NCBI GenBank assembly: GCA_944387385.1
Contig: CALXES010000008.1
Location: 1 to 64,000, forward strand
Reading direction: 5' to 3'
Source of the DNA: an uncultured Clostridia bacterium
GTDB taxonomy: Bacteria; Bacillota; Clostridia; TANB77; CAG-465
DNA length: 64,000 nucleotides
Within the stretch, counting starts at the first letter, position 1; every line of letters starts with the position of its first letter. A program made the position numbers and the translations under genes. This document shows, one piece after another, positions 1 to 64,000 of this stretch. The notes under the pieces were generated by a model that saw only the letters and a list, made by a program, of their open reading frames with translations, did not search any database and was not told the origin of the DNA.

Positions 1-1089
1 GAACTTACTAAGTATATGAGTGACAATTTGAATGGTATATATTTAAAAATTGCGATGACAAAAATAGGAGACAATGTTGCATATTCTCTTACTTATGGAT
101 ATGATTTAATACCTTCTGGAGAAATGGCAACATCAGAATACTTTACTTCTGGTAGCATGACAACAATACTTTTAAATGGATATCCTAACAAGTCATATCA
201 GGAGATGGGACTAAAAAGTGATGAGGAGGCATATTTTGCTACCCAATTAGCTGTATATGAATTTGTATCTAGGATGCAATACGAAGATATCGCTAATGGA
301 GAGTTTTCTATTGATAGTGTAATAGCAAGTGAGGAACAATATGAAGATATGGTTGAACGTGTAAAGATAAAAGCAAAAGAGCTGTTAAATTATGCACTTG
401 AAAATCCATTTGAAGAAGCTTTAGAAGCAAAATTAAATACACCTAAAAGTGAAATTGATCCAAAAGATGATAGTGTCATATATGGACCATATTATGCTAA
501 AACTGATACGGATGAAATCACAAAAAGTTTTATGGGCGATAAATTTAATCCAACAGTTAATGTAAAAGCAGAGGGCTTTATAGATGGTACATCGATTGTA
601 ATTACAGATAAAGATGGTAATGAACTAAAAGAAATAAAAAATGGAGAGGAGTTCTATATAAAAGTAAATGGTACGGAAAAAATATTTTCTAAACTTGAGA
701 TATCAGCTAAAACTAATCTTTTGCGTGCAAGAATATACAAAACTAATGAAAACAGAAAGAAATATGTTACTTTAGAATCAGTTGATATTGATTATGCTGA
801 TGTCGTTACAATAATACATAATCTTGAATCTAGCTCTTTTGATATTAATTTTATTGATTATAATGGAAATAATATAGAGGGAGTAAAATATTATGTTTAT
901 GATGAAAACGATAAATTAATTCAGGATTTTGATCGTGACTATGTATTTGATTTACCAGTTGGAAAATATTATATAAAGATATATGAAATTCCAGATGGAT
1001 ATTTTATCAATGGAGATAAATTTGATTTTGAAATTGTTAAAGATCAACAAAACGTATTAAATATTCAAGTAGATTCATTGATAAATTAA
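1..1089 (+). CDS. Thioester/Cna-B-type surface protein, C-terminal part (5' end outside window)
   Basis: The frame is open from base 1, so this is the last 362 codons of a longer gene; the ATG at 16 is internal. Around residue 80 the sequence ATQLAVYEF matches the TQxA signature of thioester domains, whose Gln pairs with a Cys that would lie upstream of the window. Such domains bind host or environmental surfaces covalently. The last ~85 residues look like a Cna-B/SpaA prealbumin-like fold (DINFIDYNG, then LPVGKYYIKIYEIPDGY). The protein ends without an LPxTG motif or C-terminal membrane helix, and a strong terminator follows immediately, so the stop looks natural rather than the result of truncation. 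How it is held at the surface is unclear. Domain calls are from motif recognition only. Confidence 0.7.
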   Translation, partial: ELTKYMSDNLNGIYLKIAMTKIGDNVAYSLTYGYDLIPSGEMATSEYFTSGSMTTILLNGYPNKSYQEMGLKSDEEAYFATQLAVYEFVSRMQYEDIANGEFSIDSVIASEEQYEDMVERVKIKAKELLNYALENPFEEALEAKLNTPKSEIDPKDDSVIYGPYYAKTDTDEITKSFMGDKFNPTVNVKAEGFIDGTSIVITDKDGNELKEIKNGEEFYIKVNGTEKIFSKLEISAKTNLLRARIYKTNENRKKYVTLESVDIDYADVVTIIHNLESSSFDINFIDYNGNNIEGVKYYVYDENDKLIQDFDRDYVFDLPVGKYYIKIYEIPDGYFINGDKFDFEIVKDQQNVLNIQVDSLIN

Positions 1090-1092
1090 ATT

Positions 1093-1130
1093 AAAGATAA
1101 GCATTAATGAAAATTAATGCTTATCTTTTT
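1093..1130 (+). terminator. Intrinsic terminator of the surface-protein gene
   Basis: A perfect 16-bp stem (1093-1108 with 1113-1128), GAAA tetraloop and a T run, 4 bp after the stop codon. Confidence 0.9.
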
Positions 1131-2204
1131 GCTTATAAGTACCTAAATATCAACAAAAAATAGATTTTTTGATATGATTTTAGAAATATATATTACAAAA
1201 ATTATAAAAAAATGTAATAATCTTTGTTTACAGATGGTTATAAGATACTTGAAATTACATAATGTTAAAAGTAAAATGTTGATTGCTAAAAAATTATATG
1301 TTAGAATTCAGTTAACAAATAAATAAAGATAAAGTTGATAATTGTGAGACTAATAAATAGAGGATATGATTATTATAGAATTGATAGATAATTTATAAAA
1401 TAAAAATACAGATCAAGATATTATAAATTATGATTGGTTATAAAAAAATATATAGTTCCCCCAATGCTATTAGTAATACATTATAACTCCACATCAGTAT
1501 GAAATGGATTGGAAGGTGTGGGAAAAAATTTAAGGAATAGTATTTTGATAAGTATAATAAAAAATAAATTGTTCTAAAAAAATATATAATTTGTACTAGA
1601 AAAAATTAAAAAGGAAAATATTGAACGGAAAATTAAAAAATATATACCTAAAATACAAATTTTATATTTTAAAATATTATGACTATTAATGTTTCGTATA
1701 TGGAAAAGAGGTTGATATTAGTAGGTAGATAAAATTATAAAATTTAAAATTGAGAGAAAATTATTATGGTAAAAATAGAAGTGAATTCTATGGTTTGAGA
1801 GCTCAAAAGAATTTAAAGTTTGTAATTTTTAATGATCTACACGGTACATTTTTTAATGTAAAAGTATACTACACAATATACAGTAGTATATAGTTGATTT
1901 TATTATAAGTATTATATATTAAAGTATGTAATCATATAGAAAAAACTATTATAAAGAAATTAAATTTAATTTCTTAAGTAGTTATTCTACATAAAGTATG
2001 AGAATGTATTACTATTTTGGCATTATGGATATTGCTCAGTAAATCTTTATGTAAAATTATATTTAAGAAACTTCTTAATATCTTTATTATAAAAATTTAT
2101 AATTTGCAATTTAAACTTATATAGTAGATAGTAATATTAATGTTATACTTGAAGAATATATATTTAAATATATGATATATAGCCATAAAGAGAGGTAAGA
2201 GACT
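1131..2204. other. 1.1-kb gene-free AT-rich gap
   Basis: No frame here holds a convincing gene on either strand: stops are frequent and ribosome-binding sites are absent. I see no tRNA or rRNA. It contains a perfect 22-bp palindrome at 1954-1975, made only of A/T-rich sequence. It may be decayed coding DNA, since it lies between two surface-protein-related genes, but no family could be recognised in the broken frames. Confidence 0.6.
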
Positions 2205-2393
2205 ATGGAAACTAACATTACATTGCCTAATACAGGTGGCTTCATTAGTACAGATTTTTTAATAATATTAGGAGTTGCAGTAGCATTCTTAGTATTATAT
2301 GTGATTTTTTGTCTACTTAGAGAAAATAGAAATAATGACTTAAAAGAATTTGCAGATGATGACTTTGTAGATAATAAACAAGAAAAACAATAG
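2205..2393 (+). CDS. Stand-alone LPxTG-helix mini-protein (62 aa)
   Basis: METNITLPNTGG at the very N-terminus is followed by a hydrophobic helix (about residues 16-38: FLIILGVAVAFLVLYVIFCLL), then Arg and a 24-residue acidic tail. This is the layout of a sortase sorting signal (LPxTG, helix, positive residue) with no protein in front of it. An in-frame TAA sits 6 bp before the ATG and an AGAGAGG ribosome-binding site precedes it, so it is not simply the 3' end of a longer frame. It has no signal peptide; the positive-inside rule predicts N-out, C-in, placing LPNTGG outside. The tail is longer and more acidic than in usual sorting signals. It could be a relic of a decayed surface protein or a free-standing sortase substrate. 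A class B-like sortase lies at 16.6 kb. Confidence 0.7.
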   Translation: METNITLPNTGGFISTDFLIILGVAVAFLVLYVIFCLLRENRNNDLKEFADDDFVDNKQEKQ

Positions 2394-2421
2394 AATGTTT
2401 TAAAATGTTTTATCGGCATTT

Positions 2422-2449
2422 GACTAGGATTTTTTCCTAGTCTTTTTTT
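2422..2449 (+). terminator. Intrinsic terminator after the mini-LPxTG gene
   Basis: GACTAGGA (2422-2429) pairs with TCCTAGTC (2435-2442), followed by seven T. Confidence 0.9.
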
Positions 2450-2490
2450 CTTGACTTTAATGATATAATATTTATGGGAGAAAAAAGAAA

Positions 2491-3531
2491 ATGAGCGTAG
2501 TTTACGATTTTAAAGAAAACATAAAAAAAGATGAATTAGAAAAAATATCAAAAACTTTAAACAATGGTGGAATTGTTGTTTTTCCAACAGAGACTGTATA
2601 TGGAATAGGTGCTGATGCAACAAATTCAAATGCTGTTAAAAAGATTTTTGATGCAAAAGGTAGACCTCAAGATAATCCATTAATAGTACATATTAGTAAC
2701 TTGGAAATGATTGAAGAGTATACATATGGAGTAAATGCTGTAGAGAAGAAACTAATTGAAAACTTTTGGCCTGGACCTCTTACTATTATATTAAAAAGTA
2801 AAAATAAATTATCTAATTATGTTACTGCTGGACTCGATACAGTTGGAGTTAGAATGCCAGATAATGATATTGCTTTAAATATAATAGAAGCTTCAAAAAA
2901 ACCAATTGCTGCTCCAAGTGCCAATGTATCTGGAAAGCCAAGTGGAACTAAGCTAAGTGATATTTTTGAAGAATTAAATAATAAAGTAGATGTATTTGTT
3001 GATGGAGGAAATACAATTATTGGAATTGAATCTACTGTGGTTAAAGTGGAAAAAAATGTAGTAAATATATTAAGACCAGGAAAAATTTCTTTGGAAGATA
3101 TAGAAAAAATAGGGTTAAAAGCAAAACTAGACAAGCATATTTTTAAGGATGTTAAAGAGGGAGAAAAAGTTGAATCTCCAGGTATGAAACACAGACATTA
3201 TGCACCAACAACCAAAGCTATTCTAGTTGATTTTGATGATGATAAAACTATGCTTAATAAAATAAAAGAATATAAATTAAATAGCAATGAAAAAATTGGT
3301 ATTATATGCTATAAAGAACATGAAGAATACTTAAACAGCATTGGGCTAAAAACAATAGTTATGGGTAAAAGGGATGATTTATCCGAAATATCGAGAAATA
3401 TTTTTTCATTAATTAGAAGTATAGATAACTATAAATTAGATGTTTGTTTTATAGAAGGAGTTAAGAGACAATATATTGGTACGGCTATTATGAATAGGCT
3501 TATTAGAGCTTGTGGATATAATATATTATAG
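2491..3531 (+). CDS. tsaC: L-threonylcarbamoyladenylate synthase, Sua5 type
   Basis: Makes threonylcarbamoyl-AMP from Thr, bicarbonate and ATP for the t6A37 modification of ANN-decoding tRNAs. The N-terminal YrdC domain has FPTETVYGIGADA (residues 31-43), KGRPQDNPL (57-65) and GPLTIILK. The C-terminal third, from MKHRHYAPTTKA onward, is the SUA5 domain, so this 346-residue protein is the long Sua5 form rather than the short TsaC form. The start has a GGGAGAAAAAAG leader at good spacing. In B. subtilis the ortholog is ywlC, and the symbol sua5 would fit equally. It lies upstream of adk but is separated from it by about 75 bp. Confidence 0.93.
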   Translation: MSVVYDFKENIKKDELEKISKTLNNGGIVVFPTETVYGIGADATNSNAVKKIFDAKGRPQDNPLIVHISNLEMIEEYTYGVNAVEKKLIENFWPGPLTIILKSKNKLSNYVTAGLDTVGVRMPDNDIALNIIEASKKPIAAPSANVSGKPSGTKLSDIFEELNNKVDVFVDGGNTIIGIESTVVKVEKNVVNILRPGKISLEDIEKIGLKAKLDKHIFKDVKEGEKVESPGMKHRHYAPTTKAILVDFDDDKTMLNKIKEYKLNSNEKIGIICYKEHEEYLNSIGLKTIVMGKRDDLSEISRNIFSLIRSIDNYKLDVCFIEGVKRQYIGTAIMNRLIRACGYNIL

Positions 3532-3607
3532 AAAAAATTTATAAAATCTTTACTTTTAAATTTATTTATGTAATAATATAAATGTCGTAGAAATAGGAGT
3601 GATAAAT

Positions 3608-4225
3608 ATGATTTATATTTTAACAGGAGGTCCTGCTACCGGTAAAGGAACAAGATCAGAAATACTTGCAAAGGCATTAAACATACCTCATATTGCAACA
3701 GGTGATATGTTAAGGGAAGTGGCACAAACAAATAAGGATATAGCAGACAAATTACAAAATGGTGTGTTAATATCTGATGATATAATTACAAAATTATTAG
3801 AAGAAAGAATAACTAAAGATGATTGTAAAGAAGGCTTTGTGCTTGATGGATATCCAAGAACATACAAACAAGCAGAGCTTTTAGATGAAATACTTAAAAA
3901 GCATAATAGAAAGATAACTAAAGTTATGGAGCTTGTTGTACCAGATGAACTTGCATTTAAGAGAATATTAGAAAGAAAAAAATGTGAAAAATGTGGAAAA
4001 GTATATGGAATAGATTTTCCACCTAAAGTAGAAGATGTATGTGACGATTGTGGAGGACATCTAAGTGTAAGAACTGATGATACAAAAGAAACTTTATTAA
4101 GAAGAATTAATACATATAGAGAAAATGCAAAAGCAATATTAGAGTATTATAAAAATAAAGGACTACTTATGACAGTAGATGCTTCACACAATCCTGAAAC
4201 AGTTATAGAAGATGCTAAGAAATAG
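3608..4225 (+). CDS. adk: Adenylate kinase (zinc-lid type)
   Basis: Catalyses ATP + AMP = 2 ADP. The P-loop GGPATGKGT is at residues 7-15, followed by TGDMLR and DGYPRT. The LID carries CEKCG...CDDCGG, the four-Cys zinc-binding lid typical of Gram-positive enzymes. The P-loop reads GPATGKG instead of the usual GPPGAGKG. The ATG at 3608 is preferred because AGGAG ends at 3599; the in-frame GTG at 3599 would lie inside that site. 205 residues is slightly short for the long form. adk-map order is conserved in Bacillota, but secY, which normally precedes adk, is not here. Confidence 0.95.
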   Translation: MIYILTGGPATGKGTRSEILAKALNIPHIATGDMLREVAQTNKDIADKLQNGVLISDDIITKLLEERITKDDCKEGFVLDGYPRTYKQAELLDEILKKHNRKITKVMELVVPDELAFKRILERKKCEKCGKVYGIDFPPKVEDVCDDCGGHLSVRTDDTKETLLRRINTYRENAKAILEYYKNKGLLMTVDASHNPETVIEDAKK

Positions 4226-4249
4226 TAATTATTAGAAAGAGTGAAGAAA

Positions 4250-5053
4250 ATGATAACTATAAAAAATAGTAAAGAAATAGAACTAATGAGAGAAGCTTGC
4301 AAGGTAGTTGCACTTGTATACGAAGAATTAGAAAAACAAATAAAACCAGGTATGAGCACATGGGAACTTGATCAAATTGCTGAGAAAAAAATGAGAAGTT
4401 TAGGTGCTATTCCTGCAGAAAAGGGATATGATATTGGAATTAAAGGGATTCCTCCATTTCCTGCATCTATTTGTGTTTCTATTAATGATGAAGTAATACA
4501 TGGAGTACCATCAAAAAATAAAATAATTCAAGAAGGAGATATAGTAAGTGTTGATACTGTAGCTTTGAAGAATGGTTATAATGGAGATGCAGCCAGAACT
4601 TTTGTCGTTGGAAAGATATCTAAAGAGGCACAAAGACTAATCGATGTAACTAAGCAGGCTTTTTTTGAAGGATTAAAATATGCTAGAGTTGGATATAGAA
4701 TAGGAGATATAAGCCATGCAATAGGAACTTATGTGGAATCACAAGGCTTTAGTGTTGTTAGAGAATTTCAAGGACATGGAATTGGAAAAGATATGCATGA
4801 AGATCCAGGAATTCCAAATTATGGAAAAGCAGGTAGAGGCGCTAGAATTGAAGTGGGAATGACACTTGCAATTGAACCAATGGTAATTCAAGGAAAACAT
4901 GATATTTTAGAGTTAAGTGATGGATGGACTATTGTTACAGAAGATGGTAGCTTGGCAGCACATTATGAGAATACGGTATTGATAACAAAAAATGGTCCTG
5001 AAATTTTGACTATGACAAAAGCAGAAAAAGCACAAGTAAAAGACCTAATTTAG
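4250..5053 (+). CDS. map: Methionine aminopeptidase, type I
   Basis: Removes the initiator Met from nascent proteins in the cytosol. Pita-bread-fold metal ligands are recognisable: Asp in VDTVAL and NGDAARTF, His in GHGIGKDMHEDP, Glu in AIEPM and the Glu near YENTVLI. The length (267 aa from ATG 4250) fits type Ib without an N-terminal zinc extension. GTG 4241 is an alternative start, but ATG 4250 follows a purine-rich GAAAGAGTGAAG stretch. A terminator hairpin overlaps the end of the gene. The KOW-domain gene often found between map and infA in Clostridia is absent. Confidence 0.95.
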   Translation: MITIKNSKEIELMREACKVVALVYEELEKQIKPGMSTWELDQIAEKKMRSLGAIPAEKGYDIGIKGIPPFPASICVSINDEVIHGVPSKNKIIQEGDIVSVDTVALKNGYNGDAARTFVVGKISKEAQRLIDVTKQAFFEGLKYARVGYRIGDISHAIGTYVESQGFSVVREFQGHGIGKDMHEDPGIPNYGKAGRGARIEVGMTLAIEPMVIQGKHDILELSDGWTIVTEDGSLAAHYENTVLITKNGPEILTMTKAEKAQVKDLI

Positions 5054-5060
5054 GTCTTTT
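5038..5060 (+). terminator. Terminator overlapping the end of map
   Basis: AAAGACCTAA and TTAGGTCTTTT form a near-perfect hairpin whose 5' arm includes the last codons of map. A short T run follows. Confidence 0.7.
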
Positions 5061-5144
5061 ATTTGTTTTAAATACAAATAAATTTAAATAAAAGTAATAA
5101 TTTTCATACAAATACTTAAATATCAAAAAAAAGTAATAAAATAG

Positions 5145-5173
5145 TTGACAATATTTATAAATTAAGTTATAAT
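5145..5173 (+). promoter_or_regulatory. Sigma-A promoter of the infA-rplQ operon
   Basis: TTGACA (5145-5150), 17-bp spacer, TATAAT (5168-5173): both hexamers match consensus exactly. A small GCTC/GAGC hairpin lies in the leader before infA. Confidence 0.9.
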
Positions 5174-5229
5174 ATATGTGTTATATTTTGCTCTATAAGG
5201 AGCAGTAGTGATAATAGGGAGGTAAGAAA

Positions 5230-5451
5230 ATGCCAAAAGATGACGTTATAGAAGTTGAAGGTGTTGTAGTTGATGCATTACCAAATGCAAACTTTAAAGT
5301 AAGACTTCAAAATGGACACGAAGTGTTAGCACATATATCTGGTAAATTAAGAATGCATTATATAAAGATTTTACCAGGTGATGAAGTTAAAATAGAACTA
5401 TCTACATATGACTTAACAAAAGGCAGAATTACTTGGAGAAAAAGTAAATAA
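5230..5451 (+). CDS. infA: Translation initiation factor IF-1
   Basis: 73 residues, full length for IF-1, an S1/OB-fold protein that binds the A site of the 30S subunit during initiation. It begins [13 protein letters not shown] and contains the conserved [24 protein letters not shown] core. The start follows GGGAGG. It is the first gene of the ribosomal/RNA-polymerase operon driven by the consensus promoter at 5145. Confidence 0.97.
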
Positions 5452-5499
5452 CCTATTATTTTAAAATTCGATATAAATAGTCTTGTTTGAAGCGGCTGT

Positions 5500-5527
5500 A
5501 AAAGGATAGAGCCTATATCCTTTTATT
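5500..5527 (+). terminator. Hairpin with T-rich tail between infA and rpmJ (attenuator candidate)
   Basis: AAAAGGATA (5500-5508) pairs with TATCCTTTT (5516-5524) around a 7-nt loop, followed by a T-rich tail. No promoter is obvious between it and rpmJ, so it may only partly terminate and set the ratio of infA to the downstream genes. Confidence 0.6.
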
Positions 5528-5604
5528 TTAAACAGATTATTTATTATATATTTTTATACTTACTTTTGTTAATTAATTAACAAAACTTTTAAGGAGGATT
5601 TAAA

Positions 5605-5718
5605 ATGAAAGTAAGACCATCTGTAAAAAAAATTTGTGACAAGTGTAAGGTTATCAGAAGAAACGGAGTAGTTCGTGTAATCTGTGAAAATCCTAAACAC
5701 AAACAAAGACAAGGTTAA
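5605..5718 (+). CDS. rpmJ: 50S ribosomal protein L36
   Basis: A 37-residue gene beginning [15 protein letters not shown] and ending [13 protein letters not shown], a later Cys (VICENP) and His (KHKQ) form the zinc ribbon of the C+ form of L36. The start follows AAGGAGG. It sits between infA and rpsM as in other Bacillota. Confidence 0.97.
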
Positions 5719-5735
5719 TTTGGGGGGTATAGTAA

Positions 5736-6107
5736 ATGGCACGTATAGCTGGAGTAGATTTACCAAAAAATAAAGTTGCAGAAATAGGACTAACAGCAAT
5801 ATATGGAATTGGTCGTTCTGCATCTAGAAAAATACTAGCAGAAGCTGGTATAGAAACTACAAAAAGAGTAAAAGATTTTACAGAAGAAGAAGAAGCTAAA
5901 ATCAGAGAAATAATCGAAAGAGATTATGTTGTTGAAGGTGACCTTCGTAAAGAAGTATCTTTAAACATCAAAAGATTAATGGAAATCAATTGCTACAGAG
6001 GACAAAGACATAAAAGAAGATTACCTGTTCGTGGACAAAGAACAAAGACAAATGCAAGAACTAGAAAAGGTAAAGCAATTGCAATAGCAGGTAAGAAAGG
6101 AGTATAG
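5736..6107 (+). CDS. rpsM: 30S ribosomal protein S13
   Basis: 123 residues; starts [13 protein letters not shown] and carries the helix-turn-helix core, [27 protein letters not shown] near the C-terminus in full, a basic tail that contacts 16S rRNA in the head and the P-site tRNA. The start follows GGGGGG. The stop is 5 bp before rpsK, so the two are likely translationally coupled. Confidence 0.97.
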
Positions 6108-6112
6108 TAAAA

Positions 6113-6502
6113 ATGGCTAAGAAAAAAGTAGTAACAAAGAAAAAAGTTAAAAAGAATGTATCAACTGGTGCTGCACATATTCAATCATCATTTAACAACA
6201 CAATTGTTACAATGACAGATTCTCAAGGTAATGTATTATCTTGGGCAAGTGCTGGTGGATTAGGATTTAAAGGTTCTAGAAAAAATACTCCTTTTGCAGC
6301 AGGTCAAGCAGCAGAGGCAGCAGCTAATGCAGCTAAAGATCATGGCCTAAAAACTGTTGAAGTATTTGTAAAAGGACCTGGTTCTGGAAGAGAAGCAGCT
6401 ATAAGATCACTTCAAGCTGCAGGATTGGAAATTAGCATGATTAAAGATGTTACTCCAATACCACATAATGGTTGTAGACCACCAAAGAGAAGAAGAGTAT
6501 AG
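6113..6502 (+). CDS. rpsK: 30S ribosomal protein S11
   Basis: 129 residues. After a lysine-rich N-terminus comes [15 protein letters not shown], and it ends with [18 protein letters not shown], the invariant S11 tail on the 30S platform. The ribosome-binding site AAAGGAG overlaps the end of rpsM. Confidence 0.97.
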
Positions 6503-6520
6503 TGGGGGTGTAAAGATAAA

Positions 6521-7150
6521 ATGGCAAGATATACAGACGCAGTATGTAAGAAATGTAGAAGAGAAGGTTCTAAACTTTTCTTAAAAGGCGAAAGATGTAA
6601 TACAACAAAATGCGCATTTGACAGAAGATCATATGCTCCAGGACAACATGGAAAAAACAGAGTTAAATTATCTGAATATGGTCTTCAATTAAGAGCAAAA
6701 CAAAAAACAAAGAATTATTATAGAGTATCTGAATCTCAATTTAGAAAATATTATGAGGAAGCTTTCAGAAGAGAAGGAGTTACTTCAGATATCTTATTTG
6801 AACAATTAGAATTAAGATTAGATAATGTTGCTTATAGAATGGGTGTTGGAGCTTCTAGAGCTGAAGCTAGACAACTTGTAAGCTATGAAATGCTAGAAGT
6901 AAATGGTAAAAAAGTTAACATACCATCTTATATTGTTAAAGTTGGAGATGTTATAAAAGTAAGAGATTCTAAAAAAGATAATAAAGCTATTGTAAATTCA
7001 ATAGAAGCAAATAAATTAAAAGCCGTTCCATCATGGATGGAGTTAGACAAAGAAAAAATGGAAGCAAAAATTGTTAGAAAACCAGTTAGAGAAGATGTTG
7101 ACTTAGAAGTTCAAGAGAACCTAATAGTTGAGTTATACTCTAAAAACTAG
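6521..7150 (+). CDS. rpsD: 30S ribosomal protein S4
   Basis: 209 residues. The N-terminus has CKKCRREG followed by CNTTKCAF, the four-Cys zinc-binding form of S4. The S4 RNA-binding domain follows (LDNVAYRMGVGASRAEARQ). S4 nucleates assembly of the 30S 5' domain. In B. subtilis rpsD is a separate unit, whereas in Clostridia it lies in this alpha operon, as here. A 72-bp spacer with a GC-richer stretch separates it from rpoA. Confidence 0.97.
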   Translation: MARYTDAVCKKCRREGSKLFLKGERCNTTKCAFDRRSYAPGQHGKNRVKLSEYGLQLRAKQKTKNYYRVSESQFRKYYEEAFRREGVTSDILFEQLELRLDNVAYRMGVGASRAEARQLVSYEMLEVNGKKVNIPSYIVKVGDVIKVRDSKKDNKAIVNSIEANKLKAVPSWMELDKEKMEAKIVRKPVREDVDLEVQENLIVELYSKN

Positions 7151-7222
7151 TTAATAGGTAAATAATTAAATCATTTAAAAAATAGCGCGTGTAATCAGAG
7201 CGGGCTAGGAGGAGGAATTAGA

Positions 7223-8170
7223 ATGATTGAAATGCAAAGACCAGAGATAAAATGTGTAAATGTAGATGCAGACACATTTTATGCAAGATTTGAAGTTGAG
7301 CCTTTAGAAAGAGGGTTCGGAATTACTTTAGGTAATTCACTAAGAAGAATTTTACTTTCTTCTTTACCAGGATATGCTATTGATACAATTAAAATTGATG
7401 GTATATCACATGAATTTTCTACAGTACCAGGAGTTACTGAGAATGTTACAGATTTGATTTTAAATTTAAAACAAGTATGCTTAAAATCAGATGATAGAGA
7501 TCAAAAAGAGCTATCAATTAGAGCTAAAGGACCATGTGAGGTTACAGCAGCTGATATCGTAACAGATTCATCTTTAACAGTTGTAAATAAAGATTTACAT
7601 ATTGCATATGTAGATGAAAATTCAGAGTTAAATATTGATATGACAGCTATTAAAGGTAGAGGCTATAGAGAAGGAACTAGAGCAAATTATGAAGACTTAT
7701 CTTTAAATTCTTTACCAATTGATTCAATATTTACTCCTGTTAAAAAGGTTAATTTTCAAATTGAGAAAACAAGAGTTGGTCAAAGAGCAGATTATGATAA
7801 ATTAACTATGGATATTTGGACTAACGGAGTTATTGAACCATATCAAGCTTTAAGTATGGCAGCTAAAATCTTAAATGAACATTTAGAAATGTTTATAGAT
7901 TTATCTGAGATTGCAAAAACAATGTCAATTATGTCTCAAAAAGAACTATCTATGAAGGACAAACTTCTTGAGACTCCAATTGAAGAATTAGAATTTTCAG
8001 TAAGATCATATAACTGCTTAAAAAGAGCTGGTATACATACAGTAGCTGATGTAGTTAGTAAAACAGAACAAGATATGATGAAAGTTAGAAATCTAGGTAA
8101 AAAATCACTAGATGAAGTAGTGAAGAAAATAGCAGATTTAGGACTTGAATTCAAAAGTAAAGAAGACTAA
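7223..8170 (+). CDS. rpoA: RNA polymerase subunit alpha
   Basis: 315 residues. The N-terminal dimerisation domain includes LERGFGITLGNSLRRILLSS, and the C-terminal domain at about 250-310 includes SVRSYNCLKRAGIHTV and VRNLGKKSLDEV, the helix-hairpin-helix that contacts UP elements and activators. The start follows GGAGGAGG. It lies between rpsD and rplQ, the standard order. Confidence 0.97.
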   Translation: MIEMQRPEIKCVNVDADTFYARFEVEPLERGFGITLGNSLRRILLSSLPGYAIDTIKIDGISHEFSTVPGVTENVTDLILNLKQVCLKSDDRDQKELSIRAKGPCEVTAADIVTDSSLTVVNKDLHIAYVDENSELNIDMTAIKGRGYREGTRANYEDLSLNSLPIDSIFTPVKKVNFQIEKTRVGQRADYDKLTMDIWTNGVIEPYQALSMAAKILNEHLEMFIDLSEIAKTMSIMSQKELSMKDKLLETPIEELEFSVRSYNCLKRAGIHTVADVVSKTEQDMMKVRNLGKKSLDEVVKKIADLGLEFKSKED

Positions 8171-8189
8171 TTAAAGGAGGAAATTTACG

Positions 8190-8711
8190 ATGCCAGGAAC
8201 AAGAAAACTTTCAAGAACAACTTCTCATAGAAATGCAATGCTAAATAATTTAGTTACTTCTTTAATATTAAATGGTAGAGTTGAAACTACACTTGCAAAA
8301 GCAAAAGAAGTAAAACCTCTAGCAGACAGTATTATTGATTTAGCTATTAAAGAGAAAGATAATTTTGAAATAAAAGAAAAAACTATCTCAAGAGCTAAAT
8401 TAGATAAAAATGGTAAAAAAGTTAAAGAAACTAAAACTTCTAAAAATGGAAATAAATATGAAGTTATAGCAAGAGAAGTAGTAAAAGAAGAAGTTAAAGT
8501 TGATAAACCATCAAAACTTGCAGCAAGAAGAAAAATGTTTAATACATTAAATAAAGTTAAAGATGCAAAAGGAAATACAATTGACTTAACTGAAAAATTA
8601 TTTAATGAGATTGCTCCAAAATATGAAGCAAAAGGCGGATATACTAGAATAGTTAAATTAGTTGCTAGACGTGGTGATGCTGCTGAAATGGCTATAATTG
8701 AGTTAATATAG
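8190..8711 (+). CDS. rplQ: 50S ribosomal protein L17 with internal insertion
   Basis: The ends are standard L17: RKLSRTTSHRNAMLNNL at the start and GGYTRIVKLVARRGDAAEMA at the finish. At 173 residues it is about 50 longer than the usual 112-130. The excess is a lysine-rich segment at roughly residues 53-105 (EIKEKTISRAKLDKNGKK...) inserted before KLAARRKMFN. L17 lies at the tunnel-exit side of the 50S subunit, so the insertion should be solvent-exposed. The start follows AAAGGAGG, and the gene ends the operon. Confidence 0.95.
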   Translation: MPGTRKLSRTTSHRNAMLNNLVTSLILNGRVETTLAKAKEVKPLADSIIDLAIKEKDNFEIKEKTISRAKLDKNGKKVKETKTSKNGNKYEVIAREVVKEEVKVDKPSKLAARRKMFNTLNKVKDAKGNTIDLTEKLFNEIAPKYEAKGGYTRIVKLVARRGDAAEMAIIELI

Positions 8712-8718
8712 TATAGAT

Positions 8719-8748
8719 AAGACTTGGATAAAACCAAGTCTTTTTTTT
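8719..8748 (+). terminator. Terminator of the infA-rplQ operon
   Basis: AAGACTTGG (8719-8727) pairs with CCAAGTCTT (8734-8742), followed by a long T run. Confidence 0.92.
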
Positions 8749-8965
8749 GTAAACAAATTATTTGAAATTGATGGAGAACTATGTATTTTCTCTATAAAGC
8801 TATTAAATTTGTTAGATAAATGAAATATATAAGACTCTTAGTATATTTTTTAATTATTTGTGAAATATTTTCCACATAAAATTCATTTTTCAATGTTGTA
8901 AAAATGATTTTAATATGATAAATTTAAATAAATAGTATATTTAGCTATTTTAGGAGGTATAATTT

Positions 8966-10117
8966 ATGGGATTTATTAAAGCATTTACAGGTGCACTAAG
9001 TGGCACATTTGCAGATCAATGGAAAGATTACTATGTTCCTCAGGAAAATATTCCTGGTACAGCTGCAATATTTAAGGCTGTAAAAAAAGGAACAGATTCG
9101 GGAAGAGGAGAAAATACAAAAGGCTCTGAGAATGTAATAAGTAATGGAAGTAAGATAGTGGTTCCAGAAGGAATGGCATTAATTACTATGCAAGATGGGG
9201 CAATTACTGGTTGTGTTGTTGAGCCAGGTGGTTTTATTTTCTCATCAGATGATCCTAATTCAAAGTCTTTCTTTGGTGGAAATGGAATATTTGAATCAAT
9301 TGGTCAATCATGGGATAGATTTAAATTTGGAGGTATGCCAGCATCTCAACAATTAGCTTTTTACATTAATTTAAAAGAAATACCAAATAATCGTTTTGGA
9401 ACACAATCTGAAATATATTGGGATGATGCATACTTAAATGCACAAGTAGGGGCTATTACAAGAGGTACATATACTTTAAAAATAGTAGATCCAGTTTTGT
9501 TTGTTAAAAACTTTGTACCGGTACAATATTTACAACCAAATGGACCAGTTTTTGATTTTGCGGATATGGATAATGATGCAGGCACACAATTATTTAATGA
9601 AGTTGTGGGAAGTTTATCTGCTGCTTTTTCAAACTATACTAATGATCCAAACAAAGGAAATCGTATAGCTAAAATTCAAGGAGATCAGATAGGATTTGCA
9701 CAGTCACTATCAAAAGCGGTAGAAGATGCATACCAATGGAAGAGTACTCGTGGTTTAGAAATAGTTAAAGTCGCAATTCAGACAATAGAATATGATGAGG
9801 ATACTAAAAAATTACTTAGTGATGTTAAAAAGGCAGATGCTTTATCTGGAGCTCGTGGAAATTCATTTATGCAGCAAGCTGTTGCAAGAGGGTTCCAAGC
9901 AGCTGGAGAAAATAGTAAAGATGGTGCAGCTTCAATGGCATTTATGGGAATGGGAATGAATGCTGTTGGTGGTGCAGTAGGTGGATTGCAACAACAAACT
10001 CAAAATACAGCAGAAGATCCTTATGAAAGACTTGCCAAATTAAAAGAATTATTGGATAAGGGAGTAATAACTCAAGAAGAATTTAATGCAGCAAAAGCTA
10101 AGTTATTAGGAATATAA
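8966..10117 (+). CDS. SPFH/band-7-like protein with SHOCT tail (YdjI family)
   Basis: 383 residues. The N-terminal half resembles the B. subtilis YdjI group of SPFH proteins, once called virion core-like (SGTFADQWKDYYVP; later GMALITMQDGAITGCVVEPGG). A Gly/Ala/Met-rich linker (about 310-345) leads to a C-terminal SHOCT-like helical hairpin (DPYERLAKLKELLDKGVI, then TQEEFNAAKAKLL). SPFH proteins form membrane-associated oligomers; YdjI partners PspA and zinc-ribbon proteins in membrane-stress responses. No signal peptide. The start follows AGGAGG. The next gene begins 1 bp after its stop. Confidence 0.82.
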   Translation: MGFIKAFTGALSGTFADQWKDYYVPQENIPGTAAIFKAVKKGTDSGRGENTKGSENVISNGSKIVVPEGMALITMQDGAITGCVVEPGGFIFSSDDPNSKSFFGGNGIFESIGQSWDRFKFGGMPASQQLAFYINLKEIPNNRFGTQSEIYWDDAYLNAQVGAITRGTYTLKIVDPVLFVKNFVPVQYLQPNGPVFDFADMDNDAGTQLFNEVVGSLSAAFSNYTNDPNKGNRIAKIQGDQIGFAQSLSKAVEDAYQWKSTRGLEIVKVAIQTIEYDEDTKKLLSDVKKADALSGARGNSFMQQAVARGFQAAGENSKDGAASMAFMGMGMNAVGGAVGGLQQQTQNTAEDPYERLAKLKELLDKGVITQEEFNAAKAKLLGI

Positions 10118-10118
10118 T

Positions 10119-11573
10119 ATGGAAGAAAATAAAAATGAAATGAATGAGCCTAAAGTTGTTCAAAGTGACATAGAATCTAAAGATGGACAAACAAAATGTC
10201 CTAAATGTGGTGCTACTGATATATCACTTAATACTAATACAGGAAAATTAAGATGTAATTTTTGTAGGCATGAATTTGAACCACAAAAAGTTGAAGGATT
10301 TGAAGATGATATAGGAGAATTAAAGGGACAAGTTGTAGGCTCAGGAGCACAAGATATAAAAGCTGATACAAAAGACTTTGTAACACTAAAATGTACTAGT
10401 TGTGGTGCTGAAGTTGTGATTGATACTGCTTCATCATCTTCTGCTAGATGTCACTGGTGCAGAAATGTCTTATCTATAAATCAGCAAGTCCCTAATGGAA
10501 GTATACCAGATGTTGTACTTCCATTCCAAGTAAAAAAAGAAGAGGCAAGAACAAAAATTAAAGAGTTTGTTGAAAAAAGAAAATTCTTTGCTAATCCAAA
10601 ATTTAAAGAAGAGTTTACGACAGAAAATATAATGGGTGTTTATTTTCCGTATATGATAGTTGATGTAAATTCTCATGCAAAATTTGTTGGACAAGGAGAG
10701 CATCTAGTAAGGAAATATACTGTTGGTAGTGGTGATGATAGAGAGACTCGCTATGACGCGGATTTATACGACGTGGAGCGTGAATTTGATTTAGAGATTG
10801 ATGACTTAACAGTTGAGTCTAGTTCAGATAAATTAGATAAAAAATCTAAGGATAAAACAACAAATGTTATTAACGCTATAATGCCATTTGACACAGAAAA
10901 TAGTGTTAAATTTGATGCAAATTATATGAGAGGATTTACTTCTGAAAAGCGTGATACAAATGTAGATCAGTTACGTGATATAGTAAATGAGCAAGCAAAA
11001 GATGTTGCAAGATTTGCTGCAAATAATGTATCTAAAAAATATGACCGTGGAATTAGGTGGTCACAAGAACAATTAGATATAAAAGGACAACAATGGAAAG
11101 CAGCATATTTACCTGTTTGGTTGTATAGTTATCAAGAAGTAAAGAAAAATAAAAAAATTCTACATTATGTAGCAGTTAATGCAAGAACAAAAGAAACAAT
11201 GGGAAGTGTTCCAATTCACATGCCAAAGCTACTATTTGTTTCAGCATTACTCGAATTATTAGGCTTAATACTTATGCTTTTTGTAGATTCTGATTATAGT
11301 GCAGTATTTTTACTACTTGGCGTTTTGTTTTATTTTGTAATGCTTGCAAAATATAGAAATAAAAGTGCAAGACATACATATGAAAAAGAAACAAAAACTA
11401 AGATGGAGAATTTAAGACAGGTTGATAATTTTGTTAAAAAGAGAACAGGGCTTAGAAATTCAACCATGGAAGGAGCAAATAATAAGAGAGTTAATGGTGC
11501 TTTCTCTATTGCAACAAATAGTCTTGAAAATATTGGAAATATTTTAAATGATATGGATATAAAGATAAAATAA
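10119..11573 (+). CDS. Double zinc-ribbon membrane protein (YdjG-like partner)
   Basis: 484 residues. Two zinc ribbons lie near the N-terminus: CPKCGATD with CNFC (about 22-47) and CTSCGAEV with CHWC (about 91-114). A long soluble region follows, then two hydrophobic segments (about 371-415: FVSALLELLGLILMLFV and VFLLLGVLFYFVMLAK) and a basic C-terminal tail. It starts 1 bp after the SPFH gene, so the two are co-transcribed and probably co-translated. This resembles the ydjG-ydjI pairing of B. subtilis. A membrane-associated complex is inferred; no enzyme motif is visible. Confidence 0.72.
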   Translation: MEENKNEMNEPKVVQSDIESKDGQTKCPKCGATDISLNTNTGKLRCNFCRHEFEPQKVEGFEDDIGELKGQVVGSGAQDIKADTKDFVTLKCTSCGAEVVIDTASSSSARCHWCRNVLSINQQVPNGSIPDVVLPFQVKKEEARTKIKEFVEKRKFFANPKFKEEFTTENIMGVYFPYMIVDVNSHAKFVGQGEHLVRKYTVGSGDDRETRYDADLYDVEREFDLEIDDLTVESSSDKLDKKSKDKTTNVINAIMPFDTENSVKFDANYMRGFTSEKRDTNVDQLRDIVNEQAKDVARFAANNVSKKYDRGIRWSQEQLDIKGQQWKAAYLPVWLYSYQEVKKNKKILHYVAVNARTKETMGSVPIHMPKLLFVSALLELLGLILMLFVDSDYSAVFLLLGVLFYFVMLAKYRNKSARHTYEKETKTKMENLRQVDNFVKKRTGLRNSTMEGANNKRVNGAFSIATNSLENIGNILNDMDIKIK

Positions 11574-11583
11574 AATGCTAAAG

Positions 11584-11624
11584 ATAAGAAAAGTAGAGAT
11601 TTTTCTACTTTTCTTATTTTTTTT
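11584..11624 (+). terminator. Terminator after the SPFH/zinc-ribbon pair
   Basis: A perfect 14-bp stem (11584-11597 with 11604-11617) and a long T run. Confidence 0.92.
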
Positions 11625-11683
11625 GGACAATATTGCATGTTTTTAGTATCTATATAAGTGTATATAATTTGAAGGGAGAAAAT

Positions 11684-12220
11684 ATGGAAATACTTCTAGA
11701 GATAAAAGCTGCGATGAAGGGAGATAAACAGGCTTTTAATAATGTTATAAATGCTTATGAAAGAAAATTATATATTATTGCTAGATCTAGACTAAGCAAT
11801 AATGAAGATATTAAAGATGCGATACAAGAAACAATTATGTTTGCATATATAAATTTAAAAAAATTAAAGGATGCTACAAAGTTTAATTCTTGGATAACTA
11901 GTATATTATTAAATAATTGTAAAAAAATATATAGTCAAAAAGAAGCAAAAGAACTAGAGCTATCTTATGATGAATTAGAAGAGAATAATATACATCTAAA
12001 GGGAGATAGTGAAATTAAAAGCTTAGAAGAAAATCAATCTTTTTTTGATATTATAGATTTTTTAAAACCTGAAGATAGGACAATAATTTCTATGTTTTAT
12101 CTTGATGGATATACCACAAGAGAGATTTCGGTAATACTAAAATTAAATGACAGTACACTGCGAAGTAGAATTAGTAGTATAAAAGAAAAAATTAGACAAA
12201 GATATGGAAAGGAGGAGTAG
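11684..12220 (+). CDS. Sigma-70 family (ECF-like) RNA polymerase sigma factor
   Basis: 178 residues with the two conserved parts of group 4 factors: region 2 (about 10-80, with EDIKDAIQETIMFAYINLKKL shortened here to its core DIKDAIQETIMFAY) and region 4 (about 125-175, DGYTTREISVILKLNDSTL as a helix-turn-helix). The ATG at 11684 has GAAGGGAG in front and is preferred to an upstream in-frame ATG at 11633. The next gene follows after 3 bp. ECF factors are usually held by a membrane anti-sigma encoded next door, which fits the small membrane protein that follows. Its target promoter is not identifiable here. Confidence 0.85.
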   Translation: MEILLEIKAAMKGDKQAFNNVINAYERKLYIIARSRLSNNEDIKDAIQETIMFAYINLKKLKDATKFNSWITSILLNNCKKIYSQKEAKELELSYDELEENNIHLKGDSEIKSLEENQSFFDIIDFLKPEDRTIISMFYLDGYTTREISVILKLNDSTLRSRISSIKEKIRQRYGKEE

Positions 12221-12223
12221 AAA

Positions 12224-12433
12224 TTGATAGATATAGATAGAATACTAGAAGAAAAAATAAATAGAGTTGAAATACCAGATATAAATATAAATGTAAAAGA
12301 AATAATAAATATAGCTGAGAACAAGAAAAATATAAAACAAAAGATGAAGTTAGTATCTATTATAATTTGTTTAGTATTTTTTATTATTAATATAGGAATA
12401 AGATATATATTTAATATAAATATTTTGATTTAG
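12224..12433 (+). CDS. Small single-pass membrane protein, candidate anti-sigma factor
   Basis: 69 residues, TTG start with GGAGGAG 6 bp upstream. A soluble N-terminal half (MIDIDRILEEKINRVEIPD) is followed by one hydrophobic helix (about 43-62, LVSIIICLVFFIINIGIRYI). Encoded 3 bp after a sigma factor and 11 bp before an exported protein. The topology, cytoplasmic N-terminus and one helix, suits an anti-sigma factor, but it is much shorter than known families and lacks the HxxxCxxC ZAS motif. The function is inferred from position only. Confidence 0.6.
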   Translation: MIDIDRILEEKINRVEIPDININVKEIINIAENKKNIKQKMKLVSIIICLVFFIINIGIRYIFNINILI

Positions 12434-12444
12434 AGGTGATTAAT

Positions 12445-13194
12445 GTGAAAGGAAAATATTTTATTTCAATTTGTGTAAGTTTAGTATTTATTATAGTTTT
12501 TTCTTCTTTTACATTTTCTAAAATTGAAGAGAAAACAGATGCGACTTTAGTACAGAAAAATAACATGTTACAAAATGACATGAAAAAAGAAGAGGAATAT
12601 AAAATTTATAGTTATATAACTGATGAAATGCAGCAAAAAGCACAAGATGTAACACCAGTAATTTTATGCTACGCTAGAGCATATACGCCAGAATATCTTA
12701 ATGAGATAGCAAGTCATATTGTAGTAGCAAGAGTAATTTCAATTGATGAAATGGATGTAAGTTATAGTCTTTTTGGTATGACAAAAGGAAAGTTACTAAT
12801 TAATAATTCTTTAAAGGGAGATTTTAAAAATGGACAGGTTGTTAGTTTTGGAAAGCTTGGTGGAATTATTGATGCACAAACAATAATAGATGTACAAGGA
12901 GAAGAGTGTTCATATACAAATGAGGAACCTAAGAGCAAAATTTATTTTAATTTAATTAGAGAATTTGATATAAATGTAGAAGAAGGAAAAACTTATTTGC
13001 TATATTTAGCATATAATGAACATGAAGATGTATATGAGATTTTAGGTTTAAAGTACGGTTTAAGAGAAATTAATATTCCACAAGAAAAAGACACTATATC
13101 GCTAATAGATTTAGATTTTAGTAAATTGGGATTAAAAAATAATGATACAAATGAATTTGAAAATTTACAAGAATATATAGATAAGTATATATAA
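12445..13194 (+). CDS. Exported or membrane-anchored protein of unknown function
   Basis: 249 residues. A hydrophobic N-terminal segment after KGKYF (about 6-24, SICVSLVFIIVFSSFTF) is a signal peptide or anchor without a lipobox Cys. The rest is a predicted beta-rich domain (HIVVARVISIDEM; GKLLINNSLKGDFKNGQVV). I do not recognise the family. GTG at 12445 has GAGGTGAT before it; an in-frame GTG at 12436 lies within that site and is less likely. As third gene of the sigma-factor unit, it is likely the sensor or an output protein at the cell surface. Confidence 0.65.
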   Translation: MKGKYFISICVSLVFIIVFSSFTFSKIEEKTDATLVQKNNMLQNDMKKEEEYKIYSYITDEMQQKAQDVTPVILCYARAYTPEYLNEIASHIVVARVISIDEMDVSYSLFGMTKGKLLINNSLKGDFKNGQVVSFGKLGGIIDAQTIIDVQGEECSYTNEEPKSKIYFNLIREFDINVEEGKTYLLYLAYNEHEDVYEILGLKYGLREINIPQEKDTISLIDLDFSKLGLKNNDTNEFENLQEYIDKYI

Positions 13195-13223
13195 ATAATA
13201 AAGGTGCTTTGCACCTTTATTAT
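13195..13223. terminator. Bidirectional terminator between the sigma-factor unit and tmcAL
   Basis: A 13-bp stem (13195-13207 with 13211-13223), A-rich on one side and T-rich on the other, lying between converging genes and overlapping the last codon of tmcAL. Confidence 0.85.
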
Positions 13224-14386
13224 AATTTATTTGTATAGTCTTTATTTAAAGCAGAATTATTAATAATACTATGGATATTACTTGCTTTTATATCTAAATA
13301 TAAAGATTTTTGAACAATGCATGGAAGAGTTTTTATTTTATCATCACTTAAAGATGTTATTATAGGGATAGAAGTATTTTTATTTATAAGGGATAAAATG
13401 TCACTTTTTTTAGATGGATTTATTGCTAAAATATGCGCATAGCAACATTCATTATTGTTAAGATATAAAAATTTATCTTTAGTGATTCCTAAAATAATAT
13501 TTACTAAAATTCTTTTAATTTTACTAAGCTGATATCTTTTGCTTTTTACATTTTGAATGTAGTCATTATAGCTTATTGATTCACTTACTTCATTATATAT
13601 TTTATTTTCTAATCCTTCAGTTACTTCATAAATGTCTTTTAGTTTTTCTTTTCCATTAGAAATTACTGAATATTTTATTATTTCATACATATTATCATTT
13701 AATTTAGGATATTTTAAAATTTGTTCTGAGCCTAAAATATATTGTTGCAACATATTATTATATGAATAGTTTTGAAGTATGTCTCTAATTTGTTTAGAAC
13801 TAAGAAATTCAGGAGATGTATTTCTTTTTATTGCTATAGGTTCTATTTTGCTATTTAATTTAATTAAAGACTTTATATATTCTATACCTAGTATGTTATT
13901 TGATTTTCCAGATATTTCTAATTCTCCAGCAGTAAGAAATTTACTTATTGCATATTCTCTTGCTTTTGCAAAAGATATTCCCTCTTTTAAACTTTCTGTA
14001 ATAATATCCCAAATGTTATCTTCATTATCTAGTAGTTTTTTAGCTATAGTTTTTAATTCTTTTGTGTTACCTGTTTCACTACCAAAACATAAATAATCTA
14101 AACAACCTAAGCTGTTTAATATATTTATTGCTCCGTAGCAAAAAAATTCAGCACTTGCTGTTGCAAAAATTGTTGGTAATTCTATTACTAAATCAAATCC
14201 ATTTTCAATTGCAATTTTTGAACGAACAAATTTATTTTCAATTCCAATATTTCCTGCTTGTGTAAAATTACCAGACATTATACAGATTGCCATGTCAGCA
14301 CCGGTTATTTCTTTAGCTTTTTCTAATAAGTATTTGTGACCATTATGCATTGGATTAAACTCGGCTACAATTCCAACTATTTTCAT
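13220..14386 (-). CDS. tmcAL: tRNA(Met) cytidine acetate ligase
   Basis: 388 residues, the YlbM/TmcAL family, which activates acetate with ATP and acetylates C34 of elongator tRNA-Met. The N-terminus has the nucleotidyltransferase signature AEFNPMHNGHKYL (HIGH-like), then IMSGNFTQAG and FGSETGN. The start on the reverse strand is the ATG at 14386, with AGAGGAG upstream; the in-frame GTG at 14395 abuts that site. It stands alone on the minus strand, diverging from rnhA. Confidence 0.92.
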   Translation of the reverse strand: MKIVGIVAEFNPMHNGHKYLLEKAKEITGADMAICIMSGNFTQAGNIGIENKFVRSKIAIENGFDLVIELPTIFATASAEFFCYGAINILNSLGCLDYLCFGSETGNTKELKTIAKKLLDNEDNIWDIITESLKEGISFAKAREYAISKFLTAGELEISGKSNNILGIEYIKSLIKLNSKIEPIAIKRNTSPEFLSSKQIRDILQNYSYNNMLQQYILGSEQILKYPKLNDNMYEIIKYSVISNGKEKLKDIYEVTEGLENKIYNEVSESISYNDYIQNVKSKRYQLSKIKRILVNIILGITKDKFLYLNNNECCYAHILAINPSKKSDILSLINKNTSIPIITSLSDDKIKTLPCIVQKSLYLDIKASNIHSIINNSALNKDYTNKL

Positions 14387-14474
14387 TTTTATCACTCCTC
14401 TTATTGATATTAAAAAATATCTATGTTAATATATTAGCATATAAAAAAAATAGTTTCAATTATTTGGAGGAAAT

Positions 14475-14912
14475 ATGAAAAAAGTAATTTTATATACAGA
14501 TGGTGCATGTAGTGGCAATCCAGGACCTGGAGGATATGCTGCAATTTTAATATATAATGGAGTAGAAAAAGAAATATCTGGAGGAGAGAAAAATACAACA
14601 AATAATAAAATGGAAATGATGGCAGTAATTAAGGGACTTGAAATGTTAAAGGAAGCTTGCGAGGTGTCAGTATATAGTGATAGTGCATATGTTGTAAATT
14701 CAATAGAAAAAGGTTGGGTATACTCTTGGAAGAAAAATAATTGGAAAAAAGCAGATAAAAAAGAAGTTAAAAATATTGAGCTTTGGGAAAGAATGCTAGA
14801 ACTTATGAATATACATAAAGTATCATTTTTAAAAGTAAAGGGTCATTCTGATGATGAATTAAATAATAGATGTGATAGGCTAGCTGTATCAGAAAGAGAG
14901 AAATTTGCATAA
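14475..14912 (+). CDS. rnhA: Ribonuclease HI
   Basis: 145 residues. Degrades RNA in RNA:DNA hybrids. The active-site carboxylates are recognisable: Asp in YTDGACSGNPGPGG, Glu in NNKMEMMAVI, Asp in VYSDSAYVV and Asp in NNRCDRLA. The start has TTGGAGG upstream. The stop is followed at once by a terminator-like hairpin that also forms the leader of spoIIM. Confidence 0.96.
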   Translation: MKKVILYTDGACSGNPGPGGYAAILIYNGVEKEISGGEKNTTNNKMEMMAVIKGLEMLKEACEVSVYSDSAYVVNSIEKGWVYSWKKNNWKKADKKEVKNIELWERMLELMNIHKVSFLKVKGHSDDELNNRCDRLAVSEREKFA

Positions 14913-14919
14913 AAGTTTG

Positions 14920-14953
14920 CCATATAACATAGAGTGTTATATGGTGATTTTTT
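14920..14953 (+). terminator. Terminator hairpin merged with the spoIIM ribosome-binding site
   Basis: CCATATAACA (14920-14929) and TGTTATATGG (14935-14944) form a perfect 10-bp stem with a 5-nt loop. After TGA come six T, and then the spoIIM ATG. The GG of the GGTGA ribosome-binding site (14943-14947) is the end of the 3' arm, so read-through RNA from rnhA would hide it. Confidence 0.75.
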
Positions 14954-15553
14954 ATGAGTAATAGTATACAAAAGTACATAAGAGAAAATATATCAACAAT
15001 TTTAAAAATACTATTTATCTATTTTATTGGTGTAGCAGTTGGGATAATAATTTTTATTTTTACTGATATAAAAACAGAGTATATAAATATAGTATCAGGT
15101 GTATTTGAGGGTGTTAAATCAGATAATTTTGAAGGAATTAATGTTATTGCAAACGGTATAAAGAATAATATAATTTATATTGGAATATTATACTTTTCTT
15201 TAATAACAATTATAGCGCCTTTAATTATCTGCTTTTTTGTATTTTTAAAGGCAATAGTAACAGGTATTTATTTATGTACATTATATTCTGTTTTTGGAGT
15301 ATTTAATGGAATATTAGTTTCTTTAATTAGTGTAATAATTCCAAACATTTTTAGTCTTATTGGTTATATTATTATTTGTACAAATGAAATCAATTTATTT
15401 AAATTGATTTCTCAAGGAGAAAAAGTAGATATAAAGCAAGTTTTAAAGCATCTTTACTTCTTGTTAATTTCAATATCTTTAATTTCATTTTCAATTGTTT
15501 TAGAACAATTAATGACAGGTATTAGCTTGAAAATTTATACTAATATTTTATAG
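14954..15553 (+). CDS. spoIIM: Stage II sporulation protein M
   Basis: 199 residues, polytopic, with about five hydrophobic segments. Matches SpoIIM, which with SpoIID and SpoIIP forms the DMP peptidoglycan-remodelling complex driving engulfment. The core SLITIIAPLIICFFVFLKAI and the C-terminal helices are typical. spoIIM next to xerD is the B. subtilis order. The ribosome-binding site GGTGA lies inside the preceding hairpin. SpoIIP is encoded 28 kb away. Confidence 0.9.
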   Translation: MSNSIQKYIRENISTILKILFIYFIGVAVGIIIFIFTDIKTEYINIVSGVFEGVKSDNFEGINVIANGIKNNIIYIGILYFSLITIIAPLIICFFVFLKAIVTGIYLCTLYSVFGVFNGILVSLISVIIPNIFSLIGYIIICTNEINLFKLISQGEKVDIKQVLKHLYFLLISISLISFSIVLEQLMTGISLKIYTNIL

Positions 15554-15657
15554 TTTAATTAATAAACATATAAACATTACATAATTTTTAATAAAAAGCT
15601 TGCAAAATAGCTAAAAATAGTGTAAAATAACAAGTGATTGACAGAGGAGGACTGAAA

Positions 15658-16530
15658 ATGAAAATAATAATTGATGAATTTATTGACAGCTTAAGAGCTA
15701 GACAAGCATCACAAAATACACTTGCATCTTATGAGAGAGATATAGTTCAATTTAGCAATTATTTTGAGGAACAAGGAAAGAAAATATTTGATTTAACTAA
15801 AGAAGATATGCAAGAATATATTAACCACCTAATGGCAGAGGGAAAATCTAATTCAACAATATCAAGAAGCACTGCTTCAATAAAAGCTTTTTATAGATAT
15901 TTAGTAAATAAAAAACTTGCTGAAACTAATATAGCAGAAAATGTGGAAGCACCAAAAGTTAGTAGAAAGGAACCTTTAATACTTTCAAAAGCAGAAATAG
16001 AAAAATTATTAGAGCAACCAGATCTTTCTGAGCTTAAAGGTCAAAGAGATAAAACTATGTTAGAAATTTTATATGCAACAGGAATTAGAGTAACAGAGCT
16101 TATTTCTTTAAGAGTAGAAGATGTAAACTTAACTAATGGATATATTAAGGTTAAGAAAAAGAATACAGAAAGACATATTCCACTTGGAAATTTATCTTTA
16201 AAATGCTTAAAAGATTATATGAATAAAGTAAGACCACTTTTAATTAGAACAGAAGAAGAAAAAACTTTGTTTATAAATACAAATGGACAAAAAATGACAA
16301 GACAAGGCTATTGGAAGATATTAAAACAATATAAGGAGCAAGCAAAGATAGATAAAGACATCACACCACATACAATTAGACATTCATTTGCTGTACATAT
16401 GTTAGAGGATGGTGCAGAATTAAAAACAGTCCAAGAATTATTAGGACATACTGATGTAGCATCAACAATGATGTATACACAGATGGCCCATTTAGATGAA
16501 AAAAATAATAATAATGATGTGAAGTTATAA
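15658..16530 (+). CDS. xerD: Tyrosine recombinase XerD/XerC
   Basis: 290 residues. An N-terminal SAM-like core-binding domain (about 1-85) precedes the catalytic domain with Arg in TGIRVTELISLR, HTIRHSFAVHML (HxxR), LLGHTDV and the nucleophile Tyr in TMMYTQM. Resolves chromosome dimers at dif. The ATG at 15658 has GGAGGACT in front; an upstream in-frame GTG lacks a site. Position beside spoIIM supports xerD rather than xerC. Confidence 0.93.
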   Translation: MKIIIDEFIDSLRARQASQNTLASYERDIVQFSNYFEEQGKKIFDLTKEDMQEYINHLMAEGKSNSTISRSTASIKAFYRYLVNKKLAETNIAENVEAPKVSRKEPLILSKAEIEKLLEQPDLSELKGQRDKTMLEILYATGIRVTELISLRVEDVNLTNGYIKVKKKNTERHIPLGNLSLKCLKDYMNKVRPLLIRTEEEKTLFINTNGQKMTRQGYWKILKQYKEQAKIDKDITPHTIRHSFAVHMLEDGAELKTVQELLGHTDVASTMMYTQMAHLDEKNNNNDVKL

Positions 16531-16535
16531 TAGAT

Positions 16536-16569
16536 AAAAAATCCTATTCTTTTTGAATAGGATTTTTTT
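16536..16569 (+). terminator. Terminator after xerD
   Basis: AAATCCTATTC and GAATAGGATTT pair around a five-T loop; a T run follows. Confidence 0.9.
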
Positions 16570-16577
16570 CTTCATTG

Positions 16578-16606
16578 TTGAACATATAATTAATATATGA
16601 TATAAT
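16578..16606 (+). promoter_or_regulatory. Sigma-A promoter of the sortase gene
   Basis: TTGAAC (16578-16583), 17-bp spacer, TATAAT (16601-16606). Confidence 0.75.
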
Positions 16607-16631
16607 GATTATAATTTTGATGGAGGAGAAC

Positions 16632-17405
16632 ATGGCAAAGGTAAAGAAAAATAAGGGTTTTATTATAATGCTAATATTAATTATAGTTATAGCAGTAATT
16701 GGTGTTGTAGCTTTAATTTTAAATAATATATTTTCCAATAAATCATTAGAAGAGCCAGGAAAAGAACTTGGTTTTGATATCTTTGTAGGTGATGAGAATA
16801 TGGCCGTAACTACATCTAGTGATGAGGGGCGTGACCTTGTAGAAGAGTTAAAAGCTGTAAATGTTACGTACAAAGATGCTAAGGCTTGGCTTAAAGTACC
16901 TGGAACTACAATTGATTATCCTATATTTCAAGGAACAAATAATACAAGATATTATAGAGATGACAGAGATGGAGAAACACAAGATTGGGGAGAAACTTTT
17001 ATAGATTATAGATGTGATGTAGAAAAACTATCTGATCAAATGACAAATTTAATTATTTATGGTCATAATACAGAAACAGATAATAGATTTACTCCACTAT
17101 TAAATTACAAAAGACAAGAGTTTTATAATACACATAAATATATTGAGCTAGCAACTGTAGATGGATTAAATACATATGAGATTTTTAGTGTATATTCTAC
17201 TGACACAGATTTTTATTACATTGACACAGAATTTTCTTCAATGAAGGAATACGGTGATTTCTTAGATGATTTAAAAGATCATAGTAGATATGATACTGAA
17301 GTTGAAATCTCTTCTGCAGATAGTATATTAACATTATCAACATGTGACTATTCTAGAGAAAATGGTAGATTTGTAGTGCAAGCAAAATTGGTAGAAAATC
17401 CTTAG
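16632..17405 (+). CDS. Class B-like sortase
   Basis: 257 residues from ATG 16632, which follows TGGAGGAG; a start at 16605 would include untranslated leader. A basic N-terminus and one helix (about 9-32, GFIIMLILIIVIAVIGVVALI) anchor it N-in. The catalytic residues are His in IIYGHNTETD, Cys in LTLSTCDYS and Arg in NGRFVVQAKL. The TLSTC-x12-R arrangement and overall length fit class B sortases. It is not beside any obvious substrate; the only LPxTG-like protein in the window is the mini-protein at 2.2 kb. Confidence 0.92.
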   Translation: MAKVKKNKGFIIMLILIIVIAVIGVVALILNNIFSNKSLEEPGKELGFDIFVGDENMAVTTSSDEGRDLVEELKAVNVTYKDAKAWLKVPGTTIDYPIFQGTNNTRYYRDDRDGETQDWGETFIDYRCDVEKLSDQMTNLIIYGHNTETDNRFTPLLNYKRQEFYNTHKYIELATVDGLNTYEIFSVYSTDTDFYYIDTEFSSMKEYGDFLDDLKDHSRYDTEVEISSADSILTLSTCDYSRENGRFVVQAKLVENP

Positions 17406-17426
17406 AAAAAATCTAAGGATTTTTTT
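17398..17426 (+). terminator. Terminator after the sortase gene
   Basis: ATCCTTAGA (17398-17406) pairs with TCTAAGGAT (17412-17420), followed by T7; it overlaps the stop codon. Confidence 0.9.
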
Positions 17427-17496
17427 GCATCTTAGCATATTGTAACAAATTTCGCATATCTTGTTTGATATAATGAGTTAAAAAGAGGTGAGTTTC

Positions 17497-17799
17497 TTGA
17501 AGTATAACTATGAAAATGGAAAATTAACTATATATTTAGAAGAAGAGTTAGATATTAGTTCATGTAAAGTAATAAGAGGAGTGATAGATGGATATATTAT
17601 GAAATATCAACCATATGAACTAGTTCTAGATTTATCTGGTGTTAAATTTATGGATAGCAGTGGTATTGGATTAATTATAGGCAGATATAATTTAATTAAA
17701 CTATTAGATTCTAAAATGAAAGTTGTAAACGCTGCAGATAATATAAAAAGGGTAATTGAACTTTCAAACATAAAACTGGAGTGTGTGCAATATGAGTGA
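17497..17799 (+). CDS. spoIIAA: Anti-sigma F factor antagonist SpoIIAA (STAS domain)
   Basis: 100 residues, one STAS domain with the phosphorylation-site motif KFMDSSGIGLIIGRY (Ser in DSSG). In its unphosphorylated form it binds SpoIIAB and frees sigma F in the forespore. The TTG at 17497 follows AGAGGTG at good spacing; the in-frame GTG at 17488 lies within that site. The gene overlaps spoIIAB by 8 bp. The identity rests on the SpoIIAB neighbour, since STAS antagonists look alike. Confidence 0.85.
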   Translation: MKYNYENGKLTIYLEEELDISSCKVIRGVIDGYIMKYQPYELVLDLSGVKFMDSSGIGLIIGRYNLIKLLDSKMKVVNAADNIKRVIELSNIKLECVQYE

Positions 17800-18238
17800 A
17801 AATTATATAAAAATAGAATCAAAGTCTGATGTAGAAAATATTGCTCCAATAAGAATTTGTGTAGCTACATTTTTAAGTAGTTTAAATATACATATTGATG
17901 ATCTTATGGATGTAAAGACAGCTTTATCTGAAGCTGTGACTAATGCTGTTGATCATGCATACGATGATGAAGAAGAAAATAAAATTATAGTTGAAGCAAA
18001 GATAAAAGATAATGAAAGAGTAATTATTACTGTAAAAGATTTTGGAAAAGGAATAGAGGATATATCCCTTGCAATGACTCCAATGTATACAACTAAACCG
18101 GAAAATGAGCATGCTGGCATGGGATTTACTATTATGGAATCATTTATGGATGAAGTTATAGTTGATTCTGCAGTTAAAAATGGTACCACAATTACTCTTA
18201 CTAAAGATATAAAAAGAACAATTTCAAATAAAGTTTAA
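17792..18238 (+). CDS. spoIIAB: Anti-sigma F factor / serine kinase SpoIIAB
   Basis: 148 residues, GHKL-type kinase. The N box is ALSEAVTNAVDHAYDD; the G1 box is VKDFGKGI; MYTTKPENEHAGMGFTIMES is very close to B. subtilis SpoIIAB, which makes an RsbW-type role less likely. It binds and inhibits sigma F and phosphorylates SpoIIAA. The ATG at 17792 overlaps the SpoIIAA stop (ATGAGTGA), indicating translational coupling. In most spore formers sigF follows directly; here a terminator follows. Confidence 0.92.
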   Translation: MSENYIKIESKSDVENIAPIRICVATFLSSLNIHIDDLMDVKTALSEAVTNAVDHAYDDEEENKIIVEAKIKDNERVIITVKDFGKGIEDISLAMTPMYTTKPENEHAGMGFTIMESFMDEVIVDSAVKNGTTITLTKDIKRTISNKV

Positions 18239-18266
18239 AAGCTAGAAGTATACTTCTAGCTTTTTT
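18238..18266 (+). terminator. Terminator directly after spoIIAB
   Basis: AAAGCTAGAAGTA and TACTTCTAGCTTT form a near-perfect hairpin starting at the stop codon, then T6. It closes the spoIIA unit where sigF is normally found. Confidence 0.9.
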
Positions 18267-18286
18267 ATATTAAAGCACAAATTAAG

Positions 18287-18307
18287 TTACATAATATATT
18301 GAAAAAA
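18287..18307 (+). repeat. 21-nt promoter-upstream block, copy 1
   Basis: This 21-nt stretch, starting TTACATAATATATTG, recurs exactly at 52931-52951. In both places its last bases form a TTGAAA -35 box. Confidence 0.6.
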
Positions 18308-18327
18308 GTGATATGTTTTGGTAAAAT
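18299..18327 (+). promoter_or_regulatory. Probable sigma-A promoter of hslO
   Basis: TTGAAA (18299-18304), 17-bp spacer, TAAAAT (18322-18327). Confidence 0.65.
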
Positions 18328-18355
18328 ATAATATGTAAAATTAAAGGAGAAGGAA

Positions 18356-19234
18356 ATGAATAAGATAAAAAAATATTTAGCATATAATGATAGTGTAAGA
18401 GTAATAGCAATTGATGCTACAGATATGGTTCAAACTCTAAGAGAAATACATAATTTATCTAATTTAGCTACAGCAGCTTTAGGAAGAGTTGCAATTGTAT
18501 CTTCTATGATAGCATCTACATTAAAAAATGATGATGATAGATTAACTGTTCAAATTAAAGCTGATGGACCATTAGGAATGATTGTAGTTTGTGCAGATAA
18601 AAATTTAAATATAAAGGGATATGTATCAAATCCAGAGATTGAATTACCTCTTAATAGTGAAGGAAAAATTGACGTTTCAAAAGGAATCGGTATTGGAACA
18701 CTTACAGTAATAAAAGATATTGGCTTAAAAGAGCCATATATTGGAACTTGTGAGCTACTTAGTGGTGAGATTGGAGATGACTTTGCATATTATTTTAATG
18801 TTTCTGAGCAAACTCCGTCTGTTGTTTCAGTAGGAGTTCTTATCGGAAAAAATGGAAATGTGGAAAAAGCTGGTGGATATATTATTCAACCTCTACCAGA
18901 ATGTGATGAAAAAGTTATAGATAAGTTAGAAAGTATTAATGTAAAATTACCATCAATAACATCTTTAATGAGCGAAGGAAGAACAATTGATGATATTGCA
19001 ATTAATTCTACAGGAGATAATGATATTCAAACTGTATATGAAGATAATGTTAAAGTAAAATGTGATTGTTCTATAGAAAGAATAGAAAATACTATTATTG
19101 CACTTGGAAAAGAAGACGCTTTAAATATAGTAAAAGAAAATGGAATATTAGAATTATCATGTAACTTTTGTAATAAGAAATATAGCTTTAACAAAGAAGA
19201 TGTTATAAATTTATTTAGAAGAAAGAATAAATAG
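18356..19234 (+). CDS. hslO: Redox-regulated chaperone Hsp33
   Basis: 292 residues. The N-terminal chaperone domain contains QIKADGPLGMIVV and GYVSNPEIELPL. The C-terminal redox switch has CDC near residue 238 and CNFC about 30 residues later, the CxC...CxxC zinc site whose oxidation activates the holdase. The start follows AAAGGAGAAGG. rluD starts 8 bp downstream, so the two probably share a transcript. Confidence 0.95.
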   Translation: MNKIKKYLAYNDSVRVIAIDATDMVQTLREIHNLSNLATAALGRVAIVSSMIASTLKNDDDRLTVQIKADGPLGMIVVCADKNLNIKGYVSNPEIELPLNSEGKIDVSKGIGIGTLTVIKDIGLKEPYIGTCELLSGEIGDDFAYYFNVSEQTPSVVSVGVLIGKNGNVEKAGGYIIQPLPECDEKVIDKLESINVKLPSITSLMSEGRTIDDIAINSTGDNDIQTVYEDNVKVKCDCSIERIENTIIALGKEDALNIVKENGILELSCNFCNKKYSFNKEDVINLFRRKNK

Positions 19235-19242
19235 GAGAAAAA

Positions 19243-20172
19243 ATGAAGTATATTATAGAAGATAAAGATACATCAAAAAGATTAGATATATTTTTAAGTG
19301 AAAATTTAGATTGGGTTACAAGAAGTTACATAAAAAACTTAATAGATAATGGAAAGATTTTGGTAAATTCTAAAGTTGTAAAGGCTGGATATAAAGTAAA
19401 GAAAAATGATGTAATTGATGTAGAGCTTATAGAAAAACAATCAGAAAACATTGTTCCAGAAGATATTCCTTTAGACATTATATATGAAGATAATGATATT
19501 ATAATCGTAAATAAACCTAAGGGAATGGTTGTACATCCTGCAAATGGTAATTATAATGGTACTATGGTAAATTCATTAATGAATTCACATAAAGACAATT
19601 TATCCTCAATAAATGGAGTAATACGACCAGGTATAGTACATAGAATAGACAAAGATACAAGTGGAATACTTGTAGTAGCGAAAAATGATAACGCACATAA
19701 AAAGCTTTCAGCTCAATTTAAAGTACATAGTATTAAAAGAAAATATATTGCACTAGTAAAAGGTATTATAAAAGAAGATAATATTACTATAGATGAACCT
19801 ATTGGAAGAAGTTTAAAAGATAGGAAGAAAATGGCAGTAACAAATAGAAATTCTAGAAGTGCAGTTACGCATATTTGTGTTTTAAAGCGATTTTATAATT
19901 CAAATGTTACTTTAATTGAAGCGGAGTTAGAAACTGGTAGAACACATCAAATTAGAGTGCATATGGCATATTTACACCATCCATTAGTTGGAGATGAGGT
20001 ATATGGAAAAAAAGATTCAAAGTTTAAAGTTTCTGGTCAAATGCTTCATGCAAAGTATTTAGGATTTATTCATCCTTCAACAGAGAAATTTGTTGAATTT
20101 GATTCTAAGCTTCCAGACTATTTTCAAGAAATATTGTCTGGTTTAGAAAATAAAGAAAAAGCTGCAAATTAA
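19243..20172 (+). CDS. rluD: Large-subunit rRNA pseudouridine synthase RluD-like
   Basis: 309 residues. An N-terminal S4 domain (RLDIFLSENLDWVTRSYIK) precedes the RluA-family catalytic core with HRIDKDTSGILVVAKN, containing the catalytic Asp, then LETGRTHQIRVHMAYL. It most likely modifies 23S rRNA helix 69; exact target sites cannot be read from sequence. RluD has paralogs in Bacillota (YlyB, YjbO, YhcT), so the precise subfamily is uncertain. In B. subtilis the paralog ylyB lies behind lspA, which is absent here. Confidence 0.88.
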   Translation: MKYIIEDKDTSKRLDIFLSENLDWVTRSYIKNLIDNGKILVNSKVVKAGYKVKKNDVIDVELIEKQSENIVPEDIPLDIIYEDNDIIIVNKPKGMVVHPANGNYNGTMVNSLMNSHKDNLSSINGVIRPGIVHRIDKDTSGILVVAKNDNAHKKLSAQFKVHSIKRKYIALVKGIIKEDNITIDEPIGRSLKDRKKMAVTNRNSRSAVTHICVLKRFYNSNVTLIEAELETGRTHQIRVHMAYLHHPLVGDEVYGKKDSKFKVSGQMLHAKYLGFIHPSTEKFVEFDSKLPDYFQEILSGLENKEKAAN

Positions 20173-20249
20173 TGCAGCTTTAAAATATATATCAACATAA
20201 GCTTATGATAATATATAATATGAATAAAATTAAAAAAGGTGAATATAAT

Positions 20250-20936
20250 ATGGAAAGATTAAATAAATATATTGCTTCTTGTGGTATATGTTCAAGAAGA
20301 AAAGCAGATGAACTTATATCTAAAGGAAAAGTTACAATAAATGATAAAGTAGTAAAAGATATGGGAAGACAAGTTAACATAGAAGATATTGTAAAAATTG
20401 ATGGAAAGATAATTACTAAAGAGGAAAAAAAGGTATACATTATGCTTAATAAACCGAAAGGCTATGTTACTACAAGTCATGATCAATTTAATAGAAAGAG
20501 TGTTGTTGATTTAATAGATGAAGATGTTAGAGTTTATCCAATTGGAAGACTTGATATGTATACAGAAGGATTATTGCTACTTACAAATGATGGAGAATTT
20601 TCAAATAAAATTATGCATCCGCATAATAAAATAGAAAAAACATATATTGTAACTACAGATACAAAAATTTCTCAAGAACAGATTGAAAGCTTAAAAAGAG
20701 GTGTAGATATAGGAGGATATATCACCAAACCAGCTAAAGTAAAAATCACAAAAAATAATACTTTAGAAATTATAATATCTGAAGGAAAAAATAGACAAGT
20801 AAGAAAAATGTGTGAAGTAGTTGGAATTAATTTATTAAATTTAAGAAGAATTAAGATAGGAAATATTAAACTTGGAAATTTGCAATCGGGAAAATATAGA
20901 TATTTGACTAAAGAAGAAAAAGAAAACGTGATATAA
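20250..20936 (+). CDS. rluB: rRNA pseudouridine synthase, RsuA/RluB family
   Basis: 228 residues from ATG 20250, which follows AAAGGTGA; the frame extends upstream to 20205 without a site. S4 domain at the N-terminus (MERLNKYIASCGICSRRKAD), then the RsuA-type core with GRLDMYTEGLLLLTNDG (catalytic Asp) and EGKNRQVRKMCEVVG. Modifies 23S (RluB) or 16S (RsuA) rRNA; RluB is favoured by the N-terminal sequence. Confidence 0.85.
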   Translation: MERLNKYIASCGICSRRKADELISKGKVTINDKVVKDMGRQVNIEDIVKIDGKIITKEEKKVYIMLNKPKGYVTTSHDQFNRKSVVDLIDEDVRVYPIGRLDMYTEGLLLLTNDGEFSNKIMHPHNKIEKTYIVTTDTKISQEQIESLKRGVDIGGYITKPAKVKITKNNTLEIIISEGKNRQVRKMCEVVGINLLNLRRIKIGNIKLGNLQSGKYRYLTKEEKENVI

Positions 20937-20953
20937 AATATATCACGTTTTTT
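20923..20953 (+). terminator. Terminator after rluB
   Basis: AAAACGTGATA (20923-20933) pairs with TATCACGTTTT (20941-20951); it begins within the last codons of the gene. Confidence 0.85.
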
Positions 20954-20955
20954 AT

Positions 20956-20979
20956 AAAAAATACATCTATGAGATGTAT
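20956..20979 (-). terminator. Terminator of rpsU (minus strand)
   Basis: Reading the minus strand, ATACATCT and AGATGTAT (20972-20979 / 20961-20968) form a stem, followed by a T run. Confidence 0.7.
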
Positions 20980-21017
20980 TGTATTCTAAAATAAAACTAA
21001 ATTAGTTAAAATAAATT

Positions 21018-21191
21018 CTAGTGTTTTCTTTTCCTAGCAGCTTCTGATTTCTTTTTTCTTTTTACGCTAGGTTTTTCGTAATGTTCTCTTTTACGAATTT
21101 CAGCAAGAACACCGTATTTTGCACATTGTTTTTTAAATCTAGCTAAAGCATTATCTAAGCTTTCATTATCCTTAATCTTTATACCTGGCAT
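21018..21191 (-). CDS. rpsU: 30S ribosomal protein S21
   Basis: 57 residues, [20 protein letters not shown] at the N-terminus and a basic C-terminal tail ([14 protein letters not shown]). S21 binds near the anti-Shine-Dalgarno end of 16S rRNA and supports initiation. The start has an exceptionally strong GGAGGGAGGG site. It is a single minus-strand gene with its own consensus promoter and terminator. Confidence 0.96.
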
Positions 21192-21272
21192 TTACTTTCC
21201 CTCCCTCCAGTTTGGGAAATACTTTTTTATATATAACAGTTTATTACTAAGTATTTCTAAATTTACTATTAA

Positions 21273-21301
21273 ATTATACAATATTTTTGCATATAAGTCA
21301 A
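21273..21301 (-). promoter_or_regulatory. Sigma-A promoter of rpsU
   Basis: On the minus strand TTGACT (21301-21296), 17-bp spacer, TATAAT (21278-21273). Confidence 0.85.
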
Positions 21302-21384
21302 GGAATATGCGGAAAATTATGTAAAAGAAAAAAATAATATTTAATCATAATTGTGAAATTTCTATCATAAAGAAAAAAGAAGAG

Positions 21385-21413
21385 TTGACTATGTTTTTTA
21401 TATAATATATAAT
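21385..21413 (+). promoter_or_regulatory. Sigma-A promoter of ctpA
   Basis: TTGACT (21385-21390), 17-bp spacer, TATAAT (21408-21413). Confidence 0.85.
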
Positions 21414-21448
21414 TACTTAGAGAAATTAGTAGAAAAGGAGATAATAAT

Positions 21449-22705
21449 TTGGAAAATAATGATTTAAAAGAAGCGATAGAACAAGATAGTAATAATAAAT
21501 TAAATAGGCAAAAAGTTTTAACAAATGCCCTATCTATTTCTATTGGAATAATATTTAGTGTTATTGTATTATTTGCTTTATATGTAGTAGTAAAGCCTCA
21601 ACTATCAAATGGAAGTAGTTTTGTTAGTGAGATGTTCACAGAAGAGCAGCTTCAAAGATTAGAAGAAGCAGCAAGAATAATAGAAGAAGATTATTTATAT
21701 GATTATGATAAAGATAAAATGGTAGATGGAGCAATAGAAGGAATGGTAAATTCTCTTGAAAATCCATATACATATTATGAAACAGAAGAAGAATATCAGG
21801 AGAGTTTAAATAGCGGAGCTAATAGTAAATATTTTGGAATAGGTGTTCACTTAACATATGATCAAGATAATGATGCTATTAGGGTTCTTGGAAATGTACC
21901 TGATTCTCCAGCAGAAGCAGCAGGAATTCAAGCAGGCGATGTAATAAAAAAAGTAGATGATATAGTTATAACTATAGATACATATATGGACGGAGTTAAT
22001 GCTATAAGAGGAGAAGAAGGAACAAGCGTAAATCTTACAATACTAAGAGGGGAAGAGCTATTAGAAATATCTGTAACAAGAGCTGAAATAACAGATAACA
22101 ATGTTACATCTGAAATAATAGATAATATTGGATATATTAGAGTTTATTCATTTGGAATAGGAGTATATGATCAGTTCAAAGAGGCATATGATGATATAAT
22201 GTCTCAAAATATAGAAGGTCTTATTGTAGATTTAAGAAATAATCCTGGTGGCTATGTAAAAGATACAATAAATATGCTTGACTTATTACTTCCAAAAGGT
22301 GATGTGTTAAAATTAGTAGATAAGTCTGGTGAAGAAACTGTATTTAAAACTTATAGTGATGATGAAATTGAAATACCTCTTGCTGTTGTTGTAAATCAAA
22401 ATAGTGCTAGTGCTTCTGAAATATTTGCTAGTGCAATTAAAGATGCCAAAAAAGGAGTCGTAATAGGAACACAAACCTTTGGAAAGGGTGTTGTTCAATA
22501 TGTTGAACGTATAAAAGGACATGGAGCAATTGATATTGTATCTGCACAATATTTTACAGCTAGTGGTGTTGTAATACAAGATAATGGAATAGAACCAGAT
22601 TATGTAGTTGAGGTAGAGGAGGAATATAAAAACAGCTCATATATTCCAAGAGATAAAGATGCACAATTACAGCGTGCTATAGACTATATTAAAGAACAAT
22701 TGTAA
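21449..22705 (+). CDS. ctpA: Carboxy-terminal processing protease (S41, CtpA/CtpB-like)
   Basis: 418 residues, TTG start with AAAAGGAG 8 bp upstream. One N-terminal helix (about 27-48, LSISIGIIFSVIVLFALYVVV) anchors it outside. A PDZ domain follows (about 115-195, IGVHLTYDQDN and PAEAAGIQAGDVIKKVDD), then the S41 core with NPGGYV and the Ser/Lys dyad: Ser in SASASEIFASAI and Lys in GTQTFGKGVVQ. The tail includes a short putative peptidoglycan-binding-like region. Related enzymes process envelope proteins, and CtpB cuts SpoIVFA during sporulation; which role applies here is unknown. Confidence 0.93.
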   Translation: MENNDLKEAIEQDSNNKLNRQKVLTNALSISIGIIFSVIVLFALYVVVKPQLSNGSSFVSEMFTEEQLQRLEEAARIIEEDYLYDYDKDKMVDGAIEGMVNSLENPYTYYETEEEYQESLNSGANSKYFGIGVHLTYDQDNDAIRVLGNVPDSPAEAAGIQAGDVIKKVDDIVITIDTYMDGVNAIRGEEGTSVNLTILRGEELLEISVTRAEITDNNVTSEIIDNIGYIRVYSFGIGVYDQFKEAYDDIMSQNIEGLIVDLRNNPGGYVKDTINMLDLLLPKGDVLKLVDKSGEETVFKTYSDDEIEIPLAVVVNQNSASASEIFASAIKDAKKGVVIGTQTFGKGVVQYVERIKGHGAIDIVSAQYFTASGVVIQDNGIEPDYVVEVEEEYKNSSYIPRDKDAQLQRAIDYIKEQL

Positions 22706-22808
22706 TATAAATGTTACATTTTAAAAGATAAAATAATAAAATAACGCAGTATTACTTTAAAGTATCTGCGTTATTTTACATATTAATGAAATTATTTGAA
22801 AAACTTGC

Positions 22809-22837
22809 TTTGACAGTTTTGATAAAAAGTGATATAA
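22809..22837 (+). promoter_or_regulatory. Sigma-A promoter of veg
   Basis: TTGACA (22809-22814), 17-bp spacer, TATAAT (22832-22837): exact consensus, as for the strong veg promoter of B. subtilis. Confidence 0.9.
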
Positions 22838-22860
22838 TTCGTCACATGAGAGGTGATAGT

Positions 22861-23145
22861 ATGGTGTCAAAAGATTCTTTGATGAAGATTAGACAAGACG
22901 TTGAAAACTATATTGGTCAAGAAATATGTGTAAAGGCTAATGTAGGAAGAAACAAATGCATTGAAAGGAAGGGATATATCGATAGCACCTATACTAATTT
23001 GTTTGTGTTTAGAGATTCTGAAACAGATAGCAAATTATCATATAGTTATTCGGACTTAGTTACTAATACTTTAGAATTAAGTTTGCCAACTGGAGAACCT
23101 ATTACAAGGTATGATTTCTCCACACCAAAATATACAAGATTATAA
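22861..23145 (+). CDS. veg: Veg protein
   Basis: 94 residues from ATG 22861, which follows AGAGGTGA; upstream ATGs would place the promoter inside the gene. Matches the Veg/DUF1021 family: IRQDVENYIGQEICVKANVGRNK and RKGYIDSTYTNLFVF in shortened form. A small SH3-like-barrel protein made in growing cells; B. subtilis Veg stimulates biofilm matrix genes by an unclear route. The consensus promoter suggests high expression. Confidence 0.9.
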   Translation: MVSKDSLMKIRQDVENYIGQEICVKANVGRNKCIERKGYIDSTYTNLFVFRDSETDSKLSYSYSDLVTNTLELSLPTGEPITRYDFSTPKYTRL

Positions 23146-23189
23146 TTTTTTAATTAGGCAATCAATAGAGGTTTATAGATATATGAAAC

Positions 23190-23224
23190 GGAGCTAAAAT
23201 TATTAAATTTTAAGCTCCTTTTTT
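23190..23224 (+). terminator. Terminator after veg
   Basis: GGAGCT-AAAAT pairs with ATTTTAAGCTCC with a one-base bulge, then T6. Confidence 0.85.
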
Positions 23225-23228
23225 ATAT

Positions 23229-23254
23229 AAAAAGCACCCATTAGGGTGCTTTTT
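23229..23254 (+). terminator. Second tandem terminator after veg
   Basis: AAAAAGCACCC (23229-23239) and GGGTGCTTTTT (23244-23254) pair around ATTA, only 5 bp after the first terminator. Confidence 0.85.
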
Positions 23255-23276
23255 ATTATTTAAGGAGAGTATATAA

Positions 23277-23324
23277 ATGTATGTTATAGTAAGAAAGAAT
23301 TTATCTAATGCTGAATGCTTTTAA
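23277..23324 (+). CDS. Possible 15-codon leader peptide before the LysM gene
   Basis: MYVIVRKNLSNAECF with a strong AAGGAGAG site 7 bp before its ATG. Its stop lies within a hairpin (TGAATGCTT at 23312-23320 with AAGCATTCA at 23323-23331). It is placed 100 bp upstream of the DUF3794/LysM gene. It may be a leader peptide or a chance reading frame. Confidence 0.35.
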   Translation: MYVIVRKNLSNAECF

Positions 23325-23423
23325 GCATTCAACTAATATATAATATGAATAAAAATCTTTTTTGTTACATAGTAATATTTTTTTTTATTTAAAATATATA
23401 TGTACTAAATGAGGAGGAGAAAA

Positions 23424-24950
23424 ATGAATATTAGTACAAATAATATGAAATTGAATTTAAATAAATCTAAAATTATAGATAAAGATGAGAAATGGATTGA
23501 GCAAGATATAATTGTTCCAGACAATATGCCTGATGCAATAAAGATAATAAGTATATCTTCAATGCCATATGTTAATGATGTGGAAATAAATAATGGGCGA
23601 GCAAAAATTGTTGGAAAGATAAACTACTCTGTTATTTATAGAGCAAATGATGAGGAAATGAATATTAGAGGGTTAAATACATCATATCCATATACAGTAA
23701 ATATTGAAAATAGCAATATAAAAAATAAAGAAGATGTTATAGTAAATTCTAATTTAAAAAATATAATTTATTCGTTACCAAATGAAAGAAAGATAGCTAT
23801 TAAAAATGAGATATCTTTTGAGATAAATATTTCTGAGAAAGTTGAAGTAGATATAATAAAAGATTTTCAAAAATGTGATGATATAGAATGCAATAAATGT
23901 AAAAATTCTTTTAACAATATTAAAGAAAGAAAAAGAAGTATTATTTCATCTTCAGAGGATGTTATGCTACCTAAGGACGCAAGTGCAGTGTATGAAATCT
24001 TAAAGATATGTCCAAAAATTAAAGATACAGAATATAAAGAAAGCTATAACAAGATAATGCTAAAAGGAGTTATAGAAATTTGTTTAATGTATATAGGTGA
24101 AAATAGAAATATTTGTAATGAAATAGTAGATGTTCCTTTTTCTTCAATGGTAGAGCTTGAAAACATTAGTGATAATTCGCAGTTTAAAATAGACTACTGT
24201 ATAAGAGATTTAAATGTAAAAATAAATCCAGATATTGATCAGAAAACATTGAATGTAGATTATAAAATAGAAAATAATATTATAGTTTTTGAAAAAGAGG
24301 AAATAGAATATATAGAGGACTTTTATAGTAAAAGTAGAGATTTAAAGTATGATGTAAATGACGTTAATATTTCTGCTAATGAATATGATGTTGAAAAAGA
24401 AATAAATATAACTGAGACTATTAGTGATATTATTCCAGAAAATAGTAGAATTGTGGAGTATAATCTTGATACTGCAAATGTAATGCCCGTTTTAGAAAAT
24501 AACGATATAAAGATTAGTGGAATAGCAAAGTTAAATTTAATTACACAAGATAGAGATACAGGTGAGCTAGAAAGTAAGACTGTAGATTTGATGGTAGATC
24601 AAGTATTTCCTTTAGAAGACGCATGGAAAAATTCAAATATTAGTATAAAGGTAAAAGATATAAGATTAAATGTTACTCAGAATGGAAATAACGTAGATAT
24701 TAAGGTTACAATATATGTTAATATAAATATAGAAAACATAATTGGAATAAGTTCTGTGCAAAAAATAGAAGATGTACCAATTGACTTAAAAAATATAAGT
24801 AGTATTAACATATATGTTGTAAAGCCTGGAGATAGCATTTGGAAAATTGCAAAAAAATATAAAACCAGCATGGATAATATTATTAAAACAAATAAACTTG
24901 AAAATCCAAATCTAATTGATGTTGGACAAAAGATACTAGTTATTAGATAA
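23424..24950 (+). CDS. DUF3794 and LysM domain spore-envelope protein
   Basis: 508 residues from ATG 23424, with GAGGAGGAG in front. Repeated DUF3794-type beta-rich units make up most of the protein (for example WIEQDIIVPDNMPDAIKI near the start; a unit ending near 460). A LysM domain closes it (about 462-508, IYVVKPGDSIWKIAKKYKTS). This layout is common in Clostridia spore-envelope proteins related to SpoVID/SafA function, binding cortex or coat. yunB follows after 2 bp, supporting a sporulation role. Confidence 0.85.
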   Translation: MNISTNNMKLNLNKSKIIDKDEKWIEQDIIVPDNMPDAIKIISISSMPYVNDVEINNGRAKIVGKINYSVIYRANDEEMNIRGLNTSYPYTVNIENSNIKNKEDVIVNSNLKNIIYSLPNERKIAIKNEISFEINISEKVEVDIIKDFQKCDDIECNKCKNSFNNIKERKRSIISSSEDVMLPKDASAVYEILKICPKIKDTEYKESYNKIMLKGVIEICLMYIGENRNICNEIVDVPFSSMVELENISDNSQFKIDYCIRDLNVKINPDIDQKTLNVDYKIENNIIVFEKEEIEYIEDFYSKSRDLKYDVNDVNISANEYDVEKEINITETISDIIPENSRIVEYNLDTANVMPVLENNDIKISGIAKLNLITQDRDTGELESKTVDLMVDQVFPLEDAWKNSNISIKVKDIRLNVTQNGNNVDIKVTIYVNINIENIIGISSVQKIEDVPIDLKNISSINIYVVKPGDSIWKIAKKYKTSMDNIIKTNKLENPNLIDVGQKILVIR

Positions 24951-24952
24951 AA

Positions 24953-25633
24953 ATGAGAATTAAATATTATAAATTATCATTAAGGCAAATGAGAAAGGAA
25001 AAATCATTTGTCTTCTTTTTTATTGCTTTAATAATATTTTCAAGTTTTACTACTTTATATAAGCAGGTAGTTGAACCAATACTTACACAATTTACCAAAT
25101 CTAAAGCGTATATATTAGCTCTAAGAGCTACAGAAGAAGCTATTAGGCCAAATCTAGAATCAATTACCTATGATAGTATTATTTCAGAGGTGACAGATGA
25201 AAATGGAAAAATAGTGGCATTACAAACGAATACAAACGAATTAAATAAGATTTCTAATAGTATTGCAATGGATATTGAGAAAAATATAGCAAATATTAGT
25301 GGAACAGAGTTAAAAATTCCCCTTGCACTTTTTTTTGACTTGGGAATTTTTGGTGGTGCTGGTGTAAAAGTAAGCATAGAAACAGTACCACTTGGTGATA
25401 CTAAGATAGAGTGTATATCACAATTTGATAGTGTGGGAATTAATCAGACAAGACATAGAATAGTACTTAATATAAAAACCTATTTTACTATTGTTGCACC
25501 AGTATATTTAAGAAACGAATGCTATGAAAAAGAAGTAGTACTTGCAGAAACTATCTTAAATGGGGACATTCCAGATTCATATTATAATCTAGATTTGACA
25601 GACTCAAGTGAGCTTATTGACTTGACTAACTAA
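24953..25633 (+). CDS. yunB: Sporulation protein YunB
   Basis: 226 residues. A basic N-terminus is followed by one hydrophobic helix (about 18-36, SFVFFFIALIIFSSFTTLY) and an extracytoplasmic domain with ALRATEEAIRPNL, IPLALFFDLGIFGGAG and IETVPLGDTKIECISQFDS, characteristic of YunB. B. subtilis yunB is sigma-E controlled and needed for normal sporulation; its molecular function is unknown. No clear ribosome-binding site; the start is 2 bp after the preceding stop, so coupling is likely. Confidence 0.9.
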   Translation: MRIKYYKLSLRQMRKEKSFVFFFIALIIFSSFTTLYKQVVEPILTQFTKSKAYILALRATEEAIRPNLESITYDSIISEVTDENGKIVALQTNTNELNKISNSIAMDIEKNIANISGTELKIPLALFFDLGIFGGAGVKVSIETVPLGDTKIECISQFDSVGINQTRHRIVLNIKTYFTIVAPVYLRNECYEKEVVLAETILNGDIPDSYYNLDLTDSSELIDLTN

Positions 25634-25668
25634 AAAGCTATATGCTAAAATACAGCTAGGTGATAAAT

Positions 25669-26196
25669 ATGAAGATATTAATAGCAACAAAAAATCCAGG
25701 TAAGATAGAAGGAGCAAAAAGAGCATTTTTGAATTATTTTGATGATATTACAATTGAAGGAATTCCAGTTTCATCTGATGTAGGTGAAGAACCAGTAAAT
25801 GACGAGCTTTATAACGGATCAAATAATAGAGTTGAAAACTTAAAAAAATATGCTAAAGATAATAATATAGAGGCGGATTATTATATTGCTGTAGAATCTG
25901 GAATAACTAATCAGTTAGGAAAGTGGCTTATAATAAATATAGCAACTATTGAAGATAAATATGGTAAAAAGAGTATTGGAAGTAGTTCAGGTTTTCCTGT
26001 ACCAGATAAGTATGTAGATGAGATAATTTCAACTGATCTTGGTAAACTTATGGATAAAATTTTTAATGAAGAAGATTTAAGATCAAAACAAGGTGGAGTA
26101 TCTTTACTTACAAAAGGTGTTATTTCAAGGTATGATTTAACAGAACAAGCTTTTGTTATGGCACTTACACAATTTATAAATGGAGATATATGGTAA
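25669..26196 (+). CDS. DUF84 family inosine/xanthosine triphosphatase-like protein
   Basis: 175 residues. Begins KILIATKNPGKIEGAKRAF, a nucleotide-pyrophosphatase fold shared by YjjX and ITPase families. YVAVESGI-like text (YYIAVESGITNQ) and GSSSGFPVP also match YjjX/DUF84. Likely removes non-canonical purine NTPs from the nucleotide pool. ATG 25669 is chosen after CTAGGTGAT; the in-frame GTG at 25660 lies in that site. Confidence 0.85.
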   Translation: MKILIATKNPGKIEGAKRAFLNYFDDITIEGIPVSSDVGEEPVNDELYNGSNNRVENLKKYAKDNNIEADYYIAVESGITNQLGKWLIINIATIEDKYGKKSIGSSSGFPVPDKYVDEIISTDLGKLMDKIFNEEDLRSKQGGVSLLTKGVISRYDLTEQAFVMALTQFINGDIW

Positions 26197-26200
26197 AATA

Positions 26201-26229
26201 TTGACTCTTTAATAAAATTAGAGTATAAT
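26201..26229 (+). promoter_or_regulatory. Sigma-A promoter before the deformylase locus
   Basis: TTGACT (26201-26206), 17-bp spacer, TATAAT (26224-26229). The -10 box is part of a perfect inverted repeat. Confidence 0.85.
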
Positions 26230-26257
26230 GATGCAACAAATAGTCATTATACTCTAA
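26218..26257. repeat. Perfect 14-bp inverted repeat over the -10 box
   Basis: TTAGAGTATAATGA (26218-26231) and TCATTATACTCTAA (26244-26257) are exact inverted repeats, 12 bp apart. The left arm holds the TATAAT. It is not followed by a T run, so it is a poor terminator; an operator or cruciform is more likely. Confidence 0.8.
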
Positions 26258-26280
26258 AAAATTTTAAGGGGGAATGTGAA

Positions 26281-26833
26281 ATGAATAATGGAAAAATATT
26301 AGCAATTCGATTAATTGGTGATCCTATATTAAGTAAAGAATGTAAAGATTTAGATTTAATACGGTATAAAAAAAGGAAGGTATCAAGATATATGTGAAGA
26401 TTTGAAAGCTACATTACTTTTTAATAATACAGCTTATGGTTTAGCTGCTCCTCAAGTAGGATATGATTTACGTATAATTGTACTTAATGCTAAAAAAGAA
26501 GATGTTTCGTATAATGATGCTCAAGATATACCTTTAACTATAATGATTAATCCTAAGTGGAAAAATATAGGTGATTGTATGGATGAGCAGTATGAAGCTT
26601 GTGCAAGTGTACCTCAAATAGCAGGTAAAGTAAGAAGGTATAAGAATATAGAAATAGAATATTATGATGAAAATGCTAAGTACATTAAAAGACAAGTTAA
26701 TGGCTTTTTTGCAAGGCTCATACAGCATGAATGCGATCATTTGGACGGAATAATTTTTTTAAATAGAGTTGAAAAAGATTTTGCAACTAAGGAAATGATT
26801 AAAAAATATAATTTAAAGAAAAGCTCTGAATAA
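26281..26833 (+). pseudogene. def: Peptide deformylase, frameshifted
   Basis: ATG 26281 (after AAGGGGGAA) starts a deformylase N-terminus (RLIGDPILSKECKDLDLIRYKK) that stops at TGA 26396-26398. The rest continues one frame over as GRYQDICEDLKATLL then YGLAAPQVG and QHECDHLDG. The frames meet at a seven-A run (26368-26374); the +1 shift could be a mutation, a sequencing error or slippage. Motif 1 (GLAAPQ) and motif 3 (HECDH) are intact. Motif 2 reads EACAS instead of EGCLS but keeps the Cys metal ligand. The divergence suggests a second, non-essential deformylase copy. A terminator overlaps its stop. Confidence 0.85.
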
Positions 26834-26849
26834 ATTTTCAGAGCTTTTC
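26819..26849 (+). terminator. Terminator after the deformylase
   Basis: AAAAGCTCTGAA (26819-26830) pairs with TTCAGAGCTTTT (26837-26848). Confidence 0.9.
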
Positions 26850-26902
26850 TATAGTTTTTTTGATGAAATTAAGGTATAATGTAAATAGAAAAGGGTGATA
26901 GT

Positions 26903-27724
26903 ATGCCAAAACTTGAAAATATAAAAGTTATTTTTATTGATATTGATAAAACTCTTACAGATAATAAAAGACAAGTACCAAAGGAAAATTCATTGGCAAT
27001 AAAGAAAGTCGTTGATTTAGGAATATTAGTTGTTTTGTGCTCTGGAAGAGGTTTTTCTTATGCAGGTCAAAAGGCTAAAGAGGCTTGTGCGAGTGAGTTT
27101 TTAATTACAAGTAATGGTGCTCAAATTTATGACTTTAAAAATCATAAATCTTTGTATGAGAATAAAATGTCAAAAGAAACTGTAAAAAATCTATTAGAGG
27201 AATTAAAAGAAATTGGCGTAGAATGTATATTAAACACATCTTCTACTAGATTTGGAACAAAGAATTTAAAAAGAAAAATAGATAAAGAAGAGAAATTCTT
27301 TACTAGTGTGGATGATATAGGCAATGAGAACATACTACAAATAGTATGTGAGGTAAGCTCTTATTCTTCAATGGAGAAATTAATAAAAATAGTAAATAAA
27401 TATGAAGATTTGATTATTTTAAATCTTTCTAGAACTTTTTTAGAACATGTAGAAAATGAAAATAATTATTATGCTGACATTAATAATTATAATGTTAATA
27501 AAGGAGAAGGGATAAAAAAATTTTTAGAGTTATTTAATATAAAAAAAGAAGAATCTTTATGCTTTGGAGATTATATTAACGATGTAGAAATGTTTGAAGC
27601 ATGTGGATATAAAGTTGCAATGGGAAATGCTAGTAAAAATTTAAAAGAAAAAGCTGATTATATAACTTTGTCTAATAATGAAGCCGGAGTAGCTTATTTT
27701 ATTAATAAGTATCTTTTAAGCTAA
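26903..27724 (+). CDS. HAD-superfamily Cof-type phosphatase
   Basis: 273 residues. Motif I is FIDIDKTLTDN with the nucleophile and acid/base Asp; motif II lies in VVLCSGRGFSYA (Ser); a C2B-type cap sits at about 85-190; motif IV is CFGDYINDVEMFEACGYKVAMGNA-like (GDYINDVEMF). Cof-type enzymes dephosphorylate sugar phosphates, FMN or related small molecules; the substrate cannot be read here. The start follows AAGGGTGA. Confidence 0.9.
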   Translation: MPKLENIKVIFIDIDKTLTDNKRQVPKENSLAIKKVVDLGILVVLCSGRGFSYAGQKAKEACASEFLITSNGAQIYDFKNHKSLYENKMSKETVKNLLEELKEIGVECILNTSSTRFGTKNLKRKIDKEEKFFTSVDDIGNENILQIVCEVSSYSSMEKLIKIVNKYEDLIILNLSRTFLEHVENENNYYADINNYNVNKGEGIKKFLELFNIKKEESLCFGDYINDVEMFEACGYKVAMGNASKNLKEKADYITLSNNEAGVAYFINKYLLS

Positions 27725-27727
27725 ACC

Positions 27728-27756
27728 TTGATATAACGTAAAAAATATGGTATAAT
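27728..27756 (+). promoter_or_regulatory. Sigma-A promoter of the PAS gene
   Basis: TTGATA (27728-27733), 17-bp spacer, TATAAT (27751-27756). Confidence 0.75.
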
Positions 27757-27811
27757 TATGTAATCTTATAAATGTAAACTTAAGTTAAAATTAATTTAGG
27801 AGGTGTGTTTT

Positions 27812-28114
27812 TTGGAAGAAATATTAATTAGTATTGTTAATAATATGGAAAAAAGGATTATATTTGTAGATGAGTTTCATATTATTAAGTATCTAAATAA
27901 TTCAGCAAAAGAACACTACAAAAAGAAGGGACTATGTAATTTAGTTGGAAGAAGTATTTTTGAATTTCATAAGCCCGAAACAAATGAAAAAATAAAAAAT
28001 GCGGTTAAGACTTTAGATGAGGATAATTCTATAAATAAAGTAACGATTGATTCGGCGACAATGTATGCAGTTAGAGTAAATAATAAATTTTGTGGTTATT
28101 ATGAAATGTTTTAA
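27812..28114 (+). CDS. Small PAS-domain protein
   Basis: 100 residues, TTG start 8 bp after GGAGG. Contains one PAS-like fold: RIIFVDEFHIIKYLNNSAKEH, then LVGRSIFEFHKPETNEKI. No output domain is attached. It resembles the PAS part of transcription factors and histidine kinases that bind haem, flavin or small ligands; no cofactor residue can be assigned. Flanked by its own promoter and terminator, so it is probably a single-gene unit. Confidence 0.78.
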   Translation: MEEILISIVNNMEKRIIFVDEFHIIKYLNNSAKEHYKKKGLCNLVGRSIFEFHKPETNEKIKNAVKTLDEDNSINKVTIDSATMYAVRVNNKFCGYYEMF

Positions 28115-28141
28115 GAGCTTGTATTTACAAGCTCTTTTTTT
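28113..28141 (+). terminator. Terminator after the PAS gene
   Basis: AAGAGCTTGTA and TACAAGCTCTT pair around a short loop; T7 follows. Confidence 0.88.
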
Positions 28142-28153
28142 GAATAATTCATA

Positions 28154-28420
28154 TTAAAGATTATCTTTTAACCATTCATCATCACAAAGTACATTTATCC
28201 ATGTGGCTTCTCCACTAAGTTTCCCGACAAATAGTCTATCATCATCATCAATATAGTTAGATAAGTATCTTGCTATATTGTTTGCTCTATTATTTGTTTC
28301 AACAATCCAGCAAGATTCTAATACTTTTTTACAAGCACCTAAATTTTTTATTGCTTTAATTAATTCAGAATAGTCTTTTTCTTTATTATTTAAATTTAAA
28401 GTAATAATATAACAATACAT
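28154..28420 (-). CDS. Orphan Cas2-like/SinR-family ferredoxin-fold protein
   Basis: 88 residues from the ATG at 28420 (AAGGAGGCGATAGTT leader). MYCYIITLNLNNKEKDYSEL, GACKKVLESCWIVET and LFVGKLSGEATWINV match small stand-alone proteins often annotated as SinR-family or Cas2-like, which share the Cas2/VapD/GhoS ferredoxin fold. There are no cas genes or repeats nearby, so a CRISPR role is unlikely. A nuclease or toxin-antitoxin role is possible but not shown. The frame is open upstream to 28492 without a start signal. Confidence 0.75.
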   Translation of the reverse strand: MYCYIITLNLNNKEKDYSELIKAIKNLGACKKVLESCWIVETNNRANNIARYLSNYIDDDDRLFVGKLSGEATWINVLCDDEWLKDNL

Positions 28421-28489
28421 AACTATCGCCTCCTTGGTGAATATTATCTCAGAACTAATGTGAAAAATCAATATATTGTGAATTAAATA

Positions 28490-28522
28490 CAATAAAACCC
28501 GCTATTTTTAATAAATAGCGGG
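28490..28522 (-). terminator. Terminator of rplM-rpsI (minus strand)
   Basis: CCCGCTATTT and AAATAGCGGG (28498-28507 / 28513-28522) form a strong stem with a T-rich tail on the minus strand. Confidence 0.9.
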
Positions 28523-28564
28523 TAAATTTTATGTTTTTTAAATATCTTGAAAAGTTCCTTGAAA

Positions 28565-28960
28565 CTATCTTTTTGAGAATTGAGGAGCTTTTCTTGCTTT
28601 TTTAAGACCGTATTTTCTTCTTTCTTTTACTCTAGAATCTCTAGTTAAAAGACCATTTCTTTTTAATACTGCTCTAACTTCAGGATCTGTAGTAGCTAAA
28701 GCTTTAGCTATACCATGAGAAACTGCACCTGCTTGACCAGCAAATCCACCACCATGAACTGTAGCTTCAACATCATATTTTTCCATCATGTTAGCAACTG
28801 TAAAAGGTTTTAAAACTATAGCTTTTAAAGTATCTAAAGTATATACCTCATTTATATCTTTTTTATTTATTGTTATTTTACCAGTTCCAGGAATAATGTT
28901 TACTCTTGCAATTGAAGATTTTCTTTTTCCTGTTGCATAAATATATTCTTTTTTTGCCAT
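28565..28960 (-). CDS. rpsI: 30S ribosomal protein S9
   Basis: 131 residues. [20 protein letters not shown] at the start, [19 protein letters not shown] in the middle and the invariant C-terminal [12 protein letters not shown], whose last Arg contacts P-site tRNA. The start follows AGGAGG. Co-transcribed with rplM, 13 bp upstream. Confidence 0.97.
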
Positions 28961-28973
28961 TTTTTAATTCCTC

Positions 28974-29408
28974 CTAAAAATTCCACATTTCAGGTTTTTG
29001 AGCTTCATGAGTATGCTCAGCACCTTTAAATACTCTTAATTTTGTTAACATTTGTCTACCTAAAGTATTGTGTGGTAGCATTCCTTTAACTGCTAACATA
29101 ACAGCTTTGTCTGAATTATTAGCCATTAAGTCTTTATAAGATACTTCTTTAAGACCAGTCATATATTCTGAATGACGTCTATATTTTTTGTCTTGTAGTT
29201 TGTTACCAGTTAAAACTATTTTGTCTGAGTTTATAACTATAACATTATCTCCACAATCAATGTGTGTAGAATAAGTAGGTTTGTGTTTACCTCTTAAAAG
29301 TCTAGCTGCCTCTGTAGCTACTCTACCAAGTGGCTTGTTAGCTGCATCTAGAATATACCATTTCTTTTCAATTTCGTTAGCTTTAACGCTATGTGTAGTA
29401 TTATTCAT
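28974..29408 (-). CDS. rplM: 50S ribosomal protein L13
   Basis: 144 residues with KKWYILDAANKPLGRVA, LLRGKHKPTYSTHIDCGD and GMLPHNTLGRQMLTKLRVF. Early assembly protein of the 50S subunit. The start follows TAGGAGGA. A consensus promoter and a leader hairpin lie upstream; L13 is known to regulate its own operon in several bacteria. Confidence 0.97.
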   Translation of the reverse strand: MNNTTHSVKANEIEKKWYILDAANKPLGRVATEAARLLRGKHKPTYSTHIDCGDNVIVINSDKIVLTGNKLQDKKYRRHSEYMTGLKEVSYKDLMANNSDKAVMLAVKGMLPHNTLGRQMLTKLRVFKGAEHTHEAQKPEMWNF

Positions 29409-29443
29409 TTTAATTTATCCTCCTAAAATATACTCTTAGAAAG

Positions 29444-29470
29444 TCAAATTTTCCGGGGTTATAGTTTGAC
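29444..29470 (-). promoter_or_regulatory. Candidate L13 leader hairpin
   Basis: On the minus strand GTCAAA (29470-29465) pairs with TTTGAC (29449-29444), enclosing CCCCGG. It lies in the rplM leader between promoter and start, where the Bacillota L13 leader family is found. Family membership is a guess from position. Confidence 0.45.
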
Positions 29471-29490
29471 TAACTATACGATACTTAGAT

Positions 29491-29519
29491 ATTATACATT
29501 TTTTTTACAAAAATGTCAA
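29491..29519 (-). promoter_or_regulatory. Sigma-A promoter of rplM-rpsI
   Basis: On the minus strand TTGACA (29519-29514), 17-bp spacer, TATAAT (29496-29491): exact consensus. Confidence 0.9.
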
Positions 29520-29649
29520 CTAAATAAATAAAAACTTATGAAAAAAGTGCATATATAAAATTTATATGTAAGATTAAAATACTTGCAAAAATAATTAATT
29601 TATAGTAATATATGTTTAGTAGGAAAAAATTTATAGTGAGGAATAGATA

Positions 29650-31284
29650 ATGATAAAATATGAGGTGTACGAAGGCGTATTTGATATGGATTTTGCAGAC
29701 ACTTCTGCTACTCTTATTGACGCCAAGGAAAAAGGAAGACTAAGAAATATAATTAATAATCTAAATATGTATGCAGATAATGTAAAAATAATAACTGAAT
29801 TATATACAAATGTACTTTTAGATGAAAATGTATCTTATTTTTTACCTAAGATAACACAACAAGATGTATTTATGAGACATTTTCCTGAGCTTTTTGTATA
29901 TAATGAGTATGGTGAGAATTTATTTAATTGTCAGCAAAATAGCAAGTATCATAGATATAGTGTGTTTCATCACATTGTTGCAAGCATTGAATGTGCAAAT
30001 GTAACAGAGATTTCTATTGCTGATTGGCAAAAGAAAATAATTAAATGGACTATGTTCTTACATGATATAGGAAAACCATATGTAAAGAAAATAGCAGAAG
30101 ATGGAACAGAAAGTTTTACAGGTCATGATGAAAAATCAATGGAGCTTGCAGAGGAAATATTAAATAGATTTGATTTTAGTAAAGAAGAAAAAAATATAAT
30201 ATTAACTTTAATTAAGTATCACGATAAATATTTATCTGTTGATGATGTTACTAATGAAAATTTAACTTTTCTTGCTAAAGAACTTAACAATGACAGAGAA
30301 CTTTTTTATTTATTAATTAATGTTAAAGATGCTGATTCAAAAGCAAAAAACACAGAAGCTTATAATAATTTTAAAGTTATTAAAGAAAAATTCTATGAAT
30401 TTGCAAATACTTATTTTGAACAGAGTACAAGAAGAAAAATTGAAATAAAAGAGTCTACTATTGAAGGAAAAAAAGTAGAAGATAAACAAGAACCGGAACA
30501 GGAAATAAAATTAACAAGTAAAGACATAAAAGAACTTATTGATGAAATAATAACAAAAAAATCAATAAGAGTAAGGTATCAACCAATTGTTGATTTAAAA
30601 ACGCAGTCTGTTTTTGGATATGAAGCCTTATCTCAAATTAGCTCTGCAAAAAAGATAAAAATAGAAAAGCTTCTTGAAGTTGCAAAAGACTATAATGATT
30701 ACGATAAGCTACAGCAAATTTTATTTACTAATGCAATTGAGCAATTTGAGAGTGTAGTAAATAGAGATTCTAATATTATAATGGTAAATATAGATTATGA
30801 TAGTTACGTAAATTATGTAAATAAGCCAAGAATATATGATATGATGGCAAGAAATAAAGTTGTAATTGAGTTTAAAAATTATGATAATAAAGATTTGACA
30901 GATATACAAGAAACAATTCAATCAATCCACTTAAAAGGTGGACAAGTGGCTTTTGATAATTTTAAATTAGATAAGCTATCTATAGAGGATATTTGTTACT
31001 TAGATATAGACTATATAATACCAGATATGTCATTTATAAAAGACATATATAAAGATTTTGAAAAACAAAAATTTATAAATAGTTTAATAACGTATACAAT
31101 TTCAAAAGATATTAATTTAATAGCAGTTGGAGTAGAAAATAAGAAAATATTAGATACTTTAAAATTAGTTGGAGTTAGACTTGTTCAAGGATATTATTTT
31201 GGAAAACCATTACCTGAAATTAACATGATGAATGATGATATATTTGATTTATTAAACAAAGAAGAAGATCAATCTATTATGTAG
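29650..31284 (+). CDS. HD domain plus degenerate EAL domain protein
   Basis: 544 residues. An HD hydrolase domain at about 100-215 has FHHIV, FLHDIGKPY (138-144), GHDEKS and IKYHDKY, resembling tRNA-nucleotidyltransferase-type HD domains. An EAL domain follows at about 300-530: RYQPIVDL, YEALSQIS, MVNIDYD, VVIEFKN, LVQGYYFGKPLP. Several metal or catalytic positions differ from active c-di-GMP phosphodiesterases: EALSQ for EALxR, FDNFKLD for DDFGxG, and no KxD Lys (IIPDMSF). It is therefore probably a c-di-GMP-binding or structural EAL coupled to an active HD. No membrane segment. Confidence 0.85.
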   Translation: MIKYEVYEGVFDMDFADTSATLIDAKEKGRLRNIINNLNMYADNVKIITELYTNVLLDENVSYFLPKITQQDVFMRHFPELFVYNEYGENLFNCQQNSKYHRYSVFHHIVASIECANVTEISIADWQKKIIKWTMFLHDIGKPYVKKIAEDGTESFTGHDEKSMELAEEILNRFDFSKEEKNIILTLIKYHDKYLSVDDVTNENLTFLAKELNNDRELFYLLINVKDADSKAKNTEAYNNFKVIKEKFYEFANTYFEQSTRRKIEIKESTIEGKKVEDKQEPEQEIKLTSKDIKELIDEIITKKSIRVRYQPIVDLKTQSVFGYEALSQISSAKKIKIEKLLEVAKDYNDYDKLQQILFTNAIEQFESVVNRDSNIIMVNIDYDSYVNYVNKPRIYDMMARNKVVIEFKNYDNKDLTDIQETIQSIHLKGGQVAFDNFKLDKLSIEDICYLDIDYIIPDMSFIKDIYKDFEKQKFINSLITYTISKDINLIAVGVENKKILDTLKLVGVRLVQGYYFGKPLPEINMMNDDIFDLLNKEEDQSIM

Positions 31285-31289
31285 TAAAT

Positions 31290-31314
31290 AAGAGCAAGAT
31301 AATCTTGCTCTTTT
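31290..31314 (+). terminator. Terminator after the HD-EAL gene
   Basis: AGAGCAAGAT and ATCTTGCTCT pair tightly, followed by TTT. Confidence 0.8.
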
Positions 31315-31358
31315 AATATTATTGAAGAAAAAATTAATAAAAAAATTAAAATTATGTG

Positions 31359-31387
31359 TTGACAAACAAAAAAAATAATAGTATAAT
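31359..31387 (+). promoter_or_regulatory. Sigma-A promoter of recA
   Basis: TTGACA (31359-31364), 17-bp spacer, TATAAT (31382-31387): exact consensus. Confidence 0.92.
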
Positions 31388-31393
31388 GATAAA

Positions 31394-31407
31394 CGAACAA
31401 ACGTTCT
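31394..31407 (+). promoter_or_regulatory. LexA (SOS) box of recA
   Basis: CGAACAAACGTTCT matches the Gram-positive LexA/DinR operator GAAC-N4-GTTC. It lies 7 bp after the -10 box, around the transcription start, where bound LexA would block initiation. Confidence 0.92.
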
Positions 31408-31433
31408 TGATAACAAATAAGGGGGAGAAATTT

Positions 31434-32495
31434 ATGATATCTGAAGAAAGAAAAAAAGCATTAGATATAGCAATGGCACAAATTGAGAAAAATTTTGGTA
31501 AAGGTGCTGTAATGAAATTAGGTGAAGTTGGAGATGTAAGTATTGATACAATTCCATCTGGAGCATTAAGTTTGGATATAGCATTAGGAATAGGTGGTTT
31601 TCCTAGAGGTAGAATTATTGAAATTTTTGGACCTGAGTCATCAGGTAAAACAACAGTTGCTTTACATGCGATAGCAGAAGCACAAAAATTAGGTGGTATA
31701 GCAGCATTTATTGATGCAGAGCATGCACTTGATCCGGTTTATGCTAGAAATTTAGGTGTAGATGTAGATAATCTTATTGTTGCTCAACCAGATACTGGAG
31801 AGCAAGCTTTAGAAATTGCAGAGCAACTTGTTAGAAGTGGTGCTGTGGATATCATAACTATTGACTCTGTTGCAGCTTTAGTTCCTAAGGCTGAAATTGA
31901 TGGTGAAATGGGAGATTCTCATGTTGGTTTACAAGCAAGACTTATGTCACAAGCTTTAAGAAAATTGACAGGGGTATTAAATAAATCAAATACAGTTGCA
32001 ATATTTATAAATCAATTACGTGAAAAAGTTGGAGTTATGTTTGGAAATCCAGAGACAACACCAGGTGGTAGAGCTTTAAAATTCTATGCATCAGTAAGAC
32101 TTGATGTTAGAAAACAAGAAGCTATAAAAGTAAATGGAGAAGTAATGGGAACAAGAACTAAAGTAAAAGTTGTAAAAAATAAAGTTGCACCTCCATTTAG
32201 AGAAGCTGTTTTTGATATTGTATACGGAAAGGGTATTTCAAATGAAGGATGTGTACTTGATCTTGCTACAGATATGAATATAGTGGATAAGAGTGGTGCT
32301 TGGTTTGCATATAATGGTCAAAAGATTGGTCAAGGAAGAGAGAATGCAAAGCAATTTCTTGCACAAAATCCTGACATAATGAAAGAAATTGAAGGAAAAG
32401 TAAGAGAAAACTTTAATTTAGCATTTGAAAATAGCATGACAGGAGCATCTGAGGCAGATGAAGACTCAGAGGAAGAATTTTTAGATGAAGAATAA
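31434..32495 (+). CDS. recA: Recombinase A
   Basis: 353 residues from ATG 31434, which follows GGGGGAG; an upstream ATG would overlap the promoter. Walker A is [16 protein letters not shown], the [12 protein letters not shown] segment and [20 protein letters not shown] (L2 region) are standard. Forms ATP-dependent filaments on single-stranded DNA for recombination and SOS induction. A terminator hairpin separates it from recX. Confidence 0.98.
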
Positions 32496-32496
32496 T

Positions 32497-32527
32497 AAAA
32501 AGGTGCATGAAAAATGCATCTTTTTTT
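32497..32527 (+). terminator. Terminator between recA and recX
   Basis: GGTGCAT (32502-32508) pairs with ATGCATC (32514-32520), followed by T7. It directly abuts the recX ribosome-binding site, so read-through probably supplies recX. Confidence 0.8.
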
Positions 32528-32539
32528 AGGAGGATGTAA

Positions 32540-32959
32540 ATGGAATTTGAAGAAGCAAAAGAAAAAGCGGTAAGGTATCTAGTACTTGCTTTAAGAACAC
32601 AAAAAGAAGTAGAAAATAAACTGAGAAAGTTAAAAGTAGATGAGGATATTATTTTTCAAGTGGTAGAATATCTTAAAAGTATAGGATATATAGATGATTC
32701 AAAATATGTAGATGCTTATCTTAGACAATGTATATCAATACCAAAGTATTCTGTATATGAAATAAATATGAAACTTTTACAAAAAGGGATAGATAAAGAG
32801 CTATTGCAAAGGAAGTTGAGTAAATTTAGTTCAAAGACTTATGAAAAAAAATTAGTAGAAAAGCTTTTAAATGGTAAGTTAAAAAACATGGAGCCACTTA
32901 AGCAGAAAGCATATTTGTATAGAAGAGGATTTAATATAAGTGATAATTTTGAAATGTAA
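32540..32959 (+). CDS. recX: Regulatory protein RecX
   Basis: 139 residues of three-helix RecX repeats: AVRYLVLALRTQKEVENKL, YLKSIGYIDDSKYVDAYLRQ and YEINMKLLQKGIDKELL. Binds RecA filaments and limits their activity. The start follows AGGAGG. With no promoter of its own visible, it depends on recA read-through, as in other bacteria. Confidence 0.92.
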   Translation: MEFEEAKEKAVRYLVLALRTQKEVENKLRKLKVDEDIIFQVVEYLKSIGYIDDSKYVDAYLRQCISIPKYSVYEINMKLLQKGIDKELLQRKLSKFSSKTYEKKLVEKLLNGKLKNMEPLKQKAYLYRRGFNISDNFEM

Positions 32960-32990
32960 AGATAAAAAAATTTTTTTATCTTTTTTTTTT
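32958..32990 (+). terminator. Terminator after recX
   Basis: AAAGATAAAAAAA and TTTTTTTATCTTT pair, followed by ten T; it overlaps the stop codon. Confidence 0.8.
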
Positions 32991-33029
32991 CCTTAATATA
33001 AGATATAATAAAATTAAGGAGTGCTTGAT

Positions 33030-33245
33030 ATGAAGATGAATAAAGATGATAATTATAAGGAAGATAAAAAAGAATATTCAAAATTTATAATTGATGCTTG
33101 TGATGAGATCTCAAATCTTACAGAAGAGCAATATGAAAATGAAAGAAAATTTTTTACATCATTTGATGAAGAACTGGAAAATTTAGCTAAAAATTTAAGT
33201 AAAAAAATTAAAAAAGGTGAAATTGAGGATGATGTAAATGAGTAG
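33030..33245 (+). CDS. Small acidic/helical protein of the HELRH cluster
   Basis: 71 residues from ATG 33030, preceded by AAGGAG. Highly charged and probably all-helical: MKMNKDDNYKEDKKEYSKFI then EISNLTEEQYENERKFF. No membrane segment or known motif. Overlaps the next gene by 8 bp (ATGAGTAG), so the two are translationally coupled and probably functionally linked. I do not recognise the family. Confidence 0.72.
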   Translation: MKMNKDDNYKEDKKEYSKFIIDACDEISNLTEEQYENERKFFTSFDEELENLAKNLSKKIKKGEIEDDVNE

Positions 33246-34899
33246 TCTTACAGAAGAAGAGAAAATTGTAAAAAAATATTATGAGTTTTTTGTTGAAAGT
33301 AAAGTACCTAAATCTAAAACAGAAACAAAAAAATTAATAAAATCTTTTTGTGAAGAATTTTCTAAAGCAAGTATTTTAGGTACGAGGTATGAAGATAATA
33401 AAATAACTATTGGAAAAACAAGTAAAAGAGAAACTAATGGTAGTATGAGTACTTTTGGTGGTAAAGGGAAAAAAGCTTTGATGAGGATAAATACTAAAAG
33501 ATTTATTAGAGTACATAAAATAAATTCTGAAAATAAAAACCAACGTTTTGAAGGATTTTTTAAGTTGGTTGAAACTGCTAATCATGAATTAAGACATTTT
33601 TTTCAAGGAAAAGATAATGGTACTTTCAAAATGATTTCTAATGGGATATCATTTGGAGAAGCTCTAGATTATTCTTATGAAGATGTTTCAAGAGCAACAG
33701 ATAAAGATTTTTATAGTAGTAAAATTGGCAATTATCATAATGTAATGAAAGAAGGAGATGCAAGAAGAGTTGGATGTCTTAATGCATGTAATCAGATTAT
33801 TAATGCAATTTCTAGACTAAAAGTATCTCAAGTAGAAATTATGATGCAAAATTTACAAGAATCAATAGAAGAAGATAATATAGAATATGAAAAATTAAAA
33901 TTTCCTAATGAGAAAGTAAGACGTACTAGATCAGATGTTACGAGAACGTATTCAGATGAGGCTTTAGCAACATATCCTCAAAAATTTCTTGATAGATTTC
34001 CAGTTTTAAATTATGAATATGAAGAAAGTGGATCTAGAAAAAGTATAGAAACTTTATGGAAAGAAAAATCTATGTTAGAACAAAATTTAAAAAGTAATAT
34101 GAAAATAAAAGAAGATACAAAAGATAAATTAGGTAAACAACTTCATATAGGATACTCTAAAATATTCTTTAATGCATTCAAAGAGTTAAATGATTTTGAA
34201 AAAAAGGATATTGTTGCTAGATTTGGTCATGAGAAAATAGATCAAATAATTAAATATACAATTGATGGACGTCAAAAAGAGCTTATTGAAAGAGAAAAAC
34301 ATTTAAAATCATATTACTACGTAGTAAGAGAAAATGATTTAGAAGAATATGTAAATAAATATAAGTTTGATGAAGCTGTTGAATCATATAGAAGAAAAGC
34401 TGGATATGGTTCTCATTTTGATTTTGTTGAACAAAAAAATTATATTGGATTTGAAAATGATGAAACAAAATTTTTAAAGTCATTTGGACAATCAATAAAA
34501 TATATAAAATGCAATAGATATACTCCAGAAGAAAAAGCTCGTGCGGATGCATTAATAAGTGACATTAAGCAAAAAAGGTTAGAGGAAAATAAAAAGAAGT
34601 ATATAAGAAGAATTCAAGCAAAACAAAGTAATAATATTTTCTCAATTATAAAGAGAAAAATTTATACTAAATCTTTGCCAGCTTCAAGAGAAGAAGAAAA
34701 CTTAGAGTTTGAATTACAAAACTTAGTAGTAATGCGTGATGAAGCTTTAAAATATAAAAAATTAAAGCAAGAAAAAAAAGATGAATTAAGTAATATAAAA
34801 AATGAGGTAGATAATACTCTAAAAAAAGTTAATGCTCAAAAATATTTAGAAAAAAAAGAAAATAATATAATTAGTTTCCCAGAGGATCCTAATATATAA
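33238..34899 (+). CDS. Unrecognised 553-aa protein with an HELRH metalloprotease-like motif
   Basis: Residues 111-122 read VETANHELRHFF, an HExxH zinc-metalloprotease signature in a helical context. About 50 residues later KEGDARRVG (170-178) could supply the third ligand Glu, as in gluzincin-type families. The C-terminal two thirds are long charged helices (EKSMLEQNLKSNMKIKEDTK; EKKDELSNIKNEVDNTLKK), probably coiled coil. No signal peptide or membrane segment, so it should act in the cytoplasm. The gene sits between two small helical proteins in one unit behind recA-recX. The activity is inferred from the motif only. Confidence 0.7.
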   Translation: MSSLTEEEKIVKKYYEFFVESKVPKSKTETKKLIKSFCEEFSKASILGTRYEDNKITIGKTSKRETNGSMSTFGGKGKKALMRINTKRFIRVHKINSENKNQRFEGFFKLVETANHELRHFFQGKDNGTFKMISNGISFGEALDYSYEDVSRATDKDFYSSKIGNYHNVMKEGDARRVGCLNACNQIINAISRLKVSQVEIMMQNLQESIEEDNIEYEKLKFPNEKVRRTRSDVTRTYSDEALATYPQKFLDRFPVLNYEYEESGSRKSIETLWKEKSMLEQNLKSNMKIKEDTKDKLGKQLHIGYSKIFFNAFKELNDFEKKDIVARFGHEKIDQIIKYTIDGRQKELIEREKHLKSYYYVVRENDLEEYVNKYKFDEAVESYRRKAGYGSHFDFVEQKNYIGFENDETKFLKSFGQSIKYIKCNRYTPEEKARADALISDIKQKRLEENKKKYIRRIQAKQSNNIFSIIKRKIYTKSLPASREEENLEFELQNLVVMRDEALKYKKLKQEKKDELSNIKNEVDNTLKKVNAQKYLEKKENNIISFPEDPNI

Positions 34900-34911
34900 T
34901 GAGGGAAAGAT

Positions 34912-35154
34912 ATGTTGGATAATGAAAAATATAAAAAATTAAAAGAAATTAAAGAGTTATTAGATAATAAAAAGATAGAAGTAAAAGATATTCCTAATGA
35001 GTATATTCATTATTTATATATTATGTATGAAAACCAAATAAAAGAGGATAAATATCAAATAAAAGAAATTGAAGAAAATATAGAAGAGTATAAAAAAATG
35101 ATTCAAGATGCGATTTTATACTTAAAAAGTAATCATATAAAAGATGAGACTTAG
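34912..35154 (+). CDS. Small coiled-coil protein of the HELRH cluster
   Basis: 80 residues, beginning MLDNEKYKKLKEIKELLDNK. Two probable helices, the second with a heptad pattern (IKEDKYQIKEIEENIEEYKK). GAGGGAAAG precedes its ATG, 12 bp after the HELRH gene. The terminator that follows overlaps its last codons and closes the cluster. Function unknown. Confidence 0.72.
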   Translation: MLDNEKYKKLKEIKELLDNKKIEVKDIPNEYIHYLYIMYENQIKEDKYQIKEIEENIEEYKKMIQDAILYLKSNHIKDET

Positions 35155-35167
35155 TCTCATCTTTTTT
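35140..35167 (+). terminator. Terminator of the HELRH cluster
   Basis: AAAGATGAGAC (35140-35150) pairs with GTCTCATCTTT (35154-35164) and a T run. Confidence 0.9.
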
Positions 35168-35181
35168 CGTGTAGTTTTTAC

Positions 35182-35210
35182 TTGAAAAATAATAACTTAG
35201 AGTATATAAT
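35182..35210 (+). promoter_or_regulatory. Sigma-A promoter of deoD
   Basis: TTGAAA (35182-35187), 17-bp spacer, TATAAT (35205-35210). Confidence 0.8.
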
Positions 35211-35234
35211 CTAATTATATTTAGGAGGAAAAGT

Positions 35235-35984
35235 ATGAAAATAAATACACCAACACCACATAATGAAGCAAAATATGGAGAAATTGCAAAGACAGTTTTA
35301 ATGCCAGGTGATCCTTTAAGAGCAAAGTATATAGCAGAAAACTTTTTAGAAGATGCAAAATTATATAATAATGTAAGAGGAATGCTAGGATATACAGGAA
35401 AATACAAAGGTGTAACTATTTCTGTTCAAGGAAGTGGAATGGGAGTTCCATCTATGGCAATTTATTCTAAAGAACTTTTTGAAGGTTATGATGTAGACAA
35501 TATAATAAGAATTGGAAGTGCAGGATCTTTGGATAATGATAATGCGTGCGATATTTGTAAGAGTGTAAATTTAGGAGATATAGTAATAGCACAAGATGTG
35601 GTAACAGATTCAAATTATATTCAAGCAAATAAATATAATGTTGTTCCTGTGGCATCAGAGAAAATTTTAAGTGTTGCAAAGGAAGAGTGTAAAGACTTAA
35701 GTAATATTAAATTTGGGACAATATATACATCAGATACATTCTATATGGAGCATAAGTTTTTAGAAGAAATGTCAAAAAAACCTGTTTTAGGAGTTGAGAT
35801 GGAAACACTTGGTCTTTATACTAATGCTGCAGTAGCTAAAAAGAATGCTATAGCAATGTTTACTGTTACAGATAAATTATTAAGAGGAATATCTGTGCCA
35901 TCTAGTGATAGACAAACAGGTCTAAATCAAATGATAGAATTAGCTTTAGAAATAGCTATAAAATTAGAAAAGGAAAAAGAGTAA
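35235..35984 (+). CDS. deoD: Purine-nucleoside phosphorylase, DeoD type
   Basis: 249 residues, hexameric NP-I family. MPGDPLRAKYIAENFL, the phosphate-binding GSGMGVPSMAIYS, IRIGSAGSL and GVEMETLGLY are typical. Splits purine (deoxy)nucleosides with phosphate to base and (deoxy)ribose-1-phosphate in salvage. The start follows AGGAGG. scpA begins 1 bp after its stop, so the pair forms one transcript. Confidence 0.95.
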   Translation: MKINTPTPHNEAKYGEIAKTVLMPGDPLRAKYIAENFLEDAKLYNNVRGMLGYTGKYKGVTISVQGSGMGVPSMAIYSKELFEGYDVDNIIRIGSAGSLDNDNACDICKSVNLGDIVIAQDVVTDSNYIQANKYNVVPVASEKILSVAKEECKDLSNIKFGTIYTSDTFYMEHKFLEEMSKKPVLGVEMETLGLYTNAAVAKKNAIAMFTVTDKLLRGISVPSSDRQTGLNQMIELALEIAIKLEKEKE

Positions 35985-35985
35985 T

Positions 35986-36774
35986 ATGAATAATATTGAA
36001 AAGATTGAAGATATTAAATTTAATATAAAAAATTTTGAAGGACCACTTGATCTTTTGTTATATTTAATATCTAAGAATAAAAAAGATATTTTTGAGATAT
36101 CTTTAAGTGAACTTACAGATGAGTACGTTTCATATCTAAATGAAATGGATGAAAATAATATTGAAATAGCATCTGAATTTATTGTTATGGCTTCTACACT
36201 TTTGGATATAAAAGCAAGAAAACTTTTACCACAATTAGAGAATGAAGAGGAAGAAGAACAGATATCTGAAGAAGAACTTCTTAGAAAAATATCACAATAT
36301 AAAATATATAAAGAGGCATCAGAAAAAATTAATGAGATGTATAAATTAAATTTTGGTTCTTTTACTAAGGCTTTTGAAAAAATAAAATTTAAAAAGAAAG
36401 TAGAATACACAGGAGATAAATTTACTAAACAAGAAATATTTAATATATATTCAAATATATTATTTAGAAATCAAAGTAAAATAAATAAGAATGCAAAAGA
36501 AATTGAAAAAATTGCTGTATACGAAAAATATACTGTTCAAGATAAAGTAAAACAGATTGTTGGTTATCTAAATGATAACGGAAGTATGGTGTTTAACAAT
36601 GTATTTAATAATACTTGTGATAATGTAGAAATAGTAACGGCTTTTTTAGGAGTTTTAGAGCTTGGAAAAATGAAACAGGTAGATATTGAACAAGAGTATT
36701 TGTTTTCAGATATAAATGTTACAAGAAAAAATGAAGCAAAAATAGATATAGATGTATCAACTTTAAATTATTAG
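35986..36774 (+). CDS. scpA: Segregation and condensation protein A
   Basis: 262 residues. FNIKNFEGPLDLLLYLISKN at the N-terminus (SMC-neck-binding), ASTLLDIKARKLLPQLE and a C-terminal winged helix (about 190-260, VTAFLGVLELGKMKQVD). The kleisin of the Smc-ScpAB condensin. No ribosome-binding site of its own; the deoD coding end (AGGAAAAAGAG) probably serves. scpB, which normally follows, is absent here. Confidence 0.92.
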   Translation: MNNIEKIEDIKFNIKNFEGPLDLLLYLISKNKKDIFEISLSELTDEYVSYLNEMDENNIEIASEFIVMASTLLDIKARKLLPQLENEEEEEQISEEELLRKISQYKIYKEASEKINEMYKLNFGSFTKAFEKIKFKKKVEYTGDKFTKQEIFNIYSNILFRNQSKINKNAKEIEKIAVYEKYTVQDKVKQIVGYLNDNGSMVFNNVFNNTCDNVEIVTAFLGVLELGKMKQVDIEQEYLFSDINVTRKNEAKIDIDVSTLNY

Positions 36775-36796
36775 TACGGGATAACCGTACTTTTTT
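36773..36796 (+). terminator. Terminator after scpA
   Basis: AGTACGG (36773-36779) pairs with CCGTACT (36785-36791) and T6. Confidence 0.88.
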
Positions 36797-36844
36797 GTTA
36801 TATATTTTTATTCTGTGCATATATATTAAATAGGAGGGATAAAT

Positions 36845-37093
36845 ATGTTAAGGTGCATAGGAAAAAATATTATAGTAGAGCTAAGTGATAAAAATGACTA
36901 TGAAAGAAACGGAATAATAATTAAGACTACTTCATCAAATCTTATTGGGAGAGTTATTTGTACTGGAAAGGATATAACTGAAATTAAGCAAGAAGATAAA
37001 GTTATATATAATGAAGCTAACGCTAGGAAAATTATATATAATAGTATGGAGTATTTTGTTTTAAATGAAAAAGATGTTTTAGCAATAATTTAA
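36845..37093 (+). CDS. groES: Divergent GroES-like co-chaperonin
   Basis: 82 residues, about 12 shorter than usual GroES. GKNIIVEL at the start, a short mobile loop with a hydrophobic triplet (ERNGIIIKT) and VICTGKD/EDKVIY in the core show the family. The loop lacks the usual proline-rich flank. The start follows AGGAGGGA, and groEL begins 11 bp after its stop. No CIRCE element in the leader. Confidence 0.85.
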   Translation: MLRCIGKNIIVELSDKNDYERNGIIIKTTSSNLIGRVICTGKDITEIKQEDKVIYNEANARKIIYNSMEYFVLNEKDVLAII

Positions 37094-37104
37094 GGGGGAT
37101 TCAT

Positions 37105-38685
37105 ATGAAAAAAATATTATATGGTAATGAAGCCAAAGAAGCAATCTTAAGAGGTGTAGAAAAACTATCTAATGCTGTAAATATAACTTTAGGACCCAAA
37201 GGAAAAAATGTAGCATTAAAGGGTGAGTTTTCATCACCTGTAATAATAAATGACGGTGTTTCAATTGCAAAAGAAATTCAACTAGATGATGAAATTGAAA
37301 ATTTGGGTGCTGAACTTTTAAAAGAAGTAGCATTAAAGACTAATGATATTGCTGGAGATGGAACAACAACAGCAACAGTACTTGCTCATAGTATGGTAAA
37401 AGAGGGAATGAAAAATATAACTGCGGGAGCAAATCCTGTGCAAATTAGAAATGGAATGAATAAGACACTTAAAGAGGCAATTAAGGTAATTAAAGAGATA
37501 TCTCAAACCATTGAATCTAATGACCAAATAAAAGAAATAGCAGTTATTTCATCTGGAGATTATGAAATTGGAAATTTAATAAGTACAGCAATAAATATGA
37601 TAGGAAAAGAAGGAGTAATAACCGTTGATGAATCAAAGACTACTAATACTAATTTAAATATTGTAGAGGGATTAAAATTTAATAGTGGATATATATCATC
37701 ATATATGGTAGGAGATAATATGAAAATGGAAGAAGTATTAGAAAATCCATATATTTTAATATCTAACAAGAAAATTACAAGCGTGCAAGAGGTATTACCT
37801 CTTATTGAAAAAGTTTCTCAGACAAATAGACCATTAGTTTTAATTGTAGAAGATATAGAGGGTGAGGCCCTTGCAACTTTAATTGTAAATAAAATTAGAG
37901 GTACTTTTAATTCGATTGCTGTAAAAGCACCAAGTTTTGGTGAGGAAAGAAGGCAAATACTTGAAGATATAGCAATAGTGACTGGAGGAAATTTAATTGA
38001 TGATGAAATATTATCAGATTTAAAAGAAGTTAGCTTAGCAGATTTAGGAAGTGCAAAGAGTGTAAAGATTTCTAAAGATAGTACAATAATACTTAGAGGA
38101 AATGGAAAAGAAGAAAAGATTACACAAAAAATAGAAGATACAAAAAATAGTATTCTTGCTCAAAGTAGTGAAGATGAAATAAAAAAACTAAGAAGAAGGC
38201 TGGCAAGACTTTTAGGTGGAATTGCTGTAATAGAGGTGGGAGCGGCAACACAGACTGAGCTTAATGAAAAAAAGCTTAGAATTGAGGATGCTTTATCTGC
38301 TACAAGAGCTGCTATAGAAGAAGGTATAGTAGAAGGAGGTGGAAGAGCATATATAACAGTTGAAAATAGGATAAAAGGCTTTGTAAATAGACTTATAGAA
38401 GGAGAAAGAGTTGGTGGAAATATAGTACTTAAGGCTTTAGAGAAGCCACTATATTATATTGCTGAAAATGCAGGACAAAATGGAGATATTATAGTAGAGA
38501 AAGTAAAAGAGAGTAAAGAGGAAATTGGTTATAATGCCAACGAAAATGTATTAGTAAATATGAAAGAAGAAGGGATAATAGATCCAACAAAGGTTACAAG
38601 AACTGCTTTAGAAAATGCTGTTTCTATTTCTTCTATGATACTTACAACAGACGCAGCAATTTGTAATGTAGATAAAGATATATAA
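37105..38685 (+). CDS. groEL: Divergent GroEL-like chaperonin
   Basis: 526 residues. The ATPase parts are intact: ITLGPKGKNV, INDGVSIAKEI (Asp), GDGTTTATVLAHSM and EGIVEGGG. The apical substrate-binding face differs: GYISSYMVGDN in place of the nearly invariant GYxSPYF, and APSFGEERRQILED for APGFGDRRKAMLED. The C-terminus ends TTDAAICNVDKDI without the GGM repeats. It is probably an active ATPase with altered client binding, perhaps a second chaperonin beside a standard groESL elsewhere. The start follows AAGGGGG. Confidence 0.92.
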   Translation: MKKILYGNEAKEAILRGVEKLSNAVNITLGPKGKNVALKGEFSSPVIINDGVSIAKEIQLDDEIENLGAELLKEVALKTNDIAGDGTTTATVLAHSMVKEGMKNITAGANPVQIRNGMNKTLKEAIKVIKEISQTIESNDQIKEIAVISSGDYEIGNLISTAINMIGKEGVITVDESKTTNTNLNIVEGLKFNSGYISSYMVGDNMKMEEVLENPYILISNKKITSVQEVLPLIEKVSQTNRPLVLIVEDIEGEALATLIVNKIRGTFNSIAVKAPSFGEERRQILEDIAIVTGGNLIDDEILSDLKEVSLADLGSAKSVKISKDSTIILRGNGKEEKITQKIEDTKNSILAQSSEDEIKKLRRRLARLLGGIAVIEVGAATQTELNEKKLRIEDALSATRAAIEEGIVEGGGRAYITVENRIKGFVNRLIEGERVGGNIVLKALEKPLYYIAENAGQNGDIIVEKVKESKEEIGYNANENVLVNMKEEGIIDPTKVTRTALENAVSISSMILTTDAAICNVDKDI

Positions 38686-38720
38686 AAAGAAATTCTTCAT
38701 TTTTATGAAGAATTTCTTTT
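38685..38720. terminator. Bidirectional terminator after groEL
   Basis: A perfect 16-bp stem (38685-38700 with 38705-38720) around TTTT, lying between converging genes. Confidence 0.9.
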
Positions 38721-38722
38721 TA

Positions 38723-39175
38723 TTATAAAATAGTTGGTCCAATTACGTATGAAAAACCACCCATTAATGAAAGGATAATACAAATTATTAGCATTATTAA
38801 AGATATAATATATGCTATCTTGTTAATAACTAATGAATTATCTCTTTTTAAAGCTTTTTTAGAAATTATAAATGCAGGAACAGCTAATATATATGAAAAA
38901 ACAACTTGCATAAATATTAATAAAGGTACAGTTAGTAACGATAATATCAAAGAGAATATAGAATACGTTTTAGCTTTCTCTTTTTTTATTTTTAAATGAT
39001 TTGCTATATTCATTGTAGCAATAATAGCACCAATTCCTATTACTCCAGGAATCAATCTATAGTTTTGATTTTTTACTATTATAATAACATAAATAATACA
39101 TAGTAATATTAAAATAGCAGTTATAACTTTAATAATAATGCTACTGTTTTCTTTGTTTTTTTGACTATTTCGCAT
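38723..39175 (-). CDS. Small polytopic membrane protein, DUF4190-like
   Basis: 150 residues with four to five hydrophobic segments (IIIKVITAILILLCIIYVII; IPGVIGIGAIIATMNIA; YSIFSLILSLLTVPLLIF; IAYIISLIMLIICIILSLMG). The pattern of short loops resembles small DUF4190-type membrane proteins, but I cannot assign a family with certainty. AGAGGTG precedes the start on the minus strand. No charged catalytic residues within the helices. Confidence 0.65.
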   Translation of the reverse strand: MRNSQKNKENSSIIIKVITAILILLCIIYVIIIVKNQNYRLIPGVIGIGAIIATMNIANHLKIKKEKAKTYSIFSLILSLLTVPLLIFMQVVFSYILAVPAFIISKKALKRDNSLVINKIAYIISLIMLIICIILSLMGGFSYVIGPTIL

Positions 39176-39316
39176 TTTTCAACACCTCTTACATGTGTAT
39201 TATATTATATAAACTTGTTAAAGTCAATTAAAATATATAATTACTAATAGGTTATTTTGCTTGCAAATAAGGATAATTTAATATATAATATTATGTATAT
39301 AAAGTAGGAGATTTTT

Positions 39317-39712
39317 ATGGAAGAATATATAGATAGAATAGATATTCAGACAGTACCAGCACAGACTCTAGCTTTTATTGGAGATGCAGTATATAATGTC
39401 TATATAAGAACATATTTAACGAGCATATCTACTGCAAAAGCTGGAGCATTGCATAGTCTTTCAATAAAATATGTAAGTGCCAAAGGGCAATCTGCAACAA
39501 TTGATAAAATCATGGACATGCTTACAGAAGAAGAAATTGCAATGTATAAGAGAGGAAGAAATACTAATATTCCTACAGTTTCTAAGCATGTTGACGTTGT
39601 CGAATATAAAAAAGCAACAGGATTTGAGTGTTTAATAGGTTATTTATTTGTTACAAAACAAAATGAAAGATTAAATAAGATTGTACAAGAAAGTATTAAG
39701 TGCTTTAATTAG
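39317..39712 (+). CDS. mrnC: Mini-ribonuclease 3
   Basis: 131 residues, an RNase III catalytic domain without the dsRNA-binding domain. The signature LAFIGDAVYNVYIRTYLT carries catalytic Asp; the second acidic site is in EYKKATGFECLIGYLF. Processes 23S rRNA ends as a dimer. In many Bacillota it follows cysS; here it stands after a minus-strand gene. The start has GTAGGAG. Confidence 0.92.
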   Translation: MEEYIDRIDIQTVPAQTLAFIGDAVYNVYIRTYLTSISTAKAGALHSLSIKYVSAKGQSATIDKIMDMLTEEEIAMYKRGRNTNIPTVSKHVDVVEYKKATGFECLIGYLFVTKQNERLNKIVQESIKCFN

Positions 39713-39724
39713 GAGGAAATAATT

Positions 39725-40198
39725 ATGAAGGATACAGATAAAGATTTTTTAGAAGAAACTTTTAGAAAAGAAGTATTAAAATCAATGGATGATAAGCTTT
39801 CTGAAAAAGAGAAAAAAGAACTTATGGAGGAAGCAAATGTCTCTTTAAAATTTTTAGATAAAATAAATGAAGTGGAATTACCAAAAGATAACTATGTTAT
39901 TTTTACTGATGGTAAAGAACAATTAATATATGAAAATGGTGAATTTTATGTTGTTTCTTCTACGAGTACTCTAAAGCAAAAAAAGAAGAAGACAAAAAAA
40001 GAAGCTACTGATATGTATTTAGATTATTTTATTAAGTATCAGCTTAATCCAATATTAGACAGTAGAAAAGCAAAGCAAAGAACAATTGAAGAAAAAGCTA
40101 AAAATAAAGCTAATAAGACAAAACAAATTCAAAAAGTTGCTGAGGATAAGAAAATAAAGAAAGAAAAAGTTATAGAAAAAGAAGATTTAACAAGATAA
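39725..40198 (+). CDS. Lysine-rich hypothetical protein
   Basis: 157 residues, 12 bp after mrnC, with AGGAGGAA upstream. The N-terminal half is acidic and helical (FLEETFRKEVLKSMDDKLSE), a small middle part looks beta (NYVIFTDGKEQLIYENGEF), and the C-terminal 50 residues are almost all Lys/Glu/Ala and probably helical or disordered. No signal peptide. I do not recognise the family. The position suggests an RNA-related role, but this is a guess. Confidence 0.65.
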   Translation: MKDTDKDFLEETFRKEVLKSMDDKLSEKEKKELMEEANVSLKFLDKINEVELPKDNYVIFTDGKEQLIYENGEFYVVSSTSTLKQKKKKTKKEATDMYLDYFIKYQLNPILDSRKAKQRTIEEKAKNKANKTKQIQKVAEDKKIKKEKVIEKEDLTR

Positions 40199-40236
40199 AA
40201 AAACTACCTTTAGTTAAAACTAAAGGTAGTTTTTTG
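40197..40236. terminator. Bidirectional terminator between the mrnC unit and the CotF-like genes
   Basis: AAACTACCTTTAGTT and AACTAAAGGTAGTTT pair perfectly; A and T runs on both sides serve converging units. Confidence 0.9.
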
Positions 40237-40479
40237 TTAGCAAATACTATTTTTTACTTGTTCAATATCTGCCTGACCTGCAGGAGCGGCAGGAACATAA
40301 TATCCTTTTTCTTTTGCAATTAAATATATTTGCCATTGATAATTTTCTAGTGAATTTCTAGAAGTTATTAAAGTATCTCTAAAATTTTTATCATTTGATT
40401 GTTGAATACTATAATTAATCATATTTATAGTACTATTTAATGTAGATAATACATCACTTACACCAATTTTCTCTGTCAT
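40237..40479 (-). CDS. CotF-like spore coat protein
   Basis: 80 residues from the ATG at 40479; GAGGTGAAT lies upstream, and an in-frame GTG at 40488 is within that site. VLSTLNSTINMINYSIQQ, RDTLITSRNSLENYQWQIY and EKGYYVPAAPAGQADIEQV match the four-helix CotF family of spore coat proteins, including the typical YYxPAAPA end. Encoded directly after a second CotF-like small gene and beside spoVA, supporting expression during sporulation. Confidence 0.82.
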   Translation of the reverse strand: MTEKIGVSDVLSTLNSTINMINYSIQQSNDKNFRDTLITSRNSLENYQWQIYLIAKEKGYYVPAAPAGQADIEQVKNSIC

Positions 40480-40489
40480 TTCATTCACC

Positions 40490-40672
40490 TCACAACATAT
40501 TAGATAATTCAGATTTTAAATTTGTACATTCATTACAAATGTCATCAAGTATTGTAGTTACATTAGAATCTGAAGTTAAAGTTTTGTAATAATTAATTTT
40601 TGAACAAAACTCGGTTGCGTGACCACAAATGTGTCTAATATTTTGAATTTCAATTTGATTTAAACTATTCAT
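40490..40672 (-). CDS. Small CotF-like partner protein
   Basis: 60 residues with a very strong AAAAGGAGGTTATT leader. Helical, with IEIQNIRHICGHATEFCSK and Cys/His-rich text (Cys16, Cys23, Cys45, Cys48). Small proteins of this type commonly precede CotF-family genes in Clostridia. It ends 10 bp before the next gene. The Cys/His pattern could bind metal or cross-link in the coat, but this is inferred. Confidence 0.72.
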   Translation of the reverse strand: MNSLNQIEIQNIRHICGHATEFCSKINYYKTLTSDSNVTTILDDICNECTNLKSELSNML

Positions 40673-40731
40673 AATAACCTCCTTTTAAATCACTAAGAAT
40701 ATTATCTGTAATTATTTTTAATTTATACTAA

Positions 40732-41097
40732 TTATTTTATAGTTGGTTTGGCAAATAGTGATGCTAAAAAACCAAATACTACAGCTGCTGCAATTCCACC
40801 AGCTGTTGCTGAAACTCCACCTGTAAATATTCCAATGAATCCTTGTTCTGCTATTGCTTTTACAGTACCTTTATATAAAGAATAACCAAATCCAGATATT
40901 GGAACACTCGCACCGCATTGTCCGAAGTTATATATAGGCTCATAAATACCTAAAAAACCAAGTACTACACCAAGTGTAACAAATAGAGTAAGAATTCTTG
41001 CAGGAGTAATTTTAGTTTTATCAATTAAAATTTGACCTATTGTACATATTATTCCACCAGTTAAAAATACTTTTCCGTACTCTAAAAATATATCCAT
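40732..41097 (-). CDS. spoVAE: Stage V sporulation protein AE
   Basis: 121 residues, polytopic, three to four helices (VFLTGGIICTIGQILI; ILTLFVTLGVVLGFLG; GIFTGGVSATAGGIAAAVVF). ASVPISGFGYSLYKG is a SpoVAC/AE signature. Part of the SpoVA channel that moves Ca-dipicolinate into the forespore and out at germination. Third gene of spoVAC-AD-AE; 3 bp separate it from spoVAD. Confidence 0.93.
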   Translation of the reverse strand: MDIFLEYGKVFLTGGIICTIGQILIDKTKITPARILTLFVTLGVVLGFLGIYEPIYNFGQCGASVPISGFGYSLYKGTVKAIAEQGFIGIFTGGVSATAGGIAAAVVFGFLASLFAKPTIK

Positions 41098-41100
41098 AAT

Positions 41101-42117
41101 TTACACCTCATTTTCTATTGCAATAGCATGAGCAATTCCAGGAATTGACTCACCTTGTGATGAAGAGAGTGGACTCATTAAAGCTCCTGTTGCAACAAGT
41201 AGTATTTTATTTAAGTTTTTGGCTTTTAATTCATTAAAAAAGTAGGAAGAAAATACACTTGCAACACATCCACATCCACTACCACCACAGTTTACATCTT
41301 GTTTTTTTTCATCGTAAATCAATATTCCACAGTCTTTATGCTTTTTTGAAATATCAATTCCTTCATTTTTAAAAAGTTGGATTAACATATCTGTTCCGTG
41401 AAGACCTAAATCACCGGTAATGATAGCATCATAATAATTTATATCTCTTCCTGTATCATTTAAATGATTGGAAACAGTACTAAATACTGCAGGAGCCATA
41501 GCAGCACCCATATTAGACATATCTGTAACGCCTAAATCTATTATTTTTCCTGGAGTTACATGAGTTATGTGTATACCATTATCTGCTATCTCTCTTCTAG
41601 TTACAAGTGCTGCACCACTTGCAGTAACAGTAGCTTGAGCTGTTGGACTCTTTTGATTTCCATGTTCTAAAGGCATTCTAAATTGTCTTTCTGCACTGCA
41701 AAAGTGAGATGATGCAGCAGCAACTATTTGATTTGCACAGTTTGATTCAAGAAGCAAAGAAGATAGTAAAAGTCCTTCACAAAAAGTTGAGCATGCACCG
41801 TAAAGTCCTAAAAAAGGTGTGTCAAATGCTCGTATTGCAAATCCGGATGAAATACATTGATTTAATAGATCGCCTGAAAAAATAACATCAACATCATGCT
41901 CTGTTATTCCTGATTTTACTAATAAATTATTTATACAGCTTTCTAACATTTTACTTTCAGATTTTTCAAATGTTTTTTCATCAAAAAATACATCTTTTAT
42001 ATGTAGATCAAAATAATTTGCAAGTGGTCCCTGCATCTCCTTTGGACCTACAATACTTGATGTTGAATATATACAAGGTTTGCATTCAATTTTAAAAGTT
42101 TGTTTACCAATTTTCAT
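41101..42117 (-). CDS. spoVAD: Stage V sporulation protein AD
   Basis: 338 residues with a thiolase-like fold. KPCIYSTSSIVGPKEMQGPL at the N-terminus, GLYGACSTFCEGLLLSSLL with a Cys at the usual thiolase position, and GSGCGCVASVFSSYF are typical. SpoVAD binds dipicolinic acid directly. The start follows AGGAGG. Middle gene of the spoVA unit. Confidence 0.95.
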   Translation of the reverse strand: MKIGKQTFKIECKPCIYSTSSIVGPKEMQGPLANYFDLHIKDVFFDEKTFEKSESKMLESCINNLLVKSGITEHDVDVIFSGDLLNQCISSGFAIRAFDTPFLGLYGACSTFCEGLLLSSLLLESNCANQIVAAASSHFCSAERQFRMPLEHGNQKSPTAQATVTASGAALVTRREIADNGIHITHVTPGKIIDLGVTDMSNMGAAMAPAVFSTVSNHLNDTGRDINYYDAIITGDLGLHGTDMLIQLFKNEGIDISKKHKDCGILIYDEKKQDVNCGGSGCGCVASVFSSYFFNELKAKNLNKILLVATGALMSPLSSSQGESIPGIAHAIAIENEV

Positions 42118-42128
42118 TTTTTAACCTC

Positions 42129-42587
42129 CTAAATTATATAGTTAAAGATATAGTATATAAATCCTAAAATAACAGACGTAGTAATACCATATACTAAAAC
42201 AGGTCCAGCAATCTTAAACATATTTGCACCAATTCCTAGGACATATCCTTCACTTTTAAATTCTATTGCAGGAGATACAACAGAATTAGAAAAACCTGTT
42301 ATTGGAATTGTAGAACCTGCTCCTGCTATTTTACCAAGTCTTGAATAGACATTTATTGCTGTTAAAAAAGCACCAATAAATATTAAAGAAATACTTGTTA
42401 TGGTACCAGCTTTTTCTTTATCCATATTTAAATTTAGCATTTGATTGAATATAAATTGACCAAGCATACAAATTAAACCTCCGATTACGAAGGCAAAAAA
42501 AATGTTTTTTAAAATAGGACTTTTTTCTGCTTTTTTTGATATTAAATCATTATATTCACTATTTGAAATATTTAAATTTGTATTCAT
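42129..42587 (-). CDS. spoVAC: Stage V sporulation protein AC
   Basis: 152 residues with four hydrophobic segments (NIFFAFVIGGLICMLGQFIF; ITSISLIFIGAFLTAINVY; VLGIGANMFKIAGPVLVYGI) and GSTIPITGFSNSVVSPAIEFKS in shortened form, the family signature. SpoVAC is a mechanosensitive channel part of the DPA transporter. First gene of the unit; a GGTGAT ribosome-binding site precedes it. I could not place a convincing sigma-G promoter upstream. Confidence 0.94.
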   Translation of the reverse strand: MNTNLNISNSEYNDLISKKAEKSPILKNIFFAFVIGGLICMLGQFIFNQMLNLNMDKEKAGTITSISLIFIGAFLTAINVYSRLGKIAGAGSTIPITGFSNSVVSPAIEFKSEGYVLGIGANMFKIAGPVLVYGITTSVILGFIYYIFNYII

Positions 42588-42659
42588 AATATAATCACCA
42601 TTAATACTATTTGCAAAAAAAATCTAAATATAATTTTTATTTATATTTTTTAAAAAATA

Positions 42660-42688
42660 TTGAAATAGAAACAAGAATTTGATATAAT
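42660..42688 (+). promoter_or_regulatory. Sigma-A promoter of the DivIVA-like gene
   Basis: TTGAAA (42660-42665), 17-bp spacer, TATAAT (42683-42688). Confidence 0.78.
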
Positions 42689-42721
42689 GTCTACATATAT
42701 TGGAGCTATGGGGGTAGTAAT

Positions 42722-43141
42722 ATGGAAAACGAGAAAAAGTTTGGAACTGAGATGTTTGGTTATGACAAGAAAGAAGTTGAAGAATATGTAAAGGCTATGA
42801 AGGCTGATTACGAGAGTAAACTACAAGCTGAACGTTCAGATGCTAATAGAATTGCTAACGAGCTTTCTTTGGTTAAAAGAAAACTAGAAAAATATGAAAC
42901 AGACTATATCGCAAAACAAGAAAAAGTTGCTAGTGCTCTAATAACTGCGGAAGATCAAGCAAAGAAAATTATTGAAAATTCAAGAAGTGAAGCTATACAA
43001 GAAAAAGATAGAATCGAACATTTAATTGAAATGGAAAAAGAAAAACTCTTAGATATGAAAAGAGAAGTGATAGATTTAAAAGAAAAAACTGTAGGATTAT
43101 TAGATAAATACAGTCAAGAAATCAATAATCTATTAGATTAG
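42722..43141 (+). CDS. DivIVA-domain protein
   Basis: 139 residues. The N-terminal FGYDKKEVEEYVKAM resembles the lipid-binding DivIVA/GpsB domain, followed by a long coiled coil (about 25-139: ELSLVKRKLEKYETDY; AEDQAKKIIENSRSEA). DivIVA proteins mark curved membrane and organise division or polar proteins. It lacks the FDxxxxGYxxxxVD form of full DivIVA, so a small scaffolding relative is more likely. It precedes spoIIP, with 50 bp between. Confidence 0.8.
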   Translation: MENEKKFGTEMFGYDKKEVEEYVKAMKADYESKLQAERSDANRIANELSLVKRKLEKYETDYIAKQEKVASALITAEDQAKKIIENSRSEAIQEKDRIEHLIEMEKEKLLDMKREVIDLKEKTVGLLDKYSQEINNLLD

Positions 43142-43191
43142 TAATTATATTTAAGTGACCGTAATAAAATAGAACATAGGAGATATGTTTT

Positions 43192-44337
43192 ATGAAAATT
43201 GCGGTTACTTTTTTTAGAAAAGATAGAAAAATACAAAAGATAAGAAAAAATTATATTCATATTAGTAATTCAAATAGTATAAATATAAAAAAATATGAAA
43301 TATTAATAATATTATTTATTACAATTTTTATGGTTTTAAATAGTGAGAATCTAATATATTTAGGAAGTAATTTAGTACAAGTCAAAAATATAGATATATC
43401 TAATGAAAATATTATTTCTTTGAATTCTTTAGCTAATGCAGATAACTATATATTTAAAGAAAAAGAAGAAATAGAAAAAGTACAAAAAGACATTGGAACG
43501 CAAGAAGAGCTTGCAATGGATCAGATGGCTGAAGAATATAAAGATATAACAGCATTTAACGATATAAGCGCAGAAGACATACAAATTATAGCAGAGAATG
43601 AGAGCTATCAGAAGCTTAATATTTGTGGGGTTGATATAACTAATTATTCTACAAATAGAAGTATTGACTTTGAGGCTATACTAAATAGTGAAGATAAATT
43701 TTTTTCAAAATCAATTGATGAAATTCTGTTATATACAACTCATACGTCAGAGTCATATGCAAATAGTGAAAATTATGTTTTTGATTATACAAGTCCAAGA
43801 AGAACTACTGATGGACAATATAATATGTTAGCAGTATCGTCAAAATTTGCATCTAATTTAAACAATAAGGGAATAAATACTATTTGTAGTCTGACACCAC
43901 ATGATTATGGTGAATATAATAGTGCATATACTAATTCTAGACAGACGTTTGAATCTTTAATTGCTCAAAATCCTAATATAGCTATTGCTATAGATGTGCA
44001 TAGAGATGCAATAGAAGATTTAGAATTTGCACCTAAGGTTGAATTTAAAGGATATAAAGTTGCATCTTTAATGCTCGTAATGGGAATAGGGTACGATGGA
44101 GAATATAATCCATATTATATGGAGAACTTAAAACTTGCTCTTCAAATTCAAATACTTGCAAATCAAATATATCCAGGACTTTTTAGACCAATGATAATAC
44201 GTAATTCTGTATATAATCAAGATATAAAATCAAATTCATTTTTAGTTGAAGTTGGGGCATCTGGAAATACTTTAGATGAAGCAATTTTAGCTACTAGATG
44301 TTTATCAAATTTATTAAATATACTATATAAGGATTGA
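43192..44337 (+). CDS. spoIIP: Stage II sporulation protein P
   Basis: 381 residues. One N-terminal helix (about 34-50, YEILIILFITIFMVLNS), a variable region, then the amidase/endopeptidase domain (about 180-380) with the zinc-site motif LLYTTHTSESY, IDVHRDAIED and NSFLVEVGASGNT. It cleaves peptidoglycan stem peptides and cross-links during engulfment, in complex with SpoIID and SpoIIM. The start has ATAGGAGAT. In B. subtilis it follows gpr, which lies 4.4 kb downstream here. Confidence 0.94.
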   Translation: MKIAVTFFRKDRKIQKIRKNYIHISNSNSINIKKYEILIILFITIFMVLNSENLIYLGSNLVQVKNIDISNENIISLNSLANADNYIFKEKEEIEKVQKDIGTQEELAMDQMAEEYKDITAFNDISAEDIQIIAENESYQKLNICGVDITNYSTNRSIDFEAILNSEDKFFSKSIDEILLYTTHTSESYANSENYVFDYTSPRRTTDGQYNMLAVSSKFASNLNNKGINTICSLTPHDYGEYNSAYTNSRQTFESLIAQNPNIAIAIDVHRDAIEDLEFAPKVEFKGYKVASLMLVMGIGYDGEYNPYYMENLKLALQIQILANQIYPGLFRPMIIRNSVYNQDIKSNSFLVEVGASGNTLDEAILATRCLSNLLNILYKD

Positions 44338-44363
44338 TTTGGATATTTTATTTGTGATATAAT
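44334..44363 (+). promoter_or_regulatory. Probable sigma-A promoter of topA
   Basis: TTGATT (44334-44339), 18-bp spacer, TATAAT (44358-44363); the -35 box overlaps the spoIIP stop. Confidence 0.6.
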
Positions 44364-44394
44364 CTAAAATCAGTATGAAAGGTTAGGAGTGTAA

Positions 44395-46371
44395 ATGGCA
44401 AAGTTAGTTATAGTAGAATCTCCTTCTAAAGCTAAAACAATAAAAAAATATTTAGGTGGAGATTATGATGTAATTGCATCACAAGGACATATTATAGATT
44501 TACCTTCAAGTAAACTTGCGGTTGATATAGACAATGATTTTAAGCCTGAGTATAAAACAATGAAGGGAAAAGCAAATATAATTAAAAATATAAAGAAGCT
44601 TGCAAAGGATAAAGATGTAGTTTATCTTGCAACCGACCCTGATAGAGAAGGAGAAGCAATAGCTTGGCATTTAAAAAATGTATTAAATATTAAAGATGAT
44701 GAAAAATGTAGAATAGAATTTAATGAAATTACTAAAAATGCTGTAAAAAAAGCTGTGCAAAAACCTAGAGTGGTAAATCAAGCTTTAGTAAATGCGCAAC
44801 AAGCAAGACGTATACTTGATAGACTTGTAGGATATAAATTATCACCTTTACTATGGAAGAAAGTAAAAAAAGGTACTAGTGCTGGAAGAGTACAGTCTGT
44901 TGCATTAAAAATAATAATAGATAAGGAAAGAGAAATAAGAGAATTTGTGCCTGAAGATTATTATTTAATGTATGCCAAACTAGAAAAAAATGAAGATATA
45001 TTAGTTGCTAAATTTTATGGTGATACAAGTGGAAAAATTGAACTTAAAGATAAAAAGCAAGTTGATAAAATAATTAAGGCAATAGATAATAAGCAATATG
45101 AAGTAATAGATATAAAAAAGAGTGAGAGAAGAAAGAATCCACCAGCACCATTTACAACATCTTCGTTACAGCAAGAAGCTTCAAGAAAACTTGGATTTAG
45201 TGTAAAAAAGACTATGATGGTTGCACAAAAACTATATGAATCAGGTTATATAACATATATGAGAACTGATTCAACAAGACTTTCTGAAGATGCAATGAAA
45301 ATGGCAAAGGAGTACATTACAGATAAATTTGGAAAGGAATATTACTTAAATAGAGAATTTAAGGCTAAGGAAAATGCGCAAGATGCACACGAAGCTATTA
45401 GACCATCAAATCTAGATGCTGTTATGGATTTAGGTAAAGATGAAGAAAAATTATATAGTTTAATAATGAATAGATTTTTAGCATCTCAAATGTCAGTTGC
45501 TTTATATGATACAACTAGAATAAGGCTTAAAGTAGATGATTATATTTTCCACATAAATGGAAGAACAATAAAGTTTGATGGATATATGAAGCTATATATA
45601 GAAGGAAAAGATGATAAAGTAAAATCTAAAAATGATTCTGAAGATGATGAAGATGACGATAAAGCTTTACCCGAATTTTATATAGGAGAAAAATTAAATC
45701 AAAAAGAATTAAAAGCAGATAAAAAGACAACAGAACCACCAGCAAGATACACAGAAGCAAGTCTTGTTAAAGTAATGGAGGAAAAAGGAATAGGAAGACC
45801 AAGTACTTATGCTCCAACAATTTCAACTTTAGAAGAAAGAGTGTATATTGAAAAAGAGGGAAAATATTTAAAACCTACAGAGCTTGGGGAAATTGTAAAT
45901 AAATTATTAGAAGAAAACTTTAAGGAAATTGTGGATGTTAAATTTACTGCAGATATGGAAAATAAACTTGATGATGTAGCAGATTCTAAACAAGATTATG
46001 TTCAGATGCTAAGAGAGTTTTATGAACCTTTTAATAAAAACTTACTTGAAGTTCAAGATAAAATAGAAAAAGTAAAAATTCCTGAACAAGAAACTGATGT
46101 GGTTTGTGAAAAATGTGGAAGAAAAATGGTTATAAAACAAGGAAGATTTGGAAAATTTCTTGCATGTCCTGGCTATCCAGAATGTAAAAATATAAAACCA
46201 TATAATGAATCAATAGATATACCTTGTCCTGAATGTGGCGGAAAAGTTTTAATTAAGCATACTAAGACAAGAAGACCTTTTTATGTATGTGAGAATAATA
46301 CTAATACAGAAGATAGTAAATGCCATTATATATCTTGGACTAAGCCTACATCTAAGAAGAAAGAAGAGTAA
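44395..46371 (+). CDS. topA: DNA topoisomerase I
   Basis: 658 residues. TOPRIM domain at the N-terminus (KLVIVESPSKAKTIKKYLGG; ATDPDREGEAIAWHL), the active-site Tyr in GYITYMRTDSTRLS (about residue 284), and a C-terminal zinc-ribbon region with CEKCGRKMV/CPGYPEC and CPECGGKVL/CHYISW. Relaxes negative supercoils. An acidic insert at about 410-420 (SEDDEDDDK) is unusual but lies in a loop. The topA-trmFO order is conserved in Bacillota. Confidence 0.97.
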   Translation: MAKLVIVESPSKAKTIKKYLGGDYDVIASQGHIIDLPSSKLAVDIDNDFKPEYKTMKGKANIIKNIKKLAKDKDVVYLATDPDREGEAIAWHLKNVLNIKDDEKCRIEFNEITKNAVKKAVQKPRVVNQALVNAQQARRILDRLVGYKLSPLLWKKVKKGTSAGRVQSVALKIIIDKEREIREFVPEDYYLMYAKLEKNEDILVAKFYGDTSGKIELKDKKQVDKIIKAIDNKQYEVIDIKKSERRKNPPAPFTTSSLQQEASRKLGFSVKKTMMVAQKLYESGYITYMRTDSTRLSEDAMKMAKEYITDKFGKEYYLNREFKAKENAQDAHEAIRPSNLDAVMDLGKDEEKLYSLIMNRFLASQMSVALYDTTRIRLKVDDYIFHINGRTIKFDGYMKLYIEGKDDKVKSKNDSEDDEDDDKALPEFYIGEKLNQKELKADKKTTEPPARYTEASLVKVMEEKGIGRPSTYAPTISTLEERVYIEKEGKYLKPTELGEIVNKLLEENFKEIVDVKFTADMENKLDDVADSKQDYVQMLREFYEPFNKNLLEVQDKIEKVKIPEQETDVVCEKCGRKMVIKQGRFGKFLACPGYPECKNIKPYNESIDIPCPECGGKVLIKHTKTRRPFYVCENNTNTEDSKCHYISWTKPTSKKKEE

Positions 46372-46396
46372 CTATAAGTAGCTACTCTTCTTTTTT
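46361..46396 (+). terminator. Terminator after topA
   Basis: AAGAAGAGTA (46361-46370) pairs with TACTCTTCTT (46383-46392) and a T run; overlaps the stop. Confidence 0.82.
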
Positions 46397-46456
46397 ATTT
46401 CATAATCTTGTAAAACATTAGTTTGGATGATATAATAACTTTGAATGGAGAATAAT

Positions 46457-47824
46457 ATGGAAAGAAAAGTTAATATAATAGGAGCAGGACTTGCAGGATG
46501 TGAGTGCGCATATATTCTTGCTAAAAATGGAATAAAAGTTAAATTATATGAAATGAAACCTGATTATAAAAGTGAGGCGCATAAGTCGAATGATTTTGCT
46601 GAACTTGTGTGTAGCAACTCTTTAAAGTCCGAGTCACTTACAAATGCTTGTGGATTATTGAAAAAAGAGATGGAAATGCTTGGAAGTCTTTTTATAGAAG
46701 CTGCATATAATGCAAGAGTACCAGCTGGACAAGCATTAGCTGTAAATAGAGATATTTTTTCTAAATATATAACAGATAAAATAAAAGATAATAGGAATAT
46801 AGAAGTAGTTTATAAAAAAATTGATAATTTAGATGAGATAGAAGGAATAAAAGTTGTTGCTACCGGTCCTCTTACAGATAATACGTTAATGAATAATCTA
46901 AAAGAAAAAATAGGACAAGAGGATTTGTATTTTTATGATGCAGCAGCACCAATCATATCAAGAGATTCCATCAATATGAGTATTGCTTATTGGGGAGATA
47001 GATACGAACAAGAAAGACAAAAAAGTGAAAGTATAGAAGAATGGAAAGAAAGACTAAGTAAATTACCTGAGGCGGATTATCTTAATTTACCAATGAATAA
47101 AGAAGAATATGAAAATTTTTGCAATGAGTTAGTAAATGCTGAGGTTGTAACACTTCATGATTTTGAAAAGAAAGAGATTTTTGAGGGATGCATGCCAATT
47201 GAAGTTATGGCAAAAAGAGGAATAGATACATTAAGATTTGGACCTCTAAAACCTGTAGGATTTACAGATTTAAGAACTGGTAGTAGACCATATGCAAATG
47301 TTCAGCTTAGAATGGAAAATAAAGAGGGAGAATCATTTAATCTTGTTGGATTTCAAACAAATTTAAAATTTGGAGAACAAAAGCGAGTATTTTCTTTAAT
47401 TCCTGGACTTGAAAATGCTGTTTTTGAAAGATATGGAGTAATGCATAAAAATACTTATATAAATGGAGGAAAGCTATTAGATAATAATTTCTGTTTAAAG
47501 AAAGACAGTAGTATATATTTTGCAGGACAAATTTCAGGTGTAGAAGGATATGTAGAATCTGCTGCTTCTGGTATGATGGTAGCATATAACATTATTGAGA
47601 GATTTAATGGAAATAGAATAGCATTTCCAGAGGACACAATGCTTGGAAGTTTAGCAAAATACGTTTCTACAGAAAATATAAATTACCAACCAATGAATGC
47701 TAATTTTGGAATAATTAAGCCTTTAGATAAAAAAATTAGAGACAAAAAGCAAAAGTACACAACTCTTGCAAATATTTCTTTAGAAAGTATAAAGAGACTT
47801 AAAGAAGATCGATCTTGGAGGTAA
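46457..47824 (+). CDS. trmFO: Methylenetetrahydrofolate-tRNA-(uracil-5-)-methyltransferase
   Basis: 455 residues from ATG 46457 (GGAG at 46448). N-terminal FAD-binding NIIGAGLAGCECAYILA, Cys in LVCSNSLKSES, and the C-terminal signature YFAGQISGVEGYVESAASG. Makes m5U54 in the T loop of tRNAs using folate and FAD. The last codons form the ribosome-binding site of holA (TTGGAGG). Confidence 0.96.
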   Translation: MERKVNIIGAGLAGCECAYILAKNGIKVKLYEMKPDYKSEAHKSNDFAELVCSNSLKSESLTNACGLLKKEMEMLGSLFIEAAYNARVPAGQALAVNRDIFSKYITDKIKDNRNIEVVYKKIDNLDEIEGIKVVATGPLTDNTLMNNLKEKIGQEDLYFYDAAAPIISRDSINMSIAYWGDRYEQERQKSESIEEWKERLSKLPEADYLNLPMNKEEYENFCNELVNAEVVTLHDFEKKEIFEGCMPIEVMAKRGIDTLRFGPLKPVGFTDLRTGSRPYANVQLRMENKEGESFNLVGFQTNLKFGEQKRVFSLIPGLENAVFERYGVMHKNTYINGGKLLDNNFCLKKDSSIYFAGQISGVEGYVESAASGMMVAYNIIERFNGNRIAFPEDTMLGSLAKYVSTENINYQPMNANFGIIKPLDKKIRDKKQKYTTLANISLESIKRLKEDRSWR

Positions 47825-47826
47825 AA

Positions 47827-48735
47827 ATGAGTAATATCTATTTGTTTTATGGTGAAGAAAAGTATGATATAAATCAAAGAATAGAAAAGATAAAAAAAGA
47901 GTTTTCTAATTTAGAGGTTGGTGTTAATTTATTTTATATAAATTCAGAAAATGTAGATGAACTTGAGAATATTACCCAGGGAGTATCATTTTTTGGAAGC
48001 GAAAAGTTAATAATTATTAGAAACACTAATTTAAAATTTAATGTTGATATTTTAAAGAATATAGATGAAGATATTAGAGTTATAATAATTGAAGATACTG
48101 TTGATAAAAGATTATCTGAATATAAGCAATTATCTAAGATAGCAGAATGTATAGAGTATAAGCATTTAGATGAAAGACAAATGACTCAGTTTATAATTCA
48201 GATTTTAAAAAAATATAATGTTAACATATCGTATGATGATGCACAATATATGCAAAGCGTATGCGGAGATGACAAGTATAACAATATTAATGAACTTCAA
48301 AAATTAGTAATATATGTACAAAATGGAGGAACAGTAACAAAAGAGATTATAGATAAGGTATGCTCTAAGACACTTAATGCTAAAATTTTTGATGTGCTAG
48401 ATGACATTATAAATAAAAGAAAAAGCATAGCAATAGAAGAATTAAATTCTCTTCTTAAACAAAAAGAGCCGATTGTTAAAATTTATATAATGCTTTATAA
48501 ACAATTTAAACAACTATTTATGATAAAGCTTCTAAAAAATTCAGGAGACAAGAATATTGCACAGACTTTGGGAGTTGCACCGTTTATTGTTAAAAAATTA
48601 TCTGCTTCATGTGATAAATATTCAGAAGAAGAATTAAAAAACATTATATATGCTTTTGATAATTACGATAAAAAAACAAAAAATGGTGATATGGATTTTG
48701 AGATAGGATTAAAAGAAATAATATGTATGTTATAG
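47827..48735 (+). CDS. holA: DNA polymerase III subunit delta
   Basis: 302 residues from ATG 47827, with GGAGG at 47817-47821. NIYLFYGEEKYDINQRIEKI at the N-terminus, an AAA+-like clamp-loader core without a functional Walker A, and a C-terminal collar domain (YIMLYKQFKQLFMIKLL). Opens the sliding clamp. rpsT, which often follows holA, is absent; gpr follows. Confidence 0.92.
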   Translation: MSNIYLFYGEEKYDINQRIEKIKKEFSNLEVGVNLFYINSENVDELENITQGVSFFGSEKLIIIRNTNLKFNVDILKNIDEDIRVIIIEDTVDKRLSEYKQLSKIAECIEYKHLDERQMTQFIIQILKKYNVNISYDDAQYMQSVCGDDKYNNINELQKLVIYVQNGGTVTKEIIDKVCSKTLNAKIFDVLDDIINKRKSIAIEELNSLLKQKEPIVKIYIMLYKQFKQLFMIKLLKNSGDKNIAQTLGVAPFIVKKLSASCDKYSEEELKNIIYAFDNYDKKTKNGDMDFEIGLKEIICML

Positions 48736-48742
48736 AATAAAA

Positions 48743-48783
48743 GCACCTTTATTTATACATAATTGTATATAGAGGTGTTTTTT
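48743..48783 (+). terminator. Terminator hairpin merged with the gpr ribosome-binding site
   Basis: CACCT (48744-48748) plus a T/A-rich arm pairs with AGGTG (48773-48777) via TATAC/GTATA, with a two-base bulge. Six T follow and then the gpr ATG. The GAGGTG ribosome-binding site of gpr (48772-48777) is the 3' arm. Confidence 0.75.
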
Positions 48784-49659
48784 ATGAATAAAATTAAATA
48801 TAATACTGATATGGCTGATGAAAGAGTAGACGAATATAAAGTAATAAATAATATGAGCAGTATTGATGGTATAGAAATAACTGAAGAAAAATTTAATGAG
48901 TTTAAAATTACACAGGTTAATGTATTAAATCAAAATGGAGCAGATGCAATTGACAAAAAAATAGGTAAATATATTACTTTTGAAATGGATAATGTAAAAT
49001 ATCTTGATAATAAAGATAAAATTATTTTAAAATTAAATGAGTATTTAAAAGAGTTAATTAATACGCATGATTCTGTTATGGTAGTCGGTCTTGGAAATTT
49101 ATATGTAACTCCTGATGCTCTTGGATCAAAGGTAGTAAATAGTATTGATGTTACAAGGCATATTTTAAAACTAGCAAAAGAAATGGTAAGTGAAAACACA
49201 CGTGAAGTTAGTGCTATTTGTCCGGGTGTAATGGGAAACACGGGTATTCAAACAAGTGAAATAATATCCTCAGTATCCCAAATTGTAAAACCAAAGTATA
49301 TTATAGTTATTGATAGTTTAATGTCAAAATCAATAAAAAGAGTTGGAGCGTCAATCCAACTTAGTAATACAGGGATAACTCCAGGTTCAGGGATTACGGG
49401 ATTTAATAATTCTATTGATAAAGATTCAACAGGAGCAACAGTTATATCTTTAGGTGTACCTATGGTAGTGGATATGGCAACAATAACTAATGATGCTTTA
49501 AATAAAATTGAAAATAAGGACGATGAAAGAGGAGATAGATACTATAAGATAGCAAATATTTTAGATACAGAAAATTATATAGTTACTCCTAAAGATATAG
49601 ATGAATTAATTCAAATTATGTCTGATATAATTTCAGAGAGTATAAACAGAGCAATGTAA
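48784..49659 (+). CDS. gpr: Germination protease (GPR endopeptidase)
   Basis: 291 residues from ATG 48784. NTDMADERVDEYK is the N-terminal propeptide region. VMVVGLGNLYVTPDALGSKV, CPGVMGNTGIQTSEII and IVIDSLMSKSIKRVGASIQ are family signatures. Degrades small acid-soluble spore proteins in the first minutes of germination. The start codon follows GAGGTG and a T6 spacer, both part of the hairpin that ends holA. Confidence 0.95.
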   Translation: MNKIKYNTDMADERVDEYKVINNMSSIDGIEITEEKFNEFKITQVNVLNQNGADAIDKKIGKYITFEMDNVKYLDNKDKIILKLNEYLKELINTHDSVMVVGLGNLYVTPDALGSKVVNSIDVTRHILKLAKEMVSENTREVSAICPGVMGNTGIQTSEIISSVSQIVKPKYIIVIDSLMSKSIKRVGASIQLSNTGITPGSGITGFNNSIDKDSTGATVISLGVPMVVDMATITNDALNKIENKDDERGDRYYKIANILDTENYIVTPKDIDELIQIMSDIISESINRAM

Positions 49660-49725
49660 TTTATATATTGATTTTTATTTATAATTAGTATAAAATATCA
49701 TTATGGTTTTAGGAGGAAAAAACAT

Positions 49726-50931
49726 ATGACGAAAAATAGAATAGGTATGATATTAGTTATACTAATGTTTTCAATACTAACATTTAATGTTACTTTTGCT
49801 GCTGAGATTTTTGATAATAAAAGCACAAGTGAAGTATATAAAGTTAGTGAAGACGATTCATCGTTTGATCTTCCATTTATTAGAGTGGTAGATAATAGGA
49901 TTGAGGTAGATAAATCAATTTCACAAGTGGGACTTTTTATGAGTACAAACTCAATTGAAGTAACTGAACCATTAGAAGGTGTCCAAGTATTTTATGGAAA
50001 TGATACAGTAAGACTCAATGCAAGTACTCAGTATCCAGTTATATTTACTACAGGTAATGTTGTAATAAATGGAGAGATTGAAAATACAACGTTTATATAT
50101 TGTAATGGAACAATTACTGTAGGAGAAGATGCAAATATTAAGGGCAATTTAATATGCTATTCACCTAAATTAGAAATTAATGGTCAAATTGATGGAAATA
50201 TTTTAGGAAATGTTACAACTTTAGATATAAATAATACTATAAAAGGTAAAGTTAGAATGCAAGTACAACAAGTTAACTGCCTAGAAGGGGCAGTTGTTGA
50301 AAATGAAATGCAATTTACTACAACAAATGCAGATCTTTCAATTCCTGAAAGTGTGGGAACAGCTACAATTGATGTGATTTCTGGAAATGATATGCAAATA
50401 GGACAATACTTTTTAGAAATATTAATAGCTACTATAGGAAACATTGTTATATTTTTATTGCTATTAATATTAGTAAAAGGAGAAAGGTTAGAAAGAGTTG
50501 CACAAAACTTAACGAACGGAAGAAAGGTGTTAAAAAACGGAATATCAGCATATATAGGCTTAATTATTAGTATATGTTTTGGAATTGTTTTATTAGCCTT
50601 ACTTACAAAGTTAGGAGTAGCATTATTAATTTTTGCAATAGCTGTAATGATAATATTTACTTTATTAAAAAATGTAATTTTTGGAGTATTTATTGTTGAA
50701 CTTGTTAAAACTAGATATGCAAAACAAGAAATTAAACCTAATAATGTTTTAACAGCAATTATTGTATTTTTAATTTTAGAATTATTAGAAACTATACCAT
50801 ATGTAGGAGAATTAATTAAGTTTATAGTATTTATATTCTCACTTGGAATTATATATTCATTATTAAAAAGAGATAGTGAAAAAGTAGAAGTAGTTAAAGA
50901 AGATAAACAAGAAGTAATTGAAGCAAAATAG
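49726..50931 (+). CDS. Bactofilin-like envelope protein with membrane domain
   Basis: 401 residues. A signal peptide (about 5-26, GMILVILMFSILTFNVTFA) is followed by a right-handed beta-solenoid-like region (about 85-195: GVQVFYGNDTVRL, GNVVINGEIENTTF, GEDANIKGNLI, KLEINGQIDGNILG) resembling polymer-forming bactofilins. About four membrane helices follow (220-375), then an acidic/basic tail. The combination of an extracytoplasmic bactofilin-like stretch with helices is seen in Clostridia proteins of unknown function. AGGAGG precedes the start. Confidence 0.78.
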   Translation: MTKNRIGMILVILMFSILTFNVTFAAEIFDNKSTSEVYKVSEDDSSFDLPFIRVVDNRIEVDKSISQVGLFMSTNSIEVTEPLEGVQVFYGNDTVRLNASTQYPVIFTTGNVVINGEIENTTFIYCNGTITVGEDANIKGNLICYSPKLEINGQIDGNILGNVTTLDINNTIKGKVRMQVQQVNCLEGAVVENEMQFTTTNADLSIPESVGTATIDVISGNDMQIGQYFLEILIATIGNIVIFLLLLILVKGERLERVAQNLTNGRKVLKNGISAYIGLIISICFGIVLLALLTKLGVALLIFAIAVMIIFTLLKNVIFGVFIVELVKTRYAKQEIKPNNVLTAIIVFLILELLETIPYVGELIKFIVFIFSLGIIYSLLKRDSEKVEVVKEDKQEVIEAK

Positions 50932-50948
50932 TCATAAAATAAATAGTT

Positions 50949-50998
50949 AAACATAGACTATACCAAAGAAAGAAGGTATAGCTATGTTTAATTTTTTT
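50949..50998 (+). terminator. Hairpin containing the start codon of the rhodanese gene
   Basis: AAACATAG-A-CTATACC (50949-50964) pairs with GGTATAGCTATGTTT (50975-50989), a 15-bp stem with a one-base bulge and a purine loop. A seven-T run follows. The ATG at 50984 lies in the 3' arm, so the structure can both end transcription and hide the start codon. Confidence 0.75.
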
Positions 50999-51349
50999 GG
51001 CGTTAGAAGATCTAGACAAGTTAATAGAAATCTAATATATAATTTAGTTAGTTATGAAAAAGTAAGAGATATGATCTTAGATAATAATAATAATATTCTA
51101 ATAGATGTTAGAAGTAAAAATGAATATGACATATTACATGTTGTAAATGCAGTAAACATACCAGTTTCAAAACTTAGATTTTGTGAAAATGAATATAAAG
51201 ATAAAAACTGTATAATTTTATATTGCTCTAGTGGGATAAGAACTAAAGAGGCTATAACTATACTAAATAGTATGGGTTATAATAATTTGTATATATGGGA
51301 ATATGGATCATTATCTAATTTTCCATATAAAGATATGTTAAAAATATAA
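50984..51349 (+). CDS. Single-domain rhodanese-like protein
   Basis: 121 residues. The core reads ILIDVRSKNEYDILHVVNAVNIP in shortened form DVRSKNEYDI, and the active-site loop is ILYCSSGIRTKEA, with the sulfur-carrying Cys followed by SGIRT, the usual CRxGxR/T class loop. Transfers sulfur between donors and acceptors; partners are unknown here. The ribosome-binding AGAAAGAAGG lies in the hairpin loop. The N-terminus (MFNFFGVRRSRQV) is basic and amphipathic. Confidence 0.85.
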   Translation: MFNFFGVRRSRQVNRNLIYNLVSYEKVRDMILDNNNNILIDVRSKNEYDILHVVNAVNIPVSKLRFCENEYKDKNCIILYCSSGIRTKEAITILNSMGYNNLYIWEYGSLSNFPYKDMLKI

Positions 51350-51413
51350 ATTATGTTAAAAAATTTAACCAGATTAATCTAAAATATTGTTTATTTTTTT
51401 TGTAAGTGATGAT

Positions 51414-51480
51414 AAGTAACTTAAATGAAATATTTTTGTTCTTGAATTTAAATTAAGATTTTTATATAATTAAGTTACTT
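51414..51480. repeat. 11-bp inverted repeats flanking a promoter
   Basis: AAGTAACTTAA (51414-51424) and TTAAGTTACTT (51470-51480) are exact inverted repeats on either side of the -35/-10 pair at 51442-51470. They could be paired operator half-sites for the small FWxxEW gene. Confidence 0.6.
51442..51470 (+). promoter_or_regulatory. Sigma-A promoter of the small FWxxEW gene
   Basis: TTGAAT (51442-51447), 17-bp spacer, TATAAT (51465-51470). Confidence 0.72.
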
Positions 51481-51501
51481 TTTGGAGGTTTATAGTTTAT
51501 T

Positions 51502-51657
51502 ATGAAAAAGAATAAGGTATTAATGCTTTATCCAAGCATTATGGAAATAGAGCAAAAGAGCGATATGAATTCATTTTGGAGAGGTGAATGGAAAAGAGTT
51601 AAGGAAGATATTAGCGATTTTAAAGCTTTGTTAGAATATATTTTTCAAATCAGCTGA
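51502..51657 (+). CDS. 51-aa FWxxEW-module protein
   Basis: A gene with its own promoter and a GGAGG 13 bp before ATG 51502 (or 10 bp before ATT 51499). After MKKNKVLMLYPSIMEIEQK it carries FWRGEWKRVKEDISDFKALL followed by EYIF. The next gene starts with FWKNEWKLFLEDIDSLKNTF followed by AKIF: 11 identical positions in 24. The two are therefore likely paralogous modules. The segment is predicted amphipathic-helical. Function unknown. Confidence 0.65.
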   Translation: MKKNKVLMLYPSIMEIEQKSDMNSFWRGEWKRVKEDISDFKALLEYIFQIS

Positions 51658-51765
51658 TTTGTTATTGTAAACTGTTACAATATAAAATAATGATTAAAAG
51701 ACGTTTTTTTTGATATAAAGCACTTCTTGTAATTTAATTGAAATGTAAATAAAATATTCTTGTTA

Positions 51766-51794
51766 TTGCATTTTGATTTAGCATTTAATATAAT
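51766..51794 (+). promoter_or_regulatory. Sigma-A promoter of the large FWxxEW gene
   Basis: TTGCAT (51766-51771), 17-bp spacer, TATAAT (51789-51794). Confidence 0.7.
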
Positions 51795-51845
51795 GGAATT
51801 ACATATAATAGTTAAGTTATATTATGTACAAAAGAGGTGTTTTTA

Positions 51846-52844
51846 ATGTTAGAGTTTTGGAAAAATGAATGGAAACTATTTCTTGAAGATATTGATTCAT
51901 TAAAAAATACGTTTGCCAAAATTTTTGGAAGGAAGAAAGATTATTTGATGTTAAAGTCTGGAACACAAGAAGATGGAGAGGTTTTACCACAAGAAGAACC
52001 AACTCAAGCATCATCAATATCTTTAGAGAATGTTTCATCTGAGGTAAGTTTAGATTCAGCAAACGGATTAAATGCTGGTGGTGTTTTTGCACAAGATAAT
52101 GGAGTGTTCTCTGAATTGTCTCAAGTTGCAGATAATGCACAAGTTGAACAACCAACTTATCAATTAGATGGGATTGACCATAAAGTTACTGCATATTTTG
52201 GAGAGAATATTGATGAGTTAAGAGTTAATATGAGTGGAGATAAAACACAACATGAAGTATTAAGAGAATATGCACAATATTTTAAACCATATGCAGAAGC
52301 TCAAGATATGTGTAATAGTGCATTTAGAAAATATTATGACAGACATGCTTTAAAGATTGCAACAGAAGAACTTCCTATAGAACAAGCAAGAATTATTCAA
52401 AATAATGTTGACTTGTTTATTAAAGGTCAAGAAGTTTTTGGAGAAAACGGACAATTTATTGATTCAAGAGTAGATACTATATTTGATAGAATTGGAATAG
52501 ATCAAGTAAATAAAGTAGTAGATATTTTACATGATAATACAGATGAAGGTGTAAATGTTCAAGGTGAAAGATTATTTGCAGAAGTTATTACTTATATGGT
52601 AGATAACGGAATAAAAGTTGAAAAAGGCGCAAATGTACTAGAACCTATAAAAAATGTTCTTGAAGAAAAATTAGATGATGTTCACAATAATTTAAAAAAT
52701 CATGAAGATTGGAATGAAGAATATCAATCACTTCTTTCTCAAGAAAGAAAATATTTATATGCCTTAAATAGAATTGAGCAATATGAAACAGAGCAAAGAA
52801 TATCTGAGTTCGAAGAAAAATTAAACGAAATAGAATCAGTTTAA
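51846..52844 (+). CDS. Unrecognised helical protein with N-terminal FWxxEW module
   Basis: 332 residues from ATG 51846, after AAGAGGTG. The module MLEFWKNEWKLFLEDIDSL starts the protein. A low-complexity linker (about 40-105: GTQEDGEVLPQEEPTQASS) leads to a helical domain (about 110-330) with HKVTAYFGENIDELRVNMS and EQARIIQNNVDLFIKGQEV, and a charged coiled-coil end. No signal peptide or membrane helix. I do not recognise the family. Sharing its N-terminal module with the 51-aa neighbour suggests co-localisation or competition. Confidence 0.72.
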   Translation: MLEFWKNEWKLFLEDIDSLKNTFAKIFGRKKDYLMLKSGTQEDGEVLPQEEPTQASSISLENVSSEVSLDSANGLNAGGVFAQDNGVFSELSQVADNAQVEQPTYQLDGIDHKVTAYFGENIDELRVNMSGDKTQHEVLREYAQYFKPYAEAQDMCNSAFRKYYDRHALKIATEELPIEQARIIQNNVDLFIKGQEVFGENGQFIDSRVDTIFDRIGIDQVNKVVDILHDNTDEGVNVQGERLFAEVITYMVDNGIKVEKGANVLEPIKNVLEEKLDDVHNNLKNHEDWNEEYQSLLSQERKYLYALNRIEQYETEQRISEFEEKLNEIESV

Positions 52845-52863
52845 TTTGTGTATTAAAATAAAA

Positions 52864-52903
52864 ATGAGAAGCTTTCAAGTTTATAAATTGGAAGCTTCTT
52901 TTT
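52864..52903 (+). terminator. Terminator after the large FWxxEW gene
   Basis: GAAGCTTTCAA (52868-52878) pairs with TTGGAAGCTTC (52888-52898) with one mismatch; T5 follows. Confidence 0.85.
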
Positions 52904-52930
52904 ATCATTATAAAGTATATAAAATTATCA

Positions 52931-52951
52931 TTACATAATATATTGAAAAAA
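52931..52951 (+). repeat. 21-nt promoter-upstream block, copy 2
   Basis: Identical to 18287-18307 upstream of hslO. Its end again supplies TTGAAA of a -35 box. Confidence 0.6.
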
Positions 52952-52971
52952 ATATTTTGTTATGGTATAAT
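52943..52971 (+). promoter_or_regulatory. Sigma-A promoter of the nucleotidyltransferase gene
   Basis: TTGAAA (52943-52948), 17-bp spacer, TATAAT (52966-52971). Confidence 0.78.
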
Positions 52972-53024
52972 ACTTAGGTAATTAACGACACAAGACATTT
53001 TGATAAGTTAGGAGAGGATTTTTT

Positions 53025-53765
53025 ATGAAATGTATTTTACTTTGTGCTGGTTATGCCACAAGATTATTCCCATTAACTGAGAATTTTCCAAAAGCATTAT
53101 TAGAGGTTGGTGGAAGACCATTACTAGATTATATTGTTGATGAAGTTAATTCTTTAGATGAAGTTGACCAAATTTATTTGGTAACAAACGATAGATATAC
53201 ACCTCATTTTCAAAAATGGGCTAACGAAAAAAATAATGTAAAACCAATAAAAGTATTTAATGATAAAACAACAAATAATGATAATAGATTGGGTGCAATA
53301 GGAGATATTCAATATACAATTGAACAAGCAAATATTGATGACGATTTATTAATAATTGCAGGGGACAACCTATTTACATTTAAACTAAGAGATTTTGTTG
53401 ATTTTCAAAAGGAAAAAGGAACATCAGCAGTTTGCGTAAAAGAAGAAGAGTATGAAACTTTAAAAAGACTTGGTGTGGTTGAAACTGATGAAAATCAAAA
53501 AATTATTGGATTTGAAGAAAAACCTGCAGAGCCAAAAGGAAGATATGCAGCTTATGCAGAATATTTATATCCTAGAGAAGTTATTCCTGTATTCAAAAAG
53601 TATATAGATGAAGGAAATAACATTGATGCTCCAGGAAATTTTGTAGCTTATTTATACAAACATATGCCTGTATACGCATTTCCTTTTGATGGACAATGTT
53701 ATGATGTTGGAACACATGAGTCTTTAGCATATGTGAATAAATTATATTCAAAAGAAGATAAATAG
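53025..53765 (+). CDS. Sugar-phosphate nucleotidyltransferase
   Basis: 246 residues, glucose-1-phosphate thymidylyltransferase-like fold. CILLCAGYATRLFPLTENFPK is the signature with the nucleotide-binding Gly/Arg; KALLEVGGRPLLDYIVDE follows. IAGDNLF carries the metal-binding Asp, and GFEEKPAEPKG the sugar-site Glu-Lys. The exact nucleotide and sugar are unknown; no partner sugar-modifying gene lies beside it. The start follows AGGAGAGG. Confidence 0.9.
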   Translation: MKCILLCAGYATRLFPLTENFPKALLEVGGRPLLDYIVDEVNSLDEVDQIYLVTNDRYTPHFQKWANEKNNVKPIKVFNDKTTNNDNRLGAIGDIQYTIEQANIDDDLLIIAGDNLFTFKLRDFVDFQKEKGTSAVCVKEEEYETLKRLGVVETDENQKIIGFEEKPAEPKGRYAAYAEYLYPREVIPVFKKYIDEGNNIDAPGNFVAYLYKHMPVYAFPFDGQCYDVGTHESLAYVNKLYSKEDK

Positions 53766-53793
53766 TAAATTAAAATTGTAAAGGTAAATAAGT

Positions 53794-55032
53794 ATGAGTA
53801 AAATTTCACGTAGTATAGTAGTAGCAATATTTGTAGCTTTAATCTTATTTTTAGGAGTATCTGATTTTATATATATAAATAATGTAGATTCAAGTGTAAA
53901 TGGAGTGAGTGGATGGGTTAAGTTTGGATATGTTTTATTGATTATTGTCCTTGTTTCGTTATATACATATGTTAGAGAAAAAATATCTAGACTTAAACTT
54001 CAAAAAACAATTTCACTTTTATACAGATATATCTACATCACATTAGTAATGCTTGCTACTACCTTTTTTAAAATATATAAAGTAATGGATATATATCCTA
54101 AAAGATCTTTAGTACTGTACTTTGTACTTACGTATCTTATAGGGATTTGTATACAAAGAATAATATTTAATGTTTCAAAAAGTGATGTTTTGTCAGTGCT
54201 TGGAATGTTTATTTCATTTACTCTTCCTGTAGTAATAGATGATAAAACGATGGACTTAAATTCAAGGTTTATTTCTCTTGTAATGTTAATGTCAATTTAT
54301 GTACTTCAAATACTACTTGATGAGTTAAAACAATTAAACATTAAAAATAAGAAATATATTATACAAGCTGTAATATTAGGAATATTTATAGGTATTAGTA
54401 CAATATTAGGAGTAAATTATTTGATTTGGATTATAGTTGGTATAATTTCTTTGTTTATAACTTCAAATTTAGATTCTACTAGTTTAAATTTATCTAATAG
54501 ACAAAATAAAACAATTAAAAGAAAGAAGAACAATTATTTTATTTATAAAATAGAAAGAATAAAGATAAGCAAATTATTAATATCTTTGTGTCTTATAGTT
54601 ATTATTTCTAGTATTATATATTTTGGAGGCAGAGAAGTAGTAAGATATTTTGCAGATAATGGAAATGGTGTTTGCCAAAATATAGTAAATGAACTTACAG
54701 TTGGTGTACACTCAGACATTGATACTAGCTTTGAAAATCTAAAACTACAAGCTTATGCGTTTTCTAGTATGTCAACTAAATTTTATATATTATGTTATTT
54801 TTATATTATTGCTATGGAAATTTTAGCATTAGTATTAAAGAGAAAATATGATACAAAGTCTACTGTTATAAAGTTAAGTTTTATACTATTGTTTGGTGTA
54901 ATAACTGTATTTAAATTAAATATTGTTTATTATCAACCAATATTAACTTTATTGTTAGTTATAATTTGTATTGTAAATACAACTAATATTTATTACAATA
55001 GAGAAGAAAGAATAAAAATGATTGAAGCATAA
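53794..55032 (+). CDS. Polytopic membrane protein of unknown function
   Basis: 412 residues with about ten hydrophobic segments (e.g. SIVVAIFVALILFLGVSDFI; FGYVLLIIVLVSLYTYV; FILLFGVITVFKLNIVYY) separated by short basic loops. One longer loop lies at about 285-320. No catalytic motif found and I cannot assign a family. It lies 28 bp after the nucleotidyltransferase and 18 bp before dnaG, so it is likely co-transcribed with them. The ribosome-binding site is weak (AAAGGTAAATA). Confidence 0.68.
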   Translation: MSKISRSIVVAIFVALILFLGVSDFIYINNVDSSVNGVSGWVKFGYVLLIIVLVSLYTYVREKISRLKLQKTISLLYRYIYITLVMLATTFFKIYKVMDIYPKRSLVLYFVLTYLIGICIQRIIFNVSKSDVLSVLGMFISFTLPVVIDDKTMDLNSRFISLVMLMSIYVLQILLDELKQLNIKNKKYIIQAVILGIFIGISTILGVNYLIWIIVGIISLFITSNLDSTSLNLSNRQNKTIKRKKNNYFIYKIERIKISKLLISLCLIVIISSIIYFGGREVVRYFADNGNGVCQNIVNELTVGVHSDIDTSFENLKLQAYAFSSMSTKFYILCYFYIIAMEILALVLKRKYDTKSTVIKLSFILLFGVITVFKLNIVYYQPILTLLLVIICIVNTTNIYYNREERIKMIEA

Positions 55033-55050
55033 GAAAGAAGGTGGAAGAAG

Positions 55051-56862
55051 GTGCCATATTATTCAGGTGATTTGATTGAAGAAGTTATATCTCAAAATGA
55101 TATAGTTGAAGTTGTATCTGAATATGTTACTCTAAAAAAGAGTGGAAGAAATTATATGGGGCTATGTCCTTTTCATAGAGAAAAGTCACCTTCTTTTTGT
55201 GTCTCAATGGATAAACAAATATTTAAGTGTTTTGGTTGTTCTGAAGGCGGAAACGTTATTACATTTATTATGAAGATAGAAAATATCGACTTTTGGGAAG
55301 CTGTTGAAATGCTTGCTGAAAGGGCTAATATTGATACAACTAGATACGAAGTTAATAATTATTATAATAAAATAGAATCAGCAAAAAAAGATCTAAAAGA
55401 TACTATGTATAAACTAAATAGAGATGTTGGTCTATTTTATCATAATAATTTAATAGAACTTTTAAAAGAAGAAAAGAATGATGTAAAAGATTATATTATA
55501 TCAAGAAAATTAGATATAAAGACAATAAATAAATTTGGAATAGGATATTCTACGGGTAAGGAGTCTTTATATGATTATTTAGTTAAACAAGGTTATTCAG
55601 ATGAAGAAATTATGGCATCTGATATAATATTAAAGAGTAAGACTGGTAGAAAATATGATAGATTTTTTGATAGAATAATGTTTCCTATTTTTGATATAAG
55701 AGATAGAACCATAGCTTTTGGTGGAAGAGCTTTTGGAGAGAAAGTTAATAATAAGACTGTGCCAAAGTATTATAATTCACAAGAAAACGAAATTTATCAT
55801 AAGGGAAAAACATTATATCTAATGAATTTTGCTAAGAGAAATAAGTTGGAAAATATAATAATAGTTGAAGGTTATATGGATGCTATAGCACTTCAAAAAT
55901 TTGGCTTTAATAATGCAGTTGCATCTCTTGGAACAGCACTTACAGAAAATCAGGCAAGACTTATAAAAAAGTATACTGATGATGTAATTATTGGATATGA
56001 TCAAGATGGTGCAGGACAAGCAGCAACACTAAGAGGACTTGATATACTTGCAAATCATGGATTAAATGTAAAAGTTTTAAAACTTGATAGAGAAGATGTA
56101 AAAGATCCGGATGAGTATTTAAATAAGTATGGTCCTGAAAGATTAAAAAATTGTATAAATAACGCTATTTCATTAGTGGAATTTAAAATTTCAATTTTAG
56201 AAAAAGATTTGAATCTGGATGATTTTGATTCAAAAGTAAGATTTCTTACAGGAGTTTCTAATATATTGTCGAAAATAGAAAATAATATTGAAAGGGACTT
56301 ATACATAGATAAAATATCTAAAAAATATGGAATGAGTCCTGGTCCAATATTAAAAGAAGTAGAAAAAGGTTTAAAAACTAAAAAAGAAGATGATATACAA
56401 ATAGATATGAATGCACTTAATAAAAAAATGCAACTTGTAACAAGTGTAAGAAAGAGGCAGGAGCAGTATATTGTTGCTTTAGTACTTTCAAAAAATAAAA
56501 GAGTACAAGAGGCTATACTTAATAACATTTCATCTGATGACATAGATGATGAAAATGTCAAAAAAATTTATGGTTTCATCTTATCTTTAAAAGATAAGTA
56601 TGATATAAATAAAATTGATATCTTATCCAAGATACAAGATGAAGATATGATAAAGGAAATTACCGATATAATGTATATCGACATTTCAGGATATGAGGAA
56701 AAATTACTTCAAGATGTATTAAAGAATAAGAAAAAAGAAAAACTATTTACAAGACGAGATGATATTATAAAACGATTAAACGAAAACATCTCAGATGATG
56801 AAAGTCAGATATTAAATGTTGAGTTAAACCAGATAATAATTGAACTTTCTAAATTAAAGTAA
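55051..56862 (+). CDS. dnaG: DNA primase
   Basis: 603 residues, GTG start after AGAAGGTGGAAGAAG. CHC2 zinc finger: [11 protein letters not shown]...KCFGCSEGG (about 40-68). The catalytic core includes [19 protein letters not shown] and the TOPRIM motif [12 protein letters not shown] (about 270-281), then [10 protein letters not shown]. The helicase-binding domain closes it. Makes RNA primers for replication. dnaG-rpoD is the standard macromolecular-synthesis order. Confidence 0.97.
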
Positions 56863-56879
56863 AAAGGAGTTTGAAGTTA

Positions 56880-58118
56880 ATGGAAAAAGAAGAGAAAAAA
56901 GCAACAGATTCTAACGAATTAACACAAAAAGAAAAAGTTAAGGCTTTTATTGACAATGCGATAAAAGCAAAGAAAATTCAGATGAAAGATGTTATAGAAT
57001 TTATTAGTAAAGAAAACATAGATTCTGAATACGTTACAAAAATTTATGATGAACTAGATAAAGCGAAGGTAAAGCTAGTTTTAGATGATGAAGATGAAGA
57101 AAAAGATTTATTAATTGACGGAAAGATTAAAGAGGAACTTGAAGAAGATCCTAATAAAAAGGATGATGAAAATGTAGCTGTTGCAGACTTAGATATCGAA
57201 CCTGATCTTGAAGATATTGACGAAACAGAAAAAGACTTACTTTTCCAAGATATGCAAGATATGTCTTTTGTGGATAATTTAAATGTTGATGATCCTGTAA
57301 AAATGTTTTTAAAAGAGATAGGAAAAATTAGATTGTTGACCTATGAAGAAGAAAATATTTTAGCAGAGAGAATGCTTAAAGGAGATAAAGAGGCTAAGAA
57401 ACAATTAATTGAATCTAATTTAAGACTTGTTGTAAGTATTGCTAAAAAATATATAGGAAGAGGAATGAACTTTTTGGATTTAATTCAAGAAGGAAATCTT
57501 GGTCTAATAAAAGCAGTAGATAAATTTGATCAAACTAAAGGATATAAATTTTCAACTTATGCTACATGGTGGATAAGACAAGCTATTACTAGAGCAATAG
57601 CTGATCAAGCAAGAACAATAAGAATACCAGTTCATATGGTTGAGACAATAAACAAATTAATAAAGACATCAAGACATCTACTACAGACTTTAGGAAGAGA
57701 GCCAACACCGGAAGAAATTGCTGCAGAGCTTGAAATGCCAGTAGAAAAAGTTAGAGATATTTTGAAAGTATCTCAAGAGCCTATTTCGCTAGAAACACCA
57801 GTTGGTGAAGAAGATGAGAGTAATCTTGGAAACTTTATACCAGATGATGAAGCTCCTTCTCCATCAGAGCAAGCAGCAGATACTTTATTAAGAGAACATA
57901 TTGAAGAGGTAATGCAGACTCTAACACCACGTGAAGCAAAAGTGTTAAAGCTAAGATTTGGTCTTGAAGATGGAAGAATGAGAACACTAGAAGAAGTTGG
58001 AAGAGAATTTGATGTTACACGTGAGAGAATTAGACAGATTGAAGCAAAAGCTTTAAGAAAGTTAAGACATCCAAGTAGAAGCAAAAAATTAAAAGATTTT
58101 ATGAGCAGTGATATTTAA
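56880..58118 (+). CDS. rpoD: RNA polymerase primary sigma factor (sigma A)
   Basis: 412 residues from ATG 56880, with AAAAGGAG at 56862-56869. Region 1.1 is acidic (about 40-125). Region 1.2 has [16 protein letters not shown], region 2 [37 protein letters not shown] (2.4), and region 4 [21 protein letters not shown]. It recognises the TTGACA/TATAAT promoters seen throughout this window. The stop of dnaG lies 17 bp upstream. Confidence 0.98.
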
Positions 58119-58138
58119 AATATCAAAGAGGAGGGTAT

Positions 58139-58603
58139 ATGTCTACATTAATTATAGTGGTAATATTAATATATGTTGTATTTTTTGTATTTAGTTTCTT
58201 ATCTTATGCATTTAATTCTTATGGATTATATGAAATTGCAAAAAGGGAAAATGAGGATAAGCAAATATTAGCATGGATTCCTTATTTAAATAAGTATACT
58301 TTAGGAAGACTTGCTTTTAAATCTAATCTACATGGAATTTTACTTGTAACTTTTAATATTATTGGATTGATTTGCTTATTAGCATTATTATTTATAAGTA
58401 CAAATGAAAAAGCAATTATTGCATTTTCACTTATAAGTATTGTAATGTTTATTATAACATCTATATATTCATATTTTGCAAGGTATCAACTATATAAGAG
58501 ATATGGTAAAAGTACAATTCTTCTTACAGTTTTAGATGTTGTTTCTTGTGGAGTTTTAGGACCATTCTTTGTTTTTGCAATAAGAAATAATGATGAAAAT
58601 TAA
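58139..58603 (+). CDS. Small polytopic membrane protein
   Basis: 154 residues with four hydrophobic segments (LIIVVILIYVVFFVFSFLSY; GILLVTFNIIGLICLLALLF; AFSLISIVMFIITSIYSYF; TVLDVVSCGVLGPFFVFAI). A conserved-looking NSYGLYEIAKRENEDKQILA and LAWIPYLNKYTLGRL loop lies between the first two helices, resembling small zinc-free DUF membrane proteins found next to rpoD in Clostridia. Function unknown. GAGGAGGG precedes the start; the gene lies 20 bp after rpoD. Confidence 0.68.
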   Translation: MSTLIIVVILIYVVFFVFSFLSYAFNSYGLYEIAKRENEDKQILAWIPYLNKYTLGRLAFKSNLHGILLVTFNIIGLICLLALLFISTNEKAIIAFSLISIVMFIITSIYSYFARYQLYKRYGKSTILLTVLDVVSCGVLGPFFVFAIRNNDEN

Positions 58604-58631
58604 AAAAAGGCACTTGACAAAGTGCTTTTTT
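58602..58631 (+). terminator. Terminator sharing bases with the ctsR promoter
   Basis: GGCACTT and AAGTGC pair around a short GACA loop, with A and T runs on each side. The loop and inner arm form the TTGACA -35 box of ctsR (58614-58619). Confidence 0.78.
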
Positions 58632-58642
58632 AAATATATAAT
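58614..58642 (+). promoter_or_regulatory. Sigma-A promoter of ctsR-mcsA-mcsB-clpC
   Basis: TTGACA (58614-58619), 17-bp spacer, TATAAT (58637-58642): exact consensus. Confidence 0.92.
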
Positions 58643-58659
58643 GGTCAAAGAAAGTCAAA
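58643..58659 (+). promoter_or_regulatory. CtsR operator
   Basis: GGTCAAAGAAAGTCAAA matches the CtsR direct-heptad consensus RGTCAAANANRGTCAAA exactly and begins at the base after the -10 box, so CtsR bound here would block transcription start. Confidence 0.95.
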
Positions 58660-58685
58660 GTTAAAAAGAAAGGAGAAAAAATGAT

Positions 58686-59132
58686 ATGAATTTATCAGAT
58701 ATGATTGAAGAGTATATTATGAATGCAATATCTGATTCAGAACAAGTAGAATTAAAAAGAAGTGAAATAGCACATGAGTTTAACTGTGTTCCATCACAGA
58801 TTAATTATGTTATATCTACTAGATTCATACCAGAATTAGGATTTTATGTAGAGAGTAAAAGAGGCGGAAACGGATATATAAAAATAAGTAGAATAAATCT
58901 CTCTAAGTCGAATTTTGTAAAAGATATTATTTACAAAATAGGTAGAAAAATGTCACAAAGCGTTATGGAGGTTTACTTAAGAGAAATGCTTAGATATAAT
59001 ATAATAGATAATAAGAATGCAAATATAATATCTGCTGCATTGTCAGAAAAAAGTTTAAGTCAAGTACCAAAACTTACAAGAGATAGTGTAAGAGCAGATA
59101 TGTTTAAAAATATACTTGTAAATTTAATATAA
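58686..59132 (+). CDS. ctsR: Transcriptional repressor CtsR
   Basis: 148 residues. MNLSDMIEEYIMNAI and the winged helix RSEIAHEFNCVPSQINYVIS with the RGGNGYIKI wing (Arg-Gly-Gly-Asn-Gly). Binds GGTCAAA repeats; heat inactivates its DNA-binding wing and McsB phosphorylates it. Its operator lies in its own promoter, giving autoregulation. AAAGGAG precedes the start. Confidence 0.96.
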   Translation: MNLSDMIEEYIMNAISDSEQVELKRSEIAHEFNCVPSQINYVISTRFIPELGFYVESKRGGNGYIKISRINLSKSNFVKDIIYKIGRKMSQSVMEVYLREMLRYNIIDNKNANIISAALSEKSLSQVPKLTRDSVRADMFKNILVNLI

Positions 59133-59150
59133 AATTAAGGAGGAATAAAA

Positions 59151-59630
59151 ATGATATGTTCAAATTGTGGAAAAAATAATGCAACAATTACATATAAACA
59201 AAATATTAATGGAGAGGTTATAAATTTAAATCTATGTGAAAGTTGTGCTCATAAACTTGGAATATTTAATTCTTTTGACGATATTTTTTCACCTATGATT
59301 TTAGATTTAGACTATATATTACCAGAGGAAATAAAATGTAAAAAATGTGGATATACTTTTTCTAAGTATAAAGCAACTGGATTATTGGGTTGTGATGAAT
59401 GTTATAATACATTTAAAAAAGAAATAGATAGTATTTTACCTAAAATTCAAGGGAAAAATAGACACATTGGTAAAAAAACATTAAATAAAGTAAAAAGTAA
59501 TGAAGAATTGAGCGAAATAGATAAGCTAAAAAATGAATTACAAAATTTAATTAAAGATGAAAAGTTTGAAGAGGCTGCAATAGTTAGGGATAAAATAAAA
59601 GCTCTAGAGAAGAAGGAGGAGAATAAATAG
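59151..59630 (+). CDS. mcsA: McsA, activator of arginine kinase McsB
   Basis: 159 residues. Two zinc sites: CSNCGKN/CESCAHK and CKKCGYT/CDECYNT. A UVR-type helix pair ends it (LKNELQNLIKDEKFEEAAIV). Binds and activates McsB. AGGAGGAA precedes the start; 1 bp separates it from mcsB. Confidence 0.94.
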   Translation: MICSNCGKNNATITYKQNINGEVINLNLCESCAHKLGIFNSFDDIFSPMILDLDYILPEEIKCKKCGYTFSKYKATGLLGCDECYNTFKKEIDSILPKIQGKNRHIGKKTLNKVKSNEELSEIDKLKNELQNLIKDEKFEEAAIVRDKIKALEKKEENK

Positions 59631-59631
59631 T

Positions 59632-60603
59632 ATGGAAAATTATGATGATGTTGTACTAACAACAAGAATAAGACTTGCAAGAAATGTAAAGGGATATAAT
59701 TTTACTAATAATATGATAGATAAACAAAAACAAGAGCTTTTAGACTATATAAAAAATAAATTAGGCAGTGGCTATAAAATATTAGAATTAAATAATATGG
59801 ATGATGTAACAAAAAAATCTTTGGTAGAGACACATATAATTTCTAAAGAGTTATTGCTTAATAATAATACAGCTATAATTGTGGATGATAAAAATAATGT
59901 TACTACAATGATTAACGAAGAAGATCACTTTAGAATACAAGCTTTGGAAAAAGCATTTAATATAGATAAAGCGTATGAAAATATTAAGAAAGTTGATGAG
60001 GATTTTTCTGCAAAAGTAGAGTATGCATATAGTGAAGATTATGGATATATAACAGCTTGTCCAACTTGTCTTGGTACTGGAATGAGAGTATCAGTAATGC
60101 TACACTTGCCTGCGCTTGAAAAAATAGGGGCACTTGAAAAGATTTTTAATGAGATATCTGGCCTTGGAATATCAGTTAGAGGAATTTATGGAGAAAATAC
60201 TAGCGGTGAGGGTGCAATATTTCAAATATCAAATCAAAAGACTTTAGGAATAGAAGAAAATCAGATTATAGAACAAGTAAAACAAGTAACAAGATATATT
60301 GTAAAGCAAGAAAGAAAAGCAAGAGAAATATTAAAAGCCAAAATAGAGATTAAGGATGAAATAATGAGATCTTTAGGTATTGCAAAATATTCAATACTCA
60401 TGACTAAAAAAGAAGCGATGCAAATTTTATCTAATATACGTTTAGGCATTAATATGGAGATTATAAATGAGATATCAATAGATAAAATAGATAATATAAT
60501 TGAAAATATAGGAATAAATACATTAAGAAAGAACTTAAAAGATAATTTTCCTAGAGAAGAAGAAAATATAAGAAGAGCAGATTATATAAAAAATAATATA
60601 TAG
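59632..60603 (+). CDS. mcsB: Protein-arginine kinase McsB
   Basis: 323 residues, slightly shorter than the usual 340-360. TTRIRLARNVKGYNF and MINEEDHFRIQ at the N-terminal half, ITACPTCLGTGMRVSVMLHL with the guanidino-kinase Cys loop (CPTCLGTGMR where CPTNxGTGMR is usual), and GISVRGIYGENTSGEGAIF. Phosphorylates Arg on CtsR and on proteins destined for ClpCP. Part of the class III heat-shock operon. Confidence 0.95.
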   Translation: MENYDDVVLTTRIRLARNVKGYNFTNNMIDKQKQELLDYIKNKLGSGYKILELNNMDDVTKKSLVETHIISKELLLNNNTAIIVDDKNNVTTMINEEDHFRIQALEKAFNIDKAYENIKKVDEDFSAKVEYAYSEDYGYITACPTCLGTGMRVSVMLHLPALEKIGALEKIFNEISGLGISVRGIYGENTSGEGAIFQISNQKTLGIEENQIIEQVKQVTRYIVKQERKAREILKAKIEIKDEIMRSLGIAKYSILMTKKEAMQILSNIRLGINMEIINEISIDKIDNIIENIGINTLRKNLKDNFPREEENIRRADYIKNNI

Positions 60604-60619
60604 AAAGGGTAGATAGAGT

Positions 60620-63061
60620 ATGTATGAATTTACAGATAGTGCAAGAAGAGTTATAGAGCTTGCAAAGGAATTTTCTTTAAATCATAATTATTCATATGTA
60701 GGAACAGAGCAAATATTATATGGATTAATAGCAGAAAATGAGGGACTGGCTGCTAATATTCTAAAAAAACAAGATTTAACAGCAGAATATATAGAAGAAG
60801 AAATATTAAAAATTGATGGGATTATGAATACAGTTGTTGATGAAGATCAAATAGATTTTACACCAAGAGCCAAAAGAATTATTGCAAATAGTCAAAAAGA
60901 GGCCATAAGAATGGGACAAAATTATGTTGGATCGGAACATATTTTACTTGCATTAATGAGAGAAATAGATAGTGTTGCTGTAAGAATATTAATAGATTCT
61001 GATGTAGATCCTCAAAGAATATTTACTGAGCTTTTAAGAATTCTTGGTGAAGAATCACCAATATCTAAATCATATAATGATCCTGCAAATATGGAAACTA
61101 AGTCTACGGCAAATACACCTACTCTTAATCAATATGGTAAAGATCTAACAGAGCTTGCAAGACAAAATAAATTAGATCCTGTAATAGGAAGGGAATCTGA
61201 AATTGAAAGAGTAATAGAAATTTTGAGTAGAAGAACTAAAAACAATCCAGTTTTAATTGGAGAACCAGGTGTTGGTAAAACAGCAGTTGTCGAAGGGCTT
61301 GCTCAGATGATATATGAGAATAATGTTCCTGAAATATTAAAAAATAAGAGAGTTGTATCTTTAGACATGGCATCAATGATTGCGGGAGCTAAATATAGAG
61401 GTGAATTTGAAGAGAGGCTAAAAAAAGCTCTTCAAGAAGTAAAAAATTCAAAAAATGTTATATTGTTTATTGACGAAATTCATACTATAGTTGGTGCTGG
61501 ATCAGCAGAAGGTGCTATGGATGCAGCCAATATTTTAAAGCCATTATTATCCAGAGGAGAAATTCAAGTTATTGGAGCAACAACATTAAATGAATATAGA
61601 AAATATATTGAAAAAGACAGTGCTTTAGAAAGAAGATTTCAAAGTGTGATTGTTGAAGAACCAAGTATAGATGATACTATTGAAATTCTTAAAGGACTAA
61701 AGGATAAATATGAGGCTCATCATAAAGTGAAAATTACGGATGAGGCGATTAAGGAGGCTACAATTCTTTCTGAAAGATATATTACTGATAGATTTTTACC
61801 AGACAAAGCAATTGACCTTATAGATGAAGCTTGCTCTAAAGCTAAAATAAAGAGTTTAACAAAACCAGAGAGCTTTAAAAATCTTGAAAAAGAGTTGGAG
61901 AAAAAATCTAAAGAAAAAGAAGAAGCTATTATATCTCAAAATTTTGAAAAGGCTGCAAAGATAAGAGATGAAGAAAAGGAACTAAAGGATAAAATTGAAA
62001 AACAAGATGAAAAGTGGAAAACAAAAGAGAGCAGTAAAAGCATATCGATTGGAAAAGAAGACATTTGTTTAGTTGTATCAAACTGGACAAAAATACCAGT
62101 TACAAAGCTTACGCAAACAGAGACAGAAAAGCTAAAAAATTTAGATAAAGAACTTAAAAAAAGAGTAATAGGTCAAGATGAAGCTATAGAGGTACTTTCT
62201 AAAGCGATAAAAAGAGCAAGAGTTGGACTTAAAGATGAAAATAGACCTATAGGATCATTTATGTTTCTTGGACCAACTGGAGTTGGTAAAACAGAGCTTA
62301 CAAAAGCTCTTGCTGCAAATATGTTTGGAAGTGAAAATTCTATGATAAGACTTGATATGTCAGAGTATATGGAGCCGCATAGTGTATCTAAATTAATTGG
62401 TTCACCTCCAGGATATGTTGGATATGATGATGGAGGTCAATTAACAGAACAGGTAAGAAGGAAACCATATTCTATCATATTATTTGATGAAATTGAAAAA
62501 GCACATCCAGATGTATTTAATATGTTACTACAAATATTAGATGATGGAAGACTTACAGATTCTAATGGCAGAACTGTTAGTTTTAAAAACACAGTTATAA
62601 TAATGACATCGAATACAGGTGCTAGAAATATTCTTGAAAATAAAACTATTGGATTTGCAAGTAAAGAAGATCCAAAAGCAAATTATGAGAAGAATAAAGA
62701 AGAGGTTATGACAGAACTTAAGAGAACTTTTAGACCTGAGTTTTTAAATAGACTTGATGAGATAATTGTGTTTAAAAAGTTAGATAAAGAATCTGTTAAA
62801 AAGATTGCAAGAATTATGATAGATAACTCAATTTCAAAACTAAAAGAAAAAAATATAGATATAGACATAGATGATACAGTCGTTGAATATATTGCTAATG
62901 TAGGATTTGATGATAATTATGGTGCTAGACCATTAAGAAGAGCAGTGCAATCTAAGATAGAAGATAAATTTGCAGAGGAACTTCTTGATGGTAATATTAA
63001 AGATGGAGATCACATAATATTAAAAGTCGAAGATAATAAAGTTGTAATAAGTTCTAAATAG
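60620..63061 (+). CDS. clpC: ClpC ATPase
   Basis: 813 residues. Two N-terminal Clp-N repeats (about 1-145), AAA1 with [15 protein letters not shown] and [13 protein letters not shown], a UVR/M-domain linker ([20 protein letters not shown]), AAA2 with [15 protein letters not shown], and a D2 small domain with [10 protein letters not shown]. Unfolds substrates, including arginine-phosphorylated proteins, for ClpP. Last gene of the ctsR operon; AAAGGGTAGATAGAG lies before the start. Confidence 0.97.
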
Positions 63062-63117
63062 TTGAATTTAATTTATATTTGTGCTATATTAAAGCTATAG
63101 TATAAGGAGGAATTTAT

Positions 63118-63627
63118 ATGGAATTTATGAAAAAAGTAGAGGAAATCTCTAAGAAAGTTGGTGATACAGCATCTAATACATATAATACTGTTGCTGATAA
63201 ATCTGGTAAATTAATTGAAGAAACGAAATTAAAAATATCAATTTCAGATAAAGAAACAGATATAGATGAAATTTATGAAGAAATTGGTAAGTCAATTTAT
63301 ACAACATATAAAGCGGGAGAAGATGTTGGAAAAGACTTTACAAAACAGTGTAAGAAAATAGATAAACTTAATGACGAAATAAATGAGATGAACAAAAAGA
63401 TTCTATACAATAAAAATTTAAGGACATGTGAAAATTGTGGAGAAATTATTTCACTAGATAGCAAATTCTGTACAAACTGTGGAGAAAAGCAAAAACCAGT
63501 AAAAATTAAAGAAGAAAAGAAAGTTGTAAAAAAAGAAGAAGTAGAAGTTGAGAAAGTTTGTCCAGAGTGTGGAGAGGTTTGTGAGCCAACTGCTAAGTTT
63601 TGTAATAAATGTGGTCATAAATTTTAA
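63118..63627 (+). CDS. Double zinc-ribbon protein
   Basis: 169 residues. An N-terminal helical region (about 1-100, EEISKKVGDTASNTYNTVAD) resembles amphipathic or apolipoprotein-like helices. Two zinc ribbons follow: CENCGEIIS/CTNCGEK (about 102-123) and CPECGEVCE/CNKCGHK (about 149-168). No DNA-binding or enzyme motif. Possible role in sensing or scaffolding; unknown. AAGGAGG precedes the start. Confidence 0.75.
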   Translation: MEFMKKVEEISKKVGDTASNTYNTVADKSGKLIEETKLKISISDKETDIDEIYEEIGKSIYTTYKAGEDVGKDFTKQCKKIDKLNDEINEMNKKILYNKNLRTCENCGEIISLDSKFCTNCGEKQKPVKIKEEKKVVKKEEVEVEKVCPECGEVCEPTAKFCNKCGHKF

Positions 63628-63633
63628 TATTAA

Positions 63634-63669
63634 AAAAATAGCTAGTTATGAGAATAACTGGCTATTTTT
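63634..63669 (+). terminator. Terminator after the double zinc-ribbon gene
   Basis: AAAAATAGCTAGTTAT pairs with ATAACTGGCTATTTTT around GAGA (one G-U pair). Confidence 0.9.
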
Positions 63670-63727
63670 GTTGTTAATTTTTAATGATATTATATAACAT
63701 AGTAAAATATACTTTAGGTGGTTGTTT

Positions 63728-64000
63728 ATGAAAAAGAAGATAATAATATTGATAATTGTTTTTTTATCTTTTAATATGGGAACAATATTTTTCTATGGTA
63801 AATATAATTCTAATGAAAAGACGATGTTGACTAAAAATGAGATATTTGATATTATTGATAATATAGAAGATATAGTTATAACTTCTATTTCTACAGACGG
63901 ACAAAATTTTTTATCAGAGGAAAATAAGCTAGATGCTACAATTTTATATATAGTAAGTAACAAAACAAAATATCAAGAATATATTATTAGTGATTATAAT
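63728..64000 (+). CDS. Membrane-anchored or exported protein, N-terminal part (runs off window)
   Basis: 91 codons are visible. MKKKIIILIIVFLSFNMGT is a signal peptide or anchor without a lipobox Cys in the visible part. It continues YNSNEKTMLTKNEIFDIIDN and then a probably folded domain. AGGTGG precedes the ATG at 63728. The family cannot be judged from this part. Confidence 0.72.
   Translation, partial: MKKKIIILIIVFLSFNMGTIFFYGKYNSNEKTMLTKNEIFDIIDNIEDIVITSISTDGQNFLSEENKLDATILYIVSNKTKYQEYIISDYN

Follow-up and report, generated by a model that had tools for sequence, protein, structure and literature searches.

The window analysed here is a stretch of 64,000 nucleotides from an uncultured Clostridia bacterium. 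Near its start lie part of a gene for a TED/SpaA-domain protein, a structured RNA of about 845 nt, a gene of 62 codons that we call the mini gene, and a 28-nt element that spans the stop codon of the latter (Table 1). The product of the mini gene, METNITLPNTGGFISTDFLIILGVAVAFLVLYVIFCLLRENRNNDLKEFADDDFVDNKQEKQ, consists of METNIT, the motif LPNTGG, the linker FISTD, one hydrophobic helix, an Arg and an acidic tail. It has neither a signal peptide nor a mature passenger, and only six residues precede the motif. The initial annotation of this DNA described a separate gene encoding a sorting signal without a passenger, and the conservation of motif, helix and tail by synonymous-biased substitution bears this out. 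The upstream in-frame stop (TAA at 2196-2198, 6 bp ahead of the ATG), the ribosome-binding site and the terminator are also all as it had them. Terminators are scarce in shuffled sequence, where 0.1 are expected compared to the 3 strand-wise hits found.

Table 1 Features at the mini-gene locus, in positions of the window
Feature	Position	Strand	Evidence and remarks
C-terminal part of TED/SpaA-domain paralogue, N-terminal membrane helix, no LPXTG	1..1089	+	
Terminator of the neighbour, parting its transcript from RNA and mini gene	1093..1128	+	Hairpin in most relatives
Conserved inverted repeat ATTACA..TGTAAT upstream of RNA promoter, possible operator	1192..1218	+	Alignment
Promoter-like TTGATT-17-TG.TAGAAT 5' of RNA	1279..1307	+	Columns conserved 14/14; consensus match, of a kind not rare in shuffles
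Large structured RNA, ~845 nt	1310..2156	+	Compensatory changes; no Rfam match
5' core of RNA (model R1)	1415..1549	+	23 pairs, covariation
3' domain of RNA, closing just before mini-gene leader	1905..2156	+	51 pairs
Possible second promoter TTGAAG-16-TATGAT, directly 5' of mini gene	2149..2176	+	Conserved in most relatives; weak consensus match; overlaps closing helix of RNA
Ribosome-binding site AGAGAGG	2189..2195	+	Sequence; kept in relatives
Mini gene, free-standing sorting signal, 62 aa	2205..2393	+	ORF; 14 orthologues; dN/dS 0.19
LPNTGG sortase motif codons	2223..2240	+	LP[NEVY]TGG or MP[IV]TGG in relatives
Membrane helix, codons 18-38	2256..2318	+	LPXTG-anchor profile similarity below curated cut-offs
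Cytoplasmic tail: juxtamembrane Arg, then acidic ...F..DDFVD...	2319..2390	+	14/14, and adhesins of G024 and G002
28-nt element AACAATAGAATGTTTTAAAATGTTTTAT spanning stop codon	2386..2413	+	19-nt core fixed in 14/14
Intrinsic terminator of mini gene	2422..2442	+	Terminator prediction

Orthologues of the mini gene were sought in 57 related genomes and then in all 28 of the genus. They occur in 14 of the 28 species, as ORFs of 59-75 aa at one syntenic site flanked by the TED/SpaA gene and the Sua5-adk-map-ribosomal-protein region; G004, G026 and G016 either lack the adjoining Sua5 or carry a replacement for it. When 85,000 species genomes were scanned, the same 13 other carriers were returned together with one ordinary anchor, with all matches coming from uncultured gut Clostridia, and neither the 28 congeners nor these 85,000 genomes held a mini gene outside the 14-species clade. 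In a tree of neighbouring housekeeping proteins that took in four non-carrying congeners, the carriers form one group apart from those four, and the gene is present in every member of this group. The mini proteins are 53-98% identical among the 14 species, pS exceeds pN in 88 of 88 informative pairs and the median dN/dS is 0.19. A spurious ORF is ruled out by the dN/dS and the synteny. All genomes compared are metagenome assemblies, and the agreement of 14 independent ones rules out an assembly artefact. The mini gene is thus an intact gene under purifying selection that has been inherited by every sampled member of the clade, a maintained working part rather than a broken scrap. A mobile or viral origin was also rejected: phages, plasmids and viral contigs gave no match except one chance pattern hit, which the RNA model does not support.

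Residues P8, T10, G11 and G12 are invariant in the 14 orthologues, with N, I, E, V or Y at the variable position between P and T. The LPxTGG sequence therefore behaves as a sortase motif, in which P, T, G and G never change while x varies freely. The first position of the motif is Leu, but Met in four species, in which cleavage may therefore be poor. The N-terminal peptide is the least conserved part of the protein, with a mean pairwise identity of 0.49 compared to 0.81 for the motif and juxtamembrane stretch, and the number of residues preceding the motif is six in 13 species and five in one. All 14 orthologues have the helix followed by a positive charge on its C-terminal side and an acidic tail, and this tail is net acidic throughout, with a Phe and a D-F at fixed places. 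From this pattern, selection seems to act mainly on the motif, the helix and the tail, and on the N-terminal peptide through its length only.

The spacing of the motif, the STD, the helix and the Arg matches that of the full-length anchors of the genus. As in the C-terminal LPXTG signals described by PF00746 and TIGR01167, an LPxTGG motif is followed at this spacing by a single helix and an Arg on the cytoplasmic side. The mini protein differs from those signals in being free-standing, without signal peptide or passenger, in its long conserved acidic tail, and in scores that fall just below the cut-offs (17.3 compared to 20 for PF00746 and 15.5 compared to 15.9 for TIGR01167). The small LPXTG proteins of WxL/Csc systems (NF053819, the EF2685/EF0750 family) are likewise short sortase substrates at a surface-protein locus; however, their model is about 105 aa long, and with a score of 14 the 62-residue mini protein stays below the cut-off of 47.

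All 14 carriers share a conserved ORF-free stretch of about 1.1 kb upstream of the mini gene. The absence of a conserved frame rules out coding content, and no known RNA, tRNA or tmRNA was found in it, the Rfam covariance models giving no match. Its conserved blocks include AUAGUUCCCCCAA, CUCCACAU…GUGUGGGAAAA, GAACGGA, AGAGGUUGAUA and GAGAGCUC. The 5' core contains an AUAG-UUCCCCCAA..-CUAU hairpin and a CCACAU/GUGUGG helix, and 10 of its 23 pairs show changes on both sides, a number reached by 0 of 500 shuffles; in slid controls pairing drops to 25-54%. In the 3' domain 20 of 51 pairs have changed on both sides, again with 0 of 500 shuffles reaching this. Many of the changes are AU to GU on the plus strand, which gives the orientation of the RNA. 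All 20 shuffles of the G000 sequence fold less well than the RNA sequence itself (z -2.2). Among 238 genomes of the order, the R1 core model matches all 14 carriers of the mini gene and no others; with stricter filters, among 391 genomes drawn from the class, it matches the window genome only. The gap is therefore a conserved structured RNA, previously undescribed and of no known family. The full fold of this AT-rich RNA of about 845 nt is only partly supported; the middle domain folds, and the covariation support is confined to the 5' core and the 3' domain. Terminator prediction finds no terminator between the RNA and the mini gene. Like OLE, GOLLD, ROOL and RNAIII, of which the last also encodes a small peptide, this RNA is long, folded and conserved; unlike them, it has no Rfam match and is confined to one clade of one genus. 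Large structured RNAs with strong covariation and without a known family are rare in bacteria. Neither this RNA nor the 3' element appeared in the initial annotation.

The 3' element holds a direct repeat, AATGTTTTA, with a 10-nt period. Its 19-nt core has 0 mismatches in the 14 mini-gene genomes and is found at this position in none of the 14 other congeners, and G000 contains a single exact copy of the element. In G012, G003 and G004 the stop codon falls earlier and the element stays in place, which implies that the constraint is on the nucleic acid and not on the protein. This fixed position with a moving stop also rules out stop-codon read-through. Base pairing between the 28-nt element and the RNA was considered and rejected, as no consistent site exists across genomes. 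The RNA and the 3' element co-occur with the mini gene in all 14 genomes and nowhere else among those searched.

Outside the 14-species clade, the gene directly upstream of Sua5 in G024 and G002 encodes a thioester/SpaA adhesin, of 2,364 and 2,193 aa respectively. The anchor and tail of these adhesins (…LRDKK…FKFKSDDFVDDE…) match the mini-gene profile across almost the full length of the profile, with E-values of 7.5e-21 and 2.2e-18, compared to about 1e-8 for ordinary anchors. They share with the mini gene the anchor, the DDFVD tail and the genomic site; they differ in that the signal is fused to a protein of 2,200-2,360 aa and that neither the structured RNA nor the 3' element is present. 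The equivalent site in G021, G023 and G017 holds ordinary LPXTG adhesins. That the mini gene derives from an ancestral thioester adhesin gene, whose 3' end, comprising sorting signal and cytoplasmic tail, was made independent, is well supported by this comparison, since in sister species the corresponding end still forms part of a giant adhesin encoded at this site. The simplest history would have the adhesin 3' end turning into a separate gene in the common ancestor of the 14 species. The initial annotation had taken homologues with the same sequence at the end of a long surface protein as the mark of a fragment. Such homologues do exist, in G024 and G002, and they bear on the origin; as 14 species keep the ORF independent, they do not make the mini gene a dead fragment. 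In the giant adhesins themselves (2,364 aa, L104:11209-18303; 2,193 aa, L106:5895-12476) the anchor is followed by the long acidic DDFVD tail, which is unusual for sortase substrates.

The neighbouring gene is cut by the contig end, so that the window holds three quarters of it, and its start lies on another contig (C2, L050:1-381). Complete copies are about 460-480 aa long and comprise an N-terminal membrane helix (uncleaved, about residues 50-70), a TED domain (PF08341, E 2e-9 and 3.6e-9) and a SpaA domain, and none of them contains an LPXTG motif. The thioester Cys is replaced by Ser or Ala in all eight aligned paralogues and the Gln is retained. The initial annotation had presented the neighbour as a thioester protein lacking any anchor; the membrane helix was hidden from it by the contig cut, and the loss of the Cys argues against a working thioester. 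The neighbour is rather a degenerate thioester paralogue in which the Cys has been lost, the Gln persists and a membrane helix has been acquired at the N-terminus. Its distribution matches that of the mini gene, with copies in the same 14 genomes. In G014 and G020 the reading frame of the neighbour is interrupted, at a different place in each, with the mini gene intact in both; the mini gene thus seems to be independent of the neighbour, to the extent that these breaks, possibly assembly errors, are real. Joining of the neighbour to the mini ORF by an intron or by ribosomal bypass was rejected, since a conserved terminator belongs to the neighbour alone and the search for intron families gave no match.

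We tentatively favour, at a little below an even chance, the reading that the mini protein is a membrane micro-protein with its N-terminus outside, a dedicated sortase-linked sensor or modulator that acts through its helix and acidic tail. In the mechanism that we infer, the 62-residue product would insert without a signal peptide, with the N-terminus out and the acidic tail in, like Pf3 coat, and would show LPxTGG to sortase at the position used by full-length precursors. Short N-tails of this kind are inserted by YidC-type routes in Pf3 coat and MifM, as described in PMC8920935. Those proteins also combine a short N-tail outside, one helix and a C-terminus inside with the lack of a signal peptide, the arrangement predicted for the mini protein, although they lack its LPXTG motif. 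Sortase cleavage is possible, since the genome contains six sortase genes (two of class C, two of class B, one nearest D/E and one unclassified). The mini protein, once cut, may signal as a C-peptide, either inside the membrane or towards the cytoplasm, and when uncut it may occupy sortase; the working part would be the helix and tail, and not the released ten-residue peptide. The sensor or modulator reading follows from the expected nature of the cleaved product, a C-peptide and nothing else, with a conserved tail, and from Streptococcus gordonii, where an intramembrane histidine kinase detects sortase C-peptides (Hall et al. 2019, cited in PMC11502775 and PMC11326707). In both cases a membrane remnant of a sorting signal would serve as a signalling molecule. 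The S. gordonii C-peptide is an adhesin by-product, whereas the mini protein would come from a dedicated gene, and no receptor, histidine kinase or otherwise, is linked to the mini-gene site. Expression of the mini gene is probably governed by the upstream RNA and the 3' element. A wider proposal is that all these parts form one cassette, a sortase-monitoring unit in which an adhesin signal has turned into a micro-protein that reports on or tunes sortase under the control of the 845-nt RNA and the 3' element; this we regard as possible but doubtful. Sorting signals are usually thought of as disposable C-terminal tags, and here one is a gene of its own that has been selected across a clade. A protein of 62 residues thereby offers a direct way to test whether sortase C-peptides convey information.

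Against the sensor or modulator reading stand the generic LPXTG profile scores below the cut-offs, the Met at the start of the motif in four species and the lack of a receptor linked to the site. The leading part could also be played by the RNA, with the peptide in a secondary role. The locus would then encode either a long dual-function RNA like RNAIII, in which the small membrane protein encoded by the 3' part is incidental, or a stalling nascent chain. MifM, the model for the latter, is a regulatory nascent chain with an acidic C-terminal stretch that monitors membrane insertion. The large covarying RNA directly upstream without an intervening terminator, the element fixed across the stop codon and the predicted N-out helix with an acidic tail, as in MifM, all make this the strongest rival. 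PMC8920935 adds that acidic residues in the N-tail of MifM matter for its insertion. Stalling, however, leaves the free x beside the fixed P, T, G and G unexplained, the tail is already present in the giant adhesins, the downstream gene is inconstant (Sua5 being missing or replaced in three carriers), and a promoter-like sequence may separate the RNA from the mini gene. On balance we consider it unlikely. Somewhat less likely again is a role as decoy or competitive inhibitor, which sortase would bind but cut poorly. The retention of the motif with a minimal passenger and the change from Leu to Met in four species would fit such a role, but the invariance of all four of P, T, G and G is what cleavage would require rather than binding alone, and a decoy would have no need of the conserved acidic tail.

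Release of the N-terminal peptide as a signal, by sortase or another protease, is improbable. The initial annotation had proposed a nine-residue peptide, whereas a cut between T and G would free ten residues (METNITLPNT). The fixed length of this peptide and the expected N-out topology agree with such a precursor; its sequence, however, is the least conserved part of the protein, which weakens the proposal, and sortase would pass it to lipid II instead of releasing it. The suggestion that the mini protein is an anchor added to the neighbouring TED/SpaA protein, the two forming a split surface protein in trans, is less probable still. The two genes do look like the N- and C-terminal pieces of one adhesin and share the same 14 genomes, but the neighbour has a membrane helix of its own, no known chemistry would join the two proteins, and in G014 and G020 the mini gene is intact beside a broken neighbour, assembly error being a possible cause of the breaks. 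A non-functional 3' remnant of an adhesin gene would account for the homology to an adhesin C-terminus at the same site; with a dN/dS of 0.19, a conserved start, ribosome-binding site, promoter-like sequence and terminator, and no loss in 14 species, this reading is largely refuted and is the least probable of all.

The adk and Sua5 genes near the mini-gene site vary among the carriers (L040:4488-5165 in G009, L046:13588-16608 in G026 and L049:12579-15576 in G016). In G009 a distant homologue with 39% identity stands in place of adk. In G026 and G016 adk is duplicated, and a short YrdC-like protein takes the place of Sua5.
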